A stretch of 64,000 nt of DNA from Antedon mediterranea. Lineage: Eukaryota; Echinodermata; Crinoidea; Comatulida; Antedonidae. Of the stretch, positions 1 through 64,000 are shown piece by piece (position 1 is the stretch's first letter; every line of letters starts with the position of its first letter). The position numbers and the translations under genes were made by a program. The stretch lies in the NCBI RefSeq assembly GCF_964355755.1, contig NC_092672.1, positions 8,308,001 to 8,372,000 on the forward strand, in the 5' to 3' direction. The notes beneath the pieces were generated by a model that ran no database searches, was not told the origin of the DNA, and saw only the letters and a list, made by a program, of their open reading frames with translations.

Positions 1-3000
1 AGATGAGGGCTGAGTAAACGGGACCAGTGGTCCCACTCTAACTTATACTGGACAACTAAGGAGGTACCTTAGTATAATCCCACCAAGTGACTCCCAGGAA
101 CAATCCGCCATTTTCTCACAAATACAGTATCAATTTTCACTATATTTTAAAAATGTTATCGTAATTGAGTTACACTAAAATTTAAAAGATGAGGGCTTAG
201 TAAACGGGACCAGTGGTCCCACTCTAACTTATACTGGATGATTAAAAAGTTTCCCTAGTATAATCCCACCAAGTGACTCTCAGGAACAATCCGCCCTTTT
301 CTCACAAATACAGTATCAAATTTCACTATATTTTAAAAATCGTAAATGAGATACACTCAAATTTTAAAGATGAGGGCTGAGTAAACGGGACCAGTGGTCC
401 CATTCTAACTTATACTGGACGACTAAGGGGGTACCCTAGTATAATCCCACCAAGTGACTCCCAGGAACAATCCGCCATTTTCTCACAAATACAGTATCAA
501 ATTTCACTATATTTTAAATTATTAATCGTAATTGAGTTACACTCAAATTTTAAAGATGAGGGCTGAGTAAACGGGGCAAGTGGTCCCACTCTAACTTATA
601 CTGGACGACTAAGGAGGCACCCTAGTATAATCCCACCAAGTGACTCTCAGGAACAATCCGCCGTTTTCTCACAAATACAGTATCAAATTTCACTATATTT
701 TAAAAATCGTAAATGAGTTACACTGAAATTTGAAAGATGATGGCTGAGTAAACGGGACCAGTGGACCCACTCTAACTTATACTGGACGACTAAGGGGGTA
801 CCCTAGTATAATCCCACCAAGTGACTCTCATGAACAATCCGCCGTTTTCTCACAAATACAGTATCAAATTTCACTATATTTTAAAAATCGTAAATGAGTT
901 ACACTCAAATCTTAAAGATGAGGGCTGAGTAAACGGGACCAGTGGTCCCACTCTAACTTATACTGGACAACTAAGGAGGTACCCTTGTATAATCCCACCA
1001 AGTGACTCCCAGGAACAATCCGCCATTTTCTCACAAATACAGTATCAAATTTCACTATATTTTTAAAATCGTAAATGAGTTACACTCAAATTTTAAAGAT
1101 GAGGGCTGAGTAAACGGTACCAGTGGTCCCACTCTAACTTCTACTGTACGACTAAAGAGGTACCCTAGTATAATCCCACCAAGTGACTCTCAGGAACAAT
1201 CCGCCGTTTTCTTACAATAACAGTATCAAATTTCACTATATTTTAAAAATCGTAAATGAGTTACACTCAAATTTAAAAGATGAGGGCTGAGTAAACGGGA
1301 CCAGTGGTCCCACTCTAACTTATACTGGACGACTAAGGAGGTACCCTAGTATAATCCCACCAAGTGACTCCCAGGAACAATCCGCCATTTTTTCACAAAT
1401 ACAGTATCCAATTTCACTATACTTTAAAAATCGTAAATGAGTTACACTCAAATTTTAAAGATGAGGGCTGAGTAAACGGAACCAGTGGTCCCACTCTAAC
1501 TTATACTGGACGACTAAGGGGGTACCCTAGTATAATCCCACCAAGTGACTGCCAGGAACAATCCGCCATTTTCTCACAAATACAGTATCAAATTTCACTA
1601 TATTTTAAAATATTAATCGTAATTGAGTTACACTCAAATTTTAAAGATAAGGGCTGAGTAAACGGGACCAGTGGTCCCACTCTAACTTAAACTGGACAAC
1701 TAAGGAGGTACCCTAGTATAATCCCACCAAGTGACTCCCGGGAACAATCCGCCATTTTCTCACAAATACAGTATCAAATTTCACTATATTTTAAAATATT
1801 AATCGTAATTGAGTTACACTCAAACGTTAAAGATGAGGGCTGAGTAAACGGGACCAGTGGTCCCACTCTAAATTTACCTGGACGACTAAGGGGGTACCCT
1901 AGTATAATCCCACCAAGTGACTCCCAGGAACAATCCGCCATTTTCTCACAAATACAGTATCAATTTTCACTATATTTTAAATTTTTTTATCGTAATTGAG
2001 TTACACTCAAATTTAAAAGATGAGGGCTGAGTAAACGGAACCAGTGATCCCACTCTAACTTATACTGGACAACTAAGGAGGTATCCTAGTATAATCCCAC
2101 CAAGTGACACTCAGGAACAATCCGCCGTTTTCTCACAATTACAGTATCAATTTTCACTATATTTTAAAAATCGTAAATGAGTTACACTCAAATTTAAAAG
2201 ATGAGGGCTGAGTAAACGGGACCAGTGGTCCCACTCTAACTTATACTGGACAACTAAGGGGGTACCCTAGTATAATCCCACCAAGTGACTCTAAGGAACA
2301 ATCCGCCGTTTTCTCACAAATACAGTATCAAATTTCACTATATTTTAAAAATCGTAAATGAGTTACACTCAAATTTTAAAGATGAGGGCTGAGTAAACGG
2401 GACCAGTGGTCCCACTCTAACTTATACTGGACAACTAAGGAGGTACCCTAGTATAATCCCACCAAGTGACTCCTCCCAGGAACAATCCGCCATTTTCTCA
2501 CAAATACAGTATCAAATTTCACTATATTTTTTAAATCGTAAATGAGTTACACTCAAATTTAAAGGATGAGGGCTGAGTAAACGGTACCAGTGGTCCCACT
2601 CTAACTTATACTGTACGACTAAGGAGGTACCCTAGTATAATACCACCAAGCGATTCCCAGGAACAATCCGCCATTTTCTCACCAATACAGTTTCAAATTT
2701 AACTATATTTTAAAAATTGTAATTGAGTTACACTCAAATTTTAAAGATGAGGGCTGAGTAAACGGGACCAGTGGTCGCACTCTAACTTATACTGGACAAC
2801 TAAGGGGGTACCCTAGTATAATCCCACCAAGTGAATCCCAGGAACAATCCGCCATTTTCTCACAAATACAGTATCAATTTTCACTATATTTTAAATTTTT
2901 TTATCGTAATTGAGTTACACTCAAATTTAAAAGATGAGGGCTGAGTAAACGGAAACAGTGGTCCCACTCTAACTTATACTGGACAACTAAGGAGGTACCC

Positions 3001-4884
3001 TAGTATAATCCCACCAAGTGACACTCAGGAACAATCCGCCGTTTTCTTACAAATACAGTATCAAATTTCCCTATATTTTAAAAATCGTAAATGAGTTACA
3101 CTCAAATTTAAAAGATGAGGGCTGAGTAAACGGGACCAGTGGTCCCACTCTAACTTATACTGGACGACTAAGGGGGTACCCTAGTATAATCCCACCAAGT
3201 GACTCTAAGGAACAATCCGCCGTTTTCTCACAAATACAGTATCAAATTTCACTATATTTTAAAAATCGTAAATGAGTTACACTCAAATTTTAAAGATGAG
3301 GGCTGAGTAAACGGGACCAGTGGTCCCACTCTAACTTATACTGGACAACTAAGGAGGTACCCTAGTATAATCCCACCAAGTGACTCCCAGGAACAATCCG
3401 CCATTTTCTCACAAATACAGTATCCAATTTCACTATACTTTAAAAATCGTAAATGAGTTACACTCAAATGTTAAAGATGAGGGCTGAGTAAACGGAACCA
3501 GTGGCCCCACTCTAACTTATACTGGACGACTAAGGGGGTACCCTAGTATAATCCCACCAAGTGACTGCCAGGAAAAATCCGCCATTTTCTCACAAATACA
3601 GTATCAAATTTCACTATATTTTAAAATATTAATCGTAATTGAGTTACACTCAAATTTTAAAGATAAGGGCTGAGTAAACGGGACCAGTGGTCCCACTCTA
3701 ACTTAAACTGGACAACTAAGGAGGTACCCTAGTATAATCCCACCAAGTGACTCCCGGGAACAATCCGCCATTTTCTCACAAATACAGTATCAAATTTCAC
3801 TATATTTTAAAATATTAATCGTAATTGAGTTACACTCAAACGTTAAAGATGAGGGCTGAGTAAACGGGACCAGTGGTCCCACTCTAAATTCTACTGGACA
3901 ACTAAGGGGGTACCCTAGTATAATCCTACCAAGTGACTCCCAGGAACAATCCGCCATTTTCTCACAAATACAGTATCAATTTTCACTATATTTTAAATTT
4001 TTTTATCGTAATTGAGTTACACTCAAATTTAAAAGATGAGGGCTGAGTAAACGGAACCAGTGGTCCCACTCTAACTTATACTGGACAACTAAGGAGGTAC
4101 CCTAGTATAATCCCACCAAGTGACACTCAGGAACAATCCGCCGTTTTCTCACAAATACAGTATCAAATTTCCCTATATTTTAAAAATCGTAAATGAGTTA
4201 CACTCAAATTTAAAAGATAAGGGCTGAGTAAACGGGACCAGTGGTCCCACTCTAACTTATACTGGACGACTAAGGGGGTACCCTAGTATAATCCCACCAA
4301 GTGACTCTAAGGAACAATCCGCCGTTTTCTCACAAATACAGTATCAAATTTCACTATATTTTAAAAATCGTAAATGAGTTACACTCAAATTTTAAAGATG
4401 AGGGCTGAGTAAACGGGACCAGTGGTCCTACTCTAACTTATACTGGACAACTAAGGAGGTACCCTAGTATAATCCCACCAAGTGACTCCCAGGAACAATC
4501 CGCCATTTTCTCAAAAATACAGTATAAAATTTCACTATATTTTTTAAATCGTAAATGAGTTACACTCAAATTTAAAAGATGAGGGCTGAGTAAACGGTAC
4601 CAGTGGTCCCACTCTAACTTATACTGTACGACTAAGGAGGTACCCTAGTATAATACCACCAAGCGATTCCCAGGAACAATCCGCCATTTTCTCACAAATA
4701 CAGTTTCAAATTTTTAACTATATTTTAAAAATCGTAATTGAGTTACACTCAAATTTTAAAGATGAGGGCTGAGTAAACGGGACCAGTGGTCCCACTCTAA
4801 CTTATACTGGACGACTAAGGGGGTACCCTAGTATATTCCCACCAAGTGAATCCCAGGAACAATCCGCCGTTTTTCTCACAAATA
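1..4884. repeat. ~182 bp satellite array, 27 monomers, with 11-monomer higher-order repeat
   Basis: Twenty-seven monomers begin with a GATGAGGGCTGAG-like word at positions 2, 188, 369, 555, 736, 917, 1099, 1278, 1459 and so on to 4760. Each contains the odd palindrome GGGACCAGTGGTCCC and the word ACCCTAGTATAATCCCACC. The array runs off the left edge and stops inside a monomer at about 4884. Private variants recur about 2016 bp apart: CAGTATCCA at 1402 and 3418, CTCCCGGGAA at 1735 and 3751, GATAAGGGC at about 1645 and 3660, TACCACCAAGCGATT at 2641 and 4654. This shows an 11-monomer higher-order unit. No coding potential is visible. Monomer length and higher-order structure resemble centromeric or heterochromatic satellites, but no function can be inferred from sequence alone. 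Confidence 0.97.
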
Positions 4885-5083
4885 TTTAATTCCTAATACC
4901 ATAAAAGCCATAAGTAACAATGAAAATGTAAAGAATGCACAAACGGCGTTTCATAGTTATTGTTGGCTGGAAAAAATAAAAGTGGGCTGGCTTATTGTTG
5001 GCTGGCTTATTGTTGGCTAGCTTGACACAAGCATGTGCGAGTTCGTCAAATCTTACTGAGAAAACAAAAATTGAAGCATAAAA

Positions 5084-9332
<4,249 letters not shown>

Positions 9333-9517
9333 AAGAAAATAATCTGCATTTGAAAACTGTTTTTGTTGTGTATCGTTTAATGGTAATCCGTACAATCCTA
9401 TATTTTACAACCGACCTGTATAGGTATGTGTATATCGACATTTACATTGCATTGTGAGTAGATCATGAGATGACTCCAAGAAGATCAAAAGAAGAATGGC
9501 AGATTTAACATTGATGT

Positions 9518-9523
9518 AATAAA
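9518..9523 (+). terminator. Polyadenylation signal of NSUN5
   Basis: AATAAA 186 bases after the NSUN5 stop codon; this is the first canonical signal downstream. Confidence 0.6.
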
Positions 9524-12500
9524 GCCAATGATAATGTTAGTTCAAGGCCGTAATGAGAGGTTAAAAACAGATGAGGCAAAGATGCTTTAAATATAATTAT
9601 TAATATAAATTATGACGATTTGTGCTGGGAAATTAGGGTGGGTGGTGAATTATAGTATCAGACGAGGCAAGCGCCTCATGCTGGCTATGGCACTGTAGTT
9701 ATGTCTATCACTGTTCTGTTACTCGTTGTGTTCATAAGTTACCTTTACACCAAATTTTGACCTTATTTGAGCAAGTAAAAACTCGGAAATAGTTAAATTA
9801 TTCAAGTTAAATCCATCCAAATTTTATATAATATGATGTTAAAATTATTGATATTGTAATAATACAATTTTAGTGTCCAATTACCGGACCGGACTGGATC
9901 TGACTTGATGTGAATGTAGCTGTATGCTGTATTTCTCTTTGGAATGCGTTGCCTATTGACATCCGGCCGTCAGGCAACTTCCACCAGTGTCTTCAAATCT
10001 CCCCAAAACCCACCTTTTGAATTTTTAATTTTCTAAATGTAAAGCGCATTGAGCCTTTCAGCATAATGCGCTATATCAAGTACCAGTTATTAATATTATG
10101 CTGGCAACTGTATATTAATGATTGATGAGAAACAAATATTTATTGGGAGAACATAAAAATATTTTGTGTGCATTTTATTATTCAAATATGGACACTGTCA
10201 TACAGTGCCAAGTCAATTAAAATAGATAAATTTAATACATCAAAGCTAGGCCATACTAGAATTTCCTCAAGTTTGTAGTTATTGTCTTTGTTATGTTAGT
10301 CCACCAGTCATTGTTTCAGGTTTTTTGTCTTAACCCAAGTTTGTAGTTATTGTTTTCTTATTTTAGTCAACCAGTCGGCGTTTCAATTTTTGTCTGAATG
10401 TGAGCTCAAGTATTATACATATGGAACGCCATATGTGCCAAAATATTTATCTTTTTACTAATTTCGGTCTGGAACCTAGACTATGCTAATACTTTTGTAC
10501 AGTATAATATACTTTATAAAAACATTTGATAATAAGCAACATTAAAAGTCCAGCTTCTATTTAGTACTTATTATTTAAATATATTCAGAGAATAATGGTA
10601 ACTGATATCAGTTCTGGTATCTCTTTTTCGGGATCTTTTTCATTTATTTTAATAACAAGAGATATTATCATTATGAAGTCAAATAAAAGTATAAACATCT
10701 CGATGCTCATCCTGATCAAAGGCAACACACAACTTGCAATCTCTAACAATGTCAAGAAGTACAGTGCAAATCTGAACCGTAGAAAAAATCCAGCAACTAT
10801 GAAAAAAAAGAACAAACAAAAATCAATCATTTATTACAGCTACAGCTTACAACTGATAGACGCGTTTTTTTTCGTACATTAGTTGGGGAATTCTAATGTG
10901 AAAACCCAACTTATGTTCGAAAAAATATCGCCATCAAGCGTGGTTCCCACTAGCGATGCAACGTTACGCAACGTAAGGAAATGCCCTTCCAATCATTGTG
11001 TTTGCCCCCGCCTGCGTAAAGTCAAACCTGCTATGTTTCCAGCACTGCCTGTTGCGTCGTCGGTTCCCACTTGTGATTACGCAATACAGCACTTTGCGTC
11101 GATACGTCGTCTAGTGGGAACCACGCCTTAGGACGCAACGCAAGTACATAAGCAGCAGTGCAAGTAATTTGATCAATCACAACGTGATGGATCATCTTCC
11201 ATGCCGTTGTAATTGCTCAAATTACTTGCGTTGCGCTTACGTCTTTGCGCCGCATTCTGAGAACCAAGCTAAATGGATTAAAGAAAGGAGGCTTCCGGCC
11301 GGTTGTTTTCAATCATGATTATTGAGTCAATATTTTGTTAGGTCCAATTTTTTTTATCTAACCTAAGTAAATAGCTGTTATGTGATGTTAAAATAGCCTA
11401 TTCAACAAAATAGTTTTTGTTCAATTATTTCTTCGAGAGGACAATATATTTATATATATATATATCTTTTTGAAATAAATATAAATAATTCAACTTACGA
11501 ATACCAAATACTCTGCTTAAATTAGCACCTGTAAAAAAAAATAAAAGTCTTGATTTTGGATACCGTGATCCTAAAACTATATACATAACAGTAGAACGTG
11601 ATTAGTGCCTTCTACTTCAGTAATTGGACCAATCACGACGCTAGGTTGCGTCCAAACAGGCTATATCAATAATTAGATATTTGCAAAGACAATTTAACAA
11701 CACTCAGCTCGCCTTGCCACTTAACAGTCCGTTGATCTTATGTCGTCTGGCTGCGACAAATACCAATAGTAGGACTATTACGTACATATTCTCCGCGGCG
11801 CGGCAAACAAGTACCTGTTTATTATTTTACACAGAAACTCAATGTTCTACCTACATTTGAAAAAATTTACTGGATCACTTTTTGGTGTCTTCTTTTTTGT
11901 GATCCTTTCAACTGGGAAAGAAAATAATAAAAAACAATCTGTAAGTGTTGATTGCGTGTTTGTTTACGTAAAGGCCAATGTACAAGGACAATCGGTAAGC
12001 GGAAACTCACGTAGGCCTATCTATCCCCAGCGGAAACCGCCCGTCCGCTCTCCGTATTGTGTGTAAATGGTAATAGGGAATAACATAGATATTCTATTGT
12101 ATAACCGTTACCACTCGTCATGAGACAGTCATACGACGGGCGGCGGTGTCTTGTTTTTTTTTATAGTCCCTCTCTGTGTTTCCACTTGCATATAGATATG
12201 GAAATAATTTTACCGCGAAATCTAAATCGCGCCTGTCACCTAATTCTCCTGCCCCCCTTTTCCGGTTTTATGTCTAGACAAACCCGATACATAGTTATTT
12301 TTTTATCTGTGGTGGTGTGGGCGTCTATTTGCCTTCCCCTACGAAAGTCCCCAAAGTACAATTTGACAATACTTTTACATCTTACAGTGGTACTTCCCCA
12401 TAGAGATAATTAAAAACCGGAAATTGTTTTTTTAATGTTGATTGTTTAAGTTAATGTAATTTCTTAATCATAGACACACATTAGAAACCGGATATACATT

Positions 12501-14227
12501 CGATCGGTGATTTGAAGAAGAAATGAAAAGACAAAAAGGTATAAAATGCGCGTACATCACCGGAGCAAACTTTCAACCAATCAGAGGAGACCATGAGTGA
12601 CAACTCTATCCACAGAATAGAGAAACCGGTTAAGTGAACATAGGCCCATTTTCCTAGAGCCAAACTGTTTTAACCTTGCATCAAAAAGTTGCCTTGCTCC
12701 AAGTTTGTAGTTATTGTCTTTTTTATGTTAGTTCATCGAGCTCATGTATTATACGTATGAAACGCCATATGTGCCAAAACATTTACTACAAAACGTTCAA
12801 AATCATCGTTATTATTACTACTTATGCACCTACCTTCTTGTGGTTCTTCGATATTGCGTAAACAGCTGCAAGCTTAACAAAAATAATAACTTTTGTTAAA
12901 ATTGTGATATTGTTGAACAAAGCAAAATATATCACAGATATAATTACTAATACTGATCTAGATAGAAAAATGACATAAACACTCTCCTTATCAAACTGAT
13001 TTGGCTGGAGCCAAAGAAGAGACGAATTTCAACTACTTGCAATAATCAAATTTGACCAGTGTTGAAGTACCTATACGGACAGACATATAACTATATACAT
13101 AACTTAGCCTAGTTGACTCCGACAAACGTTGTTTACAAAATTGAGCAAACTATGAGTTTGTCAAAGTTAAGAACATTTTTCCAAAGTTAGCTAGTGTAGA
13201 CCAGTTGAAAAACGTCAGCAAAAACTTGTTTAGAAGTTTATACTGAAGTATGAATTTGCAAATTAAACACAAATCAAAAATATGATAACGTTTGCTAGTG
13301 TAGACAAGGCTTATTGTGCTTAACATACGCCTTGTATGATGACGTATTTAGCGGTATGTGAAAATTAGGTCATTATTATTTGTATAAGGCTATCTAGTTT
13401 GTATACAACAGATATCATCAGTCGACTCTTCTTTCAATTCATGATAAAGAATTGTGTCTTTCGATCTTGTCTGGTCTGAATTGGGTTATAAAAACAACAT
13501 AGGTCTATGGAAAGTATGACCCCTACACAGGAGAACGTTTAAAAGGTGACATTTACATTTTTAATTGAAGAGGTATTGTCTCCTAAAAACATGACAATGA
13601 AGATTAATAAAATCAGACTTTGAATAGCCCACTTTGTAATTTTAATAAAGTGAATCACTAAAAAAACACGAACAGATAATGTTTCCACACTTATAAAATC
13701 ACAAAATAAACGGTTAAATTCAGCCAAAAACACATTGACTATAATTGCAGCCAATTTGACTATTTTTTCCTTTAAATTACAGTTTTTTCAGGTAAATAAC
13801 ATTTTTTATCGATCCAATATTTGGTCAAGGTGAACATGTGACATTAAAATGGCATATTTAAAAAAATGTAATTTGGTTATAAAATCAGCAGCATTTTTCA
13901 TATCTAATTTTACGCCCATAAGCGAACTAAATGCCCATTTCATGCCTCATCCGTGAGTATTAATTATTAGCCAGAAAAACTTTAGACATCACACGCCAAT
14001 GCAGTAACTAGACAATCATCGGGAATTGAACATGTTTACTGTTGTTCTGAATGATTGTTAGAGTATATTGTCGGTGCGACACACGTCGACAGAGAAAAAT
14101 GGAAATTAATAATAAGGCCGTCTCAGTGGAACGGTAAACAGGTTTCCATCAACCAAAAGAGAGAGAGTGTGTTACAGACAAGCACAGGAAAGTTTGATAA
14201 TAAAAAAGAAGTTACGTGTAGGCTTAC
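9524..14227. other. Intergenic region with dispersed repeats, no supported gene
   Basis: Open frames here are short and lack recognisable domains or a splice framework. The stretch holds two related copies of a repeat containing AAGTTTGTAGTTATTG and ACGCCATATGTGCCAAAA (about 10270-10450 and 12700-12790), the GGTTCCCACTAG MITE region (10938-11275), a piece of the GCTCGCCTTGCC repeat (about 11705-11815), and a short AT microsatellite near 11452. Confidence 0.6.
10938..11126. mobile_element. GGTTCCCACTAG MITE
   Basis: Perfect 16 bp terminal inverted repeats, GCGTGGTTCCCACTAG at 10938-10953 and CTAGTGGGAACCACGC at 11111-11126. The same ends are found at 47935-48111 and one end at 19449. The sequence just to the right (11130-11275) carries an inverted pair of GCAACGCAAGTA-like words and ends GAGAACCAAGC, so it may be a second, diverged copy in tandem. 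No coding content. Confidence 0.85.
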
Positions 14228-14475
14228 CCTTCTTTCCCAGGCCAGCAGAAAAAGAGCATTACAAATGATGCTATACCGGCGAGAAGCGTGATTGATGTAC
14301 CTATTTTAGTTAAGTCATTTGCACATGTATCAGTGTGGTTTGATTCAAAGTGCCAATCCTCCCTTGGTTCAGAACATTCTGATAGACCAGCTATAGCAAT
14401 AGACGACCCAATGCAACTGACACCCAATATAACAATGAATATTGAGAAGTAAGTCTTTTCTGCTTCTGATGCCAT
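14228..14475 (-). CDS. Candidate exon of a small two-helix membrane protein
   Basis: On the minus strand an ATG at 14475 in good context (AACAATGG) opens 82 codons ending at a donor GG|GTAAGC at 14228. Residues about 8-30 are hydrophobic (SIFIVILGVSCIGSSIAIAG) and about 60-78 again (SITLLAGIASFVMLFFCW). The loop between them has two cysteines, an N-glycosylation site (NHT) and many charged residues, as expected outside the membrane. I do not recognise the family and cannot place the next exon. It could be a chance frame, but two well-spaced helices plus a donor exactly at the end argue for a real exon. Confidence 0.4.
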
Positions 14476-16798
14476 TGTTTTTCTTATAAGTTAGATTTCG
14501 AGAGTTTAGTGAAATGTGTGACACTTCTCTCAGAGCTGGTTGAAATGTTTCGCGTGTTGTATCAAACAAAGTCTCCGCAACACCTCTTATTCTCAGATCT
14601 TTAATTAGCGTTAAATTATATCGAATTTGCGAGACATACACTTCAGATTCAGTTGATGTGCAGTTGATTTACAGGGGTTTATAGCGAAATCTGTGGCACT
14701 TTAGAACTTCTCAGGTCTAGCTGAATGTGTAACGCATAACAGCACTGTCCGTGGAACTCTGCTCTTCAATTCTGTGATCAAGATGATTTTTGTTTAAGCG
14801 TTTCATAAAATGGATACAATAGGGCCTATCACTTTTCAGTTTTGAATTTGTAACGCGTTTTGTTGAAATGTGCTGAACTACCGTAGGCCTACCGTGACGT
14901 TTTTTCAAATCTGAATTTATTTTTGTAACGTTTGAAGGTTCTTCCCGTGTCACCATGCACCACTTTTTCAAATCCAGTTCAATGTGAAGTTTTCTATCGA
15001 AGCCTGCAGAACTATTTCTTAAATCTGGTAGAATGTGTAACGTTTTATAGGCCTGCAGAGTGTGACGTAATTGTTGAAGTTTCTTCCCGTCATAGTTACG
15101 ATAAAGGAACGCAGGTGCCAGGCCCTTCTAGTCTAGAGATAGCAAATTGATAATCGTGTTTGGAAGATCGAACAAAATGCATTCTTGTGAAAACGGATGT
15201 CTACTTAAGAACAAACAAGAGTTTAAAAAGTACCTAAAACGTCATAAACTTTGACCCGCCCTTCCAAATGAATGAACTTTGGCCACAGAAACCCATCTAT
15301 ATGAATGTATTATAATCAAATCAATTAGAAGATAATGTTATTTTGATATTATTTATCCTTTATATCTTTTATAGTTCATTTAACTTTTCAAAATCAATTC
15401 AAAATGTGGTTTTAGTGTCTGATAGTCCTATATCCGGGGATATTTGTTTGGTCCCGAAGGTGAGCCCATGGTTTTCTTCATTTGATTTGATGAGTCGATA
15501 TTATATATTCATTTCCTACCAAATAAACGACATACAGGAGGTGGGCACACAACTAAGGAACACGTTCTTATTATACCTAAAAGGTTTTGACTGCCCTTTA
15601 ATATGGCATATGGATTACAACAAGAAAAAATAACAATTATTAAACCTATATAATTTTTTAATCTTTCTATGCAATTTTTATTTAGTGAAGTTCCAGAAAG
15701 AGATGTGTGGGTTGCTAAAATTGCACACTTATCGATGGAGAATTACGAATATGAATTGAGTGATTGTTAAATGGCGGGAAGGGCACTAACAATATAAGTG
15801 AGTTACAACGTGCTAATTGAATGGATAGAGTGGGGAAATCCTTTCTTTGATTGAAGAGAAAGATTTGAAGTAGGCCCTAAAGTCTGTCCCAAAACATCTA
15901 GGACAGTGGTGTTTTGTAGGAAGATGGGAAGTATTTCGGACGGCGCATTGGCGGCGTCTATACTGTTTGAGTTAAAATGTATAAAGCCGATTTTCCACTC
16001 ATGTTTCCATCTTCCGAAACCCTCTCTCTACGCATTCGTATAAGCTGACGCTTTCGGAGTTATTTAGGATGTCCGCATTTTGTTTTTACTTCGGATGCGG
16101 TTCATTTAAAATTATTGTCATCATCGGAAAGGTCAGCCAAGAAGATTAGATACATAAATCGCTAGGCCTGTGTGTTTAAATGCATTATTTTCTATTCTGG
16201 TGCATTATAAAAAGCAATACAATCCAGCTTATCCATTTTAAAATGTTTATATTAACTATTGAATATCCCTTGACTAATTCCACAGGACAAAATTACTGAA
16301 AGGTCCCGTGAAATTCTCTCTCAAAGTAGGCACTATTACAATCAGGGAAGAGTGAAATTACTGATTAAAATGACAGGTTTCATAACTAATAGGCCTACTG
16401 TAATTAGTCAGTTAAAGTGCATTTGTTTTATTTTGTATCTAGTTCGATACATGTTTAATTTGATTTGATCAAAGCAATATTCTTCTTATTCCTGTCGTTA
16501 TTGTAATGCTTTGATAGTTTATTCTAATCTGTGTGTTGTTTGTCTATTCTTTTTGTGAGATTTGGTTCGATGTGGACTTAGCTATGGAGATCAGTCTTCA
16601 TCAAATATCATCAAATAATAAGATATTATTGATAATAGTCGGAAAGATCGAATTTTATCGTAGTTTTAACAATATTCATGATGATTTATTTTTTCGGTTG
16701 TGCGCCCTCTACATTTGATTGGAGGCAGAGAGAGAGAGAGCAGCAGACGATTCCGTGTTTTTTTTGTGAGTTGTATAAATTTTTTGGTTCTAAAAAAA
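14476..16798. other. Intergenic region upstream of NECAP
   Basis: No supported gene. A diverged fragment (about 15960-16060) shares AAAGCCGATTTTCC and CGCATTCGTATAAGCTGACG with the MITE at 31814-31980. The 5 prime leader of NECAP probably lies close to 16700-16798, where a GA-rich run (AGAGAGAGAGAG) precedes the start codon. Confidence 0.5.
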
Positions 16799-19700
16799 AT
16801 GGCTGATTATGAGAGTGTTCTGTGTGTAAAACCAGAAGCATTTGTCTACAAAATTCCACCAAGAGCCACAAATAGAGGTTACAGGTAATATGGCATATTT
16901 TTTAAAGAAATAGTATTGCATTTTTTGACATAATAAGTAAAGGCCGGTGCTAGGCTAGGTAGGCTGCGAGTGAAATGTTGACCGAATTACGTGGACCCGT
17001 AGTGCAGGTGGGAGGGTATTTATATGGAGGAATTAGTCGCCTAGGCTAGGCTGGATGTTTTTTTTGTTGACAAAGTGAATTAGGTAAGTCTAATTGGCCT
17101 ATTAACCATACCTAGTTAATGTTTATATGGTTAAGCCTAGTAGGCTAGCTGTGTTTAAAACTAAAAATCAATTTAATTTATATTATTGTTTGTTTTAATA
17201 CCATTTTCAAGAAATAAAATCTTGTTTACTTGTTTACTGAATTCAGGTCTCCTGCGTATAACCTATAGGTCTAGGCCTAGGGGCCAACCAAGCATAAATG
17301 CTTATAGGCCCATCGTGAAAAAAGACATTATCTATACATTACTAATCTTCCTGAAAGTTTGAAGAATATTCCCCTTCTGTCTACGGTACAGGTACTGTAG
17401 GTAAATTTAAAGCTATTAATCTGGTTTCATATGGCAAATGTTTAAACTCTAAAAACATGCAAGTAGCACGTTGCTGCACTTTTCTAGAATTCTTTTTTTA
17501 ATTTGAAGGAGTAAACTATGTTACAGTATTCAAGAGGAGGCCTTATAATTGCCTTCAATATAACTTCACCATCCCTTTTGTCTTTAAAAAATATAACAAT
17601 CTGTTGATCTAAGCTTTTGGTAACATCAGCAAGATGAGCAACAAAATTCAACTCTGGATCAAAGGTTATTAACAACTGCTCCCTGCTTTGAGTTCAATGT
17701 TGTTCATGTAAAATATTGGAAATCAGGATTACGCCTGCCATAATGGATAAATTTACATTTAACTTTGTTAAAAGGCATCCCTGCCATTTTTTCGACCATG
17801 CAGACAACGCGTCAATATCAACTTGAAAGTTTATCTTCATCCTAATTTACGATTCTAAAAAGCTTTCTATCATCGGCGCACAATTTAACATCGGAAGAAG
17901 TAACCATCAATAAATCATTGATAAAGGCTAAGAAAAGGATAGGCCTGAGAACACATCAGATTTAGAAGAAAGGTGACCATTGCAGTAACTTTTTTGAGAT
18001 CTTCCAGAAAGATAGGCACTAATCTAGTTCAACAGACCTCCACTGATCCCAAAACTAGCAAATTTGACTAAAAGATGTTGATGGGGCACAGAGTCAAAAT
18101 CATTAAAAACAAGCACGAATGTGCAATACTCGGGGTACAGCAAAAGAAGCTGTAATGACGTCATAAGACCGGATGTAACGTCACATACACATCAATAACC
18201 GCGCTAACAAATACTGCTATACGGTACCATCTTCGAGACGTCATATGGCTGCATCCGGTATGAAATTAAAAAATCCGGCTCTATAGCTTTGAGGACATGT
18301 CCCTGTAGTATATTCATGCTAAATTCGAGCTCAATAGGCCTACTACAACGAATAAGGGAGGAGTAGTACTTTATAAATCGCACTTTTTGCTCAATAGTGT
18401 CCGGATGGAAGAAGAAGAGGAAAAGATGTCCAAGACTCAGGTACCCCGAGTAATAAAACGAGATATACTCTACCGTATATCATTTTACGTATACAGTAAT
18501 AGTATATTTCACCATAAAGTTAAAGAAAAATAGGTTTCGCTAGGGCTCGAACCGGGACCTTCTGCGTGATAAGCAGACTTGACAACCACTACACTACGAA
18601 ACCTCTTACATTAAAAATGTGGGTTACAGAAAGTTTTTTAATCCATTTAAATTACAAATAAATGGTAATAAGCACAAAGCAAAATAAACATGTGTAAAAG
18701 TGATAATTACCGATTACACAAAATAAGTATTTAAAAAAATAATAAAAATAAGATATACTCTGTATAATTATCATATTGCGTATACAGTACTTTTCACCAT
18801 AAAGTTAAAAAAAAAGGTTTCGTCCGGGCTCGAACCAGGTACCTTCTGCGTGTTAAGCAAACGTGATAACCACTACGCCAAGAATCCGCATATAACCATA
18901 TAACTACATAACGCTGTGGTGTGTGTCACACATTGTGGCTTCTTAATTAAACAAATTAATTAACAAAAAATTAAAAATCCGGCTCTATAGCTTTGAGGAC
19001 ATGTCCCTGTAGTATGTTCATGCCAAATCCCAGCTCAATACTATAACGAATAAGGGAGGAGTAGTACTTTAAAAATCGCGCTTTTTACTCAATAGTGTCC
19101 AGATGGAGGAAGAGAAGGAGAAAATGAGTAAGTACTAGACTCGGGTACCCCGAGTAAAAATTGATATGTAGGCCTTCATGCTGTTAGAGAACAGACGTCA
19201 ACTGCTTTGTGATTGGTCCTCACATGAACGTAAACATCAATAATTGAGGAGATCCGGCCTCCCTCTTGCCCTCGTAAACTTAAAAAAACATCCCTCTAAG
19301 AAAATGATACGTAAAGACGATGATGAGTAAAAAATTGTTAAAATCCCACAAAAAAGTATAAAAAACCCTTGGGGCCATAGGCTCATCACTATACCACCAA
19401 GCCATCCAGCTCGTCAATCGAATTGGGTTTTACTTTGTATATGGATGAATAAGCTTGGTTCCCACTAGGACAAAATTCAAGAACGTACAGTAAGTGCAAT
19501 GCAACCGAATTGACCATTGACAAAAGACTTAAATAATCTTGAAAAATAAAGTTACTTTAGGCCTATGCTAGTAATAGTTTGGGCTAATTATCACTGACAA
19601 TTCTTAGACCACACTACTTCAGCTACTACTACTAGCTAAGGCCTACCTAGTATGTGGTGTACAGTATACTTCGAAGAGGCCGATTTTATGTAAACGCATA

Positions 19701-22700
19701 CTGTGTAAATAAATATTTTTTTTTTTCCATTTTTATTTTTCCACTGATAATTATGACATGACATGAACTAGGCCTACTGCATAGTAACTGCTTTCATAAA
19801 AATCCTAATCTTGTAGGTCGTACTGTAGTTGGTAGTACTTCTGGCAAAGCCATTATATAGTCTTAAAATAACATTTGGATTGGTAGCTTTACAGTGCAAT
19901 TCTCACCCTGATTTTTGTTTATATATGCATAATACAAATACTTGCTGTCAATGTATTGTTACTAGTTAGTACAAACTAAAATTCATAGCTAATTATCCCA
20001 GTAGAGGATACAGTGGGCCTACTCTAAAGAAAGAAAGACTTGTGTTGTAAAATTCACATGGTTTAAGTTACAGAACAGGAATATTGTGTTAAAATTGTAA
20101 AGTCACTTCCTGAAGTTTGTGGTTGAAGTCTCTAATAAAAGTAATTTGAATTATTGTTCCATATGATGACCTCTAACCTAATGCAATGATCAATTTGTTA
20201 CAATCACAATTTCTGCTTTCCAACAAACATGATGACAATTTTGCAACATCCATTAATGTATAAATTTTTTTGAAGAAAAACAACATTTTGTTACTAACAT
20301 GTCTATAATTACAAAAATTGAATAAAATTAACAAATTGATTTAATTATATTACATCAAATAAATAATTCATTTATAAGTATAAATATTATATTAATAAAT
20401 AAATAATTTCTTTTAAAAAAATCTCATAACATACGCCTTCTCACAAACAATTTCTTTAATATAATACAATCATCTTAACTGTTTTTGATTTTTAATGAAT
20501 TCATTTATTTTCGGTATTCAGTATCTGTTTAAAATTTCTTCTGTGCCTGTAAATTTTATAAATTAAAAAGTTTTCTTATTTTAATACGTTTATTAGAATT
20601 CAATTTACTGTGAAAAAGATAACTGTACAATGATGATGAAGTATACCATGAAGTTCCTCCTTTTTTTGCTTAAATAGTGACAATGTTTTTTTTTTAAATT
20701 ACATTAAATTAATTTGTTATTGTAGTTACCTTGATTGTTATTACTGTATGATTTTGCAATTGAAATGAATGGTTAAAGAATAATGTGTATTTTAAATATT
20801 CTCACCCAGTGTTTTTTCAATAACAAATTCAATGTTGATTTTTAGAGCTGCAGACTGGAAGCTTGATGCGCCTGACTGGACAGGGAGGTTAAAGGTCATT
20901 GCAAAAGGAAAATCATGTTTTGTAAGGTTAGAAGACAAAACATCAGGTAACATTGATTTATTTATAATTATTAAATACACATTATTTTGAGAAATCTAAT
21001 ATGCATCTAAAGCCTAAAGTATAGACTATATATCAATCTATTGACAAACAAAAGTGTGATGTGTCCATATATGGCAGTGATATGATGTCATCGTATCCAT
21101 ATATGGGTACATCAAATTTATAGTTTGATAGTGTAGCCAGAGCTTGAAGCCTAGTAGTATACTATCAAACAAGTTTGACATAAAAGTGTGATGTGCCCAT
21201 ATATGGCAGTGATATGATGTCATCGTATCCATATATGGGTACATCAAATTTATAGTTTGATAGTGTAGCCAGAGCTTGAAGCCTAGTAGTATACTATCAA
21301 ACAAGTTTGACATAAAAGTGTGATGTGTCCATATATGGCAGTGATATGATGTCATCGTATCCATATATGGGTACATCAAATTTATAGTTTGATAGTGTAG
21401 CCAGAGCTTTAAGCCTAGTAGTATACTATCAAACAAGTTTGACATAAAAGTGGGATGTGTCCATATATGGCAGTGATATGATGTCATCGTATCCATATAT
21501 GGGTACATCAAATTTATAGTTTGATAGTGTAGCCAGAGCTTTAAGCCTAGTAGTATACTATCAAACAAGTTTGACATAAAAGTGTGATGTGCCCATATAT
21601 GGCAGTGATATGATGTCATCGTATCCATATATGGGTACATCAAATTTATAGTTTGATAGTGTAGCCAGAGCTTTAAGCCTAGTAGTATACTATCAAACAA
21701 GTTTGACATAAAAGTGTGATGTGTCCATATATGGCAGTGATATGATGTCATCGTATCCATATATGGGTACATCAAATTTATAGTTTGATGGTGTAGCCAG
21801 AGCTTTAAGCCTAGTAGTATACTATCAAACAAGTTTGACATAAAAGTGGGATGTGCCCATATATGGCAGTGATATGATGTCATCGTATCCATATATGGGT
21901 ACATCAAATTTATAGTTTGATGGTGTAGCCAGAGCTTTAAGCCTAGTAGTATACTATCAAACAAGTTTGACATAAAAGTGTGATGTGCCCATATATGGCA
22001 GTGATATGATGTCATCGTATCCATATATGGGTACATCAAATTTATAGTTTGATAGTGTAGCCAGAGCTTTAAGCCTAGTAGTATACTATCAAACAAGTTT
22101 GACATAAAAGTGGGATGTGTCCAAATATGGTACAGTAGTTGGTATGACATCATCATGTCCTTATATGGGCACATCATATTTTTTGTCACATTAAGTTTGA
22201 TAGTGTAGACAGAACTTGAAATGATTGAATATGAACATTAATACACTTTTGTTTATTAAGGCGAGCTGTTTGCTGAGTGCCCGGTAGATAGTCATCCTGG
22301 TGTGGCTGTTGAAGGCGTTATGGATTCTAGTCGATACTTTGTGCTTAGAATTGAGGATGGCAATGGTAGGTAGTGGTGAATGGTATAAAGCCAAAGATGG
22401 GGAGGGGCAAGAAAGAGGCGCGTGTTTGTAGGGACTTTCATGTTTGAGAAAATGTCATATTGGATCAATTTTGCAGCATGGCTTAAGTGTAACAATAGTG
22501 ATTCTGTAGCAGCTAATATGTTGACAGTCCTTGTAGGTATACTGTCATGATATGAGTGCTTTTCCTTAATAAATGGCATGGTATTTCTAGGCCTAGGTCA
22601 CCTTAACATGATGCTGAAGTCCTTGTAGGGAATAGGTATACTGTCATGATATAAGTGCTTTTCCTTAATAAATGACATGGTATTTCTAGGCCTAGCTCAC

Positions 22701-25700
22701 CTTAACATGATGCTGAAGACAGCTCTGTTTCTTCTGAAAGGAAAATAGCATTGTAAAATAAACTGTTATTCCTATGTTAATTCTAGATTTAAATATTCTT
22801 TTTTGACATTGTAGATACTGTAGATTGATTTACAGATTCATAAATAATAGTTACAAGTAATTTACAAATTCTTATCAAGCGAGTCAATTATTATTTCTTA
22901 AGTTAACTTCCAAAATGCATTATTATTTTTGTAGGTAGGAAAGCATTTATTGGTGTTGGGTTTGCAGACAGAGGTGACTCTTTTGATTTTAATGTTGCAC
23001 TCCAAGATCATTTCAAGTAAGGCATTAATATGCATATACATTTTAGGAATACTCTCTGAAGCTCTCTATCTAAACTTTATGTGACAAAAAAAATGTGAAA
23101 TGCCCATATATGGACACCTTGACTATCACTACCATATTTGGGCACATCACACTTTTTTTGTCAAACTTGTTTGATAGTGTAGACAGAGCTGAGGCTCTTA
23201 ATATCAGTCTATAAATTGGATTCTGTGCATTGCTGTATCTTAACACTTTGACTGCCAAACACGAAGATCTTCGTTTTTGGAAACACAACGCTTGACTGCC
23301 AAAAACGAAGATCTTCGTTTTTCGCGTTTTTTTACGAAATCCGGTAGATAGGTTAATTATTGGTATATACTATAAATATGAACACTATATTCGGTCCGGA
23401 CCGTCAACTTTTTACAATTTGAAAGTAACTAATCTGGTTACGAACGACTGTCAAAATGGTACCTGTCGAAATAACAAACACCGCGCATCACAGTAGCGCG
23501 TAGAGCAATGGCTTGGCGCATTGTGTATCGGTCGCGCGCTAGCTATGCCGCCGAAGCATTACAAAGGTTTTTGTGGATTGACATGTTTGTTGGTTATCTG
23601 AATAAAAAATAATGGAGTCATTTTCAATATGAAGTCTTTAATTTTATTATTGTATGTATACCCTAATTGTTTTGGTGTTTTACTGAAAGTGACCGAGTTT
23701 CACGCCACAAACTTGTTTTGAAATGGTATGGTTATTATCATCAGTTTACTATCTCCTAGCTAGCTAGGCCTAAGCTAGTAGTACTAGGCTAGCCTAGCCC
23801 TAGTCGTAAAACGGTTCCGGACCAACTTTAGGCCTGGTTAACTAGGCCTGGTGTCTTTACTATGTGGATTTTGGCGAAACATTGATGTAAGATTTATGAT
23901 TTATAAAATGTAATACATTTTTCGATAGTGATAACTTGTTTTTATAGGCCTATCGGTGCCGTGTAAATAACTTTTTCGTTGTTTGTTGATCTCACCGGGC
24001 GATATTTTCATATTGTGATGTCTTGCACAAAATCGCGAATATCTCGACTTTCTTGCGCGAAACTACGAAAAATTCAAAAAGTGGGTTACTTTCATTTTAC
24101 TATTACGATTTACATATTGCGATTTAAAAATCGTTCTTGGTACCATTGTAAAGCTAAAATCTTTATGATTATTTTAGTCTAAATTATATATAAATCAGAT
24201 CACATACATGGTTTCAATCAGCTTTAATAAAAACATCGAATTGGGCTAAAAACGCTGGCGGTGGCAGTTTCTAACTGGAAAAACCTCTGGCAGTCAAAGT
24301 GTTAATCAACATTATTTTGTTTATTAATTTCACCACAAAAAACTGGTATTCTATTAGATATTTGTGATAATAAAAGATACTATTGTTAATTTTGTTTGAT
24401 AGATGGATTAAACAAGAGAAGAAGATTGAGGATGAACAAAAACAGGCAGCATTAGACCCAGCACCGAAATTGGATTTAGGGTTTAAAGAAGGACAAACGA
24501 TCACCATCAATATAGGAGGTGGCGCAGTAAGTTAATCAGCACATTAGTAATAGGTTTTCCTTATAAGGGATGAGATGACATGATCTTTTTAAGCTCTGTC
24601 TACACTATAAACTTTATGTGACAAAAAAATGTGATGTGCCCATATATGGACATGATGATGTCACTATCATATTTGGGCACACCACTAGTTTTATAGTGTA
24701 GACAGAGCTTTACATTAAGGGTTTCTCCCGCCAGGCTAAAGACTGTTTTGATACGCTCTCCATTTAGCTTAATCTTATCTAGCAGCAACCTAAGAAACTT
24801 CTTCTTTTGGCCACTCAATAAATTACAATTATGTGTGCCAAAAAAAGTTGATAAAAAGATATTTACATTAGTGTTTAGGGTGGATAGTAAGTTAAAATTA
24901 AGGGCAGAAGACCATAAAATTAGCTTGTGGCTTTGGGTGGAATACCATAAAGGGCCAATTTACACAGAACGGTAATCAGTAAGTGGAAAACTGCATTGCT
25001 TGTCCCACATAGATTGTGTATCTATCCTAAGCGGAAACCACTCATCGCGTAGTGTGTAAATGGTCATAAGGAATAAAAACATAGATTATGTCATGTCCTT
25101 ATATGGGCACATCATTTTTTGTCACATTAAGTTTGATAGTGTAGACAGAACTTGAAATGATTGAATATGAACAAGTTTATGACAAAGAAACCCTTTATGT
25201 CTGTGTAAATTGGCCTTTAGGCTTTCCCATCATGTACACTGCACAACTAAATACATTGCCGGGAGTCATTACAAAATGGAAAAGCAATCTCGCATGTTTA
25301 CCCATAAATTTATATTTTGAATCTTAATATTTTTCAGAACAAAAAATCAGCAGCCAGGCCCAGATCGGGTCCTGGAGGAGCACCTGGTCTCTTGCCACCA
25401 CCACCTGGGGCCAAGGCTGGTTTTATAGCACCACCACCATCTAGGCCTACAGAACAACCCAGTCAACCAGTACCACAGCAGCAGCAACAGCAACAGTTTA
25501 ACCAACCAGATTTATTAGGTAGGATCTTCATTTCAAGAGTCTTCATTTTCCATATATATATATATCTATTTTCCATTTTCTATATGCTACTTATATACTG
25601 TATATGTACAGTATTTGATCCAAATCATGACATCATTAACATAATTATTTTATATGGAAAAAAATTGCAAGATAGCTTTAATGCATACTGTAGTAAGTAT

Positions 25701-27037
25701 AAAGATAGAAAATTTTGCGCGCATTAATTTTGAAGTGATTAAAATTTGCAAAAGTTTGATGCCGCAAATAATTTTCAGGAAATTTTAACACGAGGGTTGC
25801 GCATACGATGATGGACGCTATTTTGTTACTACAATACATAACTATGAAAAAAACGTCCTGTAACATTAAGGTCACGGCCATGATGGATTGACGAGACAGT
25901 ATTTACTTACTTATTTACTTTATTTACATACATAGCGCTGCGCTCCTGATCTTAATTTATGTAATTATTGTCATGCGTTATGCATGATTTCTGGCTTAAC
26001 AATTAACATGTTGAGAAAAAAAATAAATACCTGCACTTAATGTGTTTTTTCTCATTGTACATTAAATATATTAAATTGTTTGTTAGGAGGATTTGCATCC
26101 GCTTTTTCACAACCAAGTAGACCAAACCCAAACATTGACCTTCTTGGGGGAGTAAGTTCAACGACCCAACAACAGAATTCAGATTGGGGCGACTTCACCA
26201 GTGCAAACACTCAGTAAGTATTGTTTAGTTTATTAGTTTATTCTGGTTTATTAAAAACAAAGACATGGCAGTACAAAACTGAATTGCGTCCAGTAACATA
26301 AACATAAAAAATATATCAAAAACGAGCAAGATTTACAAAAACATCCAATATAAAAATATATATATATATATATATAAAAAATGCATTAAAAAAAATAAAG
26401 AATATACAATTACAAATTTACAAAGATATATATCAAAAACGAGCAAAATTACACAACCATCTAATATAAAAATATATATATATACACATAAATTCATGTG
26501 TATTGCATCCATCAAATGATCAATGTTTGTCCAATTTAAAATCCTATTTAAATTGTTTATTGGCACTATATAATTCATTAATCCAAGTACAGTTTACAAA
26601 TATTTTGTCTTCACCTTCCTATTTTAAATTTTATCAGACATGTATTATATTTGTGATATACTGGCCAATTTACACAGATGAGCAGTGATGGTAATAAAAA
26701 TATAGAATCTATGTTATTTTTTTATGGACATTTACAAAAAGCTTGAACCGAACAGGCCATTTCTACTGATGCTATGGGATGGTTTTTTCGCTTATCGCTA
26801 CCACTTGGCTGTGTAAATTTTCCTTATTCATTGGTTATTTGGAGTGACCAAGAAAATGTTTCTTCCATCACAATTTGACAGGCCAGTCATTATTATAATA
26901 TTTATATTATTATCGATATTAATATGTGACAATAAATTACTTTCCATGTACAAAACCGATCTTATAACTATTTTACCACCATTTCTATAATCAGACCAGC
27001 TTCCAATACCAATCAAACAGGATGGGTCCAGTTCTGA
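16799..27037 (+). CDS. NECAP: NECAP, adaptin-ear-binding coat-associated protein
   Basis: Eight exons: 16799-16884, 20846-20946, 22261-22365, 22935-23016, 24403-24526, 25338-25518, 26087-26213, 26995-27037; 282 residues, close to vertebrate NECAP1 (275). Family knowledge: NECAP binds AP-2 and other coat components and tunes clathrin-mediated endocytosis. Seen: N-terminus [20 protein letters not shown]; PHear domain with [61 protein letters not shown]; then [12 protein letters not shown] and a Pro/Gln-rich linker (PPPPGAKAG, seven Q in a row near 25490), two DLLG motifs, WGDF at about 260-263 and a terminal WVQF, the AP-2 alpha-ear ligand. All phases join and all introns are GT-AG. Intron 1 holds a LINE remnant and tRNA-like copies, intron 2 a MITE array, intron 4 a piggyBac-like MITE. 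Confidence 0.96.
17484..18120 (-). pseudogene. Non-LTR retrotransposon reverse-transcriptase remnant
   Basis: Read on the minus strand: near 18110 the words [19 protein letters not shown] (RT fingers/palm region), near 17900 [12 protein letters not shown] followed by KLCADDRKL (the catalytic YADD block, here CADD), and at 17484-17675 the C-terminal motif [20 protein letters not shown]. The three blocks are in the order expected for a LINE RT but are interrupted by stops and frame changes, so the copy is dead. Whether it is Jockey, CR1 or another clade cannot be decided by eye. Confidence 0.85.
18533..18603 (-). tRNA. tRNA-Val-like sequence with anticodon ATC, probably a pseudogene
   Basis: On the minus strand the 71 bases fold as a tRNA: perfect 7 bp acceptor stem GGTTTCG/CGAAACC, box A-like GTAGTGTAGTGGTT, a perfect 5 bp anticodon stem TCTGC/GCAGA around the loop TTATCAC, and box B GGTTCGAGCCC. 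The body resembles eukaryotic tRNA-Val(AAC), but the loop reads ATC (pairing with GAT, an Asp codon). The T stem pairs at only three of five positions, so it may be decayed. Confidence 0.55.
18816..18887 (-). pseudogene. tRNA-Val(AAC)-like, degenerate
   Basis: Related to the unit at 18533. Minus-strand loop TTAACAC gives anticodon AAC (Val), with a wobble-containing anticodon stem and box B GGTTCGAGCCC, but the acceptor ends GGATTCT and CGAAACC no longer pair fully. Probably a pseudogene or the head of a tRNA-derived repeat. Confidence 0.55.
21040..22225. repeat. 132 bp tandem array of the TACACTATCAAACT MITE in NECAP intron 2
   Basis: GGGTACATCAAATTTATAG recurs at 21105, 21237, 21369, 21501, 21633, 21765, 21897 and 22029, exactly 132 bp apart. 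Each unit contains the MITE core (CCATATATGGCAGTGATATG, TTTGATAGTGTAGCCAGAGC) with the right end of one copy joined to the left end of the next, and a diverged ninth end at 22100-22225 closes the array. Because 132 is divisible by three and no stop occurs in one minus-strand frame, a 383-codon open frame arises; it is not a gene. Confidence 0.93.
22528..22720. repeat. ~90 bp imperfect tandem duplication
   Basis: GTCCTTGTAGG, CTGTCATGATAT, AGTGCTTTTCCTTAATAAAT and CACCTTAACATGATGCTGAAG occur in the same order twice, in NECAP intron 3. The second copy has a short insertion and several substitutions. Confidence 0.85.
23064..23192. mobile_element. TACACTATCAAACT MITE
   Basis: Left end diverged (GCTCTCTATCTAAACTTTATG), right end intact (TTTGATAGTGTAGACAGAGC). 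In NECAP intron 4. Confidence 0.8.
23240..24305. mobile_element. piggyBac-like non-autonomous element
   Basis: Ends are TTAACACTTTGACTGCCA at 23240 and TGGCAGTCAAAGTGTTAA ending at 24305, a perfect 18 bp inverted pair that includes the TTAA target on both sides. TTAA target sites and ends of this form are typical of piggyBac elements. Internally the left end repeats ACGAAGATCTTCGTTTTT, itself a palindrome. No transposase frame is present over about 1.06 kb, so it depends on an autonomous copy elsewhere. It lies in NECAP intron 4, about 100 bp before exon 5. Confidence 0.88.
24593..24712. mobile_element. TACACTATCAAACT MITE
   Basis: Ends AAGCTCTGTCTACACTATAA and TTTATAGTGTAGACAGAGCTT, core CCCATATATGGACATGATGA. 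In NECAP intron 5. Confidence 0.85.
24949..25218. mobile_element. CCAATTTACACAG MITE with an internal insertion
   Basis: Ends AAAGGGCCAATTTACACAGA and TCTGTGTAAATTGGCCTTTA are inverted copies. Positions about 25088-25172 are a foreign segment nearly identical to 22150-22236 of intron 2. Related ends occur near 26664-26820. Confidence 0.8.
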
Positions 27038-29112
27038 ACTTGTTTCCTAAGCAACGAAGCGGCAAATATTCCGATGGGGCTAAAACGACCGTAGCCTCAG
27101 TAAGTAGATCATTCCATTGTAGATTAAAACTGTAACAGGTCGAAGGTTGAATAAAATGAATATTCATGTCAAAGGTTAAAGGTTACAATCATGGTGATTT
27201 GCAAATTTCACTAATGACCTTTGATATTTTTGTATAATCTAATTGACATTGAATGTGGGGTTTCTTTGTAATCCTTTTACTTGATGCTAATGAGAAAGTA
27301 GTTCAATTATCTTATGAAGTGATATACAATAAAAATAAATGAAGAGGTTTTTTGCAATAAATGATCATGTTAATACTAGTGAAGTGAACCTCTGCTTAAA
27401 TCCCCTTTATGTACTAGATATGTTCCTAATGCACATAAAATAATATTATATAAATACTGTATGTAGTTTAAGAAGTTTAAGAAAAAAATATTTTAGCTAT
27501 CGAATATCCAAGTGCTGAGTGTTTCCAACTAAGTGGATAGAATTACAAATAAAGTACATTAGTAGGCACACTGTGACTTGCCTGGACTGACGGAAAAAGG
27601 ATGATTTTTAAAATGTACTACAATATAGTATGGTTATAATTATATATCAGAAAATCGCACGACTTTCAGGCCTACTGTATCATGTCACATTCATTTTTAA
27701 TAAGGCCGTTTACTGTAATAGTGTATTATTGACTGGCGTTGTTTATTTTATCAGGAATTGTATAACTATGGCCAGTTTACCAATATGAATTAAACGAATG
27801 TGATTATGATGTGAATGCGCATTGTCAATGGGAAAACTTGCTTTGAAAATAAATTACAAAATAGTCTTCTATGGGAGGGAGTTGGATATTTTTGCTTGTG
27901 CTTAATTTTTGCTATTGATTTATTTCCATGCTAATTAAGGACGTGCAAAAATATATGACATTATTCATTTTGTAATATTTTTTCATGCTTCAATGATTAT
28001 TCATGTTTAGCTTTTCTTTCATTGGTTGAGTTATATACGGTACATTAATTTATATCTTTAAACATCCATGTGCATGTGGTTGAAAAGTGTAAAATCTACA
28101 GCGGCACAAGAAATGATCATTGAAATGTCGCTATAACAATTATTTTTTATGATCATTTTAAAAACTGAATTGAACAATGTATGTTTTTTGTTGCTTTAAA
28201 ATATTTCAAATGTACAATAAGTTTCTGTTAAAACATGTTGGTAGTACTGTTCATTATTTTACAAACAGCAATTTCAATAACACTGTAAATACTTAGTAAT
28301 TGACCTATCCTACATATTAAACTTCCAGGTTAAAAAAGTAACTACATAACATGCCATCAGATGTGTCTAGGTGGTCCACTTGCTTGTGTATTTTTATGTT
28401 TCTTTAAAATAAATAATTCATGTTTAAAGTTGAAACATAGTACAGTAGTAGTACAGTATTTAAAATGGCACTTCTTACCTCTATGTTAAAACTTACTAGT
28501 TCCCTATCCTAAGCCAAGAACTGACGCAGCTAAACCACTAGATATTCCAGACTGTTTAATATTTTTACATTTTTTGTGCTTGAATATCTAAATAGTATTA
28601 TAAAAAAACAGCTTTTTTTCCATTTCCCTGTATTGATGAATAACGTTTGATTTGAATTTTTTTTAATTTATTAAAGAATTTGGATTATGAAATTATTTAA
28701 GAGAGTAAATTAGTAATTAAAACTAAAGTTTATGTTTTGATTGATATAATATAAACTATTTTATTAAATTATTACAATGTTATATTAATGAAATTCCTAA
28801 ATACATTTTTTCCAATAGTCATTGACACATGTAAAAATGAATGAAAGTCAGTTTGATCATTGTATTCTACATTGTCATCATGAATGTTGTAAAGGATTTT
28901 GTCATGAGTTCAAAATTCATTATAATATAGATATATTTTATGATATACTGAAATGTAGGTCCTTGTAGGTTGTATATAAACTCATTCCACCTGATATACT
29001 GATTTGTGTTATTTATTTGTGTATGATAATCTACTAACCAACCGAAGGTAACCGTATCATGTTGGGAAAATGCTGTTTTCTCAATTGAGAACTCTACAGT
29101 TTAAGTCAGAGC

Positions 29113-29301
29113 AAGGCAATCAATCAACAGGACACTGAGCTCGCCTTGCCAAGATAGGAACTCGTAACAGTCCTTTGATCTTATGTCTGGCTGCAACAAA
29201 TACAGCAGACACTATGTACATATATTTTTTGCGGCACGGTTAAGGGGCTAGAATGAACAGGTAAACCCTTTGATCTCCGGAGCTCAGTATTCTGTTGCCT
29301 T
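29113..29301. mobile_element. AAGGCAATCTAACAACAGG MITE family
   Basis: Left end AAGGCAATCAATCAACAGGA, right end TCTGTTGCCTTGG. Internal words GAGCTCGCCTTGCC, GATCTTATGTCTGGCTG and GATCTCCGGAGCTC are shared with copies at 39748-39960 and 60181-60410 and a fragment near 11705. Confidence 0.82.
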
Positions 29302-29588
29302 GGTCAGAGTAGCCCTCGACACACCTCAGTTTCACTATGCATAGTGTAGTAGTAATATTATCCGGTGGTGCCTGAAAATAATAACAAATACGGTAAACAC
29401 AGAAAATAAATGACAACAAAACAACCTGTTGTTTATAGAATTCAAATATTTTATTTTGAAACATAAACACATGAATGCATCATAATCATATCCAGGTTTT
29501 ATAGGCAAAATATTCTAAATACACTGTATACATACAACTATTTAAAGAATACTTTTAAAACATCACATTTGTATTGCTTGTAATACTG

Positions 29589-29694
29589 TAGTTTGACAAA
29601 AAAAAGTGTGATATGCCCAAATATGGCAGTGATATGACATCATCATGTCCATATATGGGCACATCACATAAAATTTGATAGTGTAAACAGAGCT
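29589..29694. mobile_element. TACACTATCAAACT MITE
   Basis: Core CCAAATATGGCAGTGATATG and CCATATATGGGCACATCAC, right end TTTGATAGTGTAAACAGAGC. Left end incomplete. Confidence 0.8.
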
Positions 29695-30140
29695 TAATCC
29701 AGAGTGTAATGTAAATGTGTGACGGTGAATACAAATTTAACAGACACACCCCTTCTCGACCTCTTGACAAATATGGTATAAAACCATGTACCGTATAACC
29801 CCCATAGAACACAACATTGGGCTAACTTCTGGGGGTGAGACTATACCCGAGAAAAACCGGGTTCAGGAAAAAAAGTAAGCATTTCTTTCTGGCTAGAGAG
29901 GCCTACAGCCAGACCAAGTCAATACTGGGACTATACCCGGGGATATGCCAGTTTGTGAAATAAGACTGGGATTATATCCGAAGATATACAGTAATATACA
30001 GTTTTGCAATTGAATTCAATAAAGGTGCAGCTTCGTATTTGAATAAATGCTTTAGTGCTGGGAAAAAATCGTTAATTATTTAAAATAGAAATCTTTCAAT
30101 TTGTGACATTCTAGGACGTTAAATTACGCATTTGTAGGAT

Positions 30141-30403
30141 CGTGTTTCCGCAGCCAAAACTAAATTATTATCGGTTAATTTTTTAAGGAATCAGGTAATT
30201 AATTAAACAATAAAGTGCGGATGATCAGTAATTACCAAACAACCAGGTGCCCAATCACAACGAAACAATTTTTCCTTTAGGTAATATGTTAAAAAATATC
30301 GCATTCATCCAATAATTCATTAATTATAAATTTTTCTCAAATGGAATTGCTTAAACCCTGTTTATCGGTTAATTATCGGTTAATTTTTAGCTGCGGAAAC
30401 ACG
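30141..30403. mobile_element. CGTGTTTCCGCAGC MITE
   Basis: Ends CGTGTTTCCGCAGC at 30141 and GCTGCGGAAACACG to 30403 are perfect inverted copies. Subterminal ATTATCGGTTAATTTTT is also present at both ends but in inverted context around an AT-rich centre. No coding content. Confidence 0.82.
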
Positions 30404-30634
30404 GCCTAAGAAAAGGTTCCAATATGTCCATGATAAATCTAGAGTCAACCAAATTGTGTTGGACAACTTTACAAACATTGCTAAAAAAATTGACAGCTGC
30501 CTGGCCAGAAAAAAATACTTTTTCAAACACGATTCTGGTGCAAAATATAACTTATGTGATAAAAACAAATGGTATCTGATGCATCTTATTCAAGTATTAG
30601 TACACTGGTTACTGTAGATTCGTAAACTACAAAT

Positions 30635-33116
30635 CTATGTCATGTTGCCTTTTGCTGTTTGCATTGAAACACGATGACTTATATACCGCCCTCGATTTGC
30701 AGTAATATACAGCCCAATACAAACGCCTACCATCATAATCATTATAATAAAAAATGTGTACACTGTAACATTAACAAGAATCGGTTCGTCCATTTGCCTT
30801 AGGTGGAGCTCTGCTTGGTGGAGGCCTGGATTCAGTTCTAGCGCGTGACGAAAATGACTGGATGCTTCGCTGACGTTACCCATTGCCATATGTATTTCAC
30901 CGAGTGTGTAGTGTTGCAACCAAACGTTACGATCTGATCCTTTGCACGATTTCAGTTCTAACGACTGTTGCGCTATTGTATACGATGAATTCAGATAGTT
31001 AAGGTTGTAAAAGACACGTGCCAAGTTTAAAAGAATATCAGGATTCTGTGGGGAAACATATAGTGCTTTCCTAAAACATTCTATGGCAAATCTCGTATTT
31101 CCTTTTATTCTCCAAAAATTACCTACTTGGTTTAAAACTGAAAGAGAATCTGGATTCTGCAAAAAATAAAAACATTAACAAAAAGTGAGACTTTAATTGA
31201 TAGAGAATGAGAAAAATAAAAAAATAAGCTACATCAAATTGGTGGTCAAAAGTGGGAAATATATAACAATTTTACCATGGTTATGTGCTGTACTATGTTT
31301 GTCAAAAGTAAATGATTTAGTGTTTTTCTTTGTTCTTACACGTACAGTAATTTATAATTCATACAGCCAGCAATATCTTCTTATATCATGGAAGAGTGTG
31401 TAATAAATATATATATTCCCTACTTAATGTCATAAATAATTTATTGTTGTTAATCGGACCATCATATGTTAAAAGGCTGACTGTTTGTTGTTTTGCCGTT
31501 TTACCTACAATATAAACAAAATTTGATGCCAGGGTGGTTCCAAGTTTTCTTAAACAATGCGGGGCTAACATATACGGTAATATTTTTGTTCTTGTAATCT
31601 TTTTCTTTCATTTATCATATATATCATTGTTATTTTGCCAATATTGAAATTAATAATAAATGTTCTTGAAATGAAATATAAAAATAGATATTAAGGGCCC
31701 AGTTATTGTTATAACTGAATAAATGTGCATGAAGGAATGAATGAATGAAGTAGTTTGTAATTTCACCTGTGGATACTACAGTACATAGATTTTAGTTGAC
31801 GCAGGCATCCAATCTGAAGCCGATTTTCCTCTAGGCGAATTTGTTCACACGAATCAAAAGCGCCAGCTTATACGCATGCGTATTCATGTTTCTATCTTCC
31901 AAATCCATCTCTGCGCATGCGTATAACCTGACACTTTCGATTCATGCGAACAAATTCGCCTAGTTGAAAATAAGCTTTAGAAATGAAGCCTGTTTATAAC
32001 TTTGTTTGCAGTAACTAATGTATTGGAATCTCATTACAGTACTCTTAACTTGCTGACACCCTAAGCTTCTTAAAAACCTATCCTTGAACTATTATTACTA
32101 AAGTAGTTCCATAAAATAAACTAAATTCCAGAAAATAACTAACATTTGTGATTAATTCCCTCAAATTTTTTTCTAAAGTGTTAACATCAATTTCTTCTCC
32201 TTCGGTTTTTTTGAAAATCATAGCAACATCTGGCTCGGGACTCGCTACATGGCTATTACGTTTTACTATTCCATCCAGGTGATCAACTTCTGTCGTGTTA
32301 GTGTGCGGTGTGCAAAATAAAGGGTCATCAGGTTCCTGAAAAATTCTGAAAAATAGATCAATTTAACAACATTAAATTAAATAAAGGTAAAGGAAATGTG
32401 AAATGCTTGAGTAGAAGTAGAACGTTTTTTTTGTTATCATGTTTTACTTCAAAACAGGAAATATACTCTGAATTATATAAAACAATTATCTTTTCCTGTT
32501 GCAATAAGACACATATGGACGGGTTGAATATACATTACACTGTAAAACGGTACTAACTACTATATTACCTACTTATACTACAGTACTAGTAAGTAAGTAA
32601 TTTATATACACTTTAATTCTTATGGCAATCTGTTGGATTTAAAACTTATTTAATATAATTATTATTAAAGTTGGAGATACAAACAAAGTAGTTAAAACTA
32701 ATTTAATTAATAAATAAATAGTTAATTTATACACTATTATATTTTAGATAATATAATATTTAATAAAAAATTACACAAACAGGAATTTAATTTAGAACAT
32801 CTGAAATAAAAATAGAAAAGAAACGGCCAAAACAAAAGACACATTATTACTTATTGCGCTCGTGTGTCTCTTCACATGATACACATTCAGCCCGTTCAGT
32901 CGCCTCACCAAACCCATATTTCTGGGCCAAGATACTCAAAACGGGGTCCTCACTGTTTACGCTCATCGGGGCTTCGTCAGTCACAGGCTCGACAAGTGCC
33001 ACACCATCTCGATTTACTAATCTCCAGTGAGTCGCAGATCTTGTATTTGTTGATATTATTGAGGAAGAAAGAATATAAAGAGCTAAGTAAGTAACGCAAG
33101 GGAGATCACATCCCAT
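30635..33116 (-). CDS. TTC17-like: Compact TTC17-like TPR membrane protein
   Basis: Minus strand, three exons: 33116-32851, 32345-32144, 31156-30635; 329 residues with all phases joining. Seen: a hydrophobic signal-like start (VTYLALYILSSSIIS), then the TTC17 N-terminal hallmark ATHWRLVNRDGVALVEP; exon 2 has QEPDDPLF; exon 3 has LNQVGNFWRIKGN followed by TPR helices (FAIECFRKALYVSPQNPDIL, YTLGEIHMAMGNVSEASSHF) over about residues 157-275; a C-terminal membrane helix (TFFIIMIMMVGVCIGLYI, about 282-308) and a short basic tail. Human TTC17 is over 1100 residues and has an N-terminal THW segment and two similar TPR modules; here the start is followed almost directly by one module. It would be a type I membrane protein with the TPRs outside or in the lumen. 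Function unknown. Missing internal exons in the 990 bp last intron are possible but not needed for alignment. Confidence 0.8.
31814..31980. mobile_element. MITE with CTAGGCGAATTTGTTC ends
   Basis: CTAGGCGAATTTGTTC and GAACAAATTCGCCTAG form an inverted pair, with ACGCATGCGTAT-type words nearer the centre in both arms. It lies in the last intron of the TTC17-like gene. A diverged relative lies near 15960-16060. Confidence 0.8.
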
Positions 33117-34045
33117 GGTTGATGTTTTTCACAACCTATTTTACACCATAAAACACTGTTTACAAAAAACAACAACTATACTCCAACGAATCAATACTTG
33201 AACTATGACCACTGACCTGGAGATAATTACATACCAGGTCATTTTCTATTTCCTTTTATGGATAGACTAGATTGTGAATAGATCTGAATTTATGACAGAA
33301 GAACAAATAAGGGAAACAATAGAAATGACCAGGCATTTTCCAAAATAATGTGGATTAATCGTTGGGGGACAATGAATGCAACGTTTAAATTAAAATTGGG
33401 GGAAATTACTTAGTCTAGTATTAGAATTTTATAAATTTAATTTTATACCTCCCGTGGTAATAATATTATACTGACTGTATGTAAGCTATCATTTCAATTA
33501 AAAAAACAACAAAAAACAAAAAATATGAAGAAAAAAAAGATTAGAATAAATAATCAAAAGAAAAAAAAATGCTTTATAAAAGAATTATATGGATAATAAT
33601 AAACGTTGGACATCGGAACTTGTATTTAATAAACAAATTTGTTTATTTTAATTTATTTTTGGCAGACATTTGGATTTACAGAAGGATTATACTTGTAAGG
33701 TATAAAGAAAAAAATAATAATTTAAAAGTTATTGTTTTGGTGTAAATGCGGGAGGTAAGTGAACACAAAAGTTGATACTGGTCCACGTTGGCTGTATCTG
33801 ATTGGCTTATGGAGATAAAGCGCCATTATACTCATGCGAAATATAGTTCATTTTATTTGTAAATGTACACTCATGAGTCATATTGTAATATTTTATTATA
33901 ATACAAAAAAAAATTCGAGTTGCAAAACAACTTTTTAAATTCTGTATTTTAAAAGAAAAACTCAATTAATATTCAGACCCAAATTACGGCCTCATTACAT
34001 TTGACATCATTAACAATATCCTTCCTCTGAAACTCTGGGTCAAGC
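33117..34045. promoter_or_regulatory. Shared intergenic region between divergent TTC17-like and DDOST genes
   Basis: The two start codons are 930 bp apart and point away from each other. The region is AT-rich with poly-A runs. No TATA or other box is clear. A bidirectional promoter is possible but not shown by the sequence. Confidence 0.4.
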
Positions 34046-37000
34046 ATGGCGGTGGGAGTATTTTTGGTGTTAGTCTCTGCTCTTGGGCTACTTTCCACTG
34101 TTCAAGGCAGTGGAAAAACTCTAATTTTGTTAGATTCTATGGCAATAAAGGAGTCTCATTCCATCTTCTTTAAATCGTTACAAGGTGGGTAATATTTACA
34201 ATCATTTTACCGTGTTTACGCTGAGGGCCGGTAGCCCTCTAACGAATCAACAACAATGCAACGTCACCAAACTTCAACCAGGGCCGGCGCGGCCCAGAAT
34301 GTGGTCCTTCCCCTTTTGAAGGATAACCTACACAGGCCGGCCTAGCCTAGCTAGTTCTATGAATTTAAATAGTGACTTAAGCTACAGTAAATACTATATA
34401 ATAAGCTTATACTAATACTTACGAGCTAGAATTTTTAACCTGTATTTTTCTTAATTTTTTCCAGCATTCTTTTTTATTGTTAAAATAAATCATATTCATG
34501 TGACTCTTCATGCTTCACCAGGCCCAGTCCTCATCCTGGCATATGGATATGGCCCAAGCCTGCTAATCTGAATAAAAACTAAAAATGAGGCTTCACCTAT
34601 GTATGAAAGATAACAATTTAAGAGAAAAAAATCAAATGCTGTTCTAAATTATAATTTAAATATGTGGTTAAATATTTTTCTTTCTATAATTTCAGATAGA
34701 GGTTATGAGCTGACTTTTAAAACTGCTGATGATTCTAATTTAAAACTCACCAGCTATGGAGAGTATCTTTATGAGCATCTTGTTCTATTTTGCCCTTCAG
34801 TTGAAGGTACAGTACACAGCATACAGACGAATTACTGCACCAAACTACACCGAACCCAATGAACCACACAGTGAACTATAGTAAACACATGGCTTTACTC
34901 ACCATCATCTTGTTCTAGAAGGGTGGTTGTTTAGATTTTGAGGTTCAAGGCCCGAACTCTTAATATAGGGTGATTGTCGTAAGCATGACTCCTTGTATGA
35001 TGCGGTTCATTGGGGTACGGTGTGTTTCATCATTGGGGTTTGATGTAGTTCATATAGCGTTTGACGTGATTGTGGACTGCTGTACATGAGAATTGAGATA
35101 GGCTATTTTAATTGTATTTGTTTTATTATAATAAATTTAGAATGATACTACCATTAACTTATTCTATTATAATATATCAATGGTATTCTGACATTTAATG
35201 CTGTTGACTTTTTTCTTATAGAATTTGGAGGCAGCATTGGAGAAGAATCAGTTTTAGATTTTATTGATGGCGGTGGAAATGTGTTAATCGCTGCTGGCTC
35301 AAGTATAGGTATAGGTTTTGTTACTATAACATGGAACTACTCTTAGATAGTGGGCCATTGCATTTTCATTAACATACCCATATATGGACACAATGACATA
35401 TCACTACCATGTTTGGGCACATCACACTTTTTTTTTGTAAAACTAGTTTGATACTGTAGACAGAGCTTTAGTATAAGGCTTTGTTTCCCACAATTTGTGC
35501 ACCATTTACAGTACCTTCCCTGCTTCAAAAATTCTGAAAACAGAAAACAATCACATTTGAAAACCATTACCACTATAAACATAATCAAAACTGTAGATCA
35601 ATTTTATTCACAATCACAATATTTGTTTTTAATATATTTATTATTTCTTAATCATCTCTGTACAGGTGAACCCATAAGGGAAATTGGAAGTAATTGTGGT
35701 GTTGAATTTGATGAAGAAAATACCGCTGTAATAGATCATCTAAACTTTGATGTGAAAGATGAGGGAATGGTAAGTGTCTTTGGTATCCTTTTTTGTGACT
35801 TAAATTATTAGGCAAGATTTGGACCCAAGACCCTGGGATTATGAGACAGTCATCAAGAACCACAAAGAGGTTGACTATATTCTACATACATTGACATTAA
35901 GTACCTGCGAGTGGCCGAGTAGTTAAGACAGTGGAACCATAATTCTGTAGCTATACCATTGGAAAGGGTTCAAGGCTCACTTGCTCCAAGGTTCTGGTGG
36001 TAGAACGAGTCTTCTTGGATAATGACTATAAACTGTAGGTCCTGTGTACACATCTAGCTCATGTGCACTTTAAAGAACTTAGTACATCTTTCAAAACAAG
36101 TAGGGAGTTACCCCAGTGTACTAGTACATCACAGCCACTGATCGTGACTGGGCCCTCTGGGAGACCAGTCTTTTACTAAAGAGGTCACCCGGTATAAATA
36201 AAATATTTAAATGTAAGTAAGCAATTGCAAAAAAAATATATATATGTAAAGCATTTCAATTCTAATCGTATATGTTTTTCTTTATATTTCTAGCACACAT
36301 TGATTGTAGCAGATCCAGCTAATATTATTGATTCTAAAATCATTGTAGGAGATAGGAAGTTAAATCCAATTTTATTTAAGGGTGTTGGGTAAGTAAACCA
36401 GTCACCAACAAATACTGTAGTTGTTGATTAAATTCCTTTCACGACTAATCTAGTGTTGAAGACAATATGCACAATTATAAACAAGGGTATATGGCTCTGT
36501 CTACACTATCAAACTTTATGTAACCATTGTACCCATATATGGACATGATGTTGTCATATCACTACTATATTTGAGTAAATCACACTAGTTTAATAGTGTA
36601 GGCATAGCTTTTTTTCTGTCACATAAAAGAGCTTTAGGATAAATAAGATTTCATGGCCATGGGAAATAGGTTACATTGCTGCCCATTTGTAATGTCTCGC
36701 ATTTATTTTTGGTGTTCTCGAGAAAAAAATATGAGATATGACCATGTGTAGTCCCATACCCATCAAGTATAAACCACTAATTTTTTTAGATGGTCTTTGG
36801 ATACTGTAAAACCTTGAAAAGAAGCCTACTGGGCTTCTGTTTAATGTTTTATTGTATCCAAGTATATTCCCATCACTTACTCCAAATGTTGTATCTTTTC
36901 TATCTCAGTTCGTACAATGCTTTGTTTATCTAAATTATTTCCCCTTTTTTATACCATGTTCAAGTACCCTTCATTGATATATATTCAAATGTAAAATTGT

Positions 37001-40000
37001 TTAATTTCTAGAATGACTGCTGACCCAGAGAATCCACTTGTTATGGATATTTTACACGGAACATCATCATCATACTCCCATAACCCCAACGATGATGTTA
37101 CCGAATATCCACATGCTGTCGGTAAGAACACTCAGTTCATCACAGCGCTGCAGGCACGTAACAATGCCCGTGTCATGTTTTCTGGTTCCTTGGATTTCTT
37201 CAGTGATGCCTACTTCCAGTCGGCTGTGCAAAAAGCACTTCAAGGCTCTCAGAAGTAAGTACATTGCACGTTAAAGAAGGCAGTACACTCTTAAGCTCTG
37301 TCCACACTATCAAACTTATGTGACAAAAGAAATGTGATGTTCCCATATATAGACATGATGACATATCACTACCATATTTGGGCACATCACAATTGCTTGT
37401 CAAACTAGTTTTATTGTATTGCTCAAGCTTTAGAAAAGAGTAGGAGATTGTCTTGTAGTGTACTGCAATTAAATTCACCACCAGGAGGACCCTACTGGAG
37501 ACAAGTCGAAGCTCTGTCTACACTATCAAACTAGTTTGACAAAACAATGTATGATGTGCCTAAAAATGGTAGTGATATGACAAATATTCTGCTTTAAAGT
37601 GTACTTCTACTTTCTTGAACTGTACTGTTTACTCTGATTCTGTTTTGTATTTTAGGTTTGCTAAATCTGGCAACCAAGATCTAGCATTTGCCCTATCTCA
37701 GTGGGTATTTAAAGAGAAGGGTGTTCTGCGTGTCACCGGTGTTACTCATCACATTGTGGGAGAAAAGACACCCCCAGCAGCCTACACAATTGAAGATCAA
37801 GTGGTAAGGATTATATTTGTATGCTTCTGTGTTTATTAGTGTAAATTATTTTATTTAAAATAGAAATAAGCTTTTGGGCTATCCTGGAAAATCTTTTATA
37901 ATGTATTTATTTGTAATGTAATGTCAGTAAATTATGTTATCACTTTGTATGTATTTTTATGATGAATTTCCTTATAAATTCATCATCCTATTAACATGAT
38001 GGTACTCATTTTGATGTACCTTGTTTAATAGTTATGCATGGTTTACTTTTAACTATCTAGCTCAGAGAGATCGGTAAATGATTTTCAAATTTTTTGAGAA
38101 GCTTTCTTATTTAGTAAATTAAAATAAAACATGGAACTCGCCTAACAAGTGAGCTCCACTGTTAAATTTGCCTTCACTGAATAAGAAACCTTTTCAACAA
38201 ATATTTTGCAAATGAGATACTAATATTCAAATATTGATTATCATATCATTTATTTTGGCAAATTTCAAATACAGTAAAACAGTAAATGAGGCAGAATCAT
38301 CTAAAATGTATAAATAACAAGGCCATATACATGGATGGCCCAGTTGCGTGTTCAAATTTGAGTTGTTTACCGACCGACCGACATAGTAAGCTAAAAATAA
38401 CCGTCGATGGCAACACAATTTTGTAATTTTACAGTCTTTATAATTAACTCACTAACCATCCTTAAAATAAACTGCTATATCATGAATCGCTAGTAATGGT
38501 CTTGTACAGGAGCTTGCAATAAGTGTAATGTGAATGATCTTGTTTTTATTTTAGGAATATGGTATCTCAATTGAGCAGCTTGTTTCTGGAAAGTGGAAAG
38601 CTTTTGATGCTAACGATGTACAACTTGAATTTGTCCGTATTGATCCATTCGTTCGCTCCAAGCTCAAAGGCAAAAGTATGTAATCAATGTTATATTCGTT
38701 TTTAGATTAAAATAAGTCACTGTAATAACAATTATTATGAAGGTATATCATGGTCATATCTCCTAGTTTCTTAGTCTATTGACACAATTCACAATTAAAA
38801 TAACAATAGGCACCAAAAGCGGGTGCTTGTAAAATTTACACACAGACCAGAGAACATTTAGGAACAAAGACACAAACAAATCTAAATAAAATATTTACAT
38901 AATCAAACACAACCCGTCCGCACCTCCGAAAGAGTGTCACCTTGTTGACACTCTCTTTCCAACACGATAAAATTTGGCCATCGAAAACTACCAGTGGTTG
39001 GTTGAACCTTTTATTTCTCTGAGTTTATTCACCCAGATTGCATTTTTTCAAGCCCAAACTAACACTACACAACTGAAGCTGTTTCAACAGCCCACCTGTA
39101 AAAGGAAGACTCTTGGATGTGCGATTGTTTGTTAGTATACACACATTTAGCCTGTTTATTGATTGTTAAATTGATTGTTATCCGTAGATGGACGATTTTC
39201 TTCAAAATTTAAACTTCCTGACGTTTATGGCGTGTTCCAGTTTAAAGTTGATTACAATAGAATTGGCTATACACATTTGTACAGTACTACACAGGTGAGA
39301 GTTTGTGAATAATTTATTCCTCATGTGTTTGAAAATGATTTGAATTTGAAAGGAGTCCATGTTGCCTTTTTGGTAAACAGGCTCATAACCAGAATTAATA
39401 ATAATATATCTTTATAGAAATTATTGCACATTCACATTATTACCCCGGTCATGTCAAACACGTTGGAAACATACTCCCATAATGCAGCTAGTAATCAGCA
39501 CAAACTTTTGTCTTGATTAAACCGGATACCCATTTATACACCTGGGTGGAGAGAGGCAACATAAGTGTCTTGCCTGATACAAGCAATGCAGGGGGTGTTG
39601 GATTCGAACTCACAATCAGTTATCCCACGTCCAACACACTGCACCACATGCCCTTAGAGTGTATATGTGACATTGTTGAATGCATGGGAGAGTCCTAAGA
39701 GTCAATACAATATGACTATGTCTGTAATGTTACTGTATATGAATTTAAAGGCAATCTAACAACAGGACACTCGAGCTCGCCTTGCCAAGATAGGAACTCA
39801 TAACAGTCCTTTGATCTTATGTCTGGCTGCGACATATACCAACAATACTATGTACATGTTTTCCACGTTGTTTGTTAAGGGGCATGGAACTGATCGTGTT
39901 GCAACCACAGATAAACCCTTTAGTCTCTCGAGCAAAGCATCCTGTTGTTAGATTTCTTCGGTTTCACTGAAAAGGATTTTTTTCACATGCTTTTAATTGG

Positions 40001-40246
40001 TATAAGACCTTTATAAATTTTCCACACACCTTCATAAATCCATGTTGTTGAAATATTTTTAGTACAATAACTTTTGTTTTGTTTTACTAGGTGTCTGTTC
40101 GACCATTTGAGCATACTCAGTTTGAGCGTTTTATCCCGTCAGCATACCCATACTATACTAGTGCATTTTCTATGATGGTTGGTCTATTCCTATTCAGCCT
40201 TGTATTTCTACACCACAAGGAAGAAACAAAAGACAAAAAGGAGTAG
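34046..40246 (+). CDS. DDOST: DDOST/OST48, oligosaccharyltransferase 48 kDa subunit
   Basis: Ten exons: 34046-34184, 34696-34806, 35222-35308, 35666-35769, 36294-36388, 37012-37254, 37656-37803, 38555-38675, 39188-39294, 40091-40246; 436 residues. Family knowledge: an ER membrane subunit of the complex that transfers the N-glycan to asparagine. Seen: signal peptide [116 protein letters not shown] and [54 protein letters not shown]; and at the end a single membrane helix ([15 protein letters not shown], about 411-425) with a short lysine-rich cytosolic tail. All junctions keep phase with GT-AG introns. Introns carry MITEs and SINEs. Confidence 0.97.
35374..35471. mobile_element. TACACTATCAAACT MITE
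   Basis: Core CCCATATATGGACACAATGA and GTTTGGGCACATCACAC, right end TTTGATACTGTAGACAGAGC. In DDOST intron 3. Confidence 0.78.
35904..36215 (+). mobile_element. tRNA-derived SINE (copy 1)
   Basis: The head has a tRNA-Ser/Leu-like box A (GTGGCCGAGTAGTTAAGACA) and box B (GGGTTCAAGGCTC), followed by a body with CCAAGGTTCTGGTGGTAGAA, TGTGCACTTTAAAGAAC and GTAGGGAGTTACCCCAGTGT, and an A-rich end. The copy at 54508 is about as long and clearly homologous. It lies in DDOST intron 4. Confidence 0.88.
36490..36612. mobile_element. TACACTATCAAACT MITE
   Basis: Left end GGCTCTGTCTACACTATCAA, core CCCATATATGGACATGATGT, right end TTTAATAGTGTAGGCATAGC. In DDOST intron 5. Confidence 0.8.
37292..37432. mobile_element. 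TACACTATCAAACT MITE
   Basis: Left end AAGCTCTGTCCACACTATCA, core CCCATATATAGACATGATGA, right end degraded. A truncated second copy (GCTCTGTCTACACTATCAAA) follows at about 37509-37580. Both are in DDOST intron 6. Confidence 0.78.
39490..39660 (-). mobile_element. tRNA-derived SINE-like sequence, second family
   Basis: On the minus strand a box A-like TGGTGCAGTGTGTTGGAC and box B GAGTTCGAATCCAAC are spaced as in a tRNA, followed by ATTGCTTGTATCAGGCAAGA. It lies in DDOST intron 9. The tail is not well defined. Confidence 0.6.
39748..39960. mobile_element. AAGGCAATCTAACAACAGG MITE
   Basis: Left end AAGGCAATCTAACAACAGGA, right end TCCTGTTGTTAGATTTC, with the shared internal word CTTATGTCTGGCTGCGACA. 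In DDOST intron 9. Confidence 0.85.
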
Positions 40247-40371
40247 ATAGTTTTTTTTCTTTTACAAATGCATATTTTTTTTCTCAACTTTATTCTTCGT
40301 TTCTTTTTTTTTTTTGGAAGACAATTTCCTTTTTAATTTTATTCCTGTCTTTCTAACCACTTGAAATTTAA

Positions 40372-40377
40372 AATAAA
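40372..40377 (+). terminator. Polyadenylation signal of DDOST
   Basis: AATAAA 126 bases after the DDOST stop; another lies at 40580. Either may be used. Confidence 0.55.
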
Positions 40378-40689
40378 TTGCTTCGTAAATGTATTTAGTT
40401 CTGGACATTCTGTATTTAATCATGGAAGGAATCCATTAAAATGTTATACCAATCCCGTCAATGTTATTAATTCAGCCAGAAAAAAAAGTCCTACTTAAAT
40501 ATTTAAACTGGTGAAATTTTTATTAAAAAGTTCAATTTGTAAAACATGCTGTAATAAATTGTATAGTGTGAAAACACTAAATAAAAGAGATAGGGAACAA
40601 TTTGTTTCTTACAAGTAATTGTGTTTTATTGTGTCATGGTTATATTGTTTATGATGTAAGTAAGTGGAAGTGGGCTGGACAGTAGGAAA

Positions 40690-40889
40690 ACAGACAATAG
40701 ATGGACTTTGCTAATGACATCATGGAGACCTATAGATGGGAGCAGAAATAGAGGAATACAAAGAGTGAGATGGCGAGATGAAATAGGGGGTATTGGGGAA
40801 CAGTGCAGTGGCAAGGAGCAGCTAGAGATCGTTCACTATGGCAGGAACATGCTGAGGCTTTCGTCCAACAGTGGACTGACGACGGCTAA
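40690..40889 (+). pseudogene. Non-LTR retrotransposon ORF C-terminal tail, broken
   Basis: In one frame from about 40735 the translation has SRNRGIQRVRWRDEI, and in another frame from 40821 to a TAA at 40887 it has ARDRSLWQEHAEAFVQQWTD. Together these are the R-rich W-RDEI and DR-W--AEAFVQQW blocks found at the end of many LINE polyproteins, here separated by a frameshift. The fragment starts 450 bp after DDOST and is inactive. Confidence 0.75.
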
Positions 40890-41211
40890 TGATATATTGT
40901 TTATGTCATCCAAGCCTGGTGTCCGCGGGAGTTCGAAGATTCAAATAAACCCACTTTAAGCGCCCTTATGTGCTTATCACGATTTTTGTCCCTTTAATGG
41001 AAAAAGATATAAGATAAACAAATAAGAGTGTATTGTACCTTATATTAAATCACCAATGTCTACTATCTGATGTGCGCGCTCTTTCCTGGCTCTTTCTCCA
41101 AGTCATGCAGATAATCATTCACTCGATACAAAATAAGCCTTACCAAATTTCCCTAGAAAGAATATTATTATCTATATAAACAGGACTGGATTAAAGATCT
41201 GTCTATACGTA

Positions 41212-42905
41212 TCCGGATATTCACCCCCTGGACATTTACCCCCCGGACAACTACCCCCCGGACAACCACCACCTGGACCACTACCCCCTTAGGACAACTA
41301 CCCCTTTAGGACAACTACCCCCCGGACAAATACCCCCCGGACAACTACCTCCTGGACAACTACCCCCCGGACAATTACCCCCTAGGAACAATTACCCCCC
41401 GGACAATTACCCCCCGGACAATTACCACCCAGAAAACTATCCCTTTAGAACACCCTAACCACCCAGACCATTCAACAACCTGACTCTGCAACAGTGTATA
41501 ATAGGAATTAATAACTATATTTTAATGACGAATTACTATTCATTATTGTAAACAAAAGTAAAAGATTGAACATAAATATAGCCTGGTATAAACTGAAGAT
41601 TGTCACACATGATCATAGGATAGTCGAACGTATTATATAGTACTCCCTGTATTTACTGTAAAGACTGGGTTCGCTAATAATAATAATAATTTTTGCGTCA
41701 GGACAATGCTTCGATAACCACTGGTCTTAAAAGAATTAATTTTTGTCTCAAATTTGTCATATATGTATTTTTGTACACTTGAAGAATAATATCACTTTTG
41801 ATATTTGACCTCAATGTTCACTCACCGAATAAACGTCGATCTTTAAATAAATTCCCCTCAAATAAACGGTGACCATGTCACTCCCATGAAACATCATATG
41901 GAATAATCGGCGTCTATTTCCATTAGATTATACCCCTCCCATTGAATAAACAACTTTCTTCCAATAAATGTCCACCTAAAAACCACCTAAACAATAAACA
42001 GCCCAGGCCGTTTTTTCAATAAATACGGTACTTTAAATCTAGCACATCTAGGGTCTAGCGTGCTGTTAAACAGAATAATCGGTTAAAAAGGGGTGTTTCG
42101 AAACTAGAGACCCGAGACCAGAGACCAGAGACCCGAGACCCAATACGAAAAGGGAGACCTAAATATACGAAAAGGGAGACCCACGTACGAAAAGGGAGAC
42201 CCCACTATACGAAAAGGGAGACCCCACTATACGAAAAGGGAGACCCCACTATACGAAAAGGGAGACCCTAATATACGAAAAGGGAGACCTAAATATACGA
42301 AAAGGGAGACCCAATTATACGAAAGGGAGACCCAAATATACAAAATGGGAAACCCAAATATACGAAAAGGGAGACCCACTATAAGAAAAGGGAGACCCAC
42401 TATAAGAAAAGGGAGACCCCACTATACGAAAAGAGAGACCACACTATACGAAAAGGGAGACCCTAATATACGAAAAGGGAGACCCAAATATAGGTCTCCC
42501 TTTTCGTATTGGGTCTCGTGTCAGGTCTCTGGTCTCGGGTCTCTAGTTTCGAAACACCCGTTAAAAACAGATGATTTCATTTTTACAGAAACCGGTCCTA
42601 TATATTTGTCTACTTTTGGATGGGGGGGGGGGTAGTTGACCGGGGGGTAGTTGACCGGGGGGTAGTTGACCGGGGGGTAGTTGACCGAGGGGTAGTTGAC
42701 CGGGGGGTAGTTATCCTAAGGGGGTAGTTGTCCTAAGGGGGTGGTTGTCCGGGGGGTAGTTGTCCGGGGGGTTGTTATCCTAAGGGGGTAGTTGTCCTAA
42801 GGGGGTAGTTGTCCGGGGGGTAGTTGTCCGGGGGGTAGTTGTCCTAAGGGGGTAGTTGTCCGGGTGGTAAACATCCGGGGGGTAACTGTCTAGGGGGTAG
42901 GTGTC
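41212..42905. mobile_element. Large foldback with inverted minisatellite arms
   Basis: The left arm (about 41221-41450) is a C-rich array of units like TACCCCCCGGACAAC; the right arm (about 42621-42900) is the reverse complement, units like GGGGGGTAGTTGTCC and GGGGGTAGTTGTCCTAA. The outermost parts also pair (CACCCCCTGGACATTTACC against GGTAACTGTCTAGGGGGTAG). The centre contains AT-rich sequence with loosely repeated AATAAAC words and a separate foldback at 42091-42559. No clear target-site duplication is seen, so it may be a foldback transposon or an inverted duplication of a minisatellite. Confidence 0.75.
42082..42568. mobile_element. GGGTGT foldback element with internal tandem repeats
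   Basis: Ends GGGTGTTTCGAAAC at 42091 and GTTTCGAAACACCC to 42559, with the match continuing inward (CTAGAGACCCGAGACCAGAG against CTCTGGTCTCGGGTCTCTAG). Flanks GTTAAAAAG (42082) and GTTAAAAAC (42560) match at 8 of 9 bases. Between the arms are about 18 units of 18-20 bp containing TACGAAAAGGGAGACC. No coding potential. It is nested in the larger foldback at 41212-42905 and shares its ends with the element at 51447. Confidence 0.88.
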
Positions 42906-42906
42906 C

Positions 42907-43052
42907 TAGAACCCTGTCTATACTATCAAACTAGTTTGACAACAAAAGTGTGATGTGCCCAAATATGGTAGTGATATGACATCATCATGTCCATATATGG
43001 GCACATTAACATTTTTTGTCACACAAAGTTTGATAGTGTAAACAGAGCTTTA
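42907..43052. mobile_element. TACACTATCAAACT MITE
   Basis: Left end CCCTGTCTATACTATCAAAC, core CCCAAATATGGTAGTGATAT and CCATATATGGGCACAT, right end TTTGATAGTGTAAACAGAGC. It abuts the right arm of the large foldback. Confidence 0.85.
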
Positions 43053-44175
43053 TAAATGAAATAAAAGATCTGCTCTAATCAGTCTTTGTTATAAACCCTC
43101 TGTCAATAAGAAAAATAAGCCATTGATTTTTAATGTGTACTTATTCATCATGTCAGTGTCAACATTCTGATGCCATTGCTGTTGATAGAAAACAATTAAA
43201 TGCACAGGGTATGCTATATATCTTTTTTATTCCATATTGAAAAAAATGGTATGAGTAGAAAAAATACTTATATTTCGTCATGAAATTAGAATTCCAATTT
43301 TGCATACATTATTAATTTTATTATTCATTTTTAATATTCATTATTTATGAAAAAAATGAAATGATATGTATTCTGTCGTAATATTAGTATTCATGAATGT
43401 TGTGTTACCCAACACCACCACCTGTAGTTCGGATTTCCCAATTTCCGGTATTTTACACGACCATGAAAATGGAATTTCCACAGCAAGCACCGAATAGAGT
43501 ACACTGTACGTGACGTGTGTAATAAAGTTGACGTTTATATTTCACAAAAGAGTCAATTTCTAAACACTATATAGAAACACACTTTCGTTGAAATACTGAA
43601 ACGGTTATATGTACGACACTGCTCAATTTCTTTAAGGTAATATATACATATGTCAATACTTTATTTGAAAATACTGTACTTCTTTAGACTAATTATAGCT
43701 AGGCCTAGGCCAAGTTGCTCTAGCAAGGAGGTGTCGGGCGTGATGTGAAAAGCACGTGGTGAATACCATCACAAAAGTGGTCCCAGAATGCCCATTCGTT
43801 GATAAACATGGGCCTACAGGCTATCTATAGACTTATTAACTATACCTTATTAGGCCTAGCCTCTAGACAGACTTGTTTGTTTATAATAATGTGTTTGTGT
43901 GTTTAATTAGTTTGTGCAGGGAGTTTACAACTCCCTGGTTTGTGTGATGTAATCTGCAAATTTGTTTTTGTCAGACATGTATTTTTTTATAAAAGAGGGT
44001 TGGCGGGGCCGGGGGCGGCCGGGGAGGAGGTTGAGGTCCTTATTTTTGCTTGATGAAAAAATGACGCACATGTAGTCGACCCCTCCATTTTGTCTTCAAA
44101 TTCACCCTACTCTCATCTTGTACAGTAATACATTGATTCTATTTTGTCCATCAGTTGTCACGCGTGCATTTGAAG
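43053..44175. other. Upstream region of the BTB-BACK gene
   Basis: AT-rich, no supported gene. A possible acceptor (TCCATCAG) just before 44154 would make 44154-44175 untranslated leader of the first coding exon, implying an upstream non-coding exon that I cannot locate. A G-rich run is present at 43996-44035. Confidence 0.4.
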
Positions 44176-47100
44176 ATGTTTTATGATGACGACGATGATA
44201 CAATTCTGCCATTTCTGTCTCTCGGACCGTATTTGATGAGACGAAAAATACAAGAAGAAATGAACAAGAAAGAAGTAGGCCGAGTTTATATTCTAGTTTT
44301 AATTAGTTTACTTTTAGCTTAAATCATAATGTAGCAGTTCCGCAACCAAGATAATTAAAGTGGTGCAGTATTCCCCCTGTGTGGGTCACAGGGTTGTCAA
44401 AAGTCTCTGTTAAAAAGTGGTCATGGTGAAACCTTACCTGTACGAATTTTACTGGTGGCTGTGTCCGGTGTAGTATTTTGAATACATGTTTGTTATTAAG
44501 GGCCTGTTTCTATAGAGCAGAGAATACGGTTTTGAATACCGTTCTTTTCAAGAACCGTTTTTTCTTGCCAGCAGAAATGGGTCCCCACAAAAAACCACAA
44601 AAAAGAACCGATCTTAAAAACGGTTTCAAAAACCCCAATTGATTGCGGTCTCGATCGCAAAGAACCGTTCTGAAACCGGTTTCCGCGGAGCAATTTTTAG
44701 CTGCAACACAATCGCGGTCTCAATTTGACCCCAAAAACTGAACTCTGCAGTCTGCTGCACTGGGATGATTGCGGTCATCTCGCAGTCAAACTCGCGCGAT
44801 AGGACCTAGGCCTAAGTCATTTTTATTTCTCTAGATAGTGAGTATTTTATTTAACTAAAAAATGTTGACCGATGCCATTACGAGGTTCGTAAAAAATATG
44901 TGAAGGAAAGAAGATGAGGGGACTTGTCGGGAGTCGGAAGAAAGACTCACGTATAGGCCTACATGTTTTTAAGAATATTGTAAAGCGTGTGAAAAATAGA
45001 CGAGTTCAACTTGACAATATCAGAGGGTGCGACGTACCTATACTTTAACCAAGGACCACAATAACGTTTCAGGTAATAATTCCCCTTCTATGATGAAATG
45101 GATGCTATTTCTTGGGGATCGCGCTATGCGAAAAAAAGTAAACATGACCTCGATCAAATCGCGCTTCCGCCTAACGAACTGCATTGTGGTGTATATAATG
45201 ACGTCATTCATAACGAACGCACATGGACGGAACCGGTTTTATTGGAGTAAAAATTGAGCTGCAACGCGATCTTTATTTATTAAACAACAGCCGAAACCGG
45301 TTTCCAAAAAACCGTTCTTTTTTTATTTTTCAATAGAAACAGGCCCTAAGTGTTTTATAATAATAGTCCTCAAATGAAATACAATATCCCACAAACGACT
45401 GAAAAAATGTAAACGCTATAGTGCTGCCATGAGTCTTTATGATCAGAGTTCATCTATCAGTATTATTTTATTTCTTGGTCCCTTTTAGTTAGATAAACCA
45501 TGGAGGAAAAAATAATAATAATAAATTAATAATAATAAACAAAACAATCTCAAATAATTATCATTATACACTCAGGAAGAAGAAGCATCAACGAGCAGGA
45601 AGATGAAGAATAAGCCGACTGATTCTATTGTAATTAAAGTTGGTGTGTCAATGGGGAGATTCTTTAATAAAAAGGAGCTGAGTGATGTCAAGTTAAAGGT
45701 AAGTATATGCATTAGTTCTCCAGTAAGTTAAACAATAACAATGTATTTAAGAACACTCACTTCGTTGCTTAACAAAACGTTAATAAATTCCATTTTATGC
45801 CAGACTAAAAATGATTGTGGTCACAGTAGCGAGCTTCCGTGTCGATACTGTAGATGAAAGAGAAGGAATGAATGGAACAACGGTTGAATTATTGTCCATT
45901 AAGGTACCCTTATATCGACATGTAACTCAACTGTGTCGACGTAAGCGCTCCAAGCAACTGAACGCAACTGACAGGCACACAAAAAATGTCAACATAAGCT
46001 TAGTTGCTTTCTGTCGCCCATGTTCTACTTTTCCGGAACTGAAAACTTTGAATCGAGTCACGTGCAGTGTAGGTAACCGCGACCAGTTTGATTTTACCAA
46101 AAAAAACGTTCACGCATACTGATTCCTCTATACAACTACATTGCGCTGTAAGTTAACCACAATTAGTTACAATCAGTTCCAGTGTCGGCATAAGCACTTG
46201 CACACTGGTTCCTTTCAGTTGAGTTCCATGTGGACATAAAGGGCCCCTTAAGTCAAAGTGATTTATTATGATTATTTAATATGTATTGCATACCACTTAA
46301 AAGAATGATTCTATTGTATCTGGATAAGTAGTAGCAAGAGCGATATTCAGTAGACCTTAACTCCCAATGTTTCTCATAATGTATTGTATGTATTTTTTAA
46401 AGGTTGGTGATAAAGTCTTTGATGCACACAAGATAGTTGTAGTGTCTGCAAGCGACGTCTTTGAAGCAATGCTGATGAATGAAAAATGGCAGGAGGCAAG
46501 CAAGCAAGAGATTGAACTGCAAGATGACAACGCTGAAGACTTTGCAATGGTTCTTAAGTTCCTTTACACTGGAAGGATATGTCTTCACATCAAAAAGATC
46601 ATGTCTGTGTATCACATAGCTGATAAATACAATCTAAAAGTACTAAAGCTGGCTCTATGCAAATTCCTTCATAAATTTGTGACTCAACGTAAGCAGCAGG
46701 GAAAACTCACCTGCCCAGAAGCCATTGCAATTTGCAACGCATTTGAATCCGACACGCTGATGCATCCTGGGTTGAAATCTGTCATACAGTGGATTGGAAC
46801 AAATTTCAACAATTTCATAAAGAGTAGTGAATGGGAAAGCCTTCCGAGAAGAACCATTCTGATGATTCTGCAAAAAGATGAAATTGGTGACAATGAGCAG
46901 AAGATCTTCGCAGCAGCAAAGAGGTGGTTGCAGTACGATGACTCGCGTACTGAAACACCAGAACTCATCTTCGAAGTACTGCAGCACGTTCGACTGACGA
47001 TTCTCTCTGCGAGGGACTTGTATACTATAGAAAACGACCCTATCGTAATAAGATGCCCTCAGATGGTGAAACTTGTTTCCGACACTATACGGCGAAAGTT

Positions 47101-47281
47101 TTATGAAGGTGTGCCCAACTTTATAGGTGAAAGTGTAAAACCAAAATGGCTGAAGCGTCGTGAAAGAAATTACTCCAACCCCCCCTCATGCGAAGTGTCA
47201 TTCTCTTATGGCTGTTACTATGGTGATGATGATGACTACTTTGATGATGAAGACGAAGACTACTCCGATAACGAATGGTAA
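44176..47281 (+). CDS. BTB-BACK domain protein, BTBD17-like, no Kelch repeats
   Basis: Three exons: 44176-44274, 45576-45698, 46403-47281; 366 residues, phases all zero. The start ATG is the first after an in-frame stop at 44134. Seen: acidic start MFYDDDDDTIL; BTB fold from LSDVKLKVGDKVFDAHKIVV through VFEAMLMNEKW, MVLKFLYTGRI and IADKYNLKVLKLALCKFL (about residues 68-165); BACK-type helices after it (CPEAIAICNAFESDTL, WESLPRRTILMILQKDEI, AAAKRWLQYD, about 175-300); an unusual acidic tail with DDDDYFDDEDEDYSDNEW at the very end. There is no room for Kelch repeats. BTB-BACK proteins often act as adaptors for cullin-3 ubiquitin ligases, but some, such as the BTBD17 class, have other or unknown roles; the substrate cannot be inferred. 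Introns hold a Harbinger-like and a TTAA-type MITE. Confidence 0.88.
44497..45349. mobile_element. Harbinger-like non-autonomous element
   Basis: Ends GGGCCTGTTTCTAT at 44500 and ATAGAAACAGGCCC to 45346 are perfect inverted copies and are flanked by TAA on both sides (44497-44499, 45347-45349). A 3 bp TWA duplication with GG-starting ends is characteristic of PIF/Harbinger. Subterminal parts repeat AACCGTTCTTTT and AAACCGGTTTC in both orientations. No transposase. It sits in intron 1 of the BTB-BACK gene. Confidence 0.82.
45899..46251. mobile_element. TTAA-flanked MITE
   Basis: TTAAGGTACCCTTATATCGA at 45899 and, at the right end, TGGACATAAAGGGCCCCTTAA are inverted copies with TTAA at both tips. 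Farther inward ACTCAACTG and CAGTTGAGT pair. TTAA targets suggest piggyBac mobilisation, but its ends differ from the element at 23240. In intron 2 of the BTB-BACK gene, about 150 bp before exon 3. Confidence 0.75.
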
Positions 47282-47347
47282 TAGGCCTAGTTAGTAGACT
47301 GCTACCAAATTATCCTACCATAGTGATTGCACTATAACGACTCCCAA

Positions 47348-47500
47348 TAATGTCCATGCAGTATCATACCCAAATTCTGTAATACAGTGTTAAATGTGAC
47401 ATCTGTATCATAGGCCCTAACCTTAACATGCTGTAATACAGGTATCATATGTGATACCGTATGTCACTGTATTACAGAATTTGCATATGATACAGGATGT
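47348..47500. mobile_element. MITE with AATTCTGTAATACAG arms
   Basis: AAATTCTGTAATACAGTG and CACTGTATTACAGAATTT are inverted copies, and GTATCATA-like words flank both. The centre CAGGTATCATATGTGATACC is itself palindromic. Confidence 0.75.
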
Positions 47501-47934
47501 ATTATCCCGAATACAGAGAATCGATGAAATATTGCCTTTTGTTGTTACGTTATACTCTTTGTACATAGCCTACTTAAAATGCTATGTAAGTATCTTTTAG
47601 TTATCTATTATTGGTTATCTTTTTATTATCTATTTTTACGCAAATTCATGATTTTTACTGTCTGTTTAAAGAGAGATGTGATTTCAGACATGTTTTAAAG
47701 TAACTTTCTTACATTAAATATATAATCCAAATTCTACCAAGTATCACATTATTGTCCATAAGAAATTAATGTATTTGAATTGAGCCAACTGTTGTTATTC
47801 TGCCTACCTTGGTATCACAAAAAAACTATTATCACAATAATTATAATAAACTATAACACATTGTTTTACAAGATGTGCATATTTGATCAGGTTTGTATTT
47901 TAAACCTGAGTAACACTTGGCCTAAGCGTGTAAG

Positions 47935-48111
47935 GCTTGGTTCCCACTAGAACGTAATGCAAGGACGTAAACGCAACGCAAGCGTTTTAACCAATGACAA
48001 GCGAAGTTATAGACAGTTAGCAATCACAAGCGAATAAGCCATCGCTTGTGATTAGTCAATTCACTTGCGTTGCGTTACGTCCTTGTATTACGTCGCTAGT
48101 GGGAACCAAGC
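47935..48111. mobile_element. GGTTCCCACTAG MITE
   Basis: Perfect ends GCTTGGTTCCCACTAG at 47935 and CTAGTGGGAACCAAGC to 48111. Inward, CAAGGACGTAA and ACGCAACGCAAG pair with TTACGTCCTTG and CTTGCGTTGCGT. Same family as 10938-11126. Confidence 0.88.
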
Positions 48112-49120
48112 ATTACTGTCATAGTATAATGTGCATGACAATATTCTGTAATATATTTTAAGTAAACTATAATTTTCATATAATCTACTTCAAATTTAAA
48201 AACAATAATTTTCGTAGCTGTGAAAAATAAAATACTATTTATAATAGTATGGAGTTGACTAGATTTCACATTTTATTGTAGCTTTAATTTTGTTTCTGTA
48301 GTACTAAAAAAAAATTTGTTTATGTATTAAACCTACAAATCCTTTTTGTTTGTAATTTAAAGTTGTATTTAGAAGTGTTAATAAAAGAAAAGTTGTTTGT
48401 TTTAATCTTGGTGTATTTGTTTTTTGTTTTCAAGCCCATCCAAATATATTTCGTGATTGATTCAAGTTCAAATCAAATGTTGACCAAAAGTTGATTGTTC
48501 ATCTTTTACGATATTATAATTCTGAAGAAAAAGGAACTCCAATGATATTATGTACCATCTCAGTGGCTGTAAACCCAAGTCTTGATTATTTTAAATGTGA
48601 ATTCATTGTAGATACAGATTTTTGTTTTTATTTATTCAGGTATAACAATTTTACAAAAAGTAGACAAAGGTCTGAAGATATGTTATTACAAAGATTAAAA
48701 CATTAAATTGACGGATCAAAAGTAGACAAATTCACATCAAAACTACAAAATAAAATTGAAAAAAAAAACATTAAAATGTAACAATATTGCAAGGTTATTA
48801 AATTACTTATACCTTTCCCACATATTGATCTTAATTTTTTAATTAAATTATATATTTTTAATAGATTTTTAAGATGAATGATTATGATGAATTTCATCGC
48901 AGTAGATCAAGCAGTTACAAGACGTTTATTAATGGTTTAAACTACGATATGCTATACACAAAATAATGACACAAAGTTTGAAAATTTAATTTATAGATAA
49001 CATGAAAATTGAACTGAAAATTAATTGATAGGCCTACCAAAAATACGGAAGTGCATTTCATTTAAGTATTAATTACCAGTTATTAATTTCAAGTTGGTTC
49101 TCAAATTACTGTTCCACTTT

Positions 49121-49127
49121 TATATAA
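49121..49127 (+). promoter_or_regulatory. TATA box of the peptide precursor gene
   Basis: TATATAA, 63 bases before the start codon at 49190. Transcription would start at about 49150, giving a short leader of about 40 bases and no need for an upstream exon. Confidence 0.55.
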
Positions 49128-49189
49128 TGTTGAAAGAAAAGTGTGTGTTCATTTACTAACTTTGGATCGTTTTGGTATCATCTCTCATT

Positions 49190-50179
49190 ATGTCGTATGT
49201 TAATGTCTTCTGTTATGTCTTACTTTTATCAAGGATGTGCTCGAGTACAGGTAGTGCAGGGTTTAATATTATGTATCCTGCCCCAATTAATGATATCTCC
49301 AGTAGGCCTACCAAAACGTTAAACGGTGATGAACTCTTGACTCCAGAGAAATTGGACAAGCGAATGTTTCCAGAGGCATTAAATACACGTATGTATCCAG
49401 AGGCGTTATTAAATAAACGCATGTATCCAGAAGCATTAAATAAACGCATGTTTCCAGAGGCGTTATCGGACAAACGCATGTTTCCAGAGGCTTTCTTGGA
49501 TAAACGCATGTATCCAGAGGCGTTATTGGACAAACGAATGTTTCCAGAGGCGTTATTGGAATTGGATAAACGCATGTTTCCAGAGGCGTTTTTGGATAAA
49601 CTCATGTATCCAGAGGCATTAACTAAACGCATGTATCCAGAGGCATTATTGGATAAACGCATGTTTCCAGAGGCTTTATTGGATAAACGCATGTATCCAG
49701 AGGCGTTATCGGATAAACGCATGTTTCCAGAGGCGTTATCGGACAAACGCATGTTTCCAGAGGCGTTATTAAATAAACGCATGTTTCCAGAGGCGTTATT
49801 AGATAAACGCATGTTTCCAGAGGCGTTATTGGACAAACGCATGTTTCCAGAGGCGTTATTAAATAAACGCATGTTTCCAGAGGCGTTATTAGATAAACGC
49901 ATGTTTCCAGAGGCGTTATTGGACAAACGCATGTTTCCAGAGGCGTTATTGGACAAACGCATGTTTCCAGAGGCGTTATTAAATAAACGCATGTTTCCAG
50001 AGGCGTTATTAGATAAACGCATGTTTCCAGAGGCGTTATTGGACAAACGCATGTTTCCAGAGGCGTTATTGGACAAACGCATGTTTCCAGAGGCGTTATT
50101 GGACAAACACATATTATTTCCAGAAGCGTCATTGGACAAACGAATGTTTCCAGAGGCCTTAAATAATGAACAATCGTGA
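49190..50179 (+). CDS. Secreted multi-copy peptide precursor, MFPEALLD-KR repeats
   Basis: Intronless frame of 329 residues. The ATG at 49190 is chosen because it starts the hydrophobic signal peptide (MSYVNVFCYVLLLSRMCSST); the frame extends a few codons upstream but without ATG. A spacer with MYPAPINDI follows, then EKLDKR and about 27 copies of a peptide of the form M-F/Y-P-E-A-L-L-D/N, nearly every one followed by KR. Prohormone convertase cleavage at KR and carboxypeptidase trimming would release octapeptides such as MFPEALLD, MFPEALLN and MYPEALLD; no glycine precedes the sites, so no C-terminal amide is expected. Copies with Y are confined to the first half, and the second half is almost uniform. 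Copy 1 ends TR, copy 8 KL, copy 25 KH, so some peptides would stay joined. A TATA box and an AATAAA at 50312 frame the gene. I recognise no known neuropeptide family; a secreted non-neural peptide is an alternative. Confidence 0.88.
   Translation: MSYVNVFCYVLLLSRMCSSTGSAGFNIMYPAPINDISSRPTKTLNGDELLTPEKLDKRMFPEALNTRMYPEALLNKRMYPEALNKRMFPEALSDKRMFPEAFLDKRMYPEALLDKRMFPEALLELDKRMFPEAFLDKLMYPEALTKRMYPEALLDKRMFPEALLDKRMYPEALSDKRMFPEALSDKRMFPEALLNKRMFPEALLDKRMFPEALLDKRMFPEALLNKRMFPEALLDKRMFPEALLDKRMFPEALLDKRMFPEALLNKRMFPEALLDKRMFPEALLDKRMFPEALLDKRMFPEALLDKHILFPEASLDKRMFPEALNNEQS
49358..50160 (+). repeat. 30 bp coding minisatellite of the peptide precursor
   Basis: Unit CGCATGTTTCCAGAGGCGTT plus TATTGGACAAA or a variant, about 27 times. 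Within it a longer 90-120 bp pattern of the variable codon (AAT, GAT, GAC, GAC) recurs in the second half, showing duplication of several units at once. One unit has an extra two codons (about 49557-49568), and two units are one codon shorter. Confidence 0.93.
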
Positions 50180-50311
50180 ATTTTTGTACAATTGTGTTGA
50201 CTGAACATTCTCATTAGAAGTATTCTTTAATCGTACTTAATTTATTATCTTACCATTTGCTCACTATCGCGTGCCTCTATAATGAAGGTGTAATGTTCAA
50301 CTAATGAAATG

Positions 50312-50317
50312 AATAAA
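50312..50317 (+). terminator. Polyadenylation signal of the peptide precursor
   Basis: AATAAA 133 bases after the stop codon. Confidence 0.6.
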
Positions 50318-51436
50318 AATAAAATCAATAGTTAAGTAACATTTTTATTTCATTTACCGTAATTTTTTATAATTATTTACTTTTATTTTTTGCCCGTGAC
50401 GACATGCATGACCAATCAAGACACGCGCTAACTATCTGCAATAATACACTACCACCACCACCACTGTAAAAAAATAACTATATAGCGCCACCTATCACAC
50501 ACAAACTTTTTTAAGCAGACGACTTTGTGAAACATGTGTTCATTGTTGGCATTTTGTCTGAGATTCATTCATTTATGTATTAAAACAGGTAATAATCTGA
50601 CTAGGAAGATTCAGTATTAGTTAAGAAAGTATGTATTCTACAGTAGAATTAAGATCTACAGTACTAGGCTAGGCCTAGGCCTACTAGGCACATGCGTAAA
50701 TAGGACTAGCCTAGCTAGTAGTAGGCCTACTACTAGAGGCTAGGCCTAGCTAGGCCTACTAGGCTAGGCCTCTAGCTAGCTTGGTCCAGCAGGAGCAGCC
50801 TCTAGCTAGGCCTAGTTTATTTTAGGCCTAGCTAGGCCTACGCCTGTGAGTGTCTAACTAACTACTAAGACTAAAAGGCCTAACTAGGCCTAGGCCTACC
50901 TCTCTCTAGTAGGCCTCTAACTAGAGAAGAGAGGCCCACCCAGCAGGCCTAGGCCTAGCCGAATACAGCACAGAACTCAGTGGTGGGCCATCATTACGAT
51001 GACGCCTACCCCGGGCCCTGCTATAGTATAGACCTAACCTACTACTACTACTAGCTAGCTAGGGCCTACCTAGCCTATACAGGCATCTCTTTCTAGGTCT
51101 CTACTAGCCTAGCTGCGCCAGGCAGGTTATTAAGGCCAAATATGGTACGAAAAATAGCCTGGATGCAACTGTGTTGTGTTTATCAATCGATTATCATACT
51201 AAATTGACTTGTGTCTGAACTTTGAACATTTTTGTTAAAATCATTGCAGAAATACATAGGCCTAGGCCTAGATCAAAATTCATTATTTTTGTAATGTGTG
51301 AAAATATCATGAGCATGATGTTAGGCTGGTAGACAAGCCTAAAATATGTGAGTCTCTTGATGCAACTTTAATTCATCATTATTCATGTGATCATGGTAGC
51401 TGCTGCAGAGTAAGGATCGTCTCCCAATAATGTGAT
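50318..51436. other. Non-coding, with TAGGCCTA-rich block
   Basis: No gene supported. From about 50650 to 51130 the sequence is built largely of overlapping AGGCCT, CTAGGCC and TAGCTAG words in many orders, all of them self-complementary, without a fixed period. It is the densest block of this kind in the window. Confidence 0.7.
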
Positions 51437-52549
51437 CATGGTAGTGGGGTGTCACGAAACCTAAGACCACGAAAGCTAAGACCCCCTAAGACCTAAAAGA
51501 TCACAAAAGCTAAGACCCAACACTAAGATTACAAATATTTATCTTTCGCACCTGCCTTGTATTTTAACTCCAAACATTTATTCTGAATAACACACCTTAG
51601 AATTGGCACTTTCATGAAAAAGAATCACATAAAAAGTAACAAATACATTTTTAAATTGATGATTTTACAGACGTTTTTCTCGCACACAAACTGACTAGCC
51701 TACAGTACAGGGTGGACCCAGTACAGTAGGCCTACCCCATGTTCAATGTTTTTGTTTCTATGGAACGTCAAAAGAGCAAACATTATATAGAGGGCTGGAA
51801 ACTCTGTGGAGTCCATCTACAGTGTGGATGGAACAATGTAAAATTAAAATTGTAATGATAATAGTATAATCATGCAAGTACGAAGAAATAAATACTGGCA
51901 AATAAATTTTAATTTAAAAATCATAAGTTTTTTTGTTTCGTTTTCTTTCTGTTTTTATACTTGTACTATTATTGTTGCTCTTTTGGCGCTCTATAGAAAC
52001 AAAAACATTGAGCATGGAGCTCGAGGAGTTACATTACAGTATACAAAGAAACACATCTGTAAAATCATCAATTTAAAGGATTTATTTATTTGTTATTAAT
52101 AAATTATGTGTTTCTCCTTCTGAAAGTACTTATAAGTCCTAATTTTAAAGTGTGGTGTTCAGGATAAAGTTAGTCAATAAATTTGGAGTCAAAATACAAG
52201 AAAGGCAGGTGCGTAAGAAAAACATCCTCTGAACCAACACAATGGAGTAAATATATACCAACAAACAACCCGTCAAGTTTGTTTGTTGTAAAGAAAAAAT
52301 ATACATTTACTCAACGGGCGAAAATAATGTGAGTTTATCTATGTTTTGCGGTAGTATTAAATTATATTTATGGTAATAAATTAAACCTACTGTGTTTAAA
52401 ATTATGTATGGATAAACAAGTATTCTTTTTAAGCTGTAGCATATCTTAGTATTTGTAATCTTAGGTGTTGGGTCTTAGCTTTCGTGATCTTAGGTCTTAG
52501 GGGGTCTTAGCTTTCGTGGTCTTAGGTTTCGTGACACCCCATGGTAGTG
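51437..52549. mobile_element. GGGTGT foldback element, long arms
   Basis: Ends GGGTGTCACGAAACCTAAGA at 51447 and the reverse complement to 52539, flanked by the perfect 10 bp direct repeat CATGGTAGTG (51437-51446 and 52540-52549). The arms pair with interruptions over several hundred bases: CGCACCTGCCTTGTATTTT against AAAATACAAGAAAGGCAGGT, AAATTGATGATTTTACAGA against its complement, and near the centre CAATGTTTTTGTTTCTAT against ATAGAAACAAAAACATTG. The right arm has an extra insert of about 200 bp. No transposase. The duplication length and ends suggest a Mutator-like foldback, related to 42091-42559. Confidence 0.92.
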
Positions 52550-53190
52550 GTGCTGCAGAGTAAGGGATTGGGTCTTGGTATAGTGTCCTTCACTACCAAG
52601 ACGGTTTTTCCACTATAAAGCATTGATGAAGACGCGAACATAATAATATTTTTCCAGCTGTATTTTTAATTTTGAATATGTGCAGAAAATGTCAACATTT
52701 TTGTGTGAATGGCAGATGCTTTATCAATTCCAACCAATCGTTTGCTTTGTTTTTCATGATTACAATTTTCCGGTCTTTCTCTGCATATTTTCTCAGCAGA
52801 TGTGGACAAATTGAACTCGCGTGCCCCTACCCCTCAGGCTCATCAAATTCCAATGATTGTTATTGATTTGTTTCTGAAGCAATGAACCAAAAAATTGGGG
52901 GGGATTAAAAAATGCTTGCTTGATAATTCTACTTGTAAAAGCCTGGAGCATTATTTAACCTATAGAGATATCAATGTAATCAGTAGATCACCTTACCTGT
53001 AATTGTAGTACAAAGGAGCTTAGTATTATTGAAATGTCACTGCAAGAGCAGCTGCAAGTGGCACAAAACAATTAGTTTATTTCTGGAGGAGGGTTAGTCT
53101 ACACCTCTGATCTCCATCGTTAAAATTGTTTGTATGGTATAAAACTCTTAATTCATTTAGTTTATTGGGACAAGTGTTGTCACTATCACT
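52550..53190. other. Non-coding stretch upstream of candidate exon
   Basis: No gene supported. A possible acceptor TTCATTTAG ends at 53160, just before the candidate coding exon. Confidence 0.4.
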
Positions 53191-56100
53191 ATGGATGAAT
53201 ATTTTGAAGCAAGTGAAAGACCGTATATCCATTCATATAGCAGGTAATAATTATTTTGACAGATTACTTTATTTTTTATGGTCCTGTTTCTGCTACGAAA
53301 AAATAACTGGTTCTTAACCCGATATGTGAATTAACCATGAATAAGTTAACCCCAATTTCTTTGGGCAGCAGAAACAGGAGAAATTTTCAATAACTGGTTA
53401 AATGGTAGCGGTTAAAAACAGTCAATCGATTCGGTGTTAGAACGCCATTTAACCCAGTTGTTTCTATGCAACTTTTAGCTGAATACACAAAATAAATGTT
53501 ATTTGATTGACAGCTGCTGACCTTGGTTTGAATTGACTGCCAAAACCCATTGCATCTAGCCAAATGCATAGTATTTTGTGAAGTTCCTTGATTAATGTTT
53601 ACATCTTGACTTGATACATTTTAGTACTTGTGTGTTTTTTTTTATAAATAAAACATTTATAAAGTTTTTACTTTAACAATTTGTATTGATGTAACATTTT
53701 AAGTACAATTACTGTATACACAGACAATTGTACTTAATTAATGAAAAAAGAAATAATTGTTGTGAAGAAACGCAATGAAGGTAACACATGTTTCGTTATT
53801 GATTTGATTGTAAAACACCTTTGACTGCATGGATCACTGACTTTACCATGAATATACCAAGTCGTTATAGCAGTATCTAATAGTCATTTGTTATGAGTGA
53901 GCGAAGCCTGTTGTAACGGATTCGTTGTACACTGTATTGTTGTTAAGTCGGCAGGTTGCCTTATTGTTTATAAACTGATTTATTAATACAGGTATGTTGC
54001 TGGATTGTAGTATATCATTTTCAAATTTATTTGTCACAACTGTTCTTTCATTATAATATATTAAATACTAGTAATAGTATATTATTTAATAGTATTACTG
54101 TACTGTATTTAATTAATGAAATGAGTTTGGAAATACCAATAATCATCTTGGAAATACCAGGCTATTATGTACTTTGTATACTGATTTTCGTTATTCATTA
54201 AATTTAATAATGGATTGCTTGCTTCCCCATTTGAGTAATTTTTATATAGTACAGTAGGTAGGTGCCAAATGTATAGTACGTCTTTAGCAGAAAGTTATCA
54301 TACAGCCTTCAGTAAATAATGTCCACACTGTACCCGTTTATGTTCATGATTTTATTATTGATTTAAATGAATAATGTGAAACTGCAAAGTACTGTACTGT
54401 TATCTTAGATCTTGAATAGAACTTTTACATATCATTATCAAGCAGAAGGTTCCCAGTTGGAATGGCTCTTTCTCATTCTTATAGACTTCCTCATCTTTAT
54501 GAGTGAGTGAGTGTGGCCGAGCGGTTAAGACAGTTGAACCTTAATCCATAGCCATAACATCGGCAAGGGTTCGAGGCTCACTCGCTCCATGGTTCTGGTG
54601 GTAGAACAAGTCTTCTAGGATGAGGACTATAAACCGTAGGTCCAGTGTACATCTGGCTCATGTGCACTTTAAAGAACCTAGTACATCTTTCGAGACGAGT
54701 AGGGAGTTACCCCGGTGTACTAGTTCATACATACACACTGTCGTGGACAGACGTAATGGCGCCGTAGTTGGCTGCCGATGACACGATGTGACTCTTAGGG
54801 GAGAAGAATGTTGTTGAAAAGAAGTAACAGTCCACAACGCCTTTGATCACTAATTGTTGCTTGAATTGGCGCTTTACAAATTCGTATATATATGTATTAT
54901 TGTTATTATTTATCACTTCTTTATATTAATTAATTTTCAGTAGTATTGTAGGCCTACAGTATATGAACTAGTGGTTAATAATTTGTTCTGTGCCTGTTAT
55001 GTTAATTTGGATAGAACTTCTAATAGATTAACTACCTGTATGACTACTCTGTAAAAAGATAGCCAAGTTGGTTTATATTTTATTATAATAATAGCCAATA
55101 AGATTAATTGATGTGAATTTGTTCTAATGCTTATTGTGATCAAGCTACGCATGGGTGTATTTGTTCCCTTTGGTCCTTTGTTGTCACATGCCTTTTTAAC
55201 CTACTGTAATTCCTGTTTTCGAAACCTTAGTTGTGAATGACTTTATAACATTGTCAACTGGCAATGCCATAGTTTATTTTGGTAACTGTCTACTTGACTC
55301 CATCTTAAGTTATTGTCATGTAAATAACTCAATATAAAGAAATGTTTGTGAACTTTATAATAAATCATATAATTTTGAAATTTTCCAAATTATTAGATTT
55401 AAAAACAAACACAACCACCCCTACCCCAACAAAGTGTGCAAAACCGGGGAAAATTTTCTTTTAAAGAAATTAGCCATAACTAATGCTCAATCTGAATTTG
55501 GATTACGTTAGAAAACATACTAGTTTTATAATTGAAATGTTTTTTTCTATATCACCATTCTACATCACAATGAGGTGCAATAAGGTAATATTGTGTAGCA
55601 TTTGGCTATGCTACACAGGCTAAAACGTTCTTTGTACATTCTTTTCAAAGCATGTTTTCCACTAGACGTGAACATATTCGCGCGAAACAAACATTCCTGA
55701 GTTTTTTTTGCGCATTTTTTCACGTCACAAAAATTAGATGAAAAAATATGCATGTACTAAAGTAAGTCAAATTACACTTTTTGATTCGCCTTGTGGACAA
55801 AAACTAGTCTTTAGTGAGTTGTGTTGGACTTTCCAGAATGAGTTTTTTTGTTTACCATTCTGATATTATTATTATCCAAATTATTTTGAAAGTACAGTTT
55901 TGTCTAACGGTATGTGTTTTAATTTTCTGAAACTAGAAAAACAGCTGATTGTAAATGGTGAATGAATTTGGCATGTGTTTATTGTGTGGGCAACACACAG
56001 CTTGACATCTCAACCCCCAGTGGCAACAACCTACCTAGTTCAACTGTTTACATCTGTTTATTGTACAGAGCTTGTTTGTTGAGTGTAAACATGACTCTGT

Positions 56101-59100
56101 GTTAAAGTCATCATATGCAACAAAGACAAGTTCGTACCTTTTGTTCAACAATGCTTTGATCCTGGTCTCAAATATATTGTAACTTTTTATCAAGTAGGCT
56201 TTGTTTGTATGTAACTACAGAAGGAATAAAGGGAATTGCAATAGTGGAACTTTGAGGTTTTAGAGGGGATTTGATCAAGTCAAAGGTAAATGTACTAGGG
56301 TATTAGTAATCAGTCAGTATACCTTGCATGGTTATAGTTTGAACTGGATTCCGTTATCGGTATAACTGCATTGGTACTGTTGAGATCAAGATAAGATGTA
56401 TGTACATTTAATTGAGTTTCATAAGTTGTAAGAAAATATATAGTAAGTCTGTTACAATACTAATTCGAACTTCTCCGTCATCCAGCTAAGTTTCGGGAGA
56501 CTGTAATTGAGAGCTCTCCCCCATTCATTTACCCACCAAAAAGTTTGAACGTTTAGCAGGTAATCAAATCTTTTTGATATAGCCTAATTTCTGGCTTTTA
56601 ATTATCTATTTTTCTCTATTTAAATTAGTAGACCTACTGTTAGTTTTTTTTTCTTCTTAATGGAGTTGAGTTTTCTTGTATAAAGTTTTTATTTTTGTTA
56701 TTTTTTCCTTTGGATGGTGGGGTGAGGGGGAGGGGGAAGATTCGGATGAAAAGAAAGTATGTTTTAATTAAGTATTAAGTATGATCATCTTTCTCAAATC
56801 TGTATTATTACTTGGGTATCTTTTTATGATACATAAAAATGTACAATGATAACAAAAATATGCAATAAGGTTTATTGCAGGTAAATGAAAAGAGAGATGC
56901 ATGATGGGAAGGAAATGGGGAAACATTATTGATTTGTTGATTTCTTCCCATCATGCATTGTGCAACGATGCTTTCTCACGATCGCAAGCTACAGTATCTG
57001 TTGTGATAAACCTTATGCTTCTGCTTCTAGACTTTTTGAAATTATGATAACCATTTCTACATTCAATGATGATTTTAAATCTGCAATTATCATCTCAATT
57101 TTCATATTTGATATCTGATTACGCGTATCATGAGAGATATTCTGCTTAGACGCTTAGATGCCAATAATAAACAAAAAAATGATCGATAACGACTGAACAT
57201 GATCCATTGGCCAATCGTATTTGATAGAGCGTATTTATTACAAGCTGCGTAATTGATCTAGCCGCTATTAAATGACTCTTTCAAAGAAATATATTTACTT
57301 ATGTATGTTGGCTCCATGGCCTAATTTCAGATGCCATATGTTATAGATATGAATTGTATTGTTATTGGAACAAGCTAATTTAATTTATGATATTTCATGC
57401 TCTTGGTAAATATTTATAATTCTGCATAATTAATTAACTTTTCTTGGTTAATTGAACATAAACAATTCTCCATGAAATATTTATTATCAAAATATAATTT
57501 AATTTCAAATTGTTAATGTTGTTACGGTAAGTAATTATTGGAAACTTCACTTTCATAAACAGTGGCACACTTGCACATTACTTTTGTGCGTACATTGTAT
57601 TCAAAACAAAATATCAAAAAATATATAGTACTGTTATATTATCCCCATAAACATCAGAAATGAAGATTTATAAAATCATGAGACTTCAATTTTGCAGTTT
57701 AATCACTCAAAAATAATGATTTCACTTATAAAAGGACAAAATAAATGGTTAAACAGAACATTTACTTTTTTCGAATTACAGTTTTTTAGGTAAATAATTT
57801 TAGTGGATACAGTAACTATTAAACAATGATATCTTTAAGTTTAACAACTTTGTATTTAGTGTAATACCGGTATTCAAAATGACGTAAAATTTCCCAATTC
57901 CAATATATTGTACAGTATGTGGGAAATTTTACAGTGACGATTTTTATTGCATAGTACATCAAGCATTGTGTGTAGCTTTTAAAATAAACAATGATTCTAA
58001 ATTTTTGTAAAATGTACCTTTTTTTCTGAAAGATTCTTCGTGGGCATTCTTTTGAATCAATCCTATTAATATTTTTGTCAATTTTCTGGTCTATTAAGCT
58101 AGTATCACTTAGTGACTCAGATCATAATCACCATCATACCAATGATTTGAGAAATACAGAAGGCCATTAGAATTACAATATTAAAACTACTCAATCAGAA
58201 GAAAAATTAGTAACTTCACATGAAACTAGTTTATTCAATTTAAAAATTCTTTTACATGTGTTTTCTTTTCAAAGAAAATTTGTTTTCATAAATAATAACC
58301 AATTTATTGATGTATCGAACTTAAGTTAAAAACAAGATGCAGTTTAATTAGTAAGGTTTTAAGTATATAATTTTAGTTCAGTATAATTGATTTATAATTT
58401 TTATTGCATTAGAAGGAATTTAAAAAAATCATTTTAAGTTGATAAAAATGAATTTATTGAAGCATAGATTTTGTTCTTCTTTGTGGCATATTTTATTTTA
58501 TATATTTTAGGAGGAAGTTGAATGATAAAACACAATTCATTGAAGATTTTGTAGGATTGTTATATTTTTTTTATATAATGAAAAATGTTTAGGATAGCAA
58601 AAATTGTCTTTAAATACAAGTCTATTTAAATACATACAAATGTACACTATTTGTAAAGTGTAGAAGAATAATAGTATTAGAGTGTTGCAATATGGCTTGG
58701 CATTTTGAAAATATTGACAGAAATACATTTTTTTTGGCTTGCTTGATATGAAATTTACAAATTAACATAATTACATTCATCCATCTGTTGTTTTTATTAA
58801 TGTTGTTTCTTTATGTAAAGATCTGTGATTGGCTAGCTGAAAACCTTATTACCATACATTATATGCGCTGTGTTTTAGTTAGACACACTTAAACATACAT
58901 TGCACGATTTGATAGATACTCGATTGTTATACAATGGAGCTATGAGTAATACTTTAAAGTTAAGTTCTTCGCTGAGTAAATAAAATACACGGTGTGAACA
59001 AACATTACACATTTAGAGGAGGTCATTGCACTATTGAACTAATCATTTTAATCATTTATTAATTTAATATAATAATATTAAAATTGAATTGATAGTATTG

Positions 59101-61371
59101 AAAAATTAATTAATTCAGATAATAACATTTTGCCTAAGTGTGACACTGAACATTGAGGAACACTGAAATACTGTAGGCCCTCTTATTACAAAAGATATAT
59201 AGCAAATAACGAAAAGAGATTATTAGAGGTGCAAATTCAGTTTATTTAGGAGTTGGTATGTTTGGCTGTGCATTTATTTATTCAGTTCCAACAAATTAAG
59301 GTTCCATCCAAAAGATGATATCAATGCGGAAATAAAGCATCTTATCTTACCCAAAGAAATATAACATTGTATGGCAGTCAGGTCTGAATTGAACTCATAT
59401 GGAGTTTTGACACCATTGCGCCATCTCACTCTCGCACATGTCCAAAAGAACAGTATAGATTAATTTAGCTTCTGTGTATAATCACCACATGTAAAATAAT
59501 GTTAATTGTTAGTATTGCCTTTGGCGTACATATGTTTAATGAAGATTGAACATTTGATTTTCAGTTTTTTTTTCGATATTTTTTAGCCTGTTTTGTTTAT
59601 GTTCAATTTGTAGATGTGTCATTCATCTTTCCACACATAGAAAACAGAAAATCAGTTGTTTTGTCAACAGGATTGAGAATAGAGTCAACAATCCCAATAC
59701 GGACACCCTCGGGCTGGCCTGGTTTTCCAACGTTTTGGATCAAGAAAAGTCTGGTTTTGGGAGAATTTCCGTTTATGAGAGTCTGATATTGAGAGATTCA
59801 ACTGTATTTGGTTCTCAAAGAAATTTTATAACAGGAAATATTTTAGCGACATTTTGTATTAGATAGAATGTAAAATCATGTATTTTTAGTCAAAAGTGTT
59901 CAATACGAGTTATCATAACTTATGTCTTTCATAATACATTAACGTCACTGTACTTTTCTTTCATTATTATCTATATGATATATTTTCTGAGTGCACTTTC
60001 ACTTCTGTTTGTTTTTTAATTGCCGACATAAACTGATATGCTTGTTTTAAACTCTCACTTCCTCAAGATTTTGTTTGTGTCTAGTACACCTATCAAATTA
60101 GTAGAAAAACCTTGTTTTATTTGAATTCACAGGATAGGTTAAGCTACAGAAAATTCCAGAAAAAAAACTATAGTATAATCAAGGCAATCTAACAACAGGA
60201 TTCTGAGCTCCGGAGATCAAAGGATTGATCTGTGGCTGCAACAAGATGTTCCACACCCCTTAACAGACACCACACTGTGGAAAATATGTTGATAGTATAG
60301 TACAGTATTGTTGGTATTTGTCGCAGCCAGACATAAGATCAAAGTGACTGTTAGTTACAAGTTCCTATCTTAGCAAGGCAAGCTCAGTGTCCTGTTGTTA
60401 GATTTGCCTTGGTATAATCATCTGTATCAAAATAATAAGTTTTGCATGTGAAACCTTTGCTAAATGAAAAGCAAGATTTTCACGAAAGGTTACTCAGTTA
60501 GAGGAAAAATGGCAAAAATCAGCAATGTAGTCATGTTACAAGTATTGTCAAAACAATATAGATTATCTGATAAAAATCCTAGAAAGTAGGAAATCGTTTG
60601 CCATTTTTCCCCTGACTGTACTGGAGAATATTAACCCATTTTGAAAATATAAAATACATGCAAGATATCGATGTGTGTGATACAGTTGTGTCTTTGAGTG
60701 TTTGTGAATAGCTATTAAATTACTCATTTTGATTATCAAGCTAGTTGCGGTATGCATTGTTGACACTTTTCTATTGCTAGTAGGCCTACTATCTTCTTAT
60801 CATTTCATATCTTCTTATCATATCATATGGTTCTGAGATATGTATTTGAAAAAGTTGGTTGTTAATTGTTTATCAAGTTCAAGAGGTTTAAAAGTGAAAT
60901 TTCAATGATGATAACTGATATTCAAAGTGTGTTCTTTATATTCAAAATGTGTTGTTTATAATCAAAATGTTAATTTTTAACCCATGATGTAAATTTGAAT
61001 TTATCTAAAATAATAAAAATAGTAAGTTAAGGAAATCTGTTAATCAGATTATGATCTCTGATTCTGAATTATGTAAATTTATTTAAATTTGTGTCCATAT
61101 GAAGTGAACCAATGATATGCCTGCAAGTCAAAGATGAGTCATGCATCACTGGTTTGTGGCTACAGCATGGTAAATAATGATAATAAAAACAAAACATTGC
61201 TGCAAGCTACTGTACGTGTATGCATCTCAGAATTGCTTTGGTATTACAGCTATCAGTTGTGATTATTGTTACTCTGTCATTGCTTAATATTTATTCAATA
61301 TTATCGTCTTTTTCAGTAGTTTGGCGATACATTCTTGTCCCCAAGATCAAGAACTGTTGGATTATGATAAG
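53191..61371 (+). CDS. Candidate start of an unidentified gene (two exons, partial)
   Basis: Exon A, 53191-53243, opens with ATG and reads MDEYFEASERPYIHSYS to a donor CAG|GTAATA in phase 2. Exon B, 61317-61371, follows a good pyrimidine tract and acceptor (CTTTTTCAG) and reads SLAIHSCPQDQELLDYDK to a donor AAG|GTAAGT; its phase fits exon A exactly. No further exon is found before the window ends, so the gene would continue to the right. The 8 kb intron is AT-rich with possible conserved elements. I do not recognise the protein. Short exons are weak evidence, and either could be spurious. Confidence 0.35.
53284..53470. mobile_element. Degraded CCTGTTTCTG inverted-repeat element
   Basis: TCCTGTTTCTGCTACG near 53282 and GCAGCAGAAACAGGAG near 53368 form an inverted pair around GGTTCTTAACCC, and a related sequence with GGTTAAA and AACCCAGTTGTTTCTATGCA follows to 53470. 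The ends resemble the Harbinger-like element at 44500. Confidence 0.5.
54508..54735 (+). mobile_element. tRNA-derived SINE (copy 2)
   Basis: Box A GTGGCCGAGCGGTTAAGACA and box B GGGTTCGAGGCTC are closer to a real tRNA-Ser than in copy 1 at 35904. The body words TGTGCACTTTAAAGAACC and GTAGGGAGTTACCCCGGTGT are shared, so the two define a family. Confidence 0.88.
54736..60180. other. Long AT-rich non-coding region
   Basis: No coding region supported on either strand. It would be the intron of the candidate gene at 53191-61371. Notable parts: a perfect 15 bp inverted repeat at 56886-56957, and a stretch at about 57100-57480 with dense homeodomain-like words (TAATTA, TTAATTAA) and few low-complexity runs. 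Confidence 0.5.
56886..56957. repeat. Inverted repeat ATGCATGATGGGAAG
   Basis: ATGCATGATGGGAAG and its exact complement CTTCCCATCATGCAT are separated by about 40 bases. The right arm continues TTGTGC, so TTCCCATCATGCATTGTGC resembles the vertebrate ZNF143/Staf site. It may be a pair of binding sites or a small hairpin MITE. Confidence 0.7.
60181..60410. mobile_element. AAGGCAATCTAACAACAGG MITE
   Basis: Left end AAGGCAATCTAACAACAGGA, right end CCTGTTGTTAGATTTGCCTT. Internal GAGCTCCGGAGATCAAAG and CAGCCAGACATAAGATC are in inverted orientation relative to the copies at 29113 and 39748, so this copy is inserted in the other direction. Confidence 0.87.
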
Positions 61372-64000
61372 GTAAGTTATAATATTTTTTTTACAAATTA
61401 TGTTATTAGTGACATGGGATGGGGGAAAGGAGGAGTGGCCATGATTATTCATTAACTATACTTATATACCCTTAGCCAGACATTTTACTCTTAACGTTAT
61501 ATGGTTCTGCTGCTATGCTGAATATAAGGCAATTTAAGGTTTGCCACTTTACGCTATATTCATAAATTCAACATTTTTTGACAGGAATATTTATCAAATG
61601 TATGTAGTTAAAGTGTGCACTTTCTTTACAAACACAGGTTCTGAGAAAAAAAAATGTTCATATACACACGTACGCAACAGCTTGTTTGAATTCATGTCAT
61701 GTTCAAACATTATTGATTGTGAATGTTTATTGTTTGTATCAAAGTTTTTAAATGCTTGTCCTCTTTACATAAACACAAATTAAATACATTAAAACAGTAT
61801 TTCATTGCATGCCTTCTCTCTGATAAATTGTCCCCCTACATCTGTAATCAGGGGGAAATGTTTTTCACTTTGTGGATTCCAAATAGACATCCAATTTTAC
61901 TCTACAGTCAGTGTTTTATCAATAGAAATCAAGTCGGGAAAATTAAGCAAAGTACCAAATTATTGGTATACTATAAGATGTAACTACAGTAATTCTACTT
62001 ACTATAGTAATAGTATCCAAAAAAGTAAAATAATATTGTACATTTGTTTATTTAATTAACAAAATATAAGCTTTGATTGCTCCTGGTCTATTTAATCAAA
62101 TAGCTAGGCCTAAAAACCTACCACTCCTGATAAGTGTTTATATTTGATGTATAATATAAATATAATAATATTACACCATTTTTTAATACCGATTGCAGCC
62201 AATTTATTCCGACAAATCTTGCTGGTAAAACCTGCTTCGAGAGAACAAAGTATAATTTTATTTTATGCACTTAGTACAGTAGTATAATCCCATGACCGGT
62301 AAATGTATTCTACCATACAGAGTTGCTATTAATTAATGCGATTGTGACCGAGCCGTAAGATTCACTTGATATGCCAATACGGTAAGGAGCGGAAAATTAG
62401 CGATTAAACCTCAAGGGATAGACGTATTGTAAGCTTTCAAAATTAGCTCTTGGAATCGTGGTCGCCATAGCATGGTGATTGAAATTAGACACATTCTCGA
62501 ACTTGTAAATTAATGTTAAAGTTAGAGTGAAAGCTGAATAATAAATGAGGAATTTCATGATAATTATACTATCACTCTGCCTAATGTAACCGAGCCATTA
62601 ACATAATGTTTTAGTTTTCATACTATATGAATAATGAATCCTTGTCGATAGAATTTAAAGTTCTTATTGATGTTCTTGTTTGCAGCCATAATGATCATTT
62701 CCTGACGATAACGCAGATTTAAAGTTTTAATGCTACAGGGCTTGTGTTAAGAAATAAAATTGACAATAAGTCTCATTTGTACAATAGAGGGATTTCTGTT
62801 AAACGACTTTAATCATTATTGGGTAAAGTTTCTTGTCTCATGCAAGTTGCCAAAGAAAAAGATAACATTATATTAGCAGACTGTAAAGAAGTTCCAATGA
62901 GTGTATTTTATTACCACTCTCCTAGCTTAATAATATTTATCATGTGACCCACAATCGTCAAACAATCAATGTTTCTAAGTGCTTTACAAACAAAAGTGAT
63001 AAAATATCCTAAAATAACCAAAAAATGAAAAAAAGCAAAGGAACCATTTACACAGCTCTGTTCTCCAGCACTTTGAAGCTCATGTATGAGAGAAACACCG
63101 AAACAGAAGTGAAAAAGGCATCTCTCTATCCTATCCTACCAAAATATACCACAGCACTACTACTACTACTGTACTACTACTACTGTACTACTACTACTGT
63201 ACTACTACTACTGTACTACTACTACTGTAGGATAATTTAGAATGCTTTATAGTACACTGTGTACCAAACCATACCATTTTGATACTGAAATCAAAAAGTA
63301 GTATTTAAACAAAAGAATGTTTTTTAACATGGGATATTCCTATTTCACAAAGATACAATTAGCATATTTTACGAATAAATTAACTTGACTGTGAATTTGT
63401 AGATGTTGTAAACAAGTCAAGGATAGGAAGATTACAGTTAATTGCGATGATGCATTAGTGATGTACACTGTATAGAATTTATCTAATCTCTGCCACTGTT
63501 TGATGCTACCTTTCAAATTATGGTAAAACCAGAGTTAATATTATGATTATCGAATGCAGTATAATTTAAATTAACAGAAAGAAAAATGAAATGAATTAAT
63601 TAAGTCATATTGCTGATTTCAACTAACAATATTCTACATTACAGTACATTTGTATTCATAATGTACATATTTTTTCAAATATGGAATATTCTATTTTGCA
63701 TTATAATTTATTCAACCTTTTTAATGTTAATTGGTTAATGACTTTAATAAAATAATCAATTTTGAAACGGAAATTGACAAGATTTTCCTTCGATAATGAA
63801 GGTAGATGGTTTCTGTCACAATCAAACAGTGTAAATGGAATGTTTATAATTAGGAGGAGTGTTACTGTATTTTCTTCAGGGATGTTACACATCCTGTGTG
63901 CTGACTTCTTCATAAGTCAATCATGTTGAAATAATGAGATCTAGCGGTAAGTCTAGAGGAATCCAAACAAACATAGTCACCTTAGCAAATACAGTATTCC
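61372..64000. other. Non-coding right end of the window
   Basis: No coding exon supported. Includes a less AT-rich stretch at about 62300-62560 that may be a conserved element, and a TACTACTACTACTG microsatellite at about 63158-63229. Confidence 0.5.
63158..63229. repeat. ACTACTACTACTGT microsatellite
   Basis: About five units of a 14-15 bp compound repeat of ACT triplets interrupted by GT. Confidence 0.9.

Follow-up and report, generated by a model that had tools for sequence, protein, structure and literature searches.

The window, i.e., the whole 64,000-nucleotide stretch of Antedon mediterranea DNA that was analysed, contains the following features in the neighbourhood of the precursor:

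6449-9332, pieces of NSUN5, a neighbouring gene
30638-31174, - strand, a TPR exon
35452-35808, a match to OST48 that stays below the cut-off
46367-47281, a BTB-BACK frame whose tail is very acidic, some 2 kb ahead of the precursor described here

The precursor frame itself, as given by the list of open reading frames and by translation, is organised as follows:

49190-50179, + strand, precursor open frame of 329 codons plus a stop
49190-49246, + strand, proposed signal peptide MSYVNVFCYVLLLSRMCSS, with a presumed cleavage point
49247-49363, + strand, spacer of 37 residues, then the first Lys-Arg (KR)
49364-50176, + strand, 27 repeat units M(F/Y)PEALL(D/N)KR with a tail, NNEQS (translation and gap control)
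49385-49390, + strand, altered cleavage site TR in unit 1
49598-49603, + strand, altered cleavage site KL in unit 8
49751-50080, + strand, homogenised block of three-unit and four-unit repeats (MNO MNOO MNOO in exact-DNA unit labels)
50105-50113, + strand, altered cleavage site KHI in unit 25

Translation agrees with a previous sequence-only reading of the locus as to the frame, its coordinates, the 27 copies and the order of a spacer followed by peptide-KR units. Twenty-one of the units are 30 bp long, three are 27 bp, one is 36 bp and one is 33 bp, the last unit ending in NNEQS and the stop. MFPEALLDKR occurs nine times, MFPEALLNKR three times, MFPEALSDKR and MYPEALLDKR twice each, and 11 units occur only once; within the spacer, MYPAPIND may be a decayed repeat unit. 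There are 24 KR in total, one ahead of unit 1 and the others at 23 of the 26 unit junctions, the three altered junctions reading Thr-Arg, Lys-Leu and Lys-His-Ile; the earlier statement that KR is kept thus holds for most junctions, with these three as exceptions. The 27 units therefore form a series of related peptides bounded by dibasic sites, as in multi-copy secreted peptide precursors. The ends of the array are more divergent than its homogenised middle block, a pattern as unequal exchange would leave it.

Digestion in silico at KR only gives 24 pieces downstream of the spacer: 20 single units, among which MFPEALLD is found nine times and MFPEALLN three times, three double units and MFPEALNNEQS. 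No Gly precedes KR in any of the 27 translated units, and no Cys is found in the translation after the signal region, so that the predicted peptides would have neither C-terminal amidation nor disulfide bonds. They are mostly linear octapeptides with a free Asp or Asn at the C-terminus, in line with their earlier description as acidic (or nearly so), non-amidated and starting with Met.

Tandem repeats are frequent in this DNA. At the left end of the window, a 181-bp satellite of 26.7 copies (1-4884) runs off the edge, and palindromic units resembling GCGCAATTTAAAATTGCGC form a short array (5868-6061) just ahead of the NSUN5 gene. On the - strand, about eight 132-bp units (21038-22237) are open over 399 codons, and hydrophobic segments recur in their translation. 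A 15-bp unit (ACCCCCCGGACAACT, with GGGGGGTAGTTGTCC as its reverse complement) forms two arrays, at 41223-41443 and 42627-42906, which face each other and, with a 22-bp array between them (42143-42492), make up a large inverted arrangement. Elsewhere in the same genome, arrays at G000:C3 (~12.9 kb) and on G000:C18 have an NYSELLGTTR-like translation in all three frames of one strand; stops occur in each frame, with 3-5 in the 1000 readable bases on C18, and a single frame is not kept there.

An open frame is weak evidence in tandem DNA, because the genome is rich in minisatellites and a frame antisense to the precursor is open as well (see below). In a genome so rich in them, some arrays will look like a precursor by chance, and the locus could be one of these, a minisatellite that does not code and whose open frame, hydrophobic start and dibasic residues are accidental. 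A 30-bp period that has no stop stays open in every copy. In a control sample consisting of the window and twenty 10-kb stretches of the same contig (264 kb), 35 array rows were counted (at least 5 copies, a period of at least 6 and a length of at least 150 bp, with overlapping rows counted); leaving the precursor array aside, 6 of the 34 remaining rows have at least one open frame, with dibasic residues in one of these six.

Length changes within the array argue against such a chance origin. Alignment to its tandem consensus shows five gaps in the array, each a multiple of three in length. For comparison, 25 further arrays from this genome, with a period of 15-100 and 4 copies or more, have 86 gaps, of which 15 are multiples of three; gaps occur in 20 of these 25 arrays, and a single array supplies 24 of the 86. 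For five in-frame gaps out of five, P is 0.0002 if the gaps are independent and 0.005 if the three 27-bp units are one event. Among 19 distinct types of substitution, 11 affect the third codon position, seven the second and one the first, i.e., an excess at third positions (binomial P 0.024) while second positions are not depleted. In addition, the sense frame has 68 open codons upstream of the array, a length reached by chance in ~1% of cases at the local stop frequency, and five after it, and its dibasic sites are in register with the start codon. Taken together, the gap and third-position tests favour coding, either in the sense frame or in an antisense frame with facing wobble positions. 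The sequence-only reading had also deduced selection from the conservative nature of the amino-acid changes, which is weakly borne out as a statistic: the 21 full-length units show 15 distinct changes, 6 of them synonymous where 3.65 are expected (P 0.090), and the conservative-change score gives P 0.086. Codon usage, judged from 745 training codons, is uninformative and does not favour the sense frame.

Only two frames are open through the array, namely the sense frame, as had been called, and one on the opposite strand that had gone unmentioned:

49213-50214, - strand, antisense open frame of 333 codons with the repeat SNNASGNMRL (list of open reading frames, Pfam, flanks checked)

This antisense frame, flanked by 22 and 50 open codons, could itself be the gene, its product being a repeat protein similar to the toastrack domain, a beta-solenoid. 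Neither the third-position test nor the gap test tells one strand from the other, because the antisense wobble positions coincide with the sense ones, and the in-frame gaps are the same in both frames. Furthermore, the antisense frame matches the toastrack family DUF4097 in Pfam with 53.2 bits (cut-off 22.9, E 3.4e-14). However, when the columns of the antisense repeat were permuted 10 times, 5 of the 10 resulting sequences, each of 21 units and 210 residues and hence shorter than the real frame, passed the curated cut-off of some Pfam family. Repetition alone yields such matches, and the DUF4097 match behaves like an artefact of this kind, as one permuted repeat scores higher (65.7 bits). No hydrophobic start is found in the antisense frame. 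In the sense frame, a hydrophobic stretch comes directly after the ATG, and the dibasic sites keep the register. Synonymous changes differ negligibly between the two strands (5 of 15 for antisense, 6 of 15 for sense). All in all, an antisense gene appears highly improbable.

Three further features of the sense strand bear on the start and the limits of a possible transcript:

49213-49233, + strand, T-rich stretch ending in AG, within the signal-peptide code (read by eye)
49121-49127, + strand, TATATAA, previously proposed as a TATA box (motif present)
50312-50323, + strand, two AATAAA hexamers (50312 and 50318), previously proposed as the polyadenylation signal (motif present)

The signal peptide that had been announced does have a hydrophobic core after the ATG. 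Its best 9-residue hydropathy is 2.56, weaker than the 3.63 of the crinotocin precursor encoded by the same genome, and no basic residue lies ahead of the core. Hydrophobicity at least equal to that of MSYVNVFCYVLLLSRMCSS is found in 37 of the 427 ATG-started stretches of 30 open codons in the window, or about 1 in 12, as a chance minisatellite might also show. The hydrophobic N-terminus would therefore count as moderate evidence for a signal peptide, and the T-rich stretch could possibly belong, instead, to a 3' splice site whose tract ends at 49233. As to the TATA box and polyadenylation signal, both are plausibly placed, but such motifs are as frequent as expected by chance: the window has 1.9 AATAAA and 1.7 TATAWAW per strand-kb, so that TATATAA at 49121 is no evidence by itself. 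Such frequencies, too, fit a minisatellite that is open by chance, an explanation that we nonetheless consider rather unlikely given the in-frame gaps, the third-position excess, the open upstream codons and the register of the dibasic sites. Further support for a precursor comes from the continuous frame with its hydrophobic start, its spacer and 24 KR in register.

The DNA is of crinoid origin, and the crinotocin gene used above for comparison was found through a search of the genome for the neurophysin family, which gave a single locus, at G000:C4 ~25.45 Mb. An exon upstream of this locus encodes a signal peptide followed by CFWRTCPVG-Gly-Lys-Arg, and CFWRTCPVG is reported, in text passages of a survey of crinoid neuropeptides, as the crinotocin of the feather star Antedon mediterranea (PMC9793003). 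In this crinotocin-neurophysin gene, the peptide and the neurophysin domain are on separate exons, several kilobases apart. According to the same passages, Trp-Arg at positions 3 and 4 sets the three crinoids studied apart from eleutherozoan echinoderms (PMC9793003).

Relatives of the MFPEALLD precursor were looked for in its own genome, in protein collections and in the literature. The assembly used has 354 Mb in 18 contigs (C1, C3 and C4 of 36-41 Mb, C16-C18 of 13-23 kb), and protein searches of it find the array at a single locus, with 8 matches in each search. One further match, near the end of the same contig (E 1.64), lies within another tandem array and looks like chance rather than a paralogue. 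When the whole precursor was compared with 5.8 billion proteins, 2706 candidates yielded a single match; this pentapeptide-repeat protein (E 1.7e-8), with 36% identity over 38% of the query, was judged to be an artefact of repetition. The first 147 codons have no match among 93 candidates at E 10. Neither search gave a credible homologue in this collection, which is suspected to be poor in animal proteins, so that the absence weighs little. Phage records gave no match to the precursor, and solved structures gave two weak ones (best E 0.16). In Pfam, the sense frame has matches to seven families at E up to 1. One of them, Pentapeptide_4, does not reach its gathering cut-off (22.4 bits versus 38), and another, DUF1660, scores 23.8 for a cut-off of 21.4 with no significant stretch and was set aside, since the antisense permutations indicate that such matches arise from repetition.

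The pentapeptide-type matches, together with the very regular 10-residue repeat, raise the possibility of a sense protein that is secreted and left uncut, with a structural or adhesive role. They are nevertheless of the kind that permuted repeats produce, and AlphaFold, run on the single sense sequence without an alignment, predicts no confident fold (mean pLDDT 47.3, pTM 0.28); such a low pLDDT is, weakly, what would be expected of a precursor. Moreover, KR in animal secretory proteins is normally cut. An uncut repeat protein is for these reasons a distinctly improbable reading.

FPEALL was not found in the literature text searched, figures and supplements, where such sequences usually appear, being outside the search. 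Of PEALLDKR, PEALLNKR, YPEALL and PEALLD, only YPEALL occurs among the literature matches listed, in titles from unrelated fields, and a further text search for related words returned a single unrelated paper. Text passages of echinoderm neuropeptide papers (their figures and supplements apart) contain no such peptide, and neither does the text on 20 further predicted crinoid precursors, whose sequences are not all spelled out there (PMC9793003). The view that the peptide is unlike known families fits what the protein databases and the text of the literature, short of its figures and supplements, returned.

Echinoderms are known to have precursors in which many peptide copies are spaced by KR, and the predicted MFPEALLD precursor fits this architecture. 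In the crinoid Anneissia japonica, the AN-peptide precursor AnjapPCNP1 contains 16 AN and 2 GN peptides (PMC9793003), and some AN peptides are described as non-amidated in other echinoderm classes. Such precursors likewise hold many short related peptides with dibasic cleavage, but AN peptides begin with Ala-Asn, which none of the 27 MFPEALLD-type units does. The pedal peptide/orcokinin-type precursor AnjapPPLNP, reported in the same text with 12 copies and dibasic sites (PMC9793003), resembles the MFPEALLD array in both respects. In peptides of this type, according to that text, a Phe lies near the N-terminus, Asp-X-Leu in the core and an aromatic residue towards the C-terminus (PMC9793003); the MFPEALLD-type units have Phe or Tyr at position 2, but lack the Asp-X-Leu core and the C-terminal aromatic residue. 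Echinoderm TRH-type precursors, for which passages of the literature give 19 copies in a sea cucumber and 21 in a brittle star, are close in copy number, with about 20 copies per precursor. Their products are, however, amidated tetrapeptides starting with pGlu, whereas the MFPEALLD-type units have no Gln at the start and no Gly before KR. A parallel in the peptide ending is Ovnp18 of brittle stars, described in such passages as four copies of LFWVD, which are also short, end in Asp and have no amidation signal. It differs in sequence, length and copy number, and has Cys in the C-terminal region of its precursor.

A different parallel comes from reproduction. The sperm-activating peptides of sea urchins and starfish derive from repeat precursors, with many secreted copies per precursor, and their sequences are not known to be related to MFPEALLD. 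The MFPEALLD precursor could in the same way be cut at KR to release exocrine peptides, for instance a pheromone, a glandular secretion or egg-coat peptides that activate sperm. A large number of short, non-amidated peptide copies would serve a bulk output, and a rapidly homogenised array would suit a species-specific gamete signal; the block homogenisation in this array is strong. Against this, the sequence holds no pointers to eggs or glands, and we know of no crinoid sperm-activating peptide. An exocrine role is on these grounds unlikely, while a neuropeptide or hormone precursor, secreted as a pro-peptide and cut at KR into many copies, has about an even chance of being correct.

Signal peptides, convertase cleavage at Lys-Arg and carboxypeptidase trimming make up the general peptide-precursor pathway of animals. 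In the MFPEALLD precursor, whose gene would have to be transcribed, the N-terminal signal peptide would take the chain into the secretory pathway, where a prohormone convertase would cut at the 24 Lys-Arg sites and a carboxypeptidase would trim the basic residues, leaving about 20 acidic, non-amidated short peptides. Their most likely role would be that of a ligand, neuropeptide or hormone, made in many copies. Copy number would change by duplication of blocks of 3-4 units, with the frame and most KR sites kept. Whichever of the two roles applies, a processed secreted precursor is a reasonably likely mechanism. The proposal of a new neuropeptide or exocrine family is thus upheld in so far as a processed multi-copy secreted precursor is the best reading, sequence making no distinction between a neural or hormonal role and an exocrine one; the locus is probably a gene whose products form a new family of secreted crinoid peptides, with a precursor architecture of known kind.

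Crinoids are sister to all other living echinoderms, and the survey of their neuropeptides drew on one annotated genome and two Illumina transcriptomes, one of the latter assembled with 31-mers (PMC9793003). A 30-bp repeat likely collapses in a transcriptome assembly of this type, and a precursor found in a contiguous genome would consequently show that surveys can miss the most repetitive precursors. MFPEALLD-type peptides also offer exact masses and an easy bioassay; computed [M+H]+ values are 935.4543 for MFPEALLD, 934.4703 for MFPEALLN, 951.4492 for MYPEALLD and 909.4022 for MFPEALSD. Tyr exceeds Phe by the mass that oxidation adds to Met, so that MYPEALLD (computed mass 951.449) coincides with oxidised MFPEALLD, as follows from their composition, and fragment spectra are needed to separate the two. 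Tentatively, the MFPEALLD-type peptides might represent a crinoid signalling family that has no relatives in other animals, or else be the first crinoid peptides that guide sperm or act as pheromones. If such a signalling family exists, each precursor would release about 20 copies of acidic peptides with a free Asp or Asn end, and their receptor would then be of another kind than the receptors of many neuropeptides, which recognise an amide.
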